A stretch of DNA of 40,210 nucleotides, from positions 1 through 40,210 of the forward strand of contig QGVE01000008.1 of NCBI GenBank assembly GCA_003242675.1, given 5' to 3'. The notes below the pieces were generated by a model. It worked only from the letters and a program-made list of their open reading frames with translations, was not told where the DNA came from and made no database searches. Positions 1 to 40,210 of this stretch are shown one piece after another. Origin of the DNA: Bacillota bacterium (GTDB lineage: Bacteria > Bacillota_E > Symbiobacteriia > Symbiobacteriales > Symbiobacteriaceae). Position 1 is the stretch's first letter. Each line of letters begins with the position of its first letter. Made by a program: the position numbers and the translations under genes.

Positions 1-277
1 GGATCGCTTGTTCAACCGTCTGTTCCGGCGTCGGCTCGGGTGTACTTCGGAAGAAGCGCCGCCACATCTTATTGTAGGCGTCCTTGAATTTCAGATGGGT
101 ATCCTTGTCCCACCAGGCCAGGAACCTGGGGTCGTGAATGGTAAAATCCCGGTCCTTAAAGATTCGCTTGAACCTGATTTCCAATTTCAGTGGGAATACG
201 TGATGGGCGTGGAAGTTGGGGCCGGGGTCGAGGCTTGACCGACACGGGATGCCGGGGCCGTATCCGCTGGCGGCGAT
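1..277 (-). pseudogene. Start-less fragment of an AHH/DUF2380-like HNH nuclease domain
   Basis: The minus strand is open from just after a TAA (278-280) to the left edge. It encodes about 92 residues including FHAHHVFPLKLE, IHDPRFLAWWDK, THLKFKDAYNKMW and RRFF. The HAHH motif, the later His after the WW pair and the YNxxW element resemble the AHH/DUF2380-type HNH/Endonuclease VII nucleases found at the C-termini of polymorphic (Rhs-like) toxins. There is no ATG, GTG or TTG before the HHVFP motif. An AGGAGG lies just upstream, but the first in-frame codon is ATC, and that AGGAGG belongs to the repeated PTS leader. It is therefore best read as a 5'-truncated toxin domain whose upstream part was replaced by the PTS unit. 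The C-terminus runs out of the window. The family call comes from motif pattern only. Confidence 0.6.
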
Positions 278-290
278 TTATTCCTCCTGC

Positions 291-321
291 AGAGCGGGCC
301 ATGCGAGCGGTGGTCCGCTCT
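291..321 (+). promoter_or_regulatory. Long inverted repeat, copy 1 leader
   Basis: Arms AGAGCGGGCCA and TGGTCCGCTCT enclose TGCGAGCGG. They pair over 11 bp with one G-U. The same 31 bases occur unchanged in copy 2 (4077-4107), although flanking bases differ. It could be a terminator-like barrier upstream of the operon or a protein-binding dyad about 140 bp from the -24 element. The sequence does not decide which. Confidence 0.6.
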
Positions 322-325
322 TTCT

Positions 326-338
326 GTGTGTAACACAC
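326..338 (+). promoter_or_regulatory. Perfect dyad GTGTG-TAA-CACAC, possible activator site (copy 1)
   Basis: This 13-bp inverted repeat is fully conserved in both leaders and lies about 125 bp upstream of the -24 box. That is the usual position for an enhancer-binding-protein site of a sigma-54 promoter. A related half-site, TGTGTATT, recurs near 403. The cognate LevR/CelR-type activator is not encoded in the window, so the role is inferred. Confidence 0.5.
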
Positions 339-461
339 TGAACGCGACACATCCCGATCTCGTCCGCTCGCAGAGTATCCTCCACCGTCTTTCTGTATTG
401 TTGTGTATTGGTCGAGGGGCCGGGACCGTGAACGGCCTGACTTTGCAGGCCTGACCTGCCG

Positions 462-478
462 TTGGCACGGAACGTGCT
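462..478 (+). promoter_or_regulatory. Sigma-54-type (-24/-12) promoter, copy 1
   Basis: TTGGCACGGAACGTGCT matches the sigma-54 pattern TTGGCACG-N4-TTGCW except for the first T of the -12 box. The diagnostic GG and GC are separated by the required 10 bases. A transcript would begin near 489, about 130 nt before IIB. The 17-mer is identical in copy 2 while its flanks have diverged, which supports function. PTS operons of the Lac/cellobiose class in Bacillota are often sigma-54-dependent. Confidence 0.75.
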
Positions 479-508
479 AACAGGAAAGGAGTACAGATCG
501 TTAAATCA

Positions 509-567
509 CCAAGCGCTGTTGATGGGGGGGAATGATCAACCCGGTCTAGGGAAGTCCGGTCGCTTGG
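509..567 (+). promoter_or_regulatory. Structured 5' UTR with G-rich loop, copy 1
   Basis: The inner stem GTTGAT/ATCAAC (518-523 with 535-540) closes a loop with seven consecutive G. The outer arms CCAAGCG/CGCTTGG (509-515 with 561-567) could also pair. The inner stem and G-run are retained in copy 2, while the outer 3' arm is changed there. It lies between the predicted transcription start and the ribosome binding site. The function is unknown. Confidence 0.4.
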
Positions 568-618
568 CAGTTCCGTGATCTTCCGCAAACAAGACTGACG
601 GAGGTGCATCAGCCAAGA

Positions 619-933
619 ATGGTCCGAATTCTGTTGGTCTGTGCAGCTGGCATGTCCACCAGCCTCCTGGTCCAGAAGATGGAAAAGGTGGCCGCAGCCA
701 GGAACCTGGACGTGAAGATCGAAGCGCATCCGGTGTCGGAGTTCCAGGACACGTACAAGGATTTTGATGTCATCCTGCTGGGCCCGCAGGTGCGCTTCCG
801 CAAGGCGGAGTGGGCCCCCCTGGCGGCGGAACTTGGCATTCCTCTCGATGTGATCAATCCCGTGGACTACGGGACGGTCAACGCCGAAAAGGTCCTCGAC
901 ACGGCACTGAAGCTTGCTGCGACACGGAAGTAG
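619..933 (+). CDS. licB: PTS system, cellobiose/beta-glucoside-specific EIIB (copy 1)
   Basis: A 104-residue cytoplasmic EIIB of the Lac/cellobiose PTS family. It accepts phosphate from EIIA and passes it to the sugar during uptake through EIIC. The N-terminus MVRILLVCAAGMSTSLLV carries the phosphorylated cysteine (Cys8) in the typical CxxGMSTS loop, and the length matches the family. The start is ATG 619. GGAGGTG at 600-606 lies rather far upstream, and an in-frame GTG at 604 is a less likely alternative. It is first in a IIB-IIC-IIA-GH4 operon. Copy 2 differs at residue 2 (Ile). Confidence 0.93.
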   Translation: MVRILLVCAAGMSTSLLVQKMEKVAAARNLDVKIEAHPVSEFQDTYKDFDVILLGPQVRFRKAEWAPLAAELGIPLDVINPVDYGTVNAEKVLDTALKLAATRK

Positions 934-946
934 GAGGAATTCCCGC

Positions 947-2251
947 ATGAATTTCTATGATTTCCTCGAAAACCGGTTGATGCCGGTTTTCACGAAGATC
1001 GCGACCCAACGGCACATCTCCGCGATTCGCGACGGCGTTGTCGTGTCCATCCCGTTCACCGTCATCGGCGGCCTGGCCCTGATCATTGCCAACCCGCCGT
1101 TCAGCGCGGACACCAGCAACGGCTTCGCCAAGGCCTGGGTCAACTTCGCCACCACGTACAAGTTCGACCTGTCGATGCCCTACTACATGACGATGGCGAT
1201 CATGTCCCTCTTCATCTGCATGGGCATCGGCTACAGCCTGGCACGGCACTACAAGCTCAACGAGCTGAACGGCGCCGTGCTGTCCGCGATGACCTTCCTG
1301 ATGCTGGCCGCGCAGGTCGTGCAGGCGGAGGGTATTGGCAATGTTCTGCCGGCCACTTATCTTGACGGCAAGGGCATTTTTACCGCCATCATCGCGAGCA
1401 TCTACGCTGTCGAAGTGCTTCGCTTCCTGAAGGAAAAGAATTGGACGATCAAGATGCCCGAGGGTGTGCCCCCGGCGATCGCCAACTCCTTTGACTCCCT
1501 GATTCCCGCCTTTGTGCTGGTCCTGACGACCTACCCGATCAGCCTCATCCTCAAGAGCCTCACGGGCGTTCCGTTCCCGCAGCTCATCATGAACCTGTTC
1601 GCTCCGCTGGTGAATGCGGTGGACAGCGCTGGCGGCGTCTTCATCACGGGCCTCATGGCGCAGCTCCTGTGGGCGGTCGGCATCCACGGTGCGACTACGG
1701 TTCGTGCGGTGATCCTTCCGTTCAAGCAGGCTAACCTGGCCGCCAACGCCGCCGCTCATCTGGCCGGCGAGCCGATGCCCCACATCTTCACCCCGATGTT
1801 CTGGTCTGCCTACATGACCATCGGCGGTTCCGGCGCCACGCTGGCCCTGGTGTTCATCTACCTGAGGTCCAGGTCCAAGCAGCTGAAGCAGATCGGCAAG
1901 CTCGCCCTGGTGCCGGGCATCTTCAACATCAACGAGCCCGTCATCTTCGGTACGCCCATGGTCTTCAACCCCACGATGTTCATCCCGTTCGTGCTGGCGG
2001 AGCCGATCTGCGGCCTGATCGCCTACTACGCCACGAAGCTTGGCCTGGTCGGCCGGATCTTTGCCGACGCGCCCTGGACCACGCCGGCGCCGCTCGGTGC
2101 GTTCATTGCGGCGGCTGACTGGAGGGCTGCCGTCCTGGTCGTGGTTCTGGCGGTCGTGGCGGGCCTCATTTACTGGCCCTTCTACAAGGCCTACGAACGG
2201 CAGCTGCTCCGGCAGGAGCAGGAAGCCGACAGCGCGGTGCCTGCCGACTAA
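947..2251 (+). CDS. licC: PTS system, cellobiose/beta-glucoside-specific EIIC (copy 1)
   Basis: A 434-residue polytopic membrane permease of the Lac/cellobiose PTS, which transports and phosphorylates the disaccharide with EIIB. It begins MNFYDFLENRLMPVFTKIA and has the family landmarks: a hydrophobic helix after the first charged stretch, the long membrane region around VGIHGATTVRAV, and the conserved cytoplasmic segment with GIFNINEPVIFGTP. About ten membrane segments are apparent. ATG 947 follows GGAGG at 933-937 with good spacing, 13 bases after the IIB stop. The protein is identical to copy 2. Confidence 0.95.
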   Translation: MNFYDFLENRLMPVFTKIATQRHISAIRDGVVVSIPFTVIGGLALIIANPPFSADTSNGFAKAWVNFATTYKFDLSMPYYMTMAIMSLFICMGIGYSLARHYKLNELNGAVLSAMTFLMLAAQVVQAEGIGNVLPATYLDGKGIFTAIIASIYAVEVLRFLKEKNWTIKMPEGVPPAIANSFDSLIPAFVLVLTTYPISLILKSLTGVPFPQLIMNLFAPLVNAVDSAGGVFITGLMAQLLWAVGIHGATTVRAVILPFKQANLAANAAAHLAGEPMPHIFTPMFWSAYMTIGGSGATLALVFIYLRSRSKQLKQIGKLALVPGIFNINEPVIFGTPMVFNPTMFIPFVLAEPICGLIAYYATKLGLVGRIFADAPWTTPAPLGAFIAAADWRAAVLVVVLAVVAGLIYWPFYKAYERQLLRQEQEADSAVPAD

Positions 2252-2275
2252 GCTACAACCGGGAGTGTGAACTGG

Positions 2276-2602
2276 GTGTCGGAGAGTGTCGCCGATGTAG
2301 AAACGATCGCAATGCAGGTGATCTTGGCAGCAGGCAACGCCCGCTCCGAGGCCTATGAGGCCCTCCGGTCCGCCAAGCGGGGCGACTTCGGCGCAGCCGC
2401 AGAACACATGGCGAACAGCGAGCGTGAGCTGAACGCTGCCCACAAGATCCAGACCGAGCTCATCCAGGCGGAGGCCGCAGGCCGCTCGATCCCGCTCGGG
2501 CTGCTGATGGTTCACGCCCAAGATCACCTCATGACGGCCATCTCGGAGCAAGCGCTGATCCGGGAGATGATCGATCTCTACAAGCGCCTCCTGGGAGAGT
2601 AG
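2276..2602 (+). CDS. licA: PTS system, cellobiose/beta-glucoside-specific EIIA (copy 1)
   Basis: A 108-residue Lac-type EIIA, a small all-helical trimeric cytoplasmic protein that takes phosphate from HPr and gives it to EIIB. The motif LLMVHAQDHLMTAI contains the phosphorylated His, the Mg-binding Asp and the second His found in EIIA-Lac. GTG 2276 is preferred because CGGGAG at 2260-2265 lies about 10 bases upstream. GTG 2267, three codons earlier, would sit only one base from this site. It is third in the operon. Confidence 0.92.
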   Translation: MSESVADVETIAMQVILAAGNARSEAYEALRSAKRGDFGAAAEHMANSERELNAAHKIQTELIQAEAAGRSIPLGLLMVHAQDHLMTAISEQALIREMIDLYKRLLGE

Positions 2603-2677
2603 CCGTGTGAACTGGGCACGGGCCCGGTCCTGGCCGGGCCCGTACCAACCGTGTACACCCATGCTCGGAAGGGGAAG

Positions 2678-4000
2678 ATGCTGTTGTCAGGGCTCAAGAT
2701 CGCGGTCTTCGGTGGCGGTTCAACCTATACGCCTGAGCTGATTGAAGGGTTTATCCTTAGGCACGAAACACTGCCCATCCGTGAGATTCACTTGGTCGAC
2801 ATTCCGGAGGGGCGGGAGAAGCTGGAGATTGTCGGTGCGCTTGCCCAGCGCATGGTGCAGAAGGCCGGCCTGGACATCCGCATCGTCCTGACCGAGGACA
2901 AGGACTCGGCCATCGAAGGCGCCGAGTTCGTCATCACCCAGCTGCGCGTCGGCCTGCTGGACGCCCGCATCAAGGATGAGCGCATCCCGCTGAAGTACGG
3001 CGTCATCGGCCAGGAGACCAACGGCCCCGGCGGCATGTTCAAGGCGCTCCGCACCATTCCCGTGGTCCTGGACATCGCCCACCGGATGGAGAAGCTGGCG
3101 CCTTCCGCCAAGCTGATCAACTTTGCGAATCCCTCGGGCATGGTAACCGAGGCCGTGCTCAAGTACTCCAAGGTCAACGCCATGGGGCTCTGCAACGTCC
3201 CGATCGGCATGAAGATGAGCGTGGCGAAGCTGCTGGATGTGGACCCGAGCCGGGTCGACATCGACTTCGCCGGCCTGAACCACCTGGTCTGGGGCTTGAA
3301 CGTGCGCCTGGACGGCAAGGACGTCAAGAAGCAGGTCCTGGCGGCGCTGGCCGACGACAAGACCTTCACGATGCGGAACATCCACGCGATCAAGTGGCCG
3401 GAGGGCCTGCTCGAGACGCTGGATGCCATCCCGTGCCCGTACCACCGCTACTATTACATGCGGGAAGAGATGCTGGCCGAAGAGATGCGGGATGCGGCGC
3501 CGGGCGGCAAGGGCACCCGCGGCGAGGTGGTCAAGCGGGTGGAGGCCGAGCTGCTCGAGCTCTACAAGGACCCGAACCTGAACATCAAGCCCCCGCAGCT
3601 CATGCAGCGGGGCGGCGCCTACTACTCGGACGCCGCCTGCGAGCTGATCAACTCGATCTACAACAACAAGAACGACATTCACGTGGTCAACGTGCAGAAC
3701 AACGGTGCGATCGCCGACCTGCCGGACGACGTCGTCATCGAGTGCAACTCCATCGTGGGCAGCTTCGGGGCCCGGCCGATCACCGTGGGTCGGTTCCCGC
3801 GGCAGCTGGTAGGGCTCCTGCAGCAGGTGAAGGCCTACGAGGAGCTGACCATCGAGGCAGCGGTGACCGGCGACTACCACACGGCCCTGCAGGCCATGCT
3901 GGCGAACCCGTTTGTGCCCAGCATGAAGGTGGCCAAGCCCCTGCTCGACGAGATGCTGGAGGCCCACGCGGCGTATCTGCCGCAGTTCCGGAGAAGCTGA
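2678..4000 (+). CDS. licH: 6-phospho-beta-glucosidase, glycoside hydrolase family 4 (copy 1)
   Basis: A 440-residue GH4 enzyme that hydrolyses the phosphorylated disaccharide delivered by the PTS, using NAD+ and a divalent metal (usually Mn2+) in a redox-elimination mechanism. Visible motifs are the Rossmann start KIAVFGGGSTYTPEL, NFANPSGM, the metal-binding Cys in GLCNVPIG and the metal-binding His in GLNHLVWG. The length is typical. ATG 2678 follows GGAAGGGG closely; a GTG at 2651 in the same frame is less likely. The last gene of the operon, it ends 11 bases before a strong hairpin. Confidence 0.93.
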   Translation: MLLSGLKIAVFGGGSTYTPELIEGFILRHETLPIREIHLVDIPEGREKLEIVGALAQRMVQKAGLDIRIVLTEDKDSAIEGAEFVITQLRVGLLDARIKDERIPLKYGVIGQETNGPGGMFKALRTIPVVLDIAHRMEKLAPSAKLINFANPSGMVTEAVLKYSKVNAMGLCNVPIGMKMSVAKLLDVDPSRVDIDFAGLNHLVWGLNVRLDGKDVKKQVLAALADDKTFTMRNIHAIKWPEGLLETLDAIPCPYHRYYYMREEMLAEEMRDAAPGGKGTRGEVVKRVEAELLELYKDPNLNIKPPQLMQRGGAYYSDAACELINSIYNNKNDIHVVNVQNNGAIADLPDDVVIECNSIVGSFGARPITVGRFPRQLVGLLQQVKAYEELTIEAAVTGDYHTALQAMLANPFVPSMKVAKPLLDEMLEAHAAYLPQFRRS

Positions 4001-4011
4001 TGCGCAACCTG

Positions 4012-4043
4012 GGGCCCCGGGAGCTGAGCGGCTCTCGGGGCCC
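4012..4043 (+). terminator. Terminator-like hairpin after PTS copy 1
   Basis: Arms GGGCCCCGGGAGC and GCTCTCGGGGCCC pair over 13 bp with one G-U around TGAGCG. It is followed by TTGGCG rather than a true U-run. The same hairpin follows copy 2. Confidence 0.75.
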
Positions 4044-4076
4044 TTGGCGCGGATAGGTCCATATTATTCCTCTTTC

Positions 4077-4107
4077 AGAGCGGGCCATGCGAGCGGTGGT
4101 CCGCTCT
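4077..4107 (+). promoter_or_regulatory. Long inverted repeat, copy 2 leader
   Basis: These 31 bases are identical to 291-321, with an 11-bp stem. Here it lies 34 bases after the copy 1 terminator hairpin, so it could also strengthen termination between the two operons. Confidence 0.6.
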
Positions 4108-4112
4108 TGTCT

Positions 4113-4125
4113 GTGTGTAACACAC
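4113..4125 (+). promoter_or_regulatory. Perfect dyad GTGTG-TAA-CACAC, possible activator site (copy 2)
   Basis: Same 13-bp inverted repeat as 326-338, about 116 bp upstream of the copy 2 -24 element. Spacing to the promoter differs from copy 1 by several bases, which an enhancer-type site tolerates. Confidence 0.5.
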
Positions 4126-4239
4126 GGAACGCGACACATGCCGATCTCGCAGAGTTTTGTCACTGTTTTCCTGTATTTTTGTGTATTGGCCGAGGGGCCG
4201 GGACCGTGAACGGCTTTGCTTTGCAAGTCTGACCTATCT

Positions 4240-4256
4240 TTGGCACGGAACGTGCT
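4240..4256 (+). promoter_or_regulatory. Sigma-54-type (-24/-12) promoter, copy 2
   Basis: TTGGCACGGAACGTGCT, identical to copy 1, with GG and GC 10 bases apart. Upstream (GACCTATC versus GACCTGCCG) and downstream bases have diverged between copies, so retention of the whole 17-mer suggests selection. Confidence 0.75.
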
Positions 4257-4282
4257 AAGGGGAGAAAGAGGACGGAAAATTA

Positions 4283-4312
4283 CCAAGCGCTGTTGATGGG
4301 GGGATGATCAAC
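4283..4312 (+). promoter_or_regulatory. G-loop hairpin in copy 2 5' UTR
   Basis: Stem GTTGAT/ATCAAC (4292-4297 with 4307-4312) around a loop beginning with six G. The upstream CCAAGCG arm is kept, but the downstream partner seen in copy 1 has changed (CACTCGG). Confidence 0.4.
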
Positions 4313-4392
4313 CGGGGTTAGGGGAGTCTGGTCACTCGGCGGTTCCCGTGATTTTCCGCAAATCAAGACTGACGGAGGTGCATCAGCCTGGA

Positions 4393-4707
4393 ATGATCCG
4401 AATTCTGTTGGTCTGTGCAGCTGGCATGTCCACCAGCCTCCTGGTCCAGAAGATGGAGAAGGTGGCCGCAGCCAGGAACCTGGACGTGAAGATCGAAGCG
4501 CATCCGGTGTCGGAGTTCCAGGACACGTACAAGGATTTTGATGTCATCCTGCTGGGCCCGCAGGTGCGCTTCCGCAAGGCGGAGTGGGCCCCCCTGGCGG
4601 CGGAACTTGGCATTCCTCTCGATGTGATCAATCCCGTGGACTACGGGACGGTCAACGCCGAAAAGGTCCTCGACACGGCACTGAAGCTTGCTGCGACACG
4701 GAAGTAG
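4393..4707 (+). CDS. licB: PTS system, cellobiose/beta-glucoside-specific EIIB (copy 2)
   Basis: Second copy of the 104-residue EIIB, with MIRILLVCAAGMSTS at the N-terminus and the phosphocysteine at residue 8. It differs from copy 1 only at residue 2 (Ile for Val) and at one silent site. ATG 4393 sits at the same distance from GGAGGTG as in copy 1. It is the first gene of an intact second operon with its own sigma-54 promoter. Confidence 0.93.
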   Translation: MIRILLVCAAGMSTSLLVQKMEKVAAARNLDVKIEAHPVSEFQDTYKDFDVILLGPQVRFRKAEWAPLAAELGIPLDVINPVDYGTVNAEKVLDTALKLAATRK

Positions 4708-4720
4708 GAGGAATTCCCGC

Positions 4721-6025
4721 ATGAATTTCTATGATTTCCTCGAAAACCGGTTGATGCCGGTTTTCACGAAGATCGCGACCCAACGGCACATCTCCGCGAT
4801 TCGCGACGGCGTTGTCGTGTCCATCCCGTTCACCGTCATCGGCGGCCTGGCCCTGATCATTGCCAACCCGCCGTTCAGCGCGGACACCAGCAACGGCTTC
4901 GCCAAGGCCTGGGTCAACTTCGCCACCACGTACAAGTTCGACCTGTCGATGCCCTACTACATGACGATGGCGATCATGTCCCTCTTCATCTGCATGGGCA
5001 TCGGCTACAGCCTGGCACGGCACTACAAGCTCAACGAGCTGAACGGCGCCGTGCTGTCCGCGATGACCTTCCTGATGCTGGCCGCGCAGGTCGTGCAGGC
5101 GGAGGGTATTGGCAATGTTCTGCCGGCCACTTATCTTGACGGCAAGGGCATTTTTACCGCCATCATCGCGAGCATCTACGCTGTCGAAGTGCTTCGCTTC
5201 CTGAAGGAAAAGAATTGGACGATCAAGATGCCCGAGGGTGTGCCCCCGGCGATCGCCAACTCCTTTGACTCCCTGATTCCCGCCTTTGTGCTGGTCCTGA
5301 CGACCTACCCGATCAGCCTCATCCTCAAGAGCCTCACGGGCGTTCCGTTCCCGCAGCTCATCATGAACCTGTTCGCTCCGCTGGTGAATGCGGTGGACAG
5401 CGCTGGCGGCGTCTTCATCACGGGCCTCATGGCGCAGCTCCTGTGGGCGGTCGGCATCCACGGTGCGACTACGGTTCGTGCGGTGATCCTTCCGTTCAAG
5501 CAGGCTAACCTGGCCGCCAACGCCGCCGCTCATCTGGCCGGCGAGCCGATGCCCCACATCTTCACCCCGATGTTCTGGTCTGCCTACATGACCATCGGCG
5601 GTTCCGGCGCCACGCTGGCCCTGGTGTTCATCTACCTGAGGTCCAGGTCCAAGCAGCTGAAGCAGATCGGCAAGCTCGCCCTGGTGCCGGGCATCTTCAA
5701 CATCAACGAGCCCGTCATCTTCGGTACGCCCATGGTCTTCAACCCCACGATGTTCATCCCGTTCGTGCTGGCGGAGCCGATCTGCGGCCTGATCGCCTAC
5801 TACGCCACGAAGCTTGGCCTGGTCGGCCGGATCTTTGCCGACGCGCCCTGGACCACGCCGGCGCCGCTCGGTGCGTTCATTGCGGCGGCTGACTGGAGGG
5901 CTGCCGTCCTGGTCGTGGTTCTGGCGGTCGTGGCGGGCCTCATTTACTGGCCCTTCTACAAGGCCTACGAACGGCAGCTGCTCCGGCAGGAGCAGGAAGC
6001 CGACAGCGCGGTGCCTGCCGACTAA
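4721..6025 (+). CDS. licC: PTS system, cellobiose/beta-glucoside-specific EIIC (copy 2)
   Basis: A 434-residue membrane permease identical in protein sequence to the copy at 947-2251, with the same GGAGG ribosome binding site and spacing. It has the Lac/cellobiose EIIC landmarks (VGIHGATTVRAV, FNINEPVIFGTP). Both operons appear intact, so the cell would carry two expression-competent copies of the same transporter. Confidence 0.95.
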   Translation: MNFYDFLENRLMPVFTKIATQRHISAIRDGVVVSIPFTVIGGLALIIANPPFSADTSNGFAKAWVNFATTYKFDLSMPYYMTMAIMSLFICMGIGYSLARHYKLNELNGAVLSAMTFLMLAAQVVQAEGIGNVLPATYLDGKGIFTAIIASIYAVEVLRFLKEKNWTIKMPEGVPPAIANSFDSLIPAFVLVLTTYPISLILKSLTGVPFPQLIMNLFAPLVNAVDSAGGVFITGLMAQLLWAVGIHGATTVRAVILPFKQANLAANAAAHLAGEPMPHIFTPMFWSAYMTIGGSGATLALVFIYLRSRSKQLKQIGKLALVPGIFNINEPVIFGTPMVFNPTMFIPFVLAEPICGLIAYYATKLGLVGRIFADAPWTTPAPLGAFIAAADWRAAVLVVVLAVVAGLIYWPFYKAYERQLLRQEQEADSAVPAD

Positions 6026-6049
6026 GCTACAACCGGGAGTGTGAACTGG

Positions 6050-6376
6050 GTGTCGGAGAGTGTCGCCGATGTAGAAACGATCGCAATGCAGGTGATCTTG
6101 GCAGCAGGCAACGCCCGCTCCGAGGCCTATGAGGCCCTCCGGTCCGCCAAGCGGGGCGACTTCGGCGCAGCCGCAGAACACATGGCGAACAGCGAGCGTG
6201 AGCTGAACGCTGCCCACAAGATCCAGACCGAGCTCATCCAGGCGGAGGCCGCAGGCCGCTCGATCCCGCTCGGGCTGCTGATGGTTCACGCCCAAGATCA
6301 CCTCATGACGGCCATCTCGGAGCAAGCGCTGATCCGGGAGATGATCGATCTCTACAAGCGCCTCCTGGGAGAGTAG
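6050..6376 (+). CDS. licA: PTS system, cellobiose/beta-glucoside-specific EIIA (copy 2)
   Basis: A 108-residue EIIA, identical to copy 1, with the active-site motif VHAQDHLM. GTG 6050 is chosen for the same spacing reason as in copy 1; GTG 6041 is the alternative. It lies between EIIC and the GH4 gene. Confidence 0.92.
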   Translation: MSESVADVETIAMQVILAAGNARSEAYEALRSAKRGDFGAAAEHMANSERELNAAHKIQTELIQAEAAGRSIPLGLLMVHAQDHLMTAISEQALIREMIDLYKRLLGE

Positions 6377-6451
6377 CCGTGTGAACTGGGCACGGGCCCG
6401 GTCCTGGCCGGGCCCGTACCAACCGTGTACACCCATGCTCGGAAGGGGAAG

Positions 6452-7774
6452 ATGCTGTTGTCAGGGCTCAAGATCGCGGTCTTCGGTGGCGGTTCAACCT
6501 ATACGCCTGAGCTGATTGAAGGGTTTATCCTTAGGCACGAAACACTGCCCATCCGTGAGATTCACTTGGTCGACATTCCGGAGGGGCGGGAGAAGCTGGA
6601 GATTGTCGGTGCGCTTGCCCAGCGCATGGTGCAGAAGGCCGGCCTGGACATCCGCATCGTCCTGACCGAGGACAAGGACTCGGCCATCGAAGGCGCCGAG
6701 TTCGTCATCACCCAGCTGCGCGTCGGCCTGCTGGACGCCCGCATCAAGGATGAGCGCATCCCGCTGAAGTACGGCGTCATCGGCCAGGAGACCAACGGCC
6801 CCGGCGGCATGTTCAAGGCGCTCCGCACCATTCCCGTGGTCCTGGACATCGCCCACCGGATGGAGAAGCTGGCGCCTTCCGCCAAGCTGATCAACTTTGC
6901 GAATCCCTCGGGCATGGTAACCGAGGCCGTGCTCAAGTACTCCAAGGTCAACGCCATGGGGCTCTGCAACGTCCCGATCGGCATGAAGATGAGCGTGGCG
7001 AAGCTGCTGGATGTGGACCCGAGCCGGGTCGACATCGACTTCGCCGGCCTGAACCACCTGGTCTGGGGCTTGAACGTGCGCCTGGACGGCAAGGACGTCA
7101 AGAAGCAGGTCCTGGCGGCGCTGGCCGACGACAAGACCTTCACGATGCGGAACATCCACGCGATCAAGTGGCCGGAGGGCCTGCTCGAGACGCTGGATGC
7201 CATCCCGTGCCCGTACCACCGCTACTATTACATGCGGGAAGAGATGCTGGCCGAAGAGATGCGGGATGCGGCGCCGGGCGGCAAGGGCACCCGCGGCGAG
7301 GTGGTCAAGCGGGTGGAGGCCGAGCTGCTCGAGCTCTACAAGGACCCGAACCTGAACATCAAGCCCCCGCAGCTCATGCAGCGGGGCGGCGCCTACTACT
7401 CGGACGCCGCCTGCGAGCTGATCAACTCGATCTACAACAACAAGAACGACATTCACGTGGTCAACGTGCAGAACAACGGTGCGATCGCCGACCTGCCGGA
7501 CGACGTCGTCATCGAGTGCAACTCCATCGTGGGCAGCTTCGGGGCCCGGCCGATCACCGTGGGTCGGTTCCCGCGGCAGCTGGTAGGGCTCCTGCAGCAG
7601 GTGAAGGCCTACGAGGAGCTGACCATCGAGGCAGCGGTGACCGGCGACTACCACACGGCCCTGCAGGCCATGCTGGCGAACCCGTTTGTGCCCAGCATGA
7701 AGGTGGCCAAGCCCCTGCTCGACGAGATGCTGGAGGCCCACGCGGCGTATCTGCCGCAGTTCCGGAGAAGCTGA
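6452..7774 (+). CDS. licH: 6-phospho-beta-glucosidase, glycoside hydrolase family 4 (copy 2)
   Basis: A 440-residue NAD+- and metal-dependent GH4 enzyme, identical in protein sequence to copy 1 (GGGSTYTPEL, NFANPSG, GLCNVPIG, GLNHLVWG). It is the last gene of the second unit and is followed by the same hairpin terminator. Downstream, the duplicated homology stops. Confidence 0.93.
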   Translation: MLLSGLKIAVFGGGSTYTPELIEGFILRHETLPIREIHLVDIPEGREKLEIVGALAQRMVQKAGLDIRIVLTEDKDSAIEGAEFVITQLRVGLLDARIKDERIPLKYGVIGQETNGPGGMFKALRTIPVVLDIAHRMEKLAPSAKLINFANPSGMVTEAVLKYSKVNAMGLCNVPIGMKMSVAKLLDVDPSRVDIDFAGLNHLVWGLNVRLDGKDVKKQVLAALADDKTFTMRNIHAIKWPEGLLETLDAIPCPYHRYYYMREEMLAEEMRDAAPGGKGTRGEVVKRVEAELLELYKDPNLNIKPPQLMQRGGAYYSDAACELINSIYNNKNDIHVVNVQNNGAIADLPDDVVIECNSIVGSFGARPITVGRFPRQLVGLLQQVKAYEELTIEAAVTGDYHTALQAMLANPFVPSMKVAKPLLDEMLEAHAAYLPQFRRS

Positions 7775-7785
7775 TGCGCAACCCG

Positions 7786-7817
7786 GGGCCCCGGGAGCTG
7801 AGCGGCTCTCGGGGCCC
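7786..7817 (+). terminator. Terminator-like hairpin after PTS copy 2
   Basis: Same 13-bp hairpin as after copy 1 (GGGCCCCGGGAGC / GCTCTCGGGGCCC), followed by TTGGCG with no U-run. Confidence 0.75.
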
Positions 7818-7962
7818 TTGGCGTGCGGGCAGGGGAGCAGGATGCCCGGCGGGCGGCAGGTCCACCCGTCCGGGCTGTTGAAGTGTAAGATATCACATGA
7901 AGCCGGGAACGCGGTCGGATCGATGTGGCGCGGAGTGCGGTTACAGCCTGGGGGCGATGTAG

Positions 7963-8970
7963 GTGAAGACCGAACCGGAACTGATGGAACCGGTCCTGCT
8001 CTGCATACCCGGCGGCCGGCTCAATCCCGGCGCGGTGGGCTGGTCCCGCCGGCCCCTGCACCGGTGCAACCTGACCGGGCACTGGCTGCGCAAGAAGCGG
8101 TGGAACTACTGGGCCATCACGACCGAGACGCACCTGTTCTCCCTCACGGTGAGCGATCTGGACTACGCCGGGCTGGGGTTCGCCTACTTCCTCGACTTCG
8201 AGACCCGGGAGTTTACCGAGCAGACCGTCCTGCACCCCTTCGGCCGGGGGCTTACACTCCCCGAAGACGTCGAGGGCGAGGTGCGGTTCGACGACCGCCG
8301 GCTGCGGCTCTACATGCGCGACGACGGGACGACCATCCGGCTGATCGCCGAGAGCCCGGACTTCGGCGGCGTGCCCCTGAAGGCGGACTTCACCGTCACC
8401 CGCCCGCCGGGGCAGGAGTCGGTCAACGTCGTCATTCCCTGGAGCCGGAACCGGTTCCAGTTCACGTCCAAGCAGGAGGCGCTGCCGGCTCGGGGCGAGG
8501 TGCGGCTCGGGGAGCGGCGCATTGCCTTTGACGGCTTCGCCTGCCTGGACTTCGGGCGGGGCGTCTGGCCCTACCGGGCCTTCTGGAACTGGGCTGCCGC
8601 TTCAGGGGTCCAGGGCGGCCGCACGATCGGCCTCAACCTGGGCGGAGGTTGGACCGACGGCACCGGCATGAACGAGAACGGCATCGTGGTGGACGGGCGG
8701 GTCACGAAGATCCACGACGATCTGCGGTTCGATTACGACCCGTCCAACTTCATGCGCCCCTGGCGCATCCGCACGCGGGAGACCGACCAGGTGGACCTGC
8801 TGTTCGAGCCGTTCTTCGAGCGCGTCGCGCGCACCGACGCCCTGGTCGTGCGTTCGGAGGTCCACCAGATGATCGGCCGGTTCACCGGCACCGTGGTCAC
8901 CGAGGCCGGCGAGCGCATTGCGATCGAACGAATGGTGGGCTGGGCCGAGGAACACCGCGCCCGCTGGTAG
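7963..8970 (+). CDS. DUF2804 family protein
   Basis: A 335-residue protein matching the DUF2804 pattern, with no known enzyme activity. It has an early segment CNLTGHWLRKKRWNYWAI, repeated beta-rich stretches, then FACLDFGRGVWPY, FWNWAAASG and IGLNLGGGWTDGTG, which are typical of that family. Its pattern of aromatic and beta strands suggests a lipocalin-like or barrel fold. There is no signal peptide or membrane helix. GTG 7963 follows a GGGGGCGAT stretch; the ribosome binding site is weak. It stands alone after the PTS units. The last 369 bases are overlapped antisense by the PrcB-like gene. Confidence 0.75.
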   Translation: MKTEPELMEPVLLCIPGGRLNPGAVGWSRRPLHRCNLTGHWLRKKRWNYWAITTETHLFSLTVSDLDYAGLGFAYFLDFETREFTEQTVLHPFGRGLTLPEDVEGEVRFDDRRLRLYMRDDGTTIRLIAESPDFGGVPLKADFTVTRPPGQESVNVVIPWSRNRFQFTSKQEALPARGEVRLGERRIAFDGFACLDFGRGVWPYRAFWNWAAASGVQGGRTIGLNLGGGWTDGTGMNENGIVVDGRVTKIHDDLRFDYDPSNFMRPWRIRTRETDQVDLLFEPFFERVARTDALVVRSEVHQMIGRFTGTVVTEAGERIAIERMVGWAEEHRARW

Positions 8971-9453
8971 GCCGCCGCGGCCGGTCCGCACCCGCCACCG
9001 GACCTCCAGGCGGGTCTCTTTCGTCACCCGCGGCACGGCGACCATGTGGTACGGCTGGGTCGCCGCCTGCGAAACAGCCTGCCCCGGGGCGGGCCGGATT
9101 TCCAGGGCCGCCACCCGCAGGGTGTCGCCCTGCAAGGCCGCGTCGAGGATGTAGAGGGCGAATCCGCCGGTGGGCCGCTCGCCGGCGAAGAGCGCCACCA
9201 CGGAGAAGCGGCTGAAGTCGACGGGCGGCAGGGCCGGCGGCGGGTCGAAGCGGCTGGCGTGCCGGCGCCAGAGGGCCTCCCACTCCGCGAGGCTCGTGAT
9301 GAGCGCGGCTTCCTGCGCCGTGATGCCGCTGTGGCTCCCCCGGGCCAGGGTGGTGAACGCGCCCGTGGCGGCGGGTCCGCCGCAGGCGGCGAGCGCCGTG
9401 AGCAGGGCCGCCAGAAGGATCGCCGACAGCCGTCGTCGGGCCGTTCGCTGCAC
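8602..9453 (-). CDS. Lipoprotein with PrcB C-terminal-like domain and long tail
   Basis: GTG 9453 follows GGGAGGG. Residues 1-25 form a lipoprotein signal with lipobox LAAC. A PrcB_C-like beta domain follows, with a GGFALYILDA segment, GDTLRVAALEIRPAPGQAVS and TQPYHMVAVP. PrcB is known from spirochaete protease complexes, and the domain is common in Bacillota lipoproteins. The domain ends at about residue 155. The remaining 123 residues are read entirely antisense to the DUF2804 gene and resemble a shadow translation. No stop exists in this frame until 8602. Either the tail is real, or there is a frameshift or misassembly near 8970. The N-terminal 155 residues are secure. Confidence 0.65.
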   Translation of the reverse strand: MQRTARRRLSAILLAALLTALAACGGPAATGAFTTLARGSHSGITAQEAALITSLAEWEALWRRHASRFDPPPALPPVDFSRFSVVALFAGERPTGGFALYILDAALQGDTLRVAALEIRPAPGQAVSQAATQPYHMVAVPRVTKETRLEVRWRVRTGRGGLPAGAVFLGPAHHSFDRNALAGLGDHGAGEPADHLVDLRTHDQGVGARDALEERLEQQVHLVGLPRADAPGAHEVGRVVIEPQIVVDLRDPPVHHDAVLVHAGAVGPTSAQVEADRAAALDP

Positions 9454-9554
9454 AGTCAGCCCTCCCGCTTTTTTGCTCAGCTTTCCCGAAGTTCGGGGCG
9501 TCGAACCGGGGGTGGGGGCGAATCCTAACCCGCGATCGGAGGGATTCCCGCGCG

Positions 9555-10250
9555 ATGATTCCGCTGCCGCCGCGCCTGGCCGCCGTGGCGCGGCATGTGC
9601 CGCCCGGGCGGCCATTCGCCGACATCGGTACCGACCACGCTTACCTGCCGGTCCACCTCGTGCAGTCCGGCCGGGTGCCGCGCGCCGTCGCCGGCGACGT
9701 GCGGCCCGGCCCCCTGCAGGCGGCGCGGGCCACCGTCGCCGCGGCGGGCCTGACCGACCGCATCGACGTCCGGCTGGGTTCCGGCCTCACCGTGCTGGCA
9801 CCCGGCGAGGCGGCGTGCGTCGCCATCTGCGGCATGGGCGGCCCGCTGATCGCCCGCATCCTGGCCGAGGGGCCGCTCACGGGTGTGGAGCGGCTGGTGC
9901 TGCAGCCCATGGGCGGCGAGGCGCAGCTGCGCCGCTGGCTGGCGGAGAGCGGCTGGCGCCTGGTCGCCGAGGAGATCGTGGCGGACGGCGGCCGGCTCTA
10001 CCCGGTGCTCGTCGCCGAGCCGGGCCAGATGAGCCTGAGCCGCCTGGAAGAAGAGGTGGGGCCGCTGCTCCTGCGCCAGGGCGGCCCGCTGGTTGTGCGC
10101 TACATCGACGAGAAGCTGGAACTGGCCCGCCGTGCGCTCACCGGCGCCTCCCGCTCCAGCCGGCCGGAGGCCCGGGCGCGTGCGGCCGAGCTGGACCGGC
10201 TCATCGCTCTGCTGATCGAGGCCCGGCGCATCTGCGCGGGCGAACCGTAG
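9555..10250 (+). CDS. trmK: tRNA (adenine(22)-N1)-methyltransferase TrmK
   Basis: A 231-residue SAM-dependent methyltransferase that modifies N1 of A22 in bacterial tRNAs. Motif I is FADIGTDHAYLPVHLV. The family-specific stretches are AICGMGGPLIARIL, LVLQPMGGEAQLRRWL and GWRLVAEEIV. The length is typical. ATG 9555 follows GGAGGG. It lies 57 bases upstream of the yqfO-like gene, the same pairing seen in Bacillus subtilis (yqfN-yqfO), which supports the assignment. Confidence 0.93.
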   Translation: MIPLPPRLAAVARHVPPGRPFADIGTDHAYLPVHLVQSGRVPRAVAGDVRPGPLQAARATVAAAGLTDRIDVRLGSGLTVLAPGEAACVAICGMGGPLIARILAEGPLTGVERLVLQPMGGEAQLRRWLAESGWRLVAEEIVADGGRLYPVLVAEPGQMSLSRLEEEVGPLLLRQGGPLVVRYIDEKLELARRALTGASRSSRPEARARAAELDRLIALLIEARRICAGEP

Positions 10251-10306
10251 AGCGTCCCGGCGCATCTTTATGGGCGACCGCTGCGGAAACAGGGAGGTCG
10301 TAAGGG

Positions 10307-11422
10307 ATGGCAACCGTGGGAACCATCGCGGCGTACATCGAAGAGCTGGCGCCACTTCACTGGGCGGAGTCGTGGGACAACGTCGGCCTGCAGGTCGGGG
10401 ACCCGGCGGCCGCCGTGCAGCGCGTCCTCGTCGCGCTGGAGCTGACGGATGCCGTGATGGAGGAGGCCGAGCGGTTGGGGTGCGACCTGGTGGTGGTCCA
10501 CCACCCGCCGCTCTTCCGGCCGCTGAAGGCCCTGCGCTTCGACAGCCGGCCGGCCCGCCGGCTGCTCCGGCTCATCCGGTCGGGCATCGCCCTCTACGCC
10601 GCGCACACCAACCTGGACCAGGCTCCGGGCATGACCAACGACACGCTGGCGGCGGCGGCGGGGCTCACGGAGTGCGAGGTGCTGAAGCCGACCGGCGAGG
10701 AGCGGTACGTGAAGCTGGTCGTGTTCGTGCCCAAGGGGCACGAGGACGCCGTGCGCGACGCCCTGGCCGGCGCGGGCGCCGGCCACATCGGCAACTACAG
10801 CCACTGCACCTTCCAGGTTCCCGGCATCGGCACTTTCCTGCCCCTGGAGGGGACGAACCCGTTCATCGGGCAGCAGGGGCGGCTGGAGCGGGTGGAGGAG
10901 CTGCGGCTCGAGACCATCGTGCCGGAGTCCGTCGCCGCGCGCGCCGTGCAGGCGATGATCGCCGCTCACCCCTATGAGGAGGTGGCGTACGACCTGTATC
11001 CGCTGGCCAACCCCGGAAAAGCGCGGGGCCACGGCCGAATCGGCCGGCTCGGCCAGCCGGTCCGGCTGGCCCAGCTCGCGGAGCGGCTGAAGGCCGCCCT
11101 GCGCACGCCGGCGGTGCGCATCGTGGGCGACCCGGACCGGATGGTCGCCACCGTGGCCGTGGGGGCCGGCGCGGGCGCGGATCTCATCCGGCCCGCCGCC
11201 GCCCGGGGCGCGGACGTGCTGGTCACCGGGGACGTAAAGTACCACGAGGCGCAGGAGGCGCTGGATCTGGGCCTGGCCCTCGTCGACGTGGGCCACTACA
11301 GCTCCGAGGCCGGCGCCATGGGAGCGCTCGCCGCCTACCTGCGGGAGCGGCTCGCCGGGGACGGACACTCGGTCGAGGTCGTGGAGTCACAGGCCGGCCG
11401 CGACCCGTTCCAGTTCGTGTAG
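10307..11422 (+). CDS. yqfO: Nif3-like dinuclear metal centre protein (YqfO)
   Basis: A 371-residue member of the NIF3/YqfO family, toroidal hexamers with a two-metal site, sometimes annotated GTP cyclohydrolase 1 type 2. Metal ligands are visible in VVHHPPLF, YAAHTNLDQ and the C-terminal DVGHYSSE. The middle part (about residues 125-235) is the PII/CutA-like insert, with YVKLVVFVPKGHEDAVRDAL and HPYEEVAYDLYPL, found in the longer bacterial forms. ATG 10307 follows GGGAGG. Its biochemical role is unsettled for the whole family. It is likely cotranscribed with trmK. Confidence 0.93.
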   Translation: MATVGTIAAYIEELAPLHWAESWDNVGLQVGDPAAAVQRVLVALELTDAVMEEAERLGCDLVVVHHPPLFRPLKALRFDSRPARRLLRLIRSGIALYAAHTNLDQAPGMTNDTLAAAAGLTECEVLKPTGEERYVKLVVFVPKGHEDAVRDALAGAGAGHIGNYSHCTFQVPGIGTFLPLEGTNPFIGQQGRLERVEELRLETIVPESVAARAVQAMIAAHPYEEVAYDLYPLANPGKARGHGRIGRLGQPVRLAQLAERLKAALRTPAVRIVGDPDRMVATVAVGAGAGADLIRPAAARGADVLVTGDVKYHEAQEALDLGLALVDVGHYSSEAGAMGALAAYLRERLAGDGHSVEVVESQAGRDPFQFV

Positions 11423-11431
11423 GAGGCGGCC

Positions 11432-12358
11432 ATGGAGAACCCCGTCCTGCAGCTGGATGACGTCGTCGTCCTGCGCCGCATCGACCCTTCCGGCCCCTTC
11501 GGCCTGTGGGGCGCCCGGCCGGTGCGCGCGGTGGACGGCGTCAGCCTGGCCCTTCACCGCGGGGAAACCGTCGGGCTGATGGGCGGCTCCGGCGCGGGGA
11601 AGACCACCCTGGCGGAAGCCGCCACCCTGCAGCTCCCCCTGCACCGGGGCCGCATTTTCGTCCAGGGGGAGGACGTCCGCCGGCTGGACCGCAAGCGGGT
11701 GCGCCGCCGGCTGCAGATGGTGCGTCAGGACCCGCGGGAGTCGCTGGACATGGAGCGGACCGTGGGCCAGCAGCTACAGCATCTCCTTCGCGCCTATGAG
11801 CTGCCCGACGGCGAGGCCCGCATCCGGCGGGCTCTGGAGCAGGTGGCGCTTCCCCCGGAGCGGTTCCTGGCGCGGACCCCTCGCCAGATGTCGGGGGGCG
11901 AGCAGCAGCGGCTGGCGATCGCCCGCGCCCTGCTCCTCAACCCGCTGCTGGTGGCGCTGGACGAGCCCGTCGCCGGCGTCGACCCGCGGCTCCGGGAGGA
12001 GCTGCTCACGCTGCTCGCGGAGGTGCAGCGGGAGCAGGGCGTCGCCTACCTGCTCATCTCCCAGGACCTCAGGGTGATCGCCCGCCTGGCGCACAGGGTG
12101 GGCGTCATGTACCGCGGCCGGCTGTGCGAGATCGGCCCGACCGAGCAGGTGCTGATGAGCCCGCGGCACCCCTTCAGCCGCCGCTTCCTCGGCCGGGAGG
12201 AGGGGCCCCTGCCGCCCGACGACGGTACGGCGGGGCAGGCATCCCCGGGCTGCCCCTGGGCGCCGCACTGTCCGCACGCCGTGGAGCGCTGCACCCGGGA
12301 GCGGCCGGCGGAGCGGGAGGTCGGTCCCGGCCACCTGGCCGCGTGCCACGCCCTGTAA
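11432..12358 (+). CDS. Orphan oligopeptide/dipeptide-type ABC transporter ATPase, H-loop His replaced
   Basis: A 308-residue ATPase of the OppF/DppF group. It has Walker A GGSGAGKTT, the signature MSGGEQQRLAIARALL and Walker B VALDEPVAGVD. The C-terminal oligopeptide-type Cys motif is CPWAPHCPHAVERC. The switch (H-loop) position, normally SHDL in this family, reads SQDL, so the usual catalytic histidine is Gln. No permease, binding protein or partner ATPase lies nearby. The start is ATG 11432 after AGGAGG, 9 bases from yqfO. It may serve a distant transporter or act with a partner ATPase that supplies the competent site. Confidence 0.88.
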   Translation: MENPVLQLDDVVVLRRIDPSGPFGLWGARPVRAVDGVSLALHRGETVGLMGGSGAGKTTLAEAATLQLPLHRGRIFVQGEDVRRLDRKRVRRRLQMVRQDPRESLDMERTVGQQLQHLLRAYELPDGEARIRRALEQVALPPERFLARTPRQMSGGEQQRLAIARALLLNPLLVALDEPVAGVDPRLREELLTLLAEVQREQGVAYLLISQDLRVIARLAHRVGVMYRGRLCEIGPTEQVLMSPRHPFSRRFLGREEGPLPPDDGTAGQASPGCPWAPHCPHAVERCTRERPAEREVGPGHLAACHAL

Positions 12359-12365
12359 AAGGTAC

Positions 12366-12391
12366 GGCGCACCCCGGAGGCGAGGTGCGCC
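12366..12391. terminator. Bidirectional terminator-like hairpin
   Basis: Arms GGCGCACC and GGTGCGCC enclose CCGGAGGCGA, between the convergent ABC ATPase and metallophosphoesterase genes. On the plus strand it is followed by GGTTGCCTTTC, a weak U-tract. Confidence 0.7.
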
Positions 12392-12413
12392 GGTTGCCTT
12401 TCGGGTGTGGGGA

Positions 12414-13556
12414 TCACGGGGCAAAGCGGATCCGGATCTGCACGATCTCCGAGCGGGAGCCGACGCGGATCGGCGGCCCCCAGGTGCCCCAGCCCTGGCT
12501 GACGATGAACTGGGTGCCGCCCTTCCGGAGGTACCCCCAGTCCACCGCAAAGATGCGGTCGGTGAGCAGTCGCCCGGGCCACACCTGCCCCCGGTGGGTG
12601 TGGCCCGACACCTGCAGGTCGACGCCTGCGGCCACCGCGTCGTCCAGCCGGTCCGGCTGGTGGTCCAGGAGCAGGATGGGCTTCGAGCGGTCGACGCCTT
12701 CCAGGACCGACTCCAGGGGCGCCGGCCGGCGCGAGCGGTCGTTGCGCCCCACCACGTAGAAGGCGCCGTCCACGAGCACCCACTCGTCCACCAGGAGCCG
12801 GACGCCGGCCTCCGCCATGGCGGCCCGGAAAGTGGGAAGATCCCTGGCGCCCGCGTCGTGGTTGCCGAGGACGCTGTACACCCCCAGCGGCGCGTTCAGC
12901 CCGCGCAGCACCCCGGCCATGCCGCGCGCGCGGAAGGGGCGAAAGTCGTCGTCGATGATGTCTCCGGCCAGGAGCACGAGGTCCGGCCCCAGCCGGTTGA
13001 CGTCGGCCACCAGCCGCTCCAGCCGGCTCCGGCCGATGATCAGACCCAGGTGGGTGTCGGAGACCAGCACCACGTTCAGCTCCCGGTAGGGACCGGCAGC
13101 CTTCGGGATGGTGACCTCGTACCGGGTGACCACCGGCGTGCGCGCGGCCCAGGTGCCGTAGAGCAGCACGATGGCGTACGCGGCCAGCAGGACGCCGCCT
13201 GCGGCCTTCCCGAAATGGAGGTCGGGGAGGGCACCCGGCGCGAGCAGCCGCATCCCCCGGTAGACGAGCCGCGCCAGGTCCGCCACGAGCAGGGCGGGGA
13301 ACAGGTAGACGATGGCGGTCAGCCACCAGGCACCGATCCGGGCCAGCCCCTCCGCCGCCCACAGCGGCAGATGCCCGCCGGCGAGGCGCGCAAGCGGGAA
13401 GGCCAGGGCGAAGAGCGCGACGGCCGCCCAGTAGGGACCCGGCGGGACGGGGCGGGGCAGCACGGCCGCGAGCCACTGGGCCCCGCGCAGGCCGATGTAA
13501 AAGCCGATTCCTCCGTACAGTGCGAAGAACAGGGCGACGAACAGGTAGAGGTACAT
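12414..13556 (-). CDS. Membrane-anchored metallophosphoesterase (YkuE-like)
   Basis: A 380-residue protein with about four N-terminal membrane helices (residues 1-150), then a calcineurin-type phosphoesterase domain. Metal-binding motifs are in order: VLVSDTHLG, LLAGDIIDDD, VLGNHDAG and VSGHTHRGQ. In this family the catalytic domain faces the outside or the membrane, and substrates include lipid-linked phosphates in some members; no substrate can be read here. ATG 13556 follows GGGAGTGG. It begins 15 bases after the SDR stop, so the two form a minus-strand operon. Confidence 0.88.
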   Translation of the reverse strand: MYLYLFVALFFALYGGIGFYIGLRGAQWLAAVLPRPVPPGPYWAAVALFALAFPLARLAGGHLPLWAAEGLARIGAWWLTAIVYLFPALLVADLARLVYRGMRLLAPGALPDLHFGKAAGGVLLAAYAIVLLYGTWAARTPVVTRYEVTIPKAAGPYRELNVVLVSDTHLGLIIGRSRLERLVADVNRLGPDLVLLAGDIIDDDFRPFRARGMAGVLRGLNAPLGVYSVLGNHDAGARDLPTFRAAMAEAGVRLLVDEWVLVDGAFYVVGRNDRSRRPAPLESVLEGVDRSKPILLLDHQPDRLDDAVAAGVDLQVSGHTHRGQVWPGRLLTDRIFAVDWGYLRKGGTQFIVSQGWGTWGPPIRVGSRSEIVQIRIRFAP

Positions 13557-13571
13557 TTTTCCACTCCCGAC

Positions 13572-14855
13572 TTACCTGGATGCGGTTTCCCGGCCGTCCT
13601 CACGGAGGGCGGCCTGCAAGGCCCGGAGGTCGCGCGCGTAGGCGTTCATGCGCGCCTGCACCTGGGCCAGCACGGCGGCGTCGCGGGTGAAGCGCGCCGT
13701 CTCCGCGGGCACACTCTCCACGTAGGCGATGAGCCGCTCCAGGTCCGCGTGGAGCCGGGCGCGGTCCAGTGTGCGCCCGGCGCGCACGCCGGCCAGGAGC
13801 GCATCCGCCTCCTGCTGCCAGGCCTGCACGGACTTGCCGGTCTGGGCCCGGAACCCCGACCGGGCGAGGGGGCGTACGAAGACCGGCAGCCGCTGGAAGT
13901 CCGCGGCGGTCTCGGCCAGGATGTCCCTGAGGCGCGCCAGGCCGCCGCTCAGCGCATCCGCCGGCCCGGCCGCCGGTGCGCACACAGCCGCCGGCTGTTC
14001 AGCAGGGGCTTGCTCGTGCGATCCTCTGCGCTGCACACGTCCATCCTGGGCAATCAGCCCGGCCCGCTCCAGGATCTCGTACCCCGACACCACCTGCCCG
14101 TGGTACTCGCCCGCCAGTCTGGCCACCAGGAAAGCCAGGGCCAGGCCGGCGTGCTCGACGGGCATGGGGCCCCCGTAGGCGGGGTGCAGCGAGATCCGCC
14201 GGAACTCGGCCTCGGTCATGCCCAGCAGAGGAGCCAGCGCCCTCCCAGCCTCCAGCAGCCCCGGGGTCTCCACCATCCCCGGGGCGAAGGCGACCACCCG
14301 GAGGCTGCCTTCGCCCACCTCGGCGGCCACCGACTGGGTGAACCCGACCAGCCCCTGCTTCGAGGCGATGTAGGCGCTCAGCCCGGGCATGGCGTCGGTG
14401 GAGACCAGGTTGACCAGGGTGCCCGCATCCGCCTCCCGGAGCTGAGGGAGAAGCCCCCGGGTGATGAGGAACGCGCCCCGCAGGTTGACCGCCATCACCC
14501 GCTCCCAGAGCTCCAGGGTCAATTGTTCCACCGGCGCCACCGGGCAGACCATCGCGTTGTTCACGACGATGGAGGCCGGCCCCATCTCGGCGCGGACCGT
14601 GCGGCACAGGTCCGCCACCGCGGCCTCGTCGGCGACGTCGACCCGGAAGAACCGGGCCGCTCCGCCGGCCGCCCGGATCTGGCCGGCGGCCTGCTCACCC
14701 TCTTCGGCCGTGTCGACCACGGCCACCTGCGCCCCCAGGGCCGCCAGCGCGGCGGCGGCCGCGCGGCCGATCCCGCGCGCCGCGCCCGTCACCACGGCGA
14801 CCCGGCCGGCCAACTCCCCGGGCACCAGCCCCACGGCGTCCAGGAGCAACCGCAT
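13572..14855 (-). CDS. Short-chain dehydrogenase/reductase with helical C-terminal extension
   Basis: 427 residues. Residues about 15-255 form a classical SDR: TGAARGIG for cofactor binding, NNAM where NNAG is usual, catalytic Ser in NLVSTDAMPG and the YIASK Tyr/Lys pair. After residue ~280 a charged, Ala-rich helical region of about 140 residues follows (LARLRDILAETAADFQ, IAYVESVPAETARF, VLAQVQARMNAYARDL), with no family I recognise. ATG 14855 lies behind GGGAGGG; the frame stays open further upstream without a usable start. The substrate is unknown. Confidence 0.8.
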   Translation of the reverse strand: MRLLLDAVGLVPGELAGRVAVVTGAARGIGRAAAAALAALGAQVAVVDTAEEGEQAAGQIRAAGGAARFFRVDVADEAAVADLCRTVRAEMGPASIVVNNAMVCPVAPVEQLTLELWERVMAVNLRGAFLITRGLLPQLREADAGTLVNLVSTDAMPGLSAYIASKQGLVGFTQSVAAEVGEGSLRVVAFAPGMVETPGLLEAGRALAPLLGMTEAEFRRISLHPAYGGPMPVEHAGLALAFLVARLAGEYHGQVVSGYEILERAGLIAQDGRVQRRGSHEQAPAEQPAAVCAPAAGPADALSGGLARLRDILAETAADFQRLPVFVRPLARSGFRAQTGKSVQAWQQEADALLAGVRAGRTLDRARLHADLERLIAYVESVPAETARFTRDAAVLAQVQARMNAYARDLRALQAALREDGRETASR

Positions 14856-15027
14856 CCGAATCCCTCCCATGCCGGGGAAGGATTCGCCCCGGGGCGGCGC
14901 AATCCCTCCGCCCCGCGCGGCGCGGCCATGGGGGCGGCGCCGGCGTGGTGGGCGCCGCCCGCACGGCCACGCTGAGCCGCACACGCTGACCCTGCCTCGG
15001 CTCACACGCTGCCCAAAGCCTCCGGAG

Positions 15028-15384
15028 CTACCCCTCAGCCGCAGGGGGCTGGCCAGACTGCCCGTGCGGGCCCGCGCTCCGGCTGCTGCGCCCCTTCAGC
15101 CGCTCCCAGAGGGTCCGGTACACCTCCTCCGTCTCGGCGATCGGGCGCAGGGCGACGCCCTGCTCCCGCTTGGCCGTGCGGATGACGTGCTGCACCTCGG
15201 CCTGCGCCTGCTGCAGGGCGGACCGGGCGAGGTCCAGTTCCTCGAGGGTACGGGCCTCCCGCATCATCTGGCGCGCGGTCTCCACGCGGGCGAGCGCCGC
15301 CTTCATCAGAGCCTGGTGGTCGGGCACAGGGACAGCGGGCTCCGGGGTCCGGAACCGGAGAAGTCGGAGGGCCCTTTGCAGCAC
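15028..15384 (-). CDS. Hypothetical helical protein
   Basis: 118 residues from GTG 15384 (behind GGGGGTG); an ATG at 15402 would add six. Residues 30-100 are predicted amphipathic helix with heptad-like spacing (MMREARTLEELDLARSAL, QQAQAEVQHVIRTAKREQ), probably a coiled coil. The C-terminal tail is Ser/Gly/Pro-rich. There is no signal peptide or membrane helix. It lies upstream of the SDR gene on the same strand (172-base gap) and divergent from murQ. I do not recognise a family. Confidence 0.5.
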   Translation of the reverse strand: MLQRALRLLRFRTPEPAVPVPDHQALMKAALARVETARQMMREARTLEELDLARSALQQAQAEVQHVIRTAKREQGVALRPIAETEEVYRTLWERLKGRSSRSAGPHGQSGQPPAAEG

Positions 15385-15653
15385 GGGAACACCCCCATCC
15401 ACGGTAGACGTCGGGACGCACGCCTCTGCTAGTAATTACGATAAAACCCAGGAAATGGTTTTCACGCGCAGCCGGATTCCCCTAGGAAACTGCGCAGTCA
15501 TTGAAACAGGGAAATCGCCGGCATGCCCGGCGGTGCAGGATGGGTACAGGGCTGCCTGCGGAAGTGGCGTCCCGGGGCAGGCTTCCGGCTGCCCGGTGGG
15601 GAAATCGAAAAAAGGCAAGCCGCTCAGCTGAGGGAGAAGGGAGGGAAAGCATC

Positions 15654-16565
15654 GTGGAACTCGACAGGCTTGTGACCGAAGGACGGCTGCAGGAGTCGCT
15701 GGCGATCGATCAGGTGTCCACGCTGGAGATGGTGCGCATCATCAACGAGCAGGACAAACAGGTGGCTCTGGCTGTGGAGAAGGAGCTGCCCAACATCGCG
15801 CGGGCGATCGACCTCATCGCGGAGCGCCTGCGGGCCGGCGGCCGCCTGTTTTACGTTGGGGCCGGCACCAGCGGCCGGCTGGGCATCCTCGACGCCTCCG
15901 AGATTCCGCCGACCTACGGCGCGCCGCCCGACCTGGTGCAGGGCATCATCGCCGGCGGCCGGGAGGCCGTGTTCACGACGCAGGAGGGCGCCGAGGACTC
16001 CCGGGAGCAGGGCGCCGCCGACATCGCGGCGCGGGTGCGGGCCGGCGACGTGGTGGTGGGCATCGCCGCCAGCGGGCGCACCCCGTACACGGTGGCGGCG
16101 CTGGAGGAGGCCCGCCGCCGGGGGTGCGCGACGGTGGCCGTGACCAACAACCCCGGGTCGCCGCTGGCCGCCGCGGCCGACGTCGCGATCGCGCCGGTGG
16201 TGGGGCCGGAGGTGATCATGGGCTCGACCCGCATGAAGGCGGGCACCGCCCAGAAGATGGTGCTGAACATGCTGTCGACCGGCGCGATGATCAGGCTGGG
16301 AAAGGTCTACTCCAACCTGATGGTCGACATGCAGGCTTCCAACGAGAAGCTGCGGAAGCGGGCCGTCCGCATGGTGGTCCTCGCCACGGGGTGCGACGAG
16401 GAGACGGCCGTGCGGGCCCTGGCGGAGGCCGGCGGCTCGGTGAAGCAGGCCATCGTGGCCCTGCTGGCCGGGGTCGACCCGGCTTCGGCGCGCGCTGCCC
16501 TGGAGCGCGCGGGCGGCTTCGTGCGGGAAGCCATCGCACTGGCGCAGGGAAGATCAGGGGAATAG
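15654..16565 (+). CDS. murQ: N-acetylmuramic acid 6-phosphate etherase
   Basis: A 303-residue MurQ. It cleaves the D-lactyl ether of MurNAc-6-P to give GlcNAc-6-P and D-lactate in cell-wall sugar recovery. SIS-domain motifs are clear: [17 protein letters not shown], the [18 protein letters not shown] stretch, [15 protein letters not shown], and [17 protein letters not shown]-terminal UBA-like helical region is present. GTG 15654 follows GGGAGGG; the open frame upstream (from 15501) is not needed. It is the first gene of murQ-nagA-nagB. Confidence 0.97.
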
Positions 16566-16586
16566 CGAACGAAGGAGAGATGCCGC

Positions 16587-17744
16587 ATGAAGCGCTGGTT
16601 CCGGGCGCGCCTCATCCTCCCGGATCGCGTGATGGAAGACGGCCTGCTGGCGTACGCTGACGGCAGGATCACCGACGTGTGGGATCTGGCCGATCCGTCC
16701 GCCCCGCCGGTCCCGCCCGAGGCGGAGGTGATCGAGCGGGGGTACCTCGCGCCGGGCTACCTGGACATCCACGTCCACGGCGGCGGCGGGGGCGACTTCA
16801 TGGACGCCGACCCCGAGGCCGTGGTGGCGATCACCACCACCCACGCCCGGCACGGGACCGTCGGCCTGCTCGCGACGACCCTGACCGCGCCGGAGGAGCA
16901 GATCATCCGGGCGATCCGCGCGGCGCGGCAGGCCCCCCGCAAGGGGGCCCGGGTGCTGGGCTACCACATCGAGGGGCCGTTCATCAACGTCGCCCACAAG
17001 GGGGCGCAGAACCCCGCGTACGTGCGGCCGGCCTCCGTCGCCGAGATCGACCGCTGGATGGCCGAGGGCGGTCCGGATGACCGCTGGCACGTGACCCTGG
17101 CGCCGGAGACGGAGGGGGCCTTGGAGGCCATCCGCTACCTGGTCCGCCGCGGCGCCACGGTCAGCGCCGGCCACACCGACGCGACGTACGACCAGATGCG
17201 GGCGGCGGTCGAAGCCGGCCTCACCCACGCCACCCACCTCTACAACGGCATGCGGGGCCTGCACCACCGGGAGCCGGGGACAGTGGGCGGGGCCCTCACC
17301 CTCCCCGGGATGACCGTGGAGCTGATCGCCGACGGCGTGCACGTCCACCCGGCTGCCATGCAGGTGGCGGTCCGGGCCCGGGGGCCGGAGCGGGTGCTTC
17401 TTGTGACCGATGCCATGCGGGCGACGGGCCTGGGCGACGGCGAGTTCACCCTGGGCGAGCTGCCGGTCATCGTGAAGAACGGGGAGGCCCGGCTGCCGAG
17501 CGGCACGCTGGCCGGGTCGGTGCTGACGATGGACCGCGCCGTGCAGAACGCGGTCCGGCTGGTCGGGCTCGACCTGCCGGCGGCGGTCGCCATGGCGACC
17601 CTGAACCCGGCCCGCCTCCTCCGGCTCGACGACCGGAAAGGGTCGCTGGCTGTCGGCAAGGACGCCGATCTCCTGGTCCTCGATGACCAGCTCAACGTAA
17701 AGGTAACGATTATTGGTGGTGAGGTTGTGTATGATGGACGCTAA
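16587..17744 (+). CDS. nagA: N-acetylglucosamine-6-phosphate deacetylase
   Basis: A 385-residue amidohydrolase that removes the acetyl group from GlcNAc-6-P. Metal and catalytic motifs are DIHVHGGGGGDF, GYHIEGPFIN, AGHTDATYDQM, THLYNGMRGL, IADGVHVHP and LVTDAMRATG. The C-terminal strand LAVGKDADLLVLD is typical of the superfamily. ATG 16587 follows AAGGAGAG. It sits 21 bases after murQ and overlaps the nagB start, so the MurQ product flows directly to NagA. Confidence 0.96.
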   Translation: MKRWFRARLILPDRVMEDGLLAYADGRITDVWDLADPSAPPVPPEAEVIERGYLAPGYLDIHVHGGGGGDFMDADPEAVVAITTTHARHGTVGLLATTLTAPEEQIIRAIRAARQAPRKGARVLGYHIEGPFINVAHKGAQNPAYVRPASVAEIDRWMAEGGPDDRWHVTLAPETEGALEAIRYLVRRGATVSAGHTDATYDQMRAAVEAGLTHATHLYNGMRGLHHREPGTVGGALTLPGMTVELIADGVHVHPAAMQVAVRARGPERVLLVTDAMRATGLGDGEFTLGELPVIVKNGEARLPSGTLAGSVLTMDRAVQNAVRLVGLDLPAAVAMATLNPARLLRLDDRKGSLAVGKDADLLVLDDQLNVKVTIIGGEVVYDGR

Positions 17745-18477
17745 ACGCTACCCGCTCAAGGTGGAGATCCTTCCGGACTACGCCGCGATGTCGCAGCGGG
17801 CGGCCGAGATCGTGATCGACCTGCTGAAGGAGAAGCCGGATGCGGTGCTCGGGCTGCCGACCGGCTCCACCCCGATCGGCTTCTACGACGCCCTGGTGGC
17901 CAGCGGGGTCTCCCTGGCCCGGGCCCGCACCTTCAACCTGGACGAGTACCTGGGGCTGCCCCGGACGCACCCCGAAAGCTACTACTCGTTCATGAAGCGG
18001 ATGCTGTACGACCGGACCGACCTCCGGCCGGAGAACTGCCACATCCCCGACGGCACCGCCCCCGACCCCGAGGCGGAGTGCCGGCGCTACGAGGAGGCGA
18101 TCCGCGCCGCGGGCGGGCTGGACATCCTCGTCCTGGGCGTGGGCCACAACGGCCACATCGGGTTCAACGAGCCCGGGGCGCCCTGGGACGCGCGCACGCG
18201 CGTCGTGGAGCTGGCCGAGCGGACCCGCCAGGCCAACGCCCGCTTCTTCAACGGCAACATCGACGAGGTGCCCCGCCGGGCCATCACCATGGGCATCGGC
18301 ACCATCATGGAGGCGCGGCGCCTCCTGCTCCTGGCCAGCGGCGCCGACAAGGCGCCGATCGTGCAGCGGCTGGTCGAGGGCGAGCCGACGCCGGAGGTGC
18401 CGGCGACCGTCCTGCACTTCCACCCGAACGCCACCGTGCTCGTGGACGCCGAGGCCGGCTCGCTGCTCCGCCGGTAG
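17731..18477 (+). CDS. nagB: Glucosamine-6-phosphate deaminase
   Basis: A 248-residue enzyme converting glucosamine-6-P to fructose-6-P plus ammonia. Motifs are GLPTGSTPIGFYDAL, FNLDEYLGL (catalytic Asp), HNGHIGFNEPG and the C-terminal LHFHPNATVLVD. The length matches Bacillus-type NagB, which lacks the E. coli allosteric extension. ATG 17731 or the adjacent ATG 17734 may be used, behind GGTGGTGAGG. It overlaps the nagA stop by 11-14 bases, suggesting translational coupling. A strong terminator follows. Confidence 0.96.
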   Translation: MMDAKRYPLKVEILPDYAAMSQRAAEIVIDLLKEKPDAVLGLPTGSTPIGFYDALVASGVSLARARTFNLDEYLGLPRTHPESYYSFMKRMLYDRTDLRPENCHIPDGTAPDPEAECRRYEEAIRAAGGLDILVLGVGHNGHIGFNEPGAPWDARTRVVELAERTRQANARFFNGNIDEVPRRAITMGIGTIMEARRLLLLASGADKAPIVQRLVEGEPTPEVPATVLHFHPNATVLVDAEAGSLLRR

Positions 18478-18493
18478 GGGTCGCGAGAGCGAG

Positions 18494-18533
18494 GGCCGTC
18501 CCTGAGGCAGCGCATGCTGCCGCGGGGACGGCC
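18494..18533 (+). terminator. Rho-independent terminator of murQ-nagA-nagB
   Basis: Outer stem GGCCGTCCC/GGGACGGCC with an inner stem GGCAGC/GCTGCC, followed by CTTTG. Confidence 0.8.
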
Positions 18534-18598
18534 CTTTGAAATTGGCGCGGTCTGGGCATCCTATAGGGGAGTACTGGCGCGGGAGGCAGGGACTTCCC

Positions 18599-19762
18599 AT
18601 GGAGATTCTGCGCAACCTGTACCGCCGGCGGCTGCGCACCGGGCTGACCGTACTGGGCATCGCGGTGGGCATCCTGGCCTTCACCGTCATGGGCGCGATG
18701 GCGGAGAAGCTCAACCGGCTGATCGCCGGGGGGCAGGCCTACTTCGCCAACCGGATCGCGATCCACTCGACCGGCGCCGCCCTGCGCCTGAACCTGCTGG
18801 AGCCCGCGGACATCGAGGTGATGAAGCGCACGCCGGGCGTGCGCCACGTGGAGACCCAGATCATGCTGGCCCTGGACGAGACCGCGGGGTTCGAGCTGGC
18901 GCCCCGGTTCCTGGTGGGCATCGACCTGCCCAACTTCGCCCGGGCGCAGCTCATCGGGGACGAGGCCGCCCGTCTGCGGCTGGCCCGGGGAAGCTGGTGG
19001 CAGCCGGGCGACCGGCAGGTGGCGGTGCTGGGCAGCGCCGTCGCCCAAAAGATGAAGCTGGACGTGGGCGACACCCTGCACGCGCGCGGCCGCGACTTCC
19101 GGGTGGTGGGCGTCCTGGAGGAGACGCTCTCGCTGCCCGACGGCTGGGCCCTGATCCCGGAGGAGGACGCGCGGGAGCTCCTGCTGGAGGGCTCGCCGCT
19201 CCTGCAGGCGATGGGGGTCGAGCAGGTGTGGACCAACGCCTACGCCCTGGTCGAGCCGGGCATGGGGGACGAGCTCACCGACCGGCTGGCCCAGAGCCTG
19301 CGCAGGGGCTACCTGCTGCACTCGCCGGAGCAGCTGGTCAAGGCGGCGGGGACCGCCTCCAGCGTGCTCAACGCCGCGATCCTGGGGTCGGGGGCGATCG
19401 CCGTCATCGTGGGCTCGCTGGCGGTGGTGAACACCATGCTCTTCGCCGTGGGGGAGCGCACGCGGGAGATCGGCCTCAAGAAGGCCATCGGCGCCGGGCG
19501 CTGGGCCATCCTCCGGGAGTTCCTGGCGGAGTCGCTCCTGATCGGCTTCCTGGGCGGGCTTCTGGGCCTGGCCGCCGCCGCCGGGCTGATCGCCCTGCTG
19601 AACGGGTACGCGGCGCAGGAGGGCACGCCCGTCTTCCTGCTGACGCCCCGCCTGGCCCTGGGAGCCCTGGGGTTTGCGACGGCGCTGGGCGGCGGTGCCG
19701 GCGCGTGGCCCGCCTGGCGGGCGGCGAACCTGGACCCGGTCGAGGCGCTGCGGGCGATCTAG
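18599..19762 (+). CDS. MacB/FtsX-family ABC transporter permease
   Basis: A 387-residue membrane protein. A first helix at about residues 15-40 is followed by a large periplasmic-type (extracytoplasmic) domain with LEPADIEVMKRTPGVRHVE and VAVLGSAVAQKM. A C-terminal FtsX module has three helices: VIVGSLAVVNTMLFAVGERTREIG, FLAESLLIGFLGGLLGL and the last one before WPAWRAANLDPVEALR. These are the standard MacB/LolC landmarks. ATG 18599 follows GGGAGGCAGGG. It is paired with the next gene (ATPase); substrates of such pairs include peptides and antibiotics, but none can be named here. Confidence 0.9.
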   Translation: MEILRNLYRRRLRTGLTVLGIAVGILAFTVMGAMAEKLNRLIAGGQAYFANRIAIHSTGAALRLNLLEPADIEVMKRTPGVRHVETQIMLALDETAGFELAPRFLVGIDLPNFARAQLIGDEAARLRLARGSWWQPGDRQVAVLGSAVAQKMKLDVGDTLHARGRDFRVVGVLEETLSLPDGWALIPEEDARELLLEGSPLLQAMGVEQVWTNAYALVEPGMGDELTDRLAQSLRRGYLLHSPEQLVKAAGTASSVLNAAILGSGAIAVIVGSLAVVNTMLFAVGERTREIGLKKAIGAGRWAILREFLAESLLIGFLGGLLGLAAAAGLIALLNGYAAQEGTPVFLLTPRLALGALGFATALGGGAGAWPAWRAANLDPVEALRAI

Positions 19763-19784
19763 CCCGAACAGAGGAGGGAGAACC

Positions 19785-20468
19785 GTGAGCGGAAGGCCGG
19801 TGTTGGAGGCGGAGGGGCTGGTGAAGGTGTACCCCATGGGTGTGCGGGCCCTGGACGGGGCCGGCCTGACCGTGGGGCGGGGCGAGATCGTCGGCATCAT
19901 GGGCCGGTCGGGCAGCGGCAAGTCGACCCTGCTGCACATACTGGGCTGCCTGGAGCGGCCCGACGCCGGGCGCGTCTGGATCGACGGCATCGAGGTGACC
20001 CGCCTGCCGGACGCGGCCCTGCCGCGGATCCGGCTGCACCACCTGGGGTTCGTGTTCCAGTCCCACAACCTGGTGCCCACCCTGACGGCGCTGGAGAACG
20101 TGGCGCTGCCGCTCCGGTACGCAAGGCCGCGCCCGGCCAACCCCCACGCCCGGGCCCGGGAGCTGCTGGAGGCGGTGGGGCTCGCCGACCGCATGCACCA
20201 CCTGCCGACCCAGCTCTCCGGCGGGCAGCAGCAGCGGGTGGCCATCGCCCGGGCCCTGGTCAACAACCCGACCCTGATCCTGGCGGACGAGCCGACGGGC
20301 GCCCTGGACTCGCAGAGCGCCCGGGCGCTCCTGCGGCTCATGCGGCAGCTCTGCCAGGAGCGGGGGCAGTCCTTCGTGGTGGTGACCCACGATCCGGTGG
20401 TGGCGCAGGTCTGCGACCGCATCTACCACATGGTCGACGGCCGGGTGCTGGCCACGGCGGCAGGGTAA
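19785..20468 (+). CDS. ABC transporter ATP-binding protein, LolD/MacB type
   Basis: A 227-residue ATPase partner of the upstream permease. It has Walker A GRSGSGKST, Q-loop FVFQSHNLVP, signature LSGGQQQRVAIARAL, Walker B LILADEPTGALD and H-loop VVTHDP. The ENVALPL segment is typical of the LolD/MacB branch. GTG 19785 follows GGAGGGAG, 22 bases after the permease stop. It is most likely a two-gene operon for export or mechanotransmission. Confidence 0.92.
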   Translation: MSGRPVLEAEGLVKVYPMGVRALDGAGLTVGRGEIVGIMGRSGSGKSTLLHILGCLERPDAGRVWIDGIEVTRLPDAALPRIRLHHLGFVFQSHNLVPTLTALENVALPLRYARPRPANPHARARELLEAVGLADRMHHLPTQLSGGQQQRVAIARALVNNPTLILADEPTGALDSQSARALLRLMRQLCQERGQSFVVVTHDPVVAQVCDRIYHMVDGRVLATAAG

Positions 20469-20606
20469 GCGGCGGCCGGGCGCGGCGGGGTGCGGCGCCG
20501 CGGCGGGGCGGGGGCCCCTCCGCAATGCCTCCAGCGAAAATAGCAGAAAATTATGTACACACGGCAGCGGGATGTCCTACGCTGGTGGGGAAAGGAGGTC
20601 ATCCCC

Positions 20607-22223
20607 ATGCGAAGGATCATCCCGCTCCTGGTCTCTTCCCTTCTGTTTCTGTCCACCGCCGCGCCGGCGCCCGGGCCCGCGTCGCTCGCCGCTGCGGCGC
20701 CGGCTGCACCCACGGAGATCCCGCCGCCGGTTTACGCCGGACGCGTGGAGGTCGCGGCGGAGCCTCCGGCCGGGCTCGCCGCCGCCGAAGGGCCGGCCGG
20801 CCGGGCGCTGGCGGCCGGGGACTGGTACGTGGGGGCGACGCCGCCCAACGTCGATCCCGCCAAGCCGGTGCTGGTGTTTGTGCACGGCAAGGGCGGGTCG
20901 GCGGCCGTCTGGTGGGGGCCGACCGCGTACCACGGCACCAACGACATGTACGCGTACGCGTACCATCACGGGTACCGCACCGCGTTCGTCGACCTGGCGC
21001 CGGAGGGCACCATGTGGGACAACGGCGCGCTCCTGAGCACCCTGCTGGGCGCGATCACGGCCCACTTCGGGGTCAGCCGGGTGGTGATCGTGGCCCACTC
21101 CAAGGGCGGAGTCGACGCCAATGCCGCCTCGGCGCACTACGGCGCGGTCGGCAAGATCCAGCGCGTGATCACCCTGGGGACGCCGCACCGCGGCACGCCG
21201 CTGGCGGATCTCGCCTACTCCAGTTGGGCGTCGTGGCTGGCGGAGGTGCTCGGGCAGCGCACGGATGCCGCCTACGTCATGCAGACGGGCTACATGGACT
21301 ACTTCCGGTCGGTGACCGACGGCCGCGATCCCGGGGTCGCCTACGCCACCGTCTCCGGCTACAAGTGCGGCCCCCTCTTCACCGCCCTGTGGCTGGGGTG
21401 CGTCTACATCGCCGGCGAGGACGACGGCGTCGTGCCCGTCTGGTCCGCCCAGAAGCCCGGCGCGCTCCATCTGCAGACCGGCTACTGGGACCACGACGAG
21501 ATCCGGATGGGCAGCCGGGTCTGGAGCACGATCGCCCCGCAGCTCACCGCATCCGGGCAGCCGGCCGCCGCCGGCCGCATCCACGCCGGGCTGGCGGCTC
21601 CGGGCAACCTCATCCTCCGCGGGGGAGCGCTCAGCGCCGGGGCGCAGGCTGACGCCTTTCCCATCGAGCGGGGCGTGAAGGCGGCGGCGTTCCACGTGCT
21701 CGCCTCCCATCCCGAGGTGCAGGTCAGCCTGGTGGCGCCGGACGGGACGCGGCATCCGGTCAAGCTCACCCAGCAGGTGCCGGATGGCGAGGTGTTCGCC
21801 GGAGCCTGGCTGGGCACGGTGGAGGTGGAGGGGCCGGCTCCCGGCGCCTGGCGGCTGGCGGCCGGCGGGCCGGAGGGGTCCGCCTACCTCCTGATCGCCG
21901 CCCTGGAAGGCGGCGTAACCGCCGTCCTGGACCGGGGCAGCCAGGTGTCGGCCCCGGGCAGCCACCGCACCCTGACGGTGGCGGTGCAGGGGGCGGCGGT
22001 GGCGGAGAGCCGGGCCTCCCTCACGCTGAGCGGGCGCGCAGGCGTGATCGCGGACGGGATCGCCCTGTCCCCCGGGCCGGGCGGCCACCGGGTGTCCGTG
22101 CCGGTGCCGCGGGACCCCGGCGTCTACACGGTGACGGTCGCGGTGACCGGGACGCTCCCGGACGGGTCGGCCTTCGAGCGGACGGTGGTGAGCAGCTTCG
22201 CCGTGTTTCCCGACGGGGACTGA
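20607..22223 (+). CDS. Secreted alpha/beta-hydrolase (lipase/esterase-like) with C-terminal beta domain
   Basis: 538 residues. The N-terminal signal peptide is MRRIIPLLVSSLLFLSTAAP, with cleavage after an Ala-rich stretch. The hydrolase domain has an oxyanion-type VFVHGKGG, nucleophile motif AHSKGG (AxSxG, as in Bacillus lipases), GTPHRGTPLADL, acid-region GEDDGVVPV and His in YWDHDEIR. After residue ~330 come beta-rich repeats resembling extracellular sandwich domains. ATG 20607 has a near-perfect AAAGGAGGT at the correct spacing. A lipase or polyester esterase is likely; the substrate is not readable. Confidence 0.85.
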   Translation: MRRIIPLLVSSLLFLSTAAPAPGPASLAAAAPAAPTEIPPPVYAGRVEVAAEPPAGLAAAEGPAGRALAAGDWYVGATPPNVDPAKPVLVFVHGKGGSAAVWWGPTAYHGTNDMYAYAYHHGYRTAFVDLAPEGTMWDNGALLSTLLGAITAHFGVSRVVIVAHSKGGVDANAASAHYGAVGKIQRVITLGTPHRGTPLADLAYSSWASWLAEVLGQRTDAAYVMQTGYMDYFRSVTDGRDPGVAYATVSGYKCGPLFTALWLGCVYIAGEDDGVVPVWSAQKPGALHLQTGYWDHDEIRMGSRVWSTIAPQLTASGQPAAAGRIHAGLAAPGNLILRGGALSAGAQADAFPIERGVKAAAFHVLASHPEVQVSLVAPDGTRHPVKLTQQVPDGEVFAGAWLGTVEVEGPAPGAWRLAAGGPEGSAYLLIAALEGGVTAVLDRGSQVSAPGSHRTLTVAVQGAAVAESRASLTLSGRAGVIADGIALSPGPGGHRVSVPVPRDPGVYTVTVAVTGTLPDGSAFERTVVSSFAVFPDGD

Positions 22224-22232
22224 GCGCGAAGC

Positions 22233-22272
22233 GGCCGGGCCCGGGCCGAGTCGCATTCGGCCGGGCCCGGCC
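22233..22272. terminator. Bidirectional terminator between convergent genes
   Basis: A long hairpin with about 16 bp (GGCCGGGCCC-G-GGCCGA against TCGGCC-GGGCCCGGCC, one bulged G). It lies between the hydrolase stop at 22223 and the HAD stop at 22278. Only GGATTTC follows on the plus strand. Confidence 0.75.
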
Positions 22273-22277
22273 GGATT

Positions 22278-23123
22278 TCAGCGGTGGTGCGCCGCGGCCT
22301 GCACGAGGTGCGCCACGGTGTCCGGCACCTCGTCCAGGTGGTGCACGATGGCGTCGGGGATGCAGTCCGCAAGGTCGCAGGGCGGATAGTCGTGCCAGCG
22401 CCGGTCGATGGCGAACCGCTCCTCCAGCCACGCCCCGGCCGCGGCGGGGCGCTCCCAGGGCGGGAGCGCCGCCAGCTCCGGCGGCATCTCGGTGTAGCCG
22501 GGGGCCAGGGGCTGCACGATGTAGATGGCGAGCCACCCGGCGGCCTTCGCCCCGGCGATGTCGTGGGGCAGCACGTCGCCCACGTGGATGAAGGGCGGGC
22601 TGCCGTACGCCTCCGCCGCGCGGTAAATCGCCGGCTGGGGCTTGCCCGCACCGGCGGCGTCCGGCGTGACCAGCGCGGCGAAGCGGGGCAGGAGCCCCAG
22701 GGCCCGCTGGACCGGTTCCTGGTAGCAGCGGAACCCGTTGGTGACGGAGACGAGGGTGTGCCCCTCCGCCCGCAGCCGGTCCATGCACGCCGCGGCGCCG
22801 GGGTAGGCCCAGATCATGCCCTCGATCTGGCAGTACTCCTCCACCAGCGCGGCCACGTCGATCCGGCCGGGAAAGCCCACCTCCCGGGCGACGGTGTTGA
22901 CGATGTCGTCCCAGTCGTGGCAGCCGACCAGGTCGCCGGCTGCGGCCCGCGCCCGGTGCAGGGCGATGACCCGCCGGAGGACGGCCATCTCCGGATCGGG
23001 TTCGGCGATGTGGCCGGCCAGGGTGCGGCAGATGTGGCCGAAGACCCCGTGGGGCTGCCCGAGGTGAAACGGATTGCGCTGCAGCACGCCGTCCAGGTCA
23101 AACGAAACGAGGGCCAAGGGCAT
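22278..23123 (-). CDS. HAD-superfamily hydrolase
   Basis: A 281-residue HAD phosphatase-like protein with nucleophile motif SFDLDGVL, motif II SVTNGF, motif III Lys in GAGKPQPAIY and motif IV HVGDVLPHDIAGAKAAGW. A helical cap lies between residues 20 and 110. The substrate is unknown. ATG 23123 overlaps a GGAGGTG; TTG 23117 (6 bases on) has better spacing and is a fair alternative. It is downstream of the adenosyltransferase on the same strand, with an 82-base gap. Confidence 0.85.
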   Translation of the reverse strand: MPLALVSFDLDGVLQRNPFHLGQPHGVFGHICRTLAGHIAEPDPEMAVLRRVIALHRARAAAGDLVGCHDWDDIVNTVAREVGFPGRIDVAALVEEYCQIEGMIWAYPGAAACMDRLRAEGHTLVSVTNGFRCYQEPVQRALGLLPRFAALVTPDAAGAGKPQPAIYRAAEAYGSPPFIHVGDVLPHDIAGAKAAGWLAIYIVQPLAPGYTEMPPELAALPPWERPAAAGAWLEERFAIDRRWHDYPPCDLADCIPDAIVHHLDEVPDTVAHLVQAAAHHR

Positions 23124-23205
23124 CACCTCCACGGCGAAGTAGGTCGCGCGGCGGCGCGGAAGGGGCGGGCTGGCGGACCGCCGAACCCAGAAGGGGATTC
23201 CGCCC

Positions 23206-23763
23206 CTAGGTCGGCCGACTCCAGTCCACCAGGACGTCCGCACAGCCGGCAGCCTGATTGGCGGCCCGGGCGGCCACGAAGAGCAGGTCGGAGAGCCGGT
23301 TCAGGTACCGGAGCAGGGCGGGATCCACCGGCTCCTGCTGCATCAGGGAAACCAGCAGCCGCTCGGCGCGGCGGACGACGGTGCGGGCCACGTGCAGGGC
23401 CGCCGCCGGGCGGGAGCCCCCGGGAAGCACGAAGTTCCGGAGCGGCGGCAGTCCAGCCTCCAGCCGGTCGATGTCGGCCTCCAGCGCGTCCACCGACGCC
23501 TGGGTGATGCGGGGCTGCTCGCCCCGGCTGGGCGGGGTGGCGAGGTCGGCGCCCACGGCGAACAGCTCGTTCTGCACCCGCGTCAGCACCTCCCGGAGCG
23601 CGGCGAAGGCGGGGCCCTCCATCATGGCCACGGCCATCCCCAGGTGGGCGTTGGCCTCGTCCACGGTGCCGTAGACCTCGACGCGCAGGGCGTTCTTCGG
23701 CACGCGCTCGCCCCAGCGCAGGCTCGTGTCTCCCTTGTCGCCAGTGCGCGTGTAGATTCGCAC
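23206..23763 (-). CDS. pduO: Cob(I)alamin adenosyltransferase, PduO type
   Basis: A 185-residue enzyme that transfers the adenosyl group of ATP to cob(I)alamin to make adenosylcobalamin. Family motifs are the ATP-binding IYTRTGDKGDTSL, VEVYGTVDEANAHLG, the ELFAVGADLA helix, the FVLPGG segment, AAALHVARTVVRRAERLL, and the C-terminal YLNRLSDLLFVAARAAN. GTG 23763 follows GGAGGTGA; the ATG six codons earlier lacks such a site. No other cobalamin gene is in the window. Confidence 0.95.
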   Translation of the reverse strand: MRIYTRTGDKGDTSLRWGERVPKNALRVEVYGTVDEANAHLGMAVAMMEGPAFAALREVLTRVQNELFAVGADLATPPSRGEQPRITQASVDALEADIDRLEAGLPPLRNFVLPGGSRPAAALHVARTVVRRAERLLVSLMQQEPVDPALLRYLNRLSDLLFVAARAANQAAGCADVLVDWSRPT

Positions 23764-23863
23764 GGGGCTCACCTCCGCCATCAGTCTACCACGCCGCAGA
23801 AGGATTTGGGAGAAGCGTGGTTAACATGATTTTATCAATTTGGTTTGGGGGAGGCGCATCGCT

Positions 23864-24445
23864 TTGACCCGCGAGGAAGCCTGGAAGCTGGTCAATGAAT
23901 ACGTGACCAACCCGCGGCTCATCAACCACCTGCTGGCCGTGGAGGCCTGCATGCGCTACTACGCCCGCCTGTACGGCGAGGACGAGGAGACCTGGGGCCT
24001 GATCGGCCTGCTCCACGACTTCGATTACGAGCGCTACCCCACCATCCCTGACCACCCGCTGCAGGGCGAGCGCATCCTGGCGGAGCTCGGCGTGCCGGAG
24101 GACATCCGCTACACGATCTGCTCCCACGCCGACGCCCTGCAGGACCGCTACCCGCGCCGGTCGCTCAGGGACAAGGTGCTCTACGCGGTGGACGAGCTGT
24201 CGGGCCTCGTGGTCGCGACGGCCCTGGTGCGCCCGACGAAGTCGATCCACGACGTCGACGTGGCGGCGGTCCGCAAGAAGATGAAGGACAAGCGGTTCGC
24301 CGCCGGGGTGAACCGGGAGGACATCGTGCGCGGCGCGCAGGAGCTGGGGATCGACCTCGACGAGCACATCGGGCACGTGATCCGGGCCCTGCAGGAGGCG
24401 GCCGATCAGCTCGGGCTGGCCGGGACCGCCGCGGCCGACGACTGA
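23864..24445 (+). CDS. HD-domain hydrolase
   Basis: A 193-residue HD-superfamily protein with metal ligands His22 (INHLLAVE), His51-Asp52 (GLLHDFDYERYP), a later His in ICSHADAL and Asp in YAVDELSGL. This architecture is common in small, uncharacterised HDIG-type phosphohydrolases next to metabolic genes. TTG 23864 is chosen because GGGGGAGG lies about 10 bases upstream. The preceding 100 bases are unusually AT-rich and probably hold divergent promoters for this gene and pduO. Confidence 0.85.
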   Translation: MTREEAWKLVNEYVTNPRLINHLLAVEACMRYYARLYGEDEETWGLIGLLHDFDYERYPTIPDHPLQGERILAELGVPEDIRYTICSHADALQDRYPRRSLRDKVLYAVDELSGLVVATALVRPTKSIHDVDVAAVRKKMKDKRFAAGVNREDIVRGAQELGIDLDEHIGHVIRALQEAADQLGLAGTAAADD

Positions 24446-24515
24446 GCGCCGTCATGTCCGCCCGGCCCCGGCGTATCCTTCTTCGTGAAGGCCGATCGCG
24501 GAGGAGGAGGGGACC

Positions 24516-24860
24516 GTGCGTCACGTGAACGCGCTCTGCCTGAAGCTGGCCGCGTACATCCTGATCTTCGCGCTCGCCCTGCCCGTGCAGGGGCAGAAGG
24601 CCTTTGTGCAGTCGCTGCTGATGGCGGCCGTGCACACGCTCCTCCTGTGGCTGGGCGACCTGATCGTGCTGCCCCGCTTCGGGCGCACGGCGGCTCTGGC
24701 GGGCGACGCCGCGGCGCTGGTCCTCGGCTCCGTGCTCATGCTGCGGGCGATGGGCTCGGCCCTGCGCTTCGGCGGGCTGCTGGCGGCCGCGGGCATGGGC
24801 GTGCTGTTTGAGGCCTGGTTTCATTATCACTTGACGGAAAATCGGCTGCTGGAGGGCTGA
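24516..24860 (+). CDS. DUF2512 family membrane protein (YndM-like)
   Basis: A 114-residue, four-helix membrane protein. It has a VNALCLKLAAYILIFALALP helix, the HTLLLWLGDLIVLPRFG segment and the final WFHYHL, which fit the DUF2512 family of Bacillota. Its function is unknown. GTG 24516 follows GGAGGAGGGG. It is read in the same direction as the HD gene upstream and the DUF3825 gene downstream. Confidence 0.8.
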   Translation: MRHVNALCLKLAAYILIFALALPVQGQKAFVQSLLMAAVHTLLLWLGDLIVLPRFGRTAALAGDAAALVLGSVLMLRAMGSALRFGGLLAAAGMGVLFEAWFHYHLTENRLLEG

Positions 24861-24950
24861 AAGGCGACGGGTTCGGCAAGGGAATCGACAAGGCGCACGG
24901 AAAAGACATTGGCGAGCCAAGGTGCGGGTGGAAGGAAAGGATGTAGATAC

Positions 24951-26054
24951 TTGCGCCTGGAGGAGTTCACGTACTTACCGCTGGAGGCGCGCGAGAAGGC
25001 GCTGCGCTACCTGGCCAACATGATCGGCGAGCCCGACCGGCCGCTCGAAGAGCTGGCAGCGGATCTGGAGCGGGCCCTCGACCGCGCCGCCCGGGCGGGG
25101 CTGTTCTCGTATTTGCGGGAGGACCAGCCCGTGGCGGATCGGGCCCTGGCCGACGCGGTCCTCTTCCCGACCGGCCACACCACGCCCACCGGGGAGGAGA
25201 TCTCGGCCAAGTGTGTGCTCAACAAGAACCGGAACCGGCAGCCCTGGTTCGGACTGTTCTTCCAGGCGGCCCGGCGTGAGGGGTTCGTCATCGGCGACCT
25301 GTACTTCCGCACCTGGAGCGACGGCGCCCGCTTCCTGGAGGAGCTGGCGTCCATGGCGATCCCGGAGCGGTGGAGCTACAGCCAGTACCCGTCGAAGCAG
25401 CAGCACCCCATCCTGAAGTCGTACGTGGAGAAGACCTACGAGCGGCTGAAGCAGCAGGGCCGCATCCTGCGCAGCGGGAACAAGGTGCTGTTCAACACGG
25501 GCCTCCTGAATGTGTACTTTAAAGAAATCTACGTGCTGGGCGAAGCGGATCCGGCCTATCCCCAGCGGGTGGTGGGCGCCCGCCCGGTGCTGGAGACCGA
25601 CCGGGCGGTGCTGGAGACCTTTGTGAATCAGAAGCCGCCGATGGCCACCTACTTTGAGAAGATCACGGACGTCATCTTCGACCCCGACCTGCAGATCAAC
25701 ACCGATGACATCCACATCATCGACGACAACTTCGACCGCATCCCACCCAAGTACCGGACCCGGAAGAAGAGCGAGATCTTCGCGCTGTTCCAGGCGGCGA
25801 TCGAGTTCGCGCGCATCATGGCCCGGCGCAATTACAAGCTGGTGGTGCCGCAGTTTTACATGGGGCAGATCCAGTTTCTGATGCCGATCTACCTCTCCGG
25901 CGAGTTCAGCGGCGCGCCGGACTTCGCCCTGGTGCTGCAGAAGATGGGCGATGTGTACCGGGGGAACACCATCCTTACGCTGGACATGGCCTACCAGAAC
26001 GCCCGCCTCATCGCCAAGCCCGACACCACCTGGCTCAGCCCGGAAAAGTTCTAG
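24951..26054 (+). CDS. DUF3825-domain protein, possible RNA-associated
   Basis: 367 residues. The N-terminal ~100 are helical (YLANMIGEPDRPLEELAADL). The DUF3825-like core contains KCVLNKNRNRQPWFGLFF, the SYSQYPSKQQHP region, GNKVLFNTGLLNVYFKEIY, DDIHIIDDNFDRIPPKY and LVVPQFYMGQIQFLMP. In other bacteria the domain occurs beside RNA-binding (OST-HTH, S1) modules, which hints at RNA binding but proves nothing. TTG 24951 is preferred (AAAGGA nine bases upstream); the frame is open from 24909. Confidence 0.75.
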   Translation: MRLEEFTYLPLEAREKALRYLANMIGEPDRPLEELAADLERALDRAARAGLFSYLREDQPVADRALADAVLFPTGHTTPTGEEISAKCVLNKNRNRQPWFGLFFQAARREGFVIGDLYFRTWSDGARFLEELASMAIPERWSYSQYPSKQQHPILKSYVEKTYERLKQQGRILRSGNKVLFNTGLLNVYFKEIYVLGEADPAYPQRVVGARPVLETDRAVLETFVNQKPPMATYFEKITDVIFDPDLQINTDDIHIIDDNFDRIPPKYRTRKKSEIFALFQAAIEFARIMARRNYKLVVPQFYMGQIQFLMPIYLSGEFSGAPDFALVLQKMGDVYRGNTILTLDMAYQNARLIAKPDTTWLSPEKF

Positions 26055-26065
26055 CGGTCACCGAC

Positions 26066-26097
26066 ACGGCCCCTCCCGCCACTGGCGGAGGGGCCGT
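26066..26097 (+). terminator. Terminator-like hairpin after DUF3825 gene
   Basis: ACGGCCCCTC...GAGGGGCCGT with CGCC/GGCG continuing the stem and one bulged C. It is followed by CGCTTG, not a U-run. Confidence 0.7.
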
Positions 26098-26133
26098 CGC
26101 TTGATCGGGCGATGCGCCGTGCCGGGAAAGGCT

Positions 26134-26147
26134 ATGCAATCCTGTAT
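26134..26147. promoter_or_regulatory. Operator-like dyad 1 upstream of aminotransferase
   Basis: ATGCAATCCTGTAT fits ATRCAA-N2-YTGYAT. A second copy in reverse orientation lies at 26183, with centres 49 bp apart. The pair precedes the aminotransferase start by about 90 and 40 bases. Confidence 0.5.
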
Positions 26148-26182
26148 GCCGCAGGCAGGAACCGGCGGGGGCAGAAGCCAAT

Positions 26183-26196
26183 ATACAATCTTGCAT
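26183..26196. promoter_or_regulatory. Operator-like dyad 2 upstream of aminotransferase
   Basis: ATACAATCTTGCAT is a perfect ATRCAA-N2-TTGYAT palindrome pattern and nearly the reverse complement of the site at 26134. The half-site resembles GntR-type operators. It lies in an AT-rich patch that probably contains the promoter. Confidence 0.5.
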
Positions 26197-26234
26197 ATAC
26201 TAGGAGCCGGATGCGCCTGAAGGGAGGTATTCGC

Positions 26235-27608
26235 ATGACGCAGACGACGCGCTACATTCGGCTGGTGACCGAGGTCCCCGGCCCGCGCTCCCGTGAGCTG
26301 ATGGCCCGCAAGGAGCGCGTCGTGGCCAACGCCTTCTCCATCCACCTGCCGGTGGCGATCCGCGAGGGCCGCGGAGCGCTGATCACGGACGTGGACGGCA
26401 ACGTGTTCATCGACCTCGCCGGCGGCCTGGGCTGCATGAACGTGGGCCACTCCCACCCCCGGGTGGTCGAGGCGATTCAGCAGAGCGCGGCCCAGTTCAC
26501 CCACACGGACTTCTCGGTGATCATGTACGAGTCCTACATCCGGCTGGCGGAGCGGCTGGTGAAGCTCGCACCGGGTGACTTCCCCAAGAAGGCCTGCTTC
26601 TTCAACTCCGGCGCGGAAGCCGTGGAGAACGCGATCAAGATCGCGCGCAAGTACACGCGCCGCCGGGCGATCATCGCCCTGGAGGGCGCCTTCCACGGCC
26701 GCACCAACCTGACCATGGCCCTCACCTCCAAGGTGAAGCCGTACAAGGAAGGGTTCGGCCCCTTCGCCCCGGAGATCTACCGGGTCCCGACGCCGTACAC
26801 CTACCGGCGGCCGGCGGGCATGAGCGAGGCGGAGTACGTGAAGTTCTGCGCCGACGCCCTGGAGCGGGCGCTGATCACCCACGTGGCGCCGGAGGAGGTC
26901 GCGGCGATCATCCTGGAGCCGGTGCAGGGCGAGGGCGGCTTCATCCCGCTCCATCCCGACTACGTGGCGCGGGTGACGGAGCTGGCCCGGAAGCACGGGT
27001 TCCTGATCATCGCCGATGAGATCCAGTCCGGCTTCGGCCGCACGGGCACCTTCTTCGCCTGCGAGCAGCTGGGGCTGGTGCCGGACCTGATCTGCGTGGG
27101 CAAGTCGCTGGCCGCGGGCATGCCGCTCTCCGGCGTGATCGGCCGGGCAGAGGTGATGGACGCGCCGGAGGACTCCACCATCGGCGGCACCTACGTGGGC
27201 AACCCCGTCGCCTGTGCGGCGGCCAACGCCGTGCTGGACGTGATCGAGGAGGAGAAGCTCGTCGACCGGGCGCGGGCCATCGGCGATCTCCTGCGGCGCC
27301 GCTTCCAGGACCTGGCGGTGCAGCTGGAGAGCATCCCCGGCTCCCGCCTGCAGATCGGCGAGATCCGCGGGCTCGGCGCCATGGTCGGCGTGGAGCTGGT
27401 GACCGACCGGGCCACCCGGGAGCCGGCCACCCAAGAGGCCGCTGAGGTGGTGACCCGGGCCGGGCGGCGCGGCGTCGTCGCCGTGAAGTGCGGCATCTAC
27501 GGCAACACCCTCCGGATGCTGGTCCCGCTGGTGATCACGGACGACCAGCTGAACGAGGCCCTGGACGTCATCGGGCAGGTCTGCGTCGAGATCGCCCGCG
27601 GAGAGTAA
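26235..27608 (+). CDS. gabT: 4-aminobutyrate aminotransferase-like class III aminotransferase
   Basis: A 457-residue PLP enzyme of class III. The PLP-lysine is in LICVGKSLAAGMPLSGVIG. Other landmarks are GLGCMNVGHSHPRVV, FFNSGAEAVENAIKIAR, ALEGAFHGRTN, EPVQGEGGFIP and IADEIQSGFGRTGTFFA. Most similar in pattern to GabT, though other omega-amino acids (for example 5-aminovalerate) cannot be excluded. ATG 26235 follows GGGAGGT; the open frame upstream is not coding. It is a single-gene unit between terminators, with paired dyads in its promoter region that suggest a dedicated repressor or activator. Confidence 0.9.
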   Translation: MTQTTRYIRLVTEVPGPRSRELMARKERVVANAFSIHLPVAIREGRGALITDVDGNVFIDLAGGLGCMNVGHSHPRVVEAIQQSAAQFTHTDFSVIMYESYIRLAERLVKLAPGDFPKKACFFNSGAEAVENAIKIARKYTRRRAIIALEGAFHGRTNLTMALTSKVKPYKEGFGPFAPEIYRVPTPYTYRRPAGMSEAEYVKFCADALERALITHVAPEEVAAIILEPVQGEGGFIPLHPDYVARVTELARKHGFLIIADEIQSGFGRTGTFFACEQLGLVPDLICVGKSLAAGMPLSGVIGRAEVMDAPEDSTIGGTYVGNPVACAAANAVLDVIEEEKLVDRARAIGDLLRRRFQDLAVQLESIPGSRLQIGEIRGLGAMVGVELVTDRATREPATQEAAEVVTRAGRRGVVAVKCGIYGNTLRMLVPLVITDDQLNEALDVIGQVCVEIARGE

Positions 27609-27620
27609 GGGAAACCACCA

Positions 27621-27651
27621 GGGCGGCCCCGCCGGCGCGGCGGGGCCGCCC
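27621..27651 (+). terminator. Strong hairpin after aminotransferase
   Basis: GGGCGGCCCCGCC pairs perfectly with GGCGGGGCCGCCC (13 bp). It is followed by TGCTCGCG, without a U-run. Confidence 0.7.
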
Positions 27652-27675
27652 TGCTCGCGTGACCGTCCGCGCGCA

Positions 27676-27721
27676 GAAGCCATCGAGGCGCGGGGCAGGG
27701 CGCCCCCGGCTCGATGGCTTC
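27676..27721. terminator. Second hairpin between convergent genes
   Basis: A perfect 12-bp stem GAAGCCATCGAG/CTCGATGGCTTC with additional GC pairing inside (GGGGC/GCCCC). It is followed by CGGCGTTTT on the plus strand and probably serves both directions. Confidence 0.65.
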
Positions 27722-27770
27722 CGGCGTTTTCCGCCCCCTGAGCCCGCTTCCGGACCGGAACCCGCCGCGC

Positions 27771-27998
27771 TCACTCCTCCGCACGGGCGACGAGCGAGCA
27801 GAGCTCGCCGACGGTCTCCACTTCGACCAGCAGCTCGTCGGAGAGCTCCACGCCGAACTCGGCCTCCAGGGCCTCGACCAGCTCCTCCAGGCTGGTGTCA
27901 TACGCCTCCGTGAGGGCGGTGAGCAGCGTGGCGGGGCCGATGGACCGGTTCCCTACCCGCTCCCGGATGAGCTTCAGCGCCTCGTGCTTCAGATCCAT
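27771..27998 (-). CDS. Small acyl-carrier-protein-like protein
   Basis: 75 residues. The C-terminal half (LEELVEALEAEFGVELSD, then VETVGELCSLV) follows the helix II-III pattern of acyl carrier proteins. The phosphopantetheine DSL motif is not canonical: the sequence reads DTSL. Helix II is two residues shorter, so aligning on the AEF element puts Asp34 where the modified serine should be. It may be a non-modified ACP-like protein or a diverged carrier. ATG 27998 is likely; GGAGGTGG is 14 bases upstream. It is divergent from the acyl-CoA ligase. Confidence 0.6.
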   Translation of the reverse strand: MDLKHEALKLIRERVGNRSIGPATLLTALTEAYDTSLEELVEALEAEFGVELSDELLVEVETVGELCSLVARAEE

Positions 27999-28182
27999 GG
28001 GCTGCCATGCCACCTCCGGGCGGATATTCTCCCCGGCCTGGGCCCGGTTATGCGGCCGCCGCCCGCAAGAAAGGACGAAACAATGCATTATCTTTTACCT
28101 GGAAGCCAAATCGGAATCATGATACAATGACGCAAATCCGACTTGGACTCATGAGCATCATGGGCAAGGGGGTGCGCTTCCC

Positions 28183-29856
28183 GTGGAGCGTCCATATCTC
28201 AAGGCCTATCCGCAGGGAGTGCGTTGGGACCTGGAGATCCCGGAGGTCCCCTTCTACCAGGCGCTGTTCGAGCAGGCCGAGAAGAACCCGACCCGGACTG
28301 CGCTCATCTTCATGGGGAGGCGGGTGAGCTATCGCGAGCTGGTGGATTCCATCGACCGGTTCGGCGCGGCGCTGCAGCGGCGGTACGGCATCCAGAAGGG
28401 CGACCGTGTTGGCATCATCCTTCCGAATTGCCCCCAGAACGTCATTGCCACCGTCGCCTGTCAGCGCATCGGCGCCATCCCGGTCCAGTTCAACCCGCTC
28501 TACGTGGCCCGGGAGATCGCCTACCAGGTGCGGGACTCGGGCTGCCGCCTCATGATCACCCTGGACCTCTTCTGGCAGAAGGTCCGCGAGGCCGGCGGCG
28601 TGGAGGCCTACATCTGGACCGGGGCGCAGGACTTCCTCAACTTCCCGCTCAACATCCTCTACAAGCTGAAGGCCAAGCCCCCGCGCATCCCGCCCTCCGA
28701 GGCGACCCACTTCATGGAGCTCCTGCGCGAGAGCCCGCAGGCGATCAAGGTCGCCCCCATCCGCCCGAAGGAGGACATCGCCGTGCTGCTCTACACGGGC
28801 GGCACCACCGGCGTCTCCAAGGGCGTGATGCTCTCCCACTTCAACCTGGTCGCCAACGTCACCCAGATCCGGGAGTGGCTCCAGATGGGCGACGAGCACC
28901 ACACCGTGCTCGCCGCGCTGCCGATGTTCCACTCCTACGGCTTCACGGCGACGGTGGGGATGGGGCTCTCGTCCGGCGCTACGCTCATCCTCGTGCCGCG
29001 CTTTGAGCCCGGCCAGGTGCTGAAGACCATCGCCAAGTACCGGCCGACGATGTTCCCCGGCGTGCCCACGATGTACATCGGGCTCCTCAACCACCCCGAC
29101 TTCCACAAGTACGACCTCACGTCGATCAAGCTCTGCGTCACCGGCGCGGCCCCCATGCCGGTCGAGCTGCTCCGCCGGTTCGAACAGGCGACCGGCGCCA
29201 CGATCATGGAGGGGTACGGCCTCACCGAGACCTCGCCGGTGACCCACGCCAACCCGCGCGTCGGCAAGCGGATCCCGGGCAGCGTCGGCCTGCCTTACCC
29301 CGGCACCGACGTGCGCATCGTGGACCTGGAGACCGGCGAGGACCTGCCCCCCGGCGGCGAGGGCGAGATCCTGATCCGCGGCCCGCAGGTGATGCTGGGC
29401 TACTGGAACCGGCCGGAGGAGACCCGGGAGGTGCTGAAGGACGGCTGGCTCCACACGGGCGACATCGGCCGGATGGACGACGAGGGCTACCTCTACATCG
29501 TGGACCGGAAGAAGGACATGATCATCGCCGGCGGGTTCAACATCTACCCGCGGGAGATCGACGAGGTGCTCTACCAGCATCCGGCGGTCCTCGAGGCCTG
29601 CGCGGTGGGCGTGCCGGACCCCTACCGGGGTGAGACGGTGAAGGCCTTCGTGGTGCTGAAGCCCGGCGCCCAGGCCACCGAGCAGGAGATCCTGGAGTTC
29701 TGCCGGGAGCGGCTGGCGGCCTACAAGCGGCCGCGGTCGGTGGAGTTCGTGCCGGAGCTGCCCAAGTCCACGGTGGGCAAGGTGCTGCGCCGGGTGCTGG
29801 CGGAGCAGGAGCGCCAGAAGATGGAGCAGAAGCAGAAGGCGGCGGCGGCCGACTAG
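28183..29856 (+). CDS. fadD: Long-chain acyl-CoA synthetase (AMP-forming)
   Basis: A 557-residue ANL-superfamily ligase that activates a fatty acid to acyl-AMP and then acyl-CoA. Motifs are the P-loop LLYTGGTTGVSKGVMLSH, the substrate-region YGLTETSP and the hinge HTGDIGRMDDEGYLYIVDR. The FACS-type KDMIIAGGFNIYPREIDEVL and the catalytic Lys region PKSTVGKVLRR follow. GTG 28183 follows AAGGGGGTG. It is the first gene of a group with SCP2 and, further on, a FadF-like reductase. The fatty-acid-type signature favours medium/long-chain substrates over acetate. Confidence 0.9.
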   Translation: MERPYLKAYPQGVRWDLEIPEVPFYQALFEQAEKNPTRTALIFMGRRVSYRELVDSIDRFGAALQRRYGIQKGDRVGIILPNCPQNVIATVACQRIGAIPVQFNPLYVAREIAYQVRDSGCRLMITLDLFWQKVREAGGVEAYIWTGAQDFLNFPLNILYKLKAKPPRIPPSEATHFMELLRESPQAIKVAPIRPKEDIAVLLYTGGTTGVSKGVMLSHFNLVANVTQIREWLQMGDEHHTVLAALPMFHSYGFTATVGMGLSSGATLILVPRFEPGQVLKTIAKYRPTMFPGVPTMYIGLLNHPDFHKYDLTSIKLCVTGAAPMPVELLRRFEQATGATIMEGYGLTETSPVTHANPRVGKRIPGSVGLPYPGTDVRIVDLETGEDLPPGGEGEILIRGPQVMLGYWNRPEETREVLKDGWLHTGDIGRMDDEGYLYIVDRKKDMIIAGGFNIYPREIDEVLYQHPAVLEACAVGVPDPYRGETVKAFVVLKPGAQATEQEILEFCRERLAAYKRPRSVEFVPELPKSTVGKVLRRVLAEQERQKMEQKQKAAAAD

Positions 29857-29937
29857 CAGGGAATTCCGGCGACCGCCGGCGAAGTGATGGAGCCGGGCAA
29901 TGGCACGACCACTACAGAGGAAGGGGAGTCCGGAACG

Positions 29938-30258
29938 ATGCAGATTGCCGAGCTGCTGGAGAAGCTGAAGGCGCAGATCGAGGCGAACCCGTCCAAGATC
30001 GCCAACCTGAAGGCCACCTACCAGTTCGAGCTCACCGGGGAAGGTGGCGGCACCTACCACGCCATCTTCGACAACGGCAAGTACGAGATCGGCGAGGGGC
30101 CGGTGGAGCAGCCCGGCTGCACCATCACCATCGCGACCGCCGACTTCTTCGCCCTGCTGGAGCGCAAGCTGAACCCGATGGCGGCCTTCATGGCGGGCAA
30201 GCTGAAGATCCGCGGCGACATGGGCCAGGCGATGAAGCTCCAGCAGCTGTTCAGCTAG
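29938..30258 (+). CDS. SCP2 sterol-binding-domain protein
   Basis: A 106-residue single SCP2 domain, a small lipid or acyl-CoA-binding fold. It begins MQIAELLEKLKAQIEANP, with YQFELTGEGGGTYHAIF, a CTITIATADFFALLERKLNP stretch, the FMAGKLKIRGDMGQAMKL motif and a terminal hydrophobic end. ATG 29938 follows AGGAAGGGGAG. It lies 81 bases after the acyl-CoA ligase and is probably cotranscribed, so it may carry fatty acids or acyl-CoA to or from that enzyme. Confidence 0.85.
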   Translation: MQIAELLEKLKAQIEANPSKIANLKATYQFELTGEGGGTYHAIFDNGKYEIGEGPVEQPGCTITIATADFFALLERKLNPMAAFMAGKLKIRGDMGQAMKLQQLFS

Positions 30259-30286
30259 CGGCCTGTCCTCCGCAGAGAGAAAGCGC

Positions 30287-30320
30287 GCGGCGCCCCCGAC
30301 CGTCCGGCCGGGGGCGCCGC
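30287..30320 (+). terminator. Terminator-like hairpin after SCP2 gene
   Basis: A 12-bp GCGGCGCCCCCG/CGGGGGCGCCGC stem, followed by GGTCGCG with no U-run. Confidence 0.7.
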
Positions 30321-30403
30321 GGTCGCGTGCAGCGGCATAGGCAGGGATCCCGCCATCTATTCACGTATACAAGACCGACGACCCCGGAAAGGGGGGCTTC
30401 GCC

Positions 30404-31261
30404 CTGCTTCACCTGTTCGCCCTCGTCATCGCGCTGGCCCCGGCCGCAGCCATGCTCTGGTACATCCGCCACCTGGACAAGTACGAGCCGGAGCCCTGGA
30501 CGCACATGGCGGCCGCCTTCGCCGCCGGGGTCCTGGTGACGGTCCCGGTCTACGCTGTCGAGGTCCTGCTGAACCGGGTGGGCCCCTTCTCCGGCTTCCT
30601 GGCGACGGTCTACATTTCGTTCGTCGTCGCGGCCTTCACGGAGGAGACCGGGAAGGGGCTTGCCGCCTGGGCCGCCAGCTGGCGCAGGCCGGAGTTCAAC
30701 GAGGTGATGGACGGCATCGTCTACTTCGGCGTGACCCACATGGGCTTTGCCGTGGCCGAGAACCTCGTCTACGTCTTCCTGGGAGGCGACATCTACACCG
30801 GCATCCTCACCGCGCTGGTGCGGACCACCACGGCGGTGCCCATGCACGTCATCGTCGGCATGATCATGGGCTACCACGTGGGGGTCCTGCGGTTTGCCCG
30901 GACCCGGGGGGAGAAGGTCCTGCACCTCGCGGAGGGGTGGGTCCTGCCCATCCTGCTCCACGGCCTGTACAACCTGGGCAGCCTGAACCAGGATAGGACC
31001 CTAAGGACTTTCATGGACCTGATCCGCTACGGATTCGGCACGGCGACGCTTTACGCCGCGGTGGTGGCCCTGTGGGTGACGCTCCTGCCCCGGGTGCGCC
31101 GCGCCCAGCAGGCCTCGCCCTTCCGCCCGATCGCCGCCTACCCGCTCGTCGCGGCCGACACCCCCTGCCCCGCCTGCGGATCGATCTACCCGCAGGGGGC
31201 GCGCTACTGCCCGCACTGCGGCGTCCGGCTCTGGCCGGCCAACCCCTCCGCTCCCCGCTGA
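30404..31261 (+). CDS. PrsW-family membrane protease with C-terminal zinc ribbon
   Basis: 285 residues when started at CTG 30404. That start lies 7 bases behind AAAGGGGGG and supplies a first membrane helix, after which comes WYIRHLDKYEPEPW. The nearest ATG (30452) would delete that helix, and no ATG/GTG/TTG exists upstream in frame. PrsW motifs are FTEETGKGLAAW, GFAVAENLVYVF, PMHVIVGMIMGYH and LLHGLYN; the family includes intramembrane proteases. The C-terminus carries a zinc ribbon with two CxxC pairs (CPAC, CPHC). No known partner (RsiW-like anti-sigma factor) is encoded nearby. Confidence 0.8.
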   Translation: MLHLFALVIALAPAAAMLWYIRHLDKYEPEPWTHMAAAFAAGVLVTVPVYAVEVLLNRVGPFSGFLATVYISFVVAAFTEETGKGLAAWAASWRRPEFNEVMDGIVYFGVTHMGFAVAENLVYVFLGGDIYTGILTALVRTTTAVPMHVIVGMIMGYHVGVLRFARTRGEKVLHLAEGWVLPILLHGLYNLGSLNQDRTLRTFMDLIRYGFGTATLYAAVVALWVTLLPRVRRAQQASPFRPIAAYPLVAADTPCPACGSIYPQGARYCPHCGVRLWPANPSAPR

Positions 31262-31288
31262 CCGCGGCGTCCCCCAGCCTCTCCCGAT

Positions 31289-31318
31289 CCGCCCCGAACG
31301 GGGCGGCTTCGCTTTTTC
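31289..31318 (+). terminator. Rho-independent terminator after prsW-like gene
   Basis: Stem CCGCCCC/GGGGCGG around GAAC, followed by CTTCGCTTTTT. This is one of the few hairpins in the window with a proper U-tract. Confidence 0.85.
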
Positions 31319-31413
31319 CGCGGCCGCGCGGAACCGGGATGACAGATCCGGCGAAAGAATAGGGTGACCTGAGAGGATATTGGCCCGATAAGGACGAATA
31401 AAGCGAGACAGAC

Positions 31414-31431
31414 TGAATGGCTATTCATTCA
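31414..31431. promoter_or_regulatory. FadR-like operator
   Basis: TGAATGGCTATTCATTCA matches the published Bacillus subtilis FadR consensus TGAATGAMTANTCATTCA at all but one defined position. It lies 49 bases upstream of the FadF-like gene. In B. subtilis, FadR is a TetR-type repressor released by long-chain acyl-CoA. No fadR gene is in this window. Confidence 0.7.
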
Positions 31432-31479
31432 TATGGTGTGGGGAGTAGGAGCAACCGTGGCCGACAAGGGGGAGGCAGC

Positions 31480-33567
31480 ATGATCCTGGCAACCCGGTCC
31501 GTGTACTGGAACATTGCGAACAGCCATATCCTCTACTTCTTTTTCATCGCGGCGGTGGCGGTCTTCGCCTACGGCCTGTGGCAGCGCATCCGGCTGTGGT
31601 TCGTGGGCACGCCGGAGGTTCGCTGGGACCAGGTCCGTGACCGGCTCCGGAGGGCCTGGCGGCACGCGGCGCTGCAGCGCCGGCTCGCGCAGAACCGCGT
31701 CGCCGGCGTGTTCCACCTCTTCCTGTCGTGGGGGTTCGTCATCCTCTTCATCGGCACCCTGGTGGTCATGATCCACGAGGACCTGCGGATCCGGATCATG
31801 CAGGGCGCGTTCTACCTCTGGTTCCAGTCGCTGGTCCTGGACATCGCCGGCCTCCTGGCCCTGGTTGGCGCCGTGATCGCCTGGGTGCGCCGGGGCGTGT
31901 TCAAACCCCGCGCCCTCACGAAGGTGGCGGAGACGAAGGCGCCGCTGGACGACTGGGTTTATCTGCTGCACATCGTGCTGATCCTGTGGACCGGCTTCTG
32001 GGTGGAGGGCATCCGGCTCGTGGCCACCGACGACCCGTGGGCGGCGTGGTCGCCCGTCGGCCTGGTCCACGGCCGCATCCTGGCCAGCTTCCTGTCGCTG
32101 GAGGCGCTGCTGGTCCTGCACCGGGTCCTCTGGTGGTTCCACATGCTCCTCTCGTTCGCATTCATCGCCCTCGTGCCGTACACCAAGATGGTCCACATCC
32201 TCACCGGCCCCCTGAACGTCTTCCTCTCCGACCTCCGGCCGGCGGGCGTCCTGGCCGCGACCGACCTGGAGGCCGAGAACCCGGTGCTGGGGGCGGCGAC
32301 GCTCTGGGAGTTCACCTGGAAGGACCTGGCTGACCTGGACGCCTGCACCGAGTGCGGCCGCTGCCAGGAGAACTGCCCGGCCTTCCTCACCGGCAAGCCG
32401 CTCAACCCCAAGAAGCTGATCCTCGACCTGCAGCGCCACCTGCACGAGCGCGGGCCGCTGCTCGCCCTCGCGGCGATGAAGGGCGAGCGCCCCAGGGAGC
32501 AGCCCTTCGAGTCGGAGCTGGTCGGGCCCGTGGTGGATCCCGAGGCGCTCTGGGCGTGCACCACCTGCCGCGCCTGCATGGAGGTCTGCCCGGTCTTCAT
32601 CGAGCACGTGCCCAAGATCGTGGAAATGCGCCGCCACCAGGTGATGCTGCAGGGCGAGTTCCCGGCCGAGCTGAACCAGACGTTCAAGAACCTGGAGCGG
32701 CAGGGCAACCCGTGGGGCATGGGCGCGCACACCCGCACGGCGTGGACCGAGGGCCTGAACGTCCCGCTCCTGGCCGACAAGCCCGATGCCGAGTACCTGT
32801 TCTGGCCCGGCTGCGCCGGCGCGTTCGACCAGCGGGGGCAGAAGATCGTGCGGGCGATCGTTCAGCTCCTGGACCAGGCGGGCGTCTCCTACGCCATCCT
32901 CGGCCCCGAGGAGAAGTGCACCGGCGACGCCGCCCGCCGGGCCGGCAACGAGCTGCTCTTCCAGCAGCTGGCGATGGAGAACATCGAGACGCTCCAGCGC
33001 TACGGCGTGAAGAAGATCATCACCCACTGCCCGCACTGCTTCCACACCTTCGACAAGGACTACCGGGCGATGGGGCTGGACGTCGAGGTCATCCACCACA
33101 CCCAGCTGCTCGCCCGGCTGGTGAGGGAGGGCCGACTGAAGCCGGTGAACGCGGTGGCCGCGACCGTGACCTACCACGACTCCTGCTACCTCGGCCGCTA
33201 CGGCGGCGAGTACCAGGCCCCGCGGGAGCTCCTGGCCGCCCTGCCCGGGGTGGAGCTCAGGGAGATGGAGCGGCACGGCCCTACCGCGATGTGCTGCGGC
33301 GCCGGCGGGGCGCGGATGTGGATGGAGGAGCACCACGGCACCCGCATCAACGTGGAGCGCACCTGCCAGGCCCTGGCCACCGGCGCGACGACCATCGCCA
33401 CCAACTGCCCGTTCTGCATGACGATGCTCTCCGACGGGGTGGCCGCCCAGGACAGCAGCGACCAGCTGCGGGTGCTGGACGTGGCGGAGCTTCTGCTGCA
33501 GGCCGTGGGTACCGGTGGGGGGCCGGAGGCCGCGGCGGCCGTTGCACAGTCGGGCGAAAACGAGTAA
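31480..33567 (+). CDS. fadF: FadF-like membrane Fe-S oxidoreductase
   Basis: 695 residues. Residues 1-260 hold about six membrane helices with conserved histidines, as in NarI/HdrE-type cytochrome b subunits. Two 4Fe-4S sites follow (CTECGRCQENCP and CTTCRACMEVCP). CCG-type segments come last: EEKCTGDAARRAGNEL, HCPHCFHTF, DSCYLGRYGG and MCCGAGGARMW. This is the architecture of FadF/YwjF, thought to pass electrons from electron-transfer flavoprotein to quinone during fatty-acid oxidation. ATG 31480 follows GGGGGAGG. The FadR-like site upstream fits this role. Etf genes are not in the window. Confidence 0.88.
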   Translation: MILATRSVYWNIANSHILYFFFIAAVAVFAYGLWQRIRLWFVGTPEVRWDQVRDRLRRAWRHAALQRRLAQNRVAGVFHLFLSWGFVILFIGTLVVMIHEDLRIRIMQGAFYLWFQSLVLDIAGLLALVGAVIAWVRRGVFKPRALTKVAETKAPLDDWVYLLHIVLILWTGFWVEGIRLVATDDPWAAWSPVGLVHGRILASFLSLEALLVLHRVLWWFHMLLSFAFIALVPYTKMVHILTGPLNVFLSDLRPAGVLAATDLEAENPVLGAATLWEFTWKDLADLDACTECGRCQENCPAFLTGKPLNPKKLILDLQRHLHERGPLLALAAMKGERPREQPFESELVGPVVDPEALWACTTCRACMEVCPVFIEHVPKIVEMRRHQVMLQGEFPAELNQTFKNLERQGNPWGMGAHTRTAWTEGLNVPLLADKPDAEYLFWPGCAGAFDQRGQKIVRAIVQLLDQAGVSYAILGPEEKCTGDAARRAGNELLFQQLAMENIETLQRYGVKKIITHCPHCFHTFDKDYRAMGLDVEVIHHTQLLARLVREGRLKPVNAVAATVTYHDSCYLGRYGGEYQAPRELLAALPGVELREMERHGPTAMCCGAGGARMWMEEHHGTRINVERTCQALATGATTIATNCPFCMTMLSDGVAAQDSSDQLRVLDVAELLLQAVGTGGGPEAAAAVAQSGENE

Positions 33568-33628
33568 AGTCACAGTGTGGAGGCGCCGTGGGGCCCACGG
33601 CGCCTCACCTTTGGGGAGGGTGTGCGGA

Positions 33629-34600
33629 GTGCTGCCGATCCATCAGATCACCCTGCCGCTGCCCGCGGGCCCGGGAGCGGTGCACGTCTACGCGATCCGT
33701 TCCGATCCGATTACGCTGATCGATACCGGGGTCAACATCCCCGACTGCCGCGCGGCCCTGGTCGACGGCCTGAAGAGGCTGGGCCTCCGGGTGCGGGACA
33801 TCCGTCGGGTGCTCCTCACCCACGCCCACGTCGACCACATCGGCCTGGCGGGCTGGGTGCAGGAGGAGGCCGGCGCGGAGGTGTACCTCCACCCGGACGA
33901 AGCGGCGAAGGCCGAGATGGCCCCCTGGTGGCAGGAGGCGCGCGACCGGATCCTGAGGGAAGCCGGGGTCGACCCGGAAGGGTTCGCCCTGATCGAGTGG
34001 TTCTGGCAGCTCAACCGCCAGCTGCTCCTGCCCCTGCGCAGCTGGCATCCGATCGCCGACGGCCAGGTGTTCGAATTCGACGGCGGCCGGCTGGAGGCGG
34101 TCCACCTGCCCGGCCACGCCCTGGGGCACACCGGCTTTCTCGACCGGGACACCCGGCGGCTGATCGGCGGCGACCACCTGCTGGACGGCATCACGCCCAA
34201 TCCCATCCTGGAGCCGGTGCCGCCAGGGCACCCCGACGCCGTGCCGCACGATCCCGACCGGGCCCTGACCCTGGGCCAGTTCTTCCGGTCGCTGGACCGC
34301 GTGGCCGGCCTGGATGTGGCGGAGGTGCTTCCGGGCCACGGCCCCGTCATTGCGGACCACCGCGCCGTGGCCGAGCGCTACCGGGTGACGCACGAGCGCC
34401 GGCTGGAGAGCCTGCTGCAGCGGCTGGGCGCCGGGCGCAGCCCCTGGGAGCTGACCCGGGAGCTTTACCCGCACGTGACGGGGTTCGATCACTTCCTCGC
34501 CCTGTGCGAGGTCCTGGCCCACCTGGACCTGCTCGTGGTGCAGGGGCGGGCCCGCTACTCCCTGGCGGAGGGGCACAGTCAGTACAGGGCCGCGACCTAG
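33629..34600 (+). CDS. MBL-fold metallo-hydrolase
   Basis: A 323-residue metallo-beta-lactamase-fold hydrolase. Metal motifs are LLTHAHVDHIGL, HLPGHALGHTGF, IGGDHLLDG and LPGHGPVI. The C-terminal third is helical, as in the RNase BN/glyoxalase II-like single-domain families with a winged-helix-like end (ELTRELYPHVTGFDHF). The substrate is unknown. GTG 33629 follows GGGGAGGG, 61 bases after the FadF-like gene, likely in the same transcript. LACTB2/hydroxyacylglutathione hydrolase-type annotations would be possible, but I see nothing decisive. Confidence 0.85.
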   Translation: MLPIHQITLPLPAGPGAVHVYAIRSDPITLIDTGVNIPDCRAALVDGLKRLGLRVRDIRRVLLTHAHVDHIGLAGWVQEEAGAEVYLHPDEAAKAEMAPWWQEARDRILREAGVDPEGFALIEWFWQLNRQLLLPLRSWHPIADGQVFEFDGGRLEAVHLPGHALGHTGFLDRDTRRLIGGDHLLDGITPNPILEPVPPGHPDAVPHDPDRALTLGQFFRSLDRVAGLDVAEVLPGHGPVIADHRAVAERYRVTHERRLESLLQRLGAGRSPWELTRELYPHVTGFDHFLALCEVLAHLDLLVVQGRARYSLAEGHSQYRAAT

Positions 34601-34639
34601 GCGGCCGTGCCGGCCATGTAGACGGTGAGGTGAGAGGCT

Positions 34640-35404
34640 GTGGGTTCGGGATCCGCAACGGCCGCCCTGCAGGTCGCCGCAGCGGCCGGGGTCGTGCTGC
34701 TCCAGTCCGGGGCCGACGTGGCGCGGGTGGAGGACACCGTCTCCCGGATCCTGCGGGCCTACGGGGTGGACGAGCCCGAGATCTACGCGACGCCGACCGG
34801 CATCTTCATCAGCGTGGCCGATGAGCAGACCACCGTCGTGCGGCGGGTGCGGACCCGGACCCTCGCGCTGGACCGGGTGAGCGCCGTGAACGCGCTGTCC
34901 CGGGCGCTGGCGGCCGAGCCGAAGCCCCCGAGCGAGGCCCTGCGGACCATCCGGGCCATCGCGGAACAGCCGCCGCCCTTCCCCCGCTGGCTGGACGTCC
35001 CGGCCAGCGGCCTGGCCGCGGCGGCGGCCACGGTGCTGGTGGGCGGCTCGCTGCCCGGGGTGCTGCCCGCGTTCTTGGCCAACCTGGTCGTGCAGGCCGG
35101 CGAGCGGGTCTGCCGGTGGCTGGGGCTGCCGGACGCGGTGACCGACCTGATCAGCGGCGCCAACGCGGTCTTCTGCGCGACGGTGCTGCACCGGTGGCTC
35201 GGCGTGCCGGTCGGCCCGGTGGTGGCCGGCGGCATCATGATCCTGGTGCCCGGCATCGCCTTCACCAACGCCCTGCGGGATGCCATCGCCGGCGACCTGG
35301 TGAGCGCCACCGCCCGGGGGCTGGAGGCCTTCATCAAGGTCACCGCCCTCGCCGTCGGGGTCGGCGCCGCGCTCTTTCTGGTCGGGGGAGATGCGGTGCT
35401 GTGA
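34640..35404 (+). CDS. ThrE-type exporter, N-terminal-domain subunit (DUF1212)
   Basis: A 254-residue membrane protein of the ThrE_1/YjjP group. It has the soluble N-terminal part with LLQSGADVARVEDTVSRIL and TPTGIFISVAD, then about five helices from residue 115 on. These include the GGIMILVPGIAFTNALRDAI segment. In two-gene members it works with the small ThrE_2 subunit in export of amino or dicarboxylic acids. GTG 34640 follows GGTGAGAGG. It overlaps the next gene by GTGA. Confidence 0.85.
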   Translation: MGSGSATAALQVAAAAGVVLLQSGADVARVEDTVSRILRAYGVDEPEIYATPTGIFISVADEQTTVVRRVRTRTLALDRVSAVNALSRALAAEPKPPSEALRTIRAIAEQPPPFPRWLDVPASGLAAAAATVLVGGSLPGVLPAFLANLVVQAGERVCRWLGLPDAVTDLISGANAVFCATVLHRWLGVPVGPVVAGGIMILVPGIAFTNALRDAIAGDLVSATARGLEAFIKVTALAVGVGAALFLVGGDAVL

Positions 35405-35814
35405 TCACCTATCCCTTCGCCTTTCTGACCTCGGCGGCCATTGCCGTCTCCTTCCGCTCGCCCCGCGGTGTTATCCTCTGGAGCGGCTTCTGCGGCCTGG
35501 TGGCCTGGGCGGGGTTCGACCTTGCCTTGCGGGCCGGGGCTCCCGATCCGGCGGCGGTGCTGGTCGGCGCGCTCGCCCTGGGCACGGCCGCCGAGGTGCT
35601 GGCCCGGCGGCTGCACCAGCCGGCCATCCTGTTCGTCATCCCCGGCCTCTTCCCGCTGGTCCCCGGCATCCTCGCCTACCGGGGCATGCTGCTGCTCAGC
35701 CAGAGCCGGCTGGCGGAAGGGGCGTGGCAGCTGGCCCGGGCGCTGCTGATCGCGGGCATCCTCGCCGCCGGGCTGGCCGTCCCGCCGGTCCTGTTCCGCC
35801 GCTGGCGGCGATGA
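35401..35814 (+). CDS. ThrE-type exporter, C-terminal-domain subunit (DUF3815)
   Basis: A 137-residue membrane protein of the ThrE_2/YjjB group with about four helices. The conserved FVIPGLFPLVPGILAYRGM is present, as is RSPRGVILWSGFCGL. GTG 35401 overlaps the preceding stop (GTGA), indicating translational coupling with the larger subunit. Together they form a split ThrE-like transporter. Confidence 0.85.
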   Translation: MITYPFAFLTSAAIAVSFRSPRGVILWSGFCGLVAWAGFDLALRAGAPDPAAVLVGALALGTAAEVLARRLHQPAILFVIPGLFPLVPGILAYRGMLLLSQSRLAEGAWQLARALLIAGILAAGLAVPPVLFRRWRR

Positions 35815-36011
35815 AGGGCGCCCCGGGCAGGGGCTCGGCAGTGAGCAGGACCGCGCACTTCACGAGGGCCGCTCCGGTGCCCCGGGCAGGGGGCTCGGCA
35901 CCCCAGGGCGCCCCTCAGGCGGTAATCCTCCTCGGCCGGCGGGAGCCCGGACGGCACCGGCTCGGGGGCGGCGGAGGGCAGGAGCCCGTGCGGCCCGGAT
36001 GGAAAGAATAG
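35811..36011 (+). CDS. Possible small ORF of low confidence
   Basis: 66 codons starting at an ATG that overlaps the ThrE_2 stop (ATGA). The product is Gly/Ala/Pro/Arg-rich and includes a repeated nucleotide block (PGRGSA and PRAGGSA). No ribosome binding site, domain or membrane segment is visible. It may be chance in high-GC DNA; the underlying DNA contains a direct repeat. Confidence 0.2.
   Translation: MKGAPGRGSAVSRTAHFTRAAPVPRAGGSAPQGAPQAVILLGRREPGRHRLGGGGGQEPVRPGWKE
35824..35902. repeat. Two direct repeats of GCCCCGGGCAGGGGCTCGGC type
   Basis: GCCCCGGGCAGGG(G)GCTCGGCA occurs near 35820-35840 and again near 35879-35901, with a one-base G-run difference. The second copy also forms a hairpin with GGTGCC/GGCACC arms. 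It lies in the 200-base gap before the Spx-like gene. Confidence 0.45.
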
Positions 36012-36029
36012 ACCGCAGAGGTGAGCGCC

Positions 36030-36395
36030 GTGAAGCCCGAGGTGACCTTCTTCACCTACCCGACGTGAACGTCGTGTCGGAAGGCCAAGCAGTTGCTTGA
36101 GGCAAAGCCGGTAGAGGTGCATGAGCGCCGGTTCTTCAGCGAAAAGCCCACGCCCGAGGAGGTGCGGTGGCTGGCGGCCCGGCTCCCCGGCGGTGTGCGG
36201 GACCTGATTTCGACCCGCAGCCGGCGCTACAAGGAGCTGGGGCTGGAAGGCCGCCAGCTCACCGACGACGAGCTGGTGGAGCTCCTGGCGGCCGAGCCGG
36301 GTCTCTGGCGGCGGCCGGTGGTCGTTCGCGGGGACCAGGTGGTCGTCGGGTATGACCCCGCCCGCCTGGAGGAGCTCCTGGGCGGGGGCGAATGA
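36030..36395 (+). CDS. Spx/ArsC-family protein with in-frame UGA (candidate selenocysteine, UxxC)
   Basis: 121 residues if the UGA at 36066-36068 is read as selenocysteine. GTG 36030 follows AGAGGTGA. The N-terminus reads VKPEVTFFTYPT-U13-TSC16RKAK, matching the Spx CxxC site (YTSPSCTSCRKA) and the ArsC catalytic Cys. The rest fits Spx closely: ERRFFSEKPTPEEV, RDLISTRS (57-64), PGLWRRPVVV (Arg/Pro pair at 94-96) and VGYDPARLEELL. The part after the UGA (36093 on) lacks a start with a sensible binding site and would lose the thioredoxin-fold first strand and active site. A nonsense mutation is the main alternative. It lies 14 bases before glpP. Confidence 0.8.
36084..36103 (+). promoter_or_regulatory. 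Candidate bacterial SECIS hairpin
   Basis: Stem GCC-AAGC (36084-36090) pairs with GCTT-GGC (36095-36098, 36101-36103), with a two-base GA bulge and apical loop AGTT. The G at loop position 2 lies 24 nt downstream of the UGA. A small stem-loop with G in the first two loop bases about 16-37 nt after UGA is the recognised bSECIS pattern. Confidence 0.6.
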
Positions 36396-36408
36396 TGACG
36401 AAAGCGAG

Positions 36409-37050
36409 ATGGTGGCCGTGGCGGAGCGGCGGCGCAGCGAGGGCGCGGCATTGCTCGCCGAGGCGCTGAGGGCGCACCCCGTGATCGCGGCGGTGCGGGA
36501 CGAGCGGCGGCTGGAGGAGGCCCTGCGGTCCCGCTGCCGCACCGTGTTCCTGCTGTCCACCACCCTGGCCCGCCTGGGGGAGGTGGGCGGGGCGGTGGCG
36601 GCGGCCGGCAAGCTGCTGTTCATCCACCTGGACTTCGTCGCGGGGCTCGGCCGGGACGAGGAGGCCGTGGAGTACCTGGCCCGGGTGGCGCGCCCGGCGG
36701 GGCTCATCACCACCCGCACCAACCTCATCCAGACGGCCCGGCGGCTGGGGCTCACGCCGCTTCAGCGGCTCTTCCTGCTGGACTCCCAGTCGCTCACCAC
36801 GGGCATCGAGGCGGCCCGCGCCAGCCGGGCCGAGGTGGTGGAGGTGCTGCCGGGGATCATCCCCCGGGCCGTGCAGGCCATCCGGAGCCAGCTGCCCAAC
36901 ACCCTGATCATCGCCGGTGGGCTGGTGCGCACACCCCGGGAGGTGGGGCGGGCCCTGCAGGCCGGCGCCTCCGGGGTCTCCACCAGCCGCGCCGACCTGT
37001 GGAACGCCGACCCCGCGGCGTTCGCGGCCGCCGCGGAGCCGGATCCGTGA
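36409..37050 (+). CDS. glpP: GlpP-type glycerol-3-phosphate-responsive antiterminator
   Basis: A 213-residue GlpP-family protein. In Bacillus subtilis it binds glycerol-3-P and mRNA leaders to prevent termination in glycerol operons. Motifs include PVIAAVRDERRLEEAL, FLLSTTLARLGEV, LLFIHLDFVAGLGRDEEAV, GLITTRTNLIQTARRLG, FLLDSQSLTTGIE and EVLPGIIPRAV. The TIM-barrel end is IIAGGLVRTPREVGRALQAG. ATG 36409 is chosen; the binding site is weak, consistent with coupling to the Spx-like gene 14 bases upstream. No glpF, glpK or glpD is near. Confidence 0.9.
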   Translation: MVAVAERRRSEGAALLAEALRAHPVIAAVRDERRLEEALRSRCRTVFLLSTTLARLGEVGGAVAAAGKLLFIHLDFVAGLGRDEEAVEYLARVARPAGLITTRTNLIQTARRLGLTPLQRLFLLDSQSLTTGIEAARASRAEVVEVLPGIIPRAVQAIRSQLPNTLIIAGGLVRTPREVGRALQAGASGVSTSRADLWNADPAAFAAAAEPDP

Positions 37051-37086
37051 CCTGACCTGAAGGAAGCGACCCGGACATATGCGTAA

Positions 37087-37109
37087 GGCGGGCCCTCCGC
37101 GGGTCCGCC
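37087..37109 (+). terminator. Hairpin between glpP and radical SAM gene
   Basis: GGCGGGCCC/GGGTCCGCC with a TCCGC loop (one G-U). It is followed by ACTGCTCTGC. It could be a terminator of glpP or an attenuator in the leader of the next gene. Confidence 0.5.
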
Positions 37110-37133
37110 ACTGCTCTGCAACGGGGAGGTTGT

Positions 37134-38249
37134 GTGACCGTGGGGGAGTGGGGACTGCTCGCAGATCCCTGGGAGCCGCGGGGCGGCATGGTGGACGGCC
37201 GCTTCCGGCTGACCAGCGTGGAGATTACGGTGACCAACTGGTGCAATCTGCGCTGCCGCCACTGCGCGGTCGGCGAGTCGCTGATGGACCGGGACCCCGA
37301 GCGGCTGCCGCTGGACCTGGTCCTGCGCCGGCTGGACGAGGTCGAGGGGCTGGCCACGCTCAGCCTCACCGGCGGCGAGCTGAGCGGCTCGACCGAGGTG
37401 CTGCGGAACTGGGTCCTCCCGCTCCTGCAGTACGCCAAGGGGCGGGGGCTGCGGACGCAGGTGAACACGAACCTGACCTTCGACCTGGAGCGCTACGTGG
37501 AGATCGCCCCGTGGGTGGACGTCTTCCACATCACCTGGAACTACCGGGACGAGGAGCACTTCCACCGCATCGTCTGGGGCCGCGGGCGTGCGGACGTCTC
37601 GCCGGAGGCGTCCCGGCGGCTGTACCACCGGATCATCACGAACGCCCGCGCGCTGGCCGCGCGGGGGTGCTTCGTCTCCGCCGAGACGATGGTGAACACG
37701 GAAACCGCCGACCACCTGGGGGCGATGAACCGCTTCCTGGCCCAGATCGGCTGCCGGCGGCACGAGGTCCATCCCATGTACGCGGTGGACTGGGCGGCGG
37801 ATCTGCCCGTGCTGCCGCTCCCGGCCTTCCGGGAGGCGATCCGCCGCTTCCTCGCGGAGCGGGATCCCGACCTGTGGGTGCTCTTCGGCACCTTCCCCTT
37901 CCTGCCGTGCAGCCCCGTGCCGGAGGACCAGGAGCTGCTCCGGGCGGTGGCTGCCGCCCCGAACGTGTCGATCCGCAACTGCCCGGACGGCCGGAACCGG
38001 GTGAACGTGGACCTCTTCACGGGGAACATCCGGGTGACGGACTTCGGCGGGATGGAGCCGCTGGGCAACGTCCGGACCGACAGACTGGAAGACGCGTTCC
38101 GCCGCTGGCACGCGCATCCCCGCTTCCAGCGGCTGAACTGCCACTGCCCCGAGGTGGGCTGCACCGGGCCCGACCTGCTGGTGGCCGAGATGTACTACCC
38201 GGAGGTGGACTTCCGCACACGGCGGGCGATCGTGCCCACCGGGGCCTGA
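37134..38249 (+). CDS. yfkAB: Radical SAM/CxCxxxxC-motif protein (YfkAB-like)
   Basis: A 371-residue radical SAM enzyme. The cluster-binding site is NWCNLRCRHCAVG (CxxxCxxC), followed by LSLTGGELSGSTEVL. The C-terminal NCHCPEVGCTGPDLLVAEMYY holds the CxCxxxxC motif that defines the YfkAB group. A conserved Cys also occurs in IRNCPDG. Its reaction is unknown. GTG 37134 is taken; GTG 37140 has better spacing from GGGGAGG and may be the true start. It stands after glpP with an 83-base gap. Confidence 0.88.
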   Translation: MTVGEWGLLADPWEPRGGMVDGRFRLTSVEITVTNWCNLRCRHCAVGESLMDRDPERLPLDLVLRRLDEVEGLATLSLTGGELSGSTEVLRNWVLPLLQYAKGRGLRTQVNTNLTFDLERYVEIAPWVDVFHITWNYRDEEHFHRIVWGRGRADVSPEASRRLYHRIITNARALAARGCFVSAETMVNTETADHLGAMNRFLAQIGCRRHEVHPMYAVDWAADLPVLPLPAFREAIRRFLAERDPDLWVLFGTFPFLPCSPVPEDQELLRAVAAAPNVSIRNCPDGRNRVNVDLFTGNIRVTDFGGMEPLGNVRTDRLEDAFRRWHAHPRFQRLNCHCPEVGCTGPDLLVAEMYYPEVDFRTRRAIVPTGA

Positions 38250-38264
38250 CGCACCAGGGCGCGC

Positions 38265-38297
38265 GAGGCCGGGGGTTCGCACGGAACCCCCGGCCTC
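38265..38297. terminator. Bidirectional terminator after radical SAM gene
   Basis: A 14-bp stem GAGGCCGGGGGTTC/GAACCCCCGGCCTC between the convergent radical SAM and NUDIX genes; TGCCGCG follows. Confidence 0.75.
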
Positions 38298-38307
38298 TGC
38301 CGCGTCA

Positions 38308-38326
38308 GGCGGCCGGCACGGCCGCC
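38308..38326. terminator. Second hairpin near NUDIX 3' end
   Basis: A perfect GGCGGCCG/CGGCCGCC stem with a GCA loop, 10 bases from the NUDIX stop. It may terminate the minus-strand transcript. Confidence 0.55.
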
Positions 38327-38335
38327 GGCGGCCCC

Positions 38336-38779
38336 TCACCGGATGCGGTTGCGGGACGGGTCGGGATAGAAGTGGTACCGCACGGTGCCGCCGTCCAGCC
38401 AGTGGCGCAGCGGCTCCAGCCACGGGCGCCACCGGATGTACCGCTCCACCTCGGAGGTGGGCACCCACTTCACCCCGGAGATCTCCCCCGGGGCCGGGGA
38501 GAGGATACCGCCGATCGGCCTGGCGCCGAAGAAGAACTGGACGAGGTGCTCCCTCGCCTCCGCATTCCGGAACTCGGTGATGAAGGCGAGGTCGCCGATC
38601 TCCACCTCGATCCCCGTCTCCTCGCGCACCTCCCGCGCCGCGGTCTCCGCCAGCAGTTCCCCCGGCTCCCAATGGCCCTTGGGCAGCCCCCAGTGACCGC
38701 GCCGGTTCCGCACCAGGAGGATGGCTCCCTCGTGCAGGACGAGGCCGCCGGCGGAGAGGTGCCTTCGCAAGTGCTGCAT
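38336..38779 (-). CDS. NUDIX hydrolase
   Basis: A 147-residue NUDIX pyrophosphohydrolase. The Nudix box is GHWEPGELLAETAAREVREETGIEVE, cited here by its GX5EX7REVXEETG pattern at residues about 40-62. It is preceded by LSAGGLVLHEGAILLVRNRRG, typical of MutT/diadenosine-tetraphosphatase-like members. The substrate is unknown. ATG 38779 follows GGGAGCGG at good spacing; an ATG six codons earlier is less likely. Confidence 0.9.
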   Translation of the reverse strand: MQHLRRHLSAGGLVLHEGAILLVRNRRGHWGLPKGHWEPGELLAETAAREVREETGIEVEIGDLAFITEFRNAEAREHLVQFFFGARPIGGILSPAPGEISGVKWVPTSEVERYIRWRPWLEPLRHWLDGGTVRYHFYPDPSRNRIR

Positions 38780-38880
38780 GGCTACCGCTCCCATCACACG
38801 GGCCGTATGTGCCCATGATACTACCCCGCCACCGCAGGGGCAAGCCGCGCGCCGGGGCCGCGCGCTCTCCCCGGCCCATC

Positions 38881-38918
38881 CGGACGCGCCCCTCGGCCAG
38901 GCGGCGTGGGCGCGTCCG
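38881..38918. other. Unassigned hairpin in divergent intergenic region
   Basis: Arms CGGACGCGCCC and GGGCGCGTCCG (11 bp, perfect) around a 16-base loop, between the divergent NUDIX and ABC exporter genes. It lies where no transcript is expected to end. It is upstream of a TTGACA-type promoter for the exporter. Confidence 0.5.
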
Positions 38919-38933
38919 GGATGATCAGCACAA

Positions 38934-38963
38934 TTGACAGTTGACCGAGCGAAGGAATATCTG
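38934..38963 (+). promoter_or_regulatory. Possible sigma-A promoter of ABC exporter gene
   Basis: A consensus -35 TTGACA (38934-38939) with an 18-base gap to TATCTG (38958-38963), in an AT-rich patch before the exporter. A second AT-rich -10-like TTATAGAT lies near 38981. Only the -35 is strong. Confidence 0.4.
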
Positions 38964-39019
38964 CGCGATGGGCGAAGTTCTTATAGATAAACGTTACCTA
39001 CCGTTGAGGAGTTGGGCAC

Positions 39020-40210
39020 ATGCACGTGTTCAAGCGCCTCCGGCGTTTTTTCCTGCCGTACATCGCGTGGGGGCTGGGGTCGGTGCTGGCGATGGCCTGC
39101 CTGACCGCAGCGGGGCTGGTGCGGCCGTGGCTGCTGGAGCAGCTGATCGACCGCGTCATCCGGGAGCGGCGGTTCGCGGAGCTGCCGTACTGGACCGCGG
39201 CGGTGCTGGTGGTCGCCCTGGTGCGCGGCGTGTTCAACTTCCTGCGCCAGTATCTGGGCCACGTCTTCGGGCAGAACGCGACCTTCGACCTGCGGAACGC
39301 CCTGTATGACAAACTGCAGTACCTGCACTTCAAGTACTACGACAACGCGTACACCGGCGACCTCATGTCCCGCGTCACCGCCGACGTCGAGGCGTTCCGG
39401 ATGTTCCTCTCCTTCGGCTGGGTCCACCTGATGGACATGCTCTTCATGACCCTCTTCTCGCTGGTGCTCATGCTCTCGATGTCCGTGCGGCTGACAGTGG
39501 TCACCCTGCTGGTGATGCCCTTCCTGCTGGTCGTGGTGCTCCGGTTCGAGCGACAGGTCCGCCCGGCGTTCACCCGGGTGCGGGAGGCCCTCGCCGGCCT
39601 CTCCACCGCGGCGCAGGAGAACCTGAACGGGATGCGGACCGTCAAGTCCTTCGCCCGGGAGCCCTTTGAGGTCGAGAAGTTCGCCGCCCACAACCGGGAG
39701 TACCTGGAGGCCAACCTGGCGACCACGGGTCTCTGGGCGCGGTACTTCCCCGCCATCGAGCTGCTCTCCAACCTCGCCCTCATCGTGCTGCTCGCGTACG
39801 GGGGCCTGCTGGTGCTCCAAAGCGAGCTCTCGCTGGGCGAGTTGGTGGCCTTCAACAGCCTCATCTGGTACTGGATCGTGCCCATGCGGGAGATTGGGTA
39901 TCGCATCAACGAGTTGACGCAGGCCATCGCCTCCGGCGAGCGGCTGCTGGAGGTGCTGGAGCACCCGGTGGCCGTCCAGAGCCCGCCGAATCCCGTCCGC
40001 CTGCCGGCGATGAAGGGCCACGTGCGCTTCGAGGGGGTCTGGTTCCAGTACGACTCGCCGCAGCCGGGCACGGGCGAGGTCAGTCCGCACCCGGCCCTGG
40101 CGGACATCACCATCGACGCTCCGCCCGGCAGCGTCATCGGGATCATCGGCGCCACCGGCTCCGGCAAGTCGACCCTGGTCTCGCTGATCCCCCGGTTCTA
40201 CGACGTGACG
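39020..40210 (+). CDS. ABC exporter, membrane plus ATPase domain (partial)
   Basis: 397 codons seen, with the 3' end outside the window. The type I exporter membrane domain (about residues 15-310) includes GQNATFDLRNALYDKLQYL and the coupling segment YYDNAYTGDLMSRVTADVEAF. ENLNGMRTVKSFAREPFEV also fits this family. The nucleotide domain begins near residue 335 (VRFEGVWFQYD) and Walker A IIGATGSGKSTLV is present; the frame runs off at RFYDV. This half-transporter type exports lipids, drugs or peptides. ATG 39020 follows GAGGAG. The substrate is unknown. Confidence 0.92.
   Translation, partial: MHVFKRLRRFFLPYIAWGLGSVLAMACLTAAGLVRPWLLEQLIDRVIRERRFAELPYWTAAVLVVALVRGVFNFLRQYLGHVFGQNATFDLRNALYDKLQYLHFKYYDNAYTGDLMSRVTADVEAFRMFLSFGWVHLMDMLFMTLFSLVLMLSMSVRLTVVTLLVMPFLLVVVLRFERQVRPAFTRVREALAGLSTAAQENLNGMRTVKSFAREPFEVEKFAAHNREYLEANLATTGLWARYFPAIELLSNLALIVLLAYGGLLVLQSELSLGELVAFNSLIWYWIVPMREIGYRINELTQAIASGERLLEVLEHPVAVQSPPNPVRLPAMKGHVRFEGVWFQYDSPQPGTGEVSPHPALADITIDAPPGSVIGIIGATGSGKSTLVSLIPRFYDVT

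What the first reader, a model, noticed from the sequence alone, without database searches (positions are those of the whole stretch)
36030..36395. Spx/ArsC-family gene with UGA at the redox cysteine: candidate selenocysteine (UxxC) Spx-like protein
Seen: an open frame interrupted by a single TGA at 36066-36068. Upstream codons 36030-36065 give VKPEVTFFTYPT behind a good ribosome site, and downstream codons give TSCRKAK and a full Spx/ArsC-like body (ISTRS, PGLWRRPVVV, VGYD). The UGA falls exactly where Spx has its first redox Cys and ArsC its catalytic Cys. Known: Sec commonly replaces such a Cys (UxxC). Inferred: the UGA is decoded as Sec, giving a selenol version of the Spx disulfide switch or an ArsC-like reductase. 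A conventional annotation would miss the N-terminus and active site.
Basis: partly seen in the sequence, partly recalled or inferred. Interest (0 to 1): 0.92.

Follow-up and report, generated by a model that had tools for sequence, protein, structure and literature searches.

The report
Selenocysteine version of Spx-like protein
A small bacterial redox protein related to the stress regulator Spx is cut short in annotation because an apparent stop codon in its active site is almost certainly read as the rare amino acid selenocysteine, as it seems to be in many relatives.

Summary
At 36030-36395 (+) a 121-codon gene with a good ribosome site is interrupted once, by TGA at 36066-36068, where Spx has its first redox Cys; with TGA read as Cys it passes the Spx/MgsR family cut-off. 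At the 72 matches found in 154 genomes of the class this codon is TGA (58) or TGC/TGT (14); a 90%-identical relative has TGT. SelB or a high-scoring tRNA-Sec was found for 55 of 57 TGA but 5 of 13 Cys places in the main count, not corrected for kinship. Downstream of the UGA, 59 TGA sequences share an invariant G and a hairpin that on average far exceeds synonymous recoding; in 13 Cys sequences it does not. So it is very probably a SECIS-directed selenoprotein. Function is inferred: Spx and alpha-CTD contact residues are kept and the ArsC GRPPE motif is missing, favouring an Spx/MgsR-like redox regulator over an arsenate reductase. Sec proteins assigned to the Spx subfamily were tabulated from ocean metagenomes in 2008 as 'Arsenate reductase 2': a new member of a known kind.

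The parts
36017..36024 (+). ribosome-binding site AGAGGTGA, 5 nt before the start codon
   Evidence: read; the same AGAGGTGAG stands before the ATG of the Cys-form relative
36030..36395 (+). gene for a 121-residue Spx/MgsR/ArsC-family protein, GTG start, TGA stop at 36393-36395 (a second TGA follows)
   Evidence: dN/dS; model with mean pLDDT 88.7
36066..36068 (+). in-frame TGA, codon 13, read as selenocysteine (Sec13, the U of U-T-S-C)
   Evidence: 58 TGA and 14 Cys codons among 72 homologous places; covarying hairpin downstream
36075..36077 (+). TGT, Cys16, the predicted resolving partner of Sec13 (UxxC)
   Evidence: column 16 of alignment A1: 41 Cys, 6 Ser, 1 Ala of 48
36084..36103 (+). predicted bacterial SECIS hairpin: 5-bp core 36086-36090/36095-36099, loop AGUU 36091-36094 with the conserved G at 36092; base of the stem bulged in this sequence
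   Evidence: fits the bSECIS constraints read in PMC13188914 section 5; not exceptional as a single sequence

Best explanation
The gene encodes a selenoprotein of the Spx/MgsR branch of the ArsC family. The UGA at codon 13 is decoded as selenocysteine by SelB and tRNA-Sec, directed by a hairpin 18-37 nt downstream (about 0.95). Sec13 replaces the first Cys of the Spx CxxC switch and is predicted to form a reversible selenenylsulfide with Cys16 at the start of helix 1 (about 0.75, inferred). The most likely role is that of a redox-sensing partner of RNA polymerase: the oxidised U-S form, bound to alpha-CTD, would alter transcription of redox genes as the C10-C13 disulfide of Spx does, with selenium making the switch faster and easier to reset (about 0.55, inferred from kept residues only).
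For: Sec decoding: 58 TGA, 14 TGC/TGT and 0 other codons at 72 places in 70 of 154 genomes. SelB or tRNA-Sec (56 bits or more, a threshold I chose) for 55 of 57 TGA places against 5 of 13 Cys places in the main count. In the near family tRNA-Sec 5 of 5, SelB 4 of 5, SelD with its own UGA in 5 of 5. Hairpin: mean 7.08 pairs against 4.84 +- 0.12 (maximum 5.17) under 200 synonymous recodings in 59 TGA sequences; 3.77 against 3.48 +- 0.24 in 13 Cys sequences; G at +26 from the U in 59 of 59. Covariation score 0.310 against 0.157 shuffled (0 of 500) and at most 0.096 when slid. A close relative carries TGT. Spx-like role: TIGR01617 above cut-off; equivalents of Spx G52, R60 and R92 kept as G55, R63, R95, residues that PMC2801614 ties to alpha-CTD contact, promoter contact and anion binding (passages); alpha-CTD Tyr263 and Lys267 equivalents kept in a relative's RpoA.
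Against: No experiment. The window's own genome is not held. The association of TGA with Sec machinery shrinks to 2 independent pairs on supported branches (5 on all) and is not significant by that test. Two TGA genomes show neither SelB nor tRNA-Sec (G055, G115), and one family genome, G001, with TGA lacks SelB over the cut-off. In the window the hairpin region alone is no more stable than shuffles (z 0.01 to -1.24) and a longer stretch prefers a competing fold. L017, also TGA, folds at only -6.2 kcal/mol, five TGA sequences form only 4 of 8 pairs, the G at +26 is also in 10 of 13 Cys sequences, and two Cys sequences fold at -8.0 and -9.5. The number of stem pairs changed on both sides (3) is not above shuffles (2.5). 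For the regulator role: the strict Spx models are below cut-off; the K66 equivalent is Glu; 7 of 48 aligned members (one of them a Cys form) have Ser or Ala for the second Cys, which fits an enzyme at least as well there; neighbours give no hint.
Confidence: 0.8

Rival explanations
1. It is a selenoprotein, but an enzyme (arsenate reductase or another glutaredoxin-dependent reductase) and not a transcription regulator.
For: ArsC Pfam match. Published names for Sec-containing relatives are ArsC-like, arsenate reductase or arsenate reductase-like. Distant class members have UxxS or UxxA, as a one-thiol enzyme would.
Against: TIGR00014 (arsC) 61.1 bits against a cut-off of 106.05. The C-terminal GRPPE motif of PDB ArsC chains 3rdw and 3f0i is replaced by GYDP; that its Arg is catalytic (R107 of plasmid R773 ArsC) is recalled. 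No ars-type Pfam match among the neighbouring ORFs scanned, a part of those in the window and in L102-L105.
Confidence: 0.35
2. The TGA is a real stop; a truncated protein of about 100 residues is made from the downstream TTG, as annotated, or the gene is decaying.
For: Gene calls in the database start downstream of codon 13 in 69 of 87 hits. The hairpin in the window alone is not exceptional.
Against: The N-terminal 12 codons are conserved (dN about 0.04, dS about 0.50) and hold strand 1 of the fold. 58 of 72 places share the TGA and the other 14 all have Cys. On average the hairpin excess goes with TGA.
Confidence: 0.03
3. UGA is reassigned or read through in general (for example as Trp) in this lineage.
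For: The frame is open when TGA is read.
Against: Neighbouring genes in the window end with TGA. The alternative residue at this site is Cys at 14 of 14 non-TGA places. Relatives have SelB, tRNA-Sec and a UGA-containing SelD.
Confidence: 0.01
4. Sequencing or assembly error of a Cys codon in this one record.
For: A 90%-identical relative has TGT at this codon.
Against: The other 4 of 5 genomes of the family have TGA there, as do two Chloroflexi records.
Confidence: 0.01

Closest known systems
'Arsenate reductase 2', cd03032, UxxC, 42 sequences, in the Global Ocean Sampling selenoproteome (PMC2398784, table passage seen)
   Same: Sec-containing protein with UxxC; cd03032 is named ArsC_Spx in PMC8755942 (passage), i.e. 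the Spx subfamily
   Different: Marine reads, and no occurrence of Spx in that main text. The lineage here is Symbiobacterium and its class plus Chloroflexi, with Spx contact residues and SECIS covariation examined. Whether the 42 sequences fall in this clade was not tested.
Spx (B. subtilis) and MgsR
   Same: Fold family, CxxC/UxxC position, G52, R60 and R92 equivalents, alpha-CTD partner residues
   Different: Sec for Cys10; shorter (121 against 131 residues); 42-44% identical to two Bacillales Spx/MgsR-type proteins in A1; below the cut-off of the strict Spx models
ArsC_rel_Se_1 (NF041106), 'ArsC family (seleno)protein'
   Same: ArsC fold with Sec/Cys at the same site; listed as arsenate reductase-like, UxxC, in PMC13188914 (table passage)
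   Different: 36.9 bits against a cut-off of 85 for the window; the best E-value among the 48 members of A1 (8.8e-15) is that of L003 at 55.2 bits, so none should pass
ArsC-like selenoproteins of Desulfotalea psychrophila and Desulfuromonas acetoxidans (PMC1794560, table passages)
   Same: Sec in an ArsC-like protein

Membership tests
Selenoprotein (UGA decoded as Sec) | in-frame UGA aligned with Cys in homologues | tested here: met
   58 TGA and 14 TGC/TGT of 72
Selenoprotein (UGA decoded as Sec) | SECIS hairpin: loop 3-9 nt, stem 4-16 bp, G in the first two loop positions, 16-37 nt from the UGA, MFE at most -7.5 | tested here: met
   window: loop AGUU, 5-bp core, 22 nt, -7.7 kcal/mol for the 24-nt fragment (model); covariation in relatives. 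Caveat: no more stable than shuffles as a single sequence, and a competing fold in a longer stretch
Selenoprotein (UGA decoded as Sec) | Sec machinery in the organism | tested here: inconclusive
   own genome not held; near family SelB 4 of 5, tRNA-Sec 5 of 5, SelD 5 of 5
Selenoprotein (UGA decoded as Sec) | selenium found in the protein | not testable with these tools
   needs 75Se labelling or mass spectrometry
Spx/MgsR family (TIGR01617) | family score over the curated cut-off | tested here: met
   86.2 against 75.05
Spx proper (NF002459, NF009210, NF009885) | family score over the curated cut-off | tested here: not met
   82.3 against 123; 50.2 against 159; 47.6 against 152
Spx/MgsR family | alpha-CTD contact: Gly52 in Spx, Tyr263 in alpha | tested here: met
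   G55 in the window; SYNCLKR in RpoA of G008 aligned with the B. subtilis-type chain of 6wvj/7f75; RpoA of the window's own genome not seen
Spx/MgsR family | binds RNA polymerase and controls transcription by redox state | not testable with these tools
   needs binding and transcription assays
ArsC arsenate reductase (TIGR00014) | family score over the curated cut-off | tested here: not met
   61.1 against 106.05
ArsC arsenate reductase (TIGR00014) | C-terminal GRPPE-type motif with catalytic Arg (role recalled) | tested here: not met
   GRPPE in 3rdw, 3f0i and L006; GYDP in the window; G107 followed by an aromatic residue in 46 of 48
ArsC_rel_Se_1 (NF041106) | family score over the curated cut-off | tested here: not met
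   36.9 against 85

The most novel reading that the evidence does not exclude
A selenium-based redox switch acting directly on RNA polymerase: a Sec-Cys selenenylsulfide in an Spx-type alpha-CTD ligand controls transcription in Symbiobacterium and in Sec-using relatives across its class and some Chloroflexi, and is changed to the all-sulfur form in some lineages (as in the S. thermophilum-like genome).
Probability: 0.45. Interest if true: 0.8.

Novelty: new member of a known kind. Interest (0 to 1): 0.6.

Why it matters
Known bacterial selenoproteins are mostly enzymes and thiol oxidoreductases (general knowledge and the tables seen); a Sec-containing putative regulatory protein (FmdB family) has been listed from ocean data (PMC2398784, passage). 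If this Spx-like protein binds RNA polymerase, selenium would sit inside a gene-regulation switch whose all-sulfur form is well studied, and the Sec/Cys pair in sister Symbiobacterium species (90% identical proteins) gives a natural comparison of what selenium adds. It also shows a clade whose active site is cut off by standard annotation.

Tried and rejected
Plain stop or pseudogene, general UGA reassignment and single-record error were rejected (see rivals).

Single-sequence folding of the window did not by itself show a significant hairpin; only comparison across relatives did. The kinship-aware test of TGA against Sec machinery had too few pairs. Genome context gave nothing on function: the YfkB-type radical SAM neighbour recurs near the gene in G008, G007, G005 and G001, but in L102-L104, outside that family, the neighbouring ORFs scanned differ (LigB, MFS, HpaB, FAA hydrolase, molybdopterin enzyme, ETF, M20 peptidase). 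Rfam (gathering scores) and tRNA scans of the window found nothing, and a DNA search with 36030-37050 found no match in the plasmid records. Attempts at the SelD UGA context failed, half worked in 61 and worked in 62. In one search the script aligned L097 to a wrong place; its codon was then read by translation and by eye.

Literature: searches listed no paper naming a Sec-containing Spx in this open-access library; of the papers listed I looked into PMC1794560, PMC1242214, PMC13188914, PMC9312934, PMC2398784, PMC8755942, PMC2801614, PMC9723677 and PMC1273633 by passages (and section 5 of PMC13188914); in the last two the only 'ArsC' matches were the name Arscott. Subscription papers are not covered and supplementary files were not read.

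Full report
What is there. The gene at 36030-36395 (+) starts at GTG behind AGAGGTGA and runs for 121 codons with one in-frame TGA at codon 13, 36066-36068. With TGA as Cys the protein matches Pfam ArsC (E 9.5e-22), passes the cut-off of the Spx/MgsR family TIGR01617 (86.2 against 75.05) and fails those of strict Spx, arsenate reductase and the seleno-ArsC family NF041106. Its best solved relatives are Bacillus Spx chains, with codon 13 on the first redox Cys. An AlphaFold model from an alignment of 48 sequences (mean pLDDT 88.7, pTM 0.77) puts residue 13 just before helix 14-24, behind strand 4-9, which a start after the TGA would delete. A fold search could not be run.

Origin. No whole genome is held for the window. 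It is 86-89% identical to a 12-kb stretch of genome G008 over most of 31385-40209, in the same order, with about 1.9 kb extra in G008; the G008 contig is 3,566,135 bases long, which I recall as the length of Symbiobacterium thermophilum. The window is therefore taken as another Symbiobacterium species.

The codon in relatives. A protein-guided scan of named genomes gave 7 loci: codon 13 is TGA in L001 (Symbiobacteriaceae) and in L003 and L004 (Chloroflexi), and TGC or TGT in L002, L005, L006 and L007. In the class of G008, 70 of 154 genomes have a match at E up to 1e-8, at 72 places; weaker matches were not listed. I read codon 13 at all 72: 57 TGA, 10 TGC and 3 TGT among 70, TGC in L098 and TGA in L097, in sum 58 TGA, 14 Cys, none other. 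One Cys copy (L059, second copy in G084) ends 19 codons on and may be decayed. Four of five genomes of the near family have TGA; G008 has TGT with 90% protein identity to the window. The tree of 75 rows, without the trait's own residue, needs at least 7 changes between U and C, 2 forced by starred branches; it is a quick tree with few columns and many open forks, and the direction of change is not inferred.

Machinery. SelB over its cut-off was found in 102 of 154 genomes. For tRNA-Sec I set 56 bits, above the Rfam gathering score of 47, because many class genomes without SelB score near 50 and three control genomes without SelB over the cut-off pass the gathering score; I take those as other tRNAs, unchecked. 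One or both were found for 55 of 57 TGA places and 5 of 13 Cys places (Fisher p 5.3e-6, not corrected for kinship). Adding L097 (its genome has SelB and tRNA-Sec) and L098 (its genome has SelB) makes 56 of 58 and 6 of 14. The kinship-aware test had 2 to 5 pairs and decides nothing. In the near family SelD has an in-frame UGA in the UGCK context in 5 of 5 genomes, followed by a hairpin whose loop begins with G.

The SECIS. Counting from the U of UGA as 0, most relatives can form 18-25 with 36-29, loop 26-28 (GUG, GGA, GGC and the like); the Symbiobacterium side forms 20-24 with 33-29, loop AGUU. After dropping L001 (same as L018) and one identical sequence, 59 TGA sequences average 7.08 pairs (8 in 32, 7 in 12, 6 in 8, 5 in 2, 4 in 5 sequences) against 4.84 +- 0.12 (maximum 5.17 of 200) when synonymous codons are redrawn, and -11.5 against -5.8 kcal/mol (60 redraws). 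Thirteen Cys sequences give 3.77 against 3.48 +- 0.24 and -4.1 against -4.0, though L059 and L025 fold at -9.5 and -8.0. Slid controls for the TGA set gave 3.1-4.0 pairs, except +1 with 6.07, which brings one of the two registers that I allowed onto the other. G at +26 is present in 59 of 59 TGA and 10 of 13 Cys sequences. In 51 aligned TGA sequences (50 distinct; not those of the window's side, L004 and L043) 89.8% of cells pair (80.4% shuffled), and the covariation score is 0.310 (0.157 shuffled, 0 of 500 as high; at most 0.096 when slid); 37 cells changed on both sides against 15.1 shuffled, but the number of such pairs, 3, is not above shuffles (2.5). In the 7 sequences of the window's side all 35 cells pair, with one two-sided change (19 of 500 shuffles as high). 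The window's hairpin meets the bSECIS constraints that I read in section 5 of PMC13188914: 22 nt spacing, 4-nt loop with GU, 5-bp core, -7.7 kcal/mol. Against this, the window's own sequence is no more stable than shuffles and a longer stretch has a competing fold, L017 (TGA) folds at -6.2, and L016 (TGT) keeps a similar relic at -5.9, as expected of a recent change from Sec to Cys but not proof of its direction.

How it probably works. Passages of PMC2801614 say that Spx has a C10-X-X-C13 disulfide that is oxidised in the active form, that G52 of Spx and Y263 of alpha form part of the contact, and that R60 and R92 serve promoter contact or bind an anion. The window has U13, C16, G55, R63 and R95 at these places, and the RpoA of G008 reads SYNCLKR at Y263-K267 (Lys267 as a contact residue is recalled). 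The K66 equivalent is Glu. Each of the five family genomes showed one match only, so no Cys paralogue stood out. The ArsC C-terminal motif GRPPE, present in 3rdw, 3f0i and L006, is GYDP here. This supports, without showing, a Sec-Cys redox switch on RNA polymerase. More distant class members with UxxS or UxxA (7 of 48 in A1 lack the second Cys, the Cys form L002 among them) may be enzymes instead, and the enzyme rival remains open for the window's protein too.

What is known. PMC1794560 (passages) lists ArsC-like selenoproteins in Desulfotalea and Desulfuromonas and 12 selenoproteins in S. thermophilum, none ArsC-like. PMC2398784 (passages) lists 'Arsenate reductase 2', cd03032, UxxC, 42 sequences; PMC8755942 (passages) names cd03032 ArsC_Spx. 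PMC13188914 (passages and section 5) and PMC9312934 (passages) list arsenate reductase (UxxS) and arsenate reductase-like (UxxC) selenoproteins, with no occurrence of Spx. So Sec in the Spx subfamily was recorded under an enzyme's name, and I found no discussion of it as a regulator in the searches. I rate it a new member of a known kind with an unusual, testable function.

Noticed in passing
L037, L066, L068, L071, L072, L079 (class members): ArsC/Spx-type proteins with TGA at the same codon but Ser or Ala at the second Cys position and SECIS-like hairpins; perhaps a separate selenoenzyme group.
   Followed up: partly
L003 10001-10357 and L004 (Chloroflexi MAGs): Chloroflexi homologues with TGA at codon 13 and an 8-bp SECIS-like hairpin; judged by their first residues, the 17 database hits to L003 start after the codon (16 of 75-98 residues, one of 190).
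   Followed up: partly
L016 / L099 (G008): The S. thermophilum-like genome has TGT at codon 13 and a weak hairpin resembling that of its TGA relatives: a natural Sec/Cys pair with the window, 90% identical.
   Followed up: yes
window 37134-38249 (+): YfkB-type radical SAM gene; its counterpart lies near the Spx-like gene in genomes G008, G007, G005 and G001 too; a functional link is untested.
   Followed up: partly
window 36352-37050 (+): Glycerol-3-phosphate responsive antiterminator (GlpP family) directly downstream; the listed ATG start overlaps the Spx-like gene, so its true start is probably further down.
   Followed up: no
RF01852 search of 14 control genomes: The Rfam gathering score for tRNA-Sec is passed in Caulobacter, Thermus and Thermotoga, which show no SelB match over its cut-off, so counts at that score may overstate Sec decoding.
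   Followed up: partly
L059 (G084, second copy): Cys-coding (TGT) paralogue in a genome that also has a TGA copy (L057), with a stop 19 codons after the site: a possible decaying duplicate.
   Followed up: no
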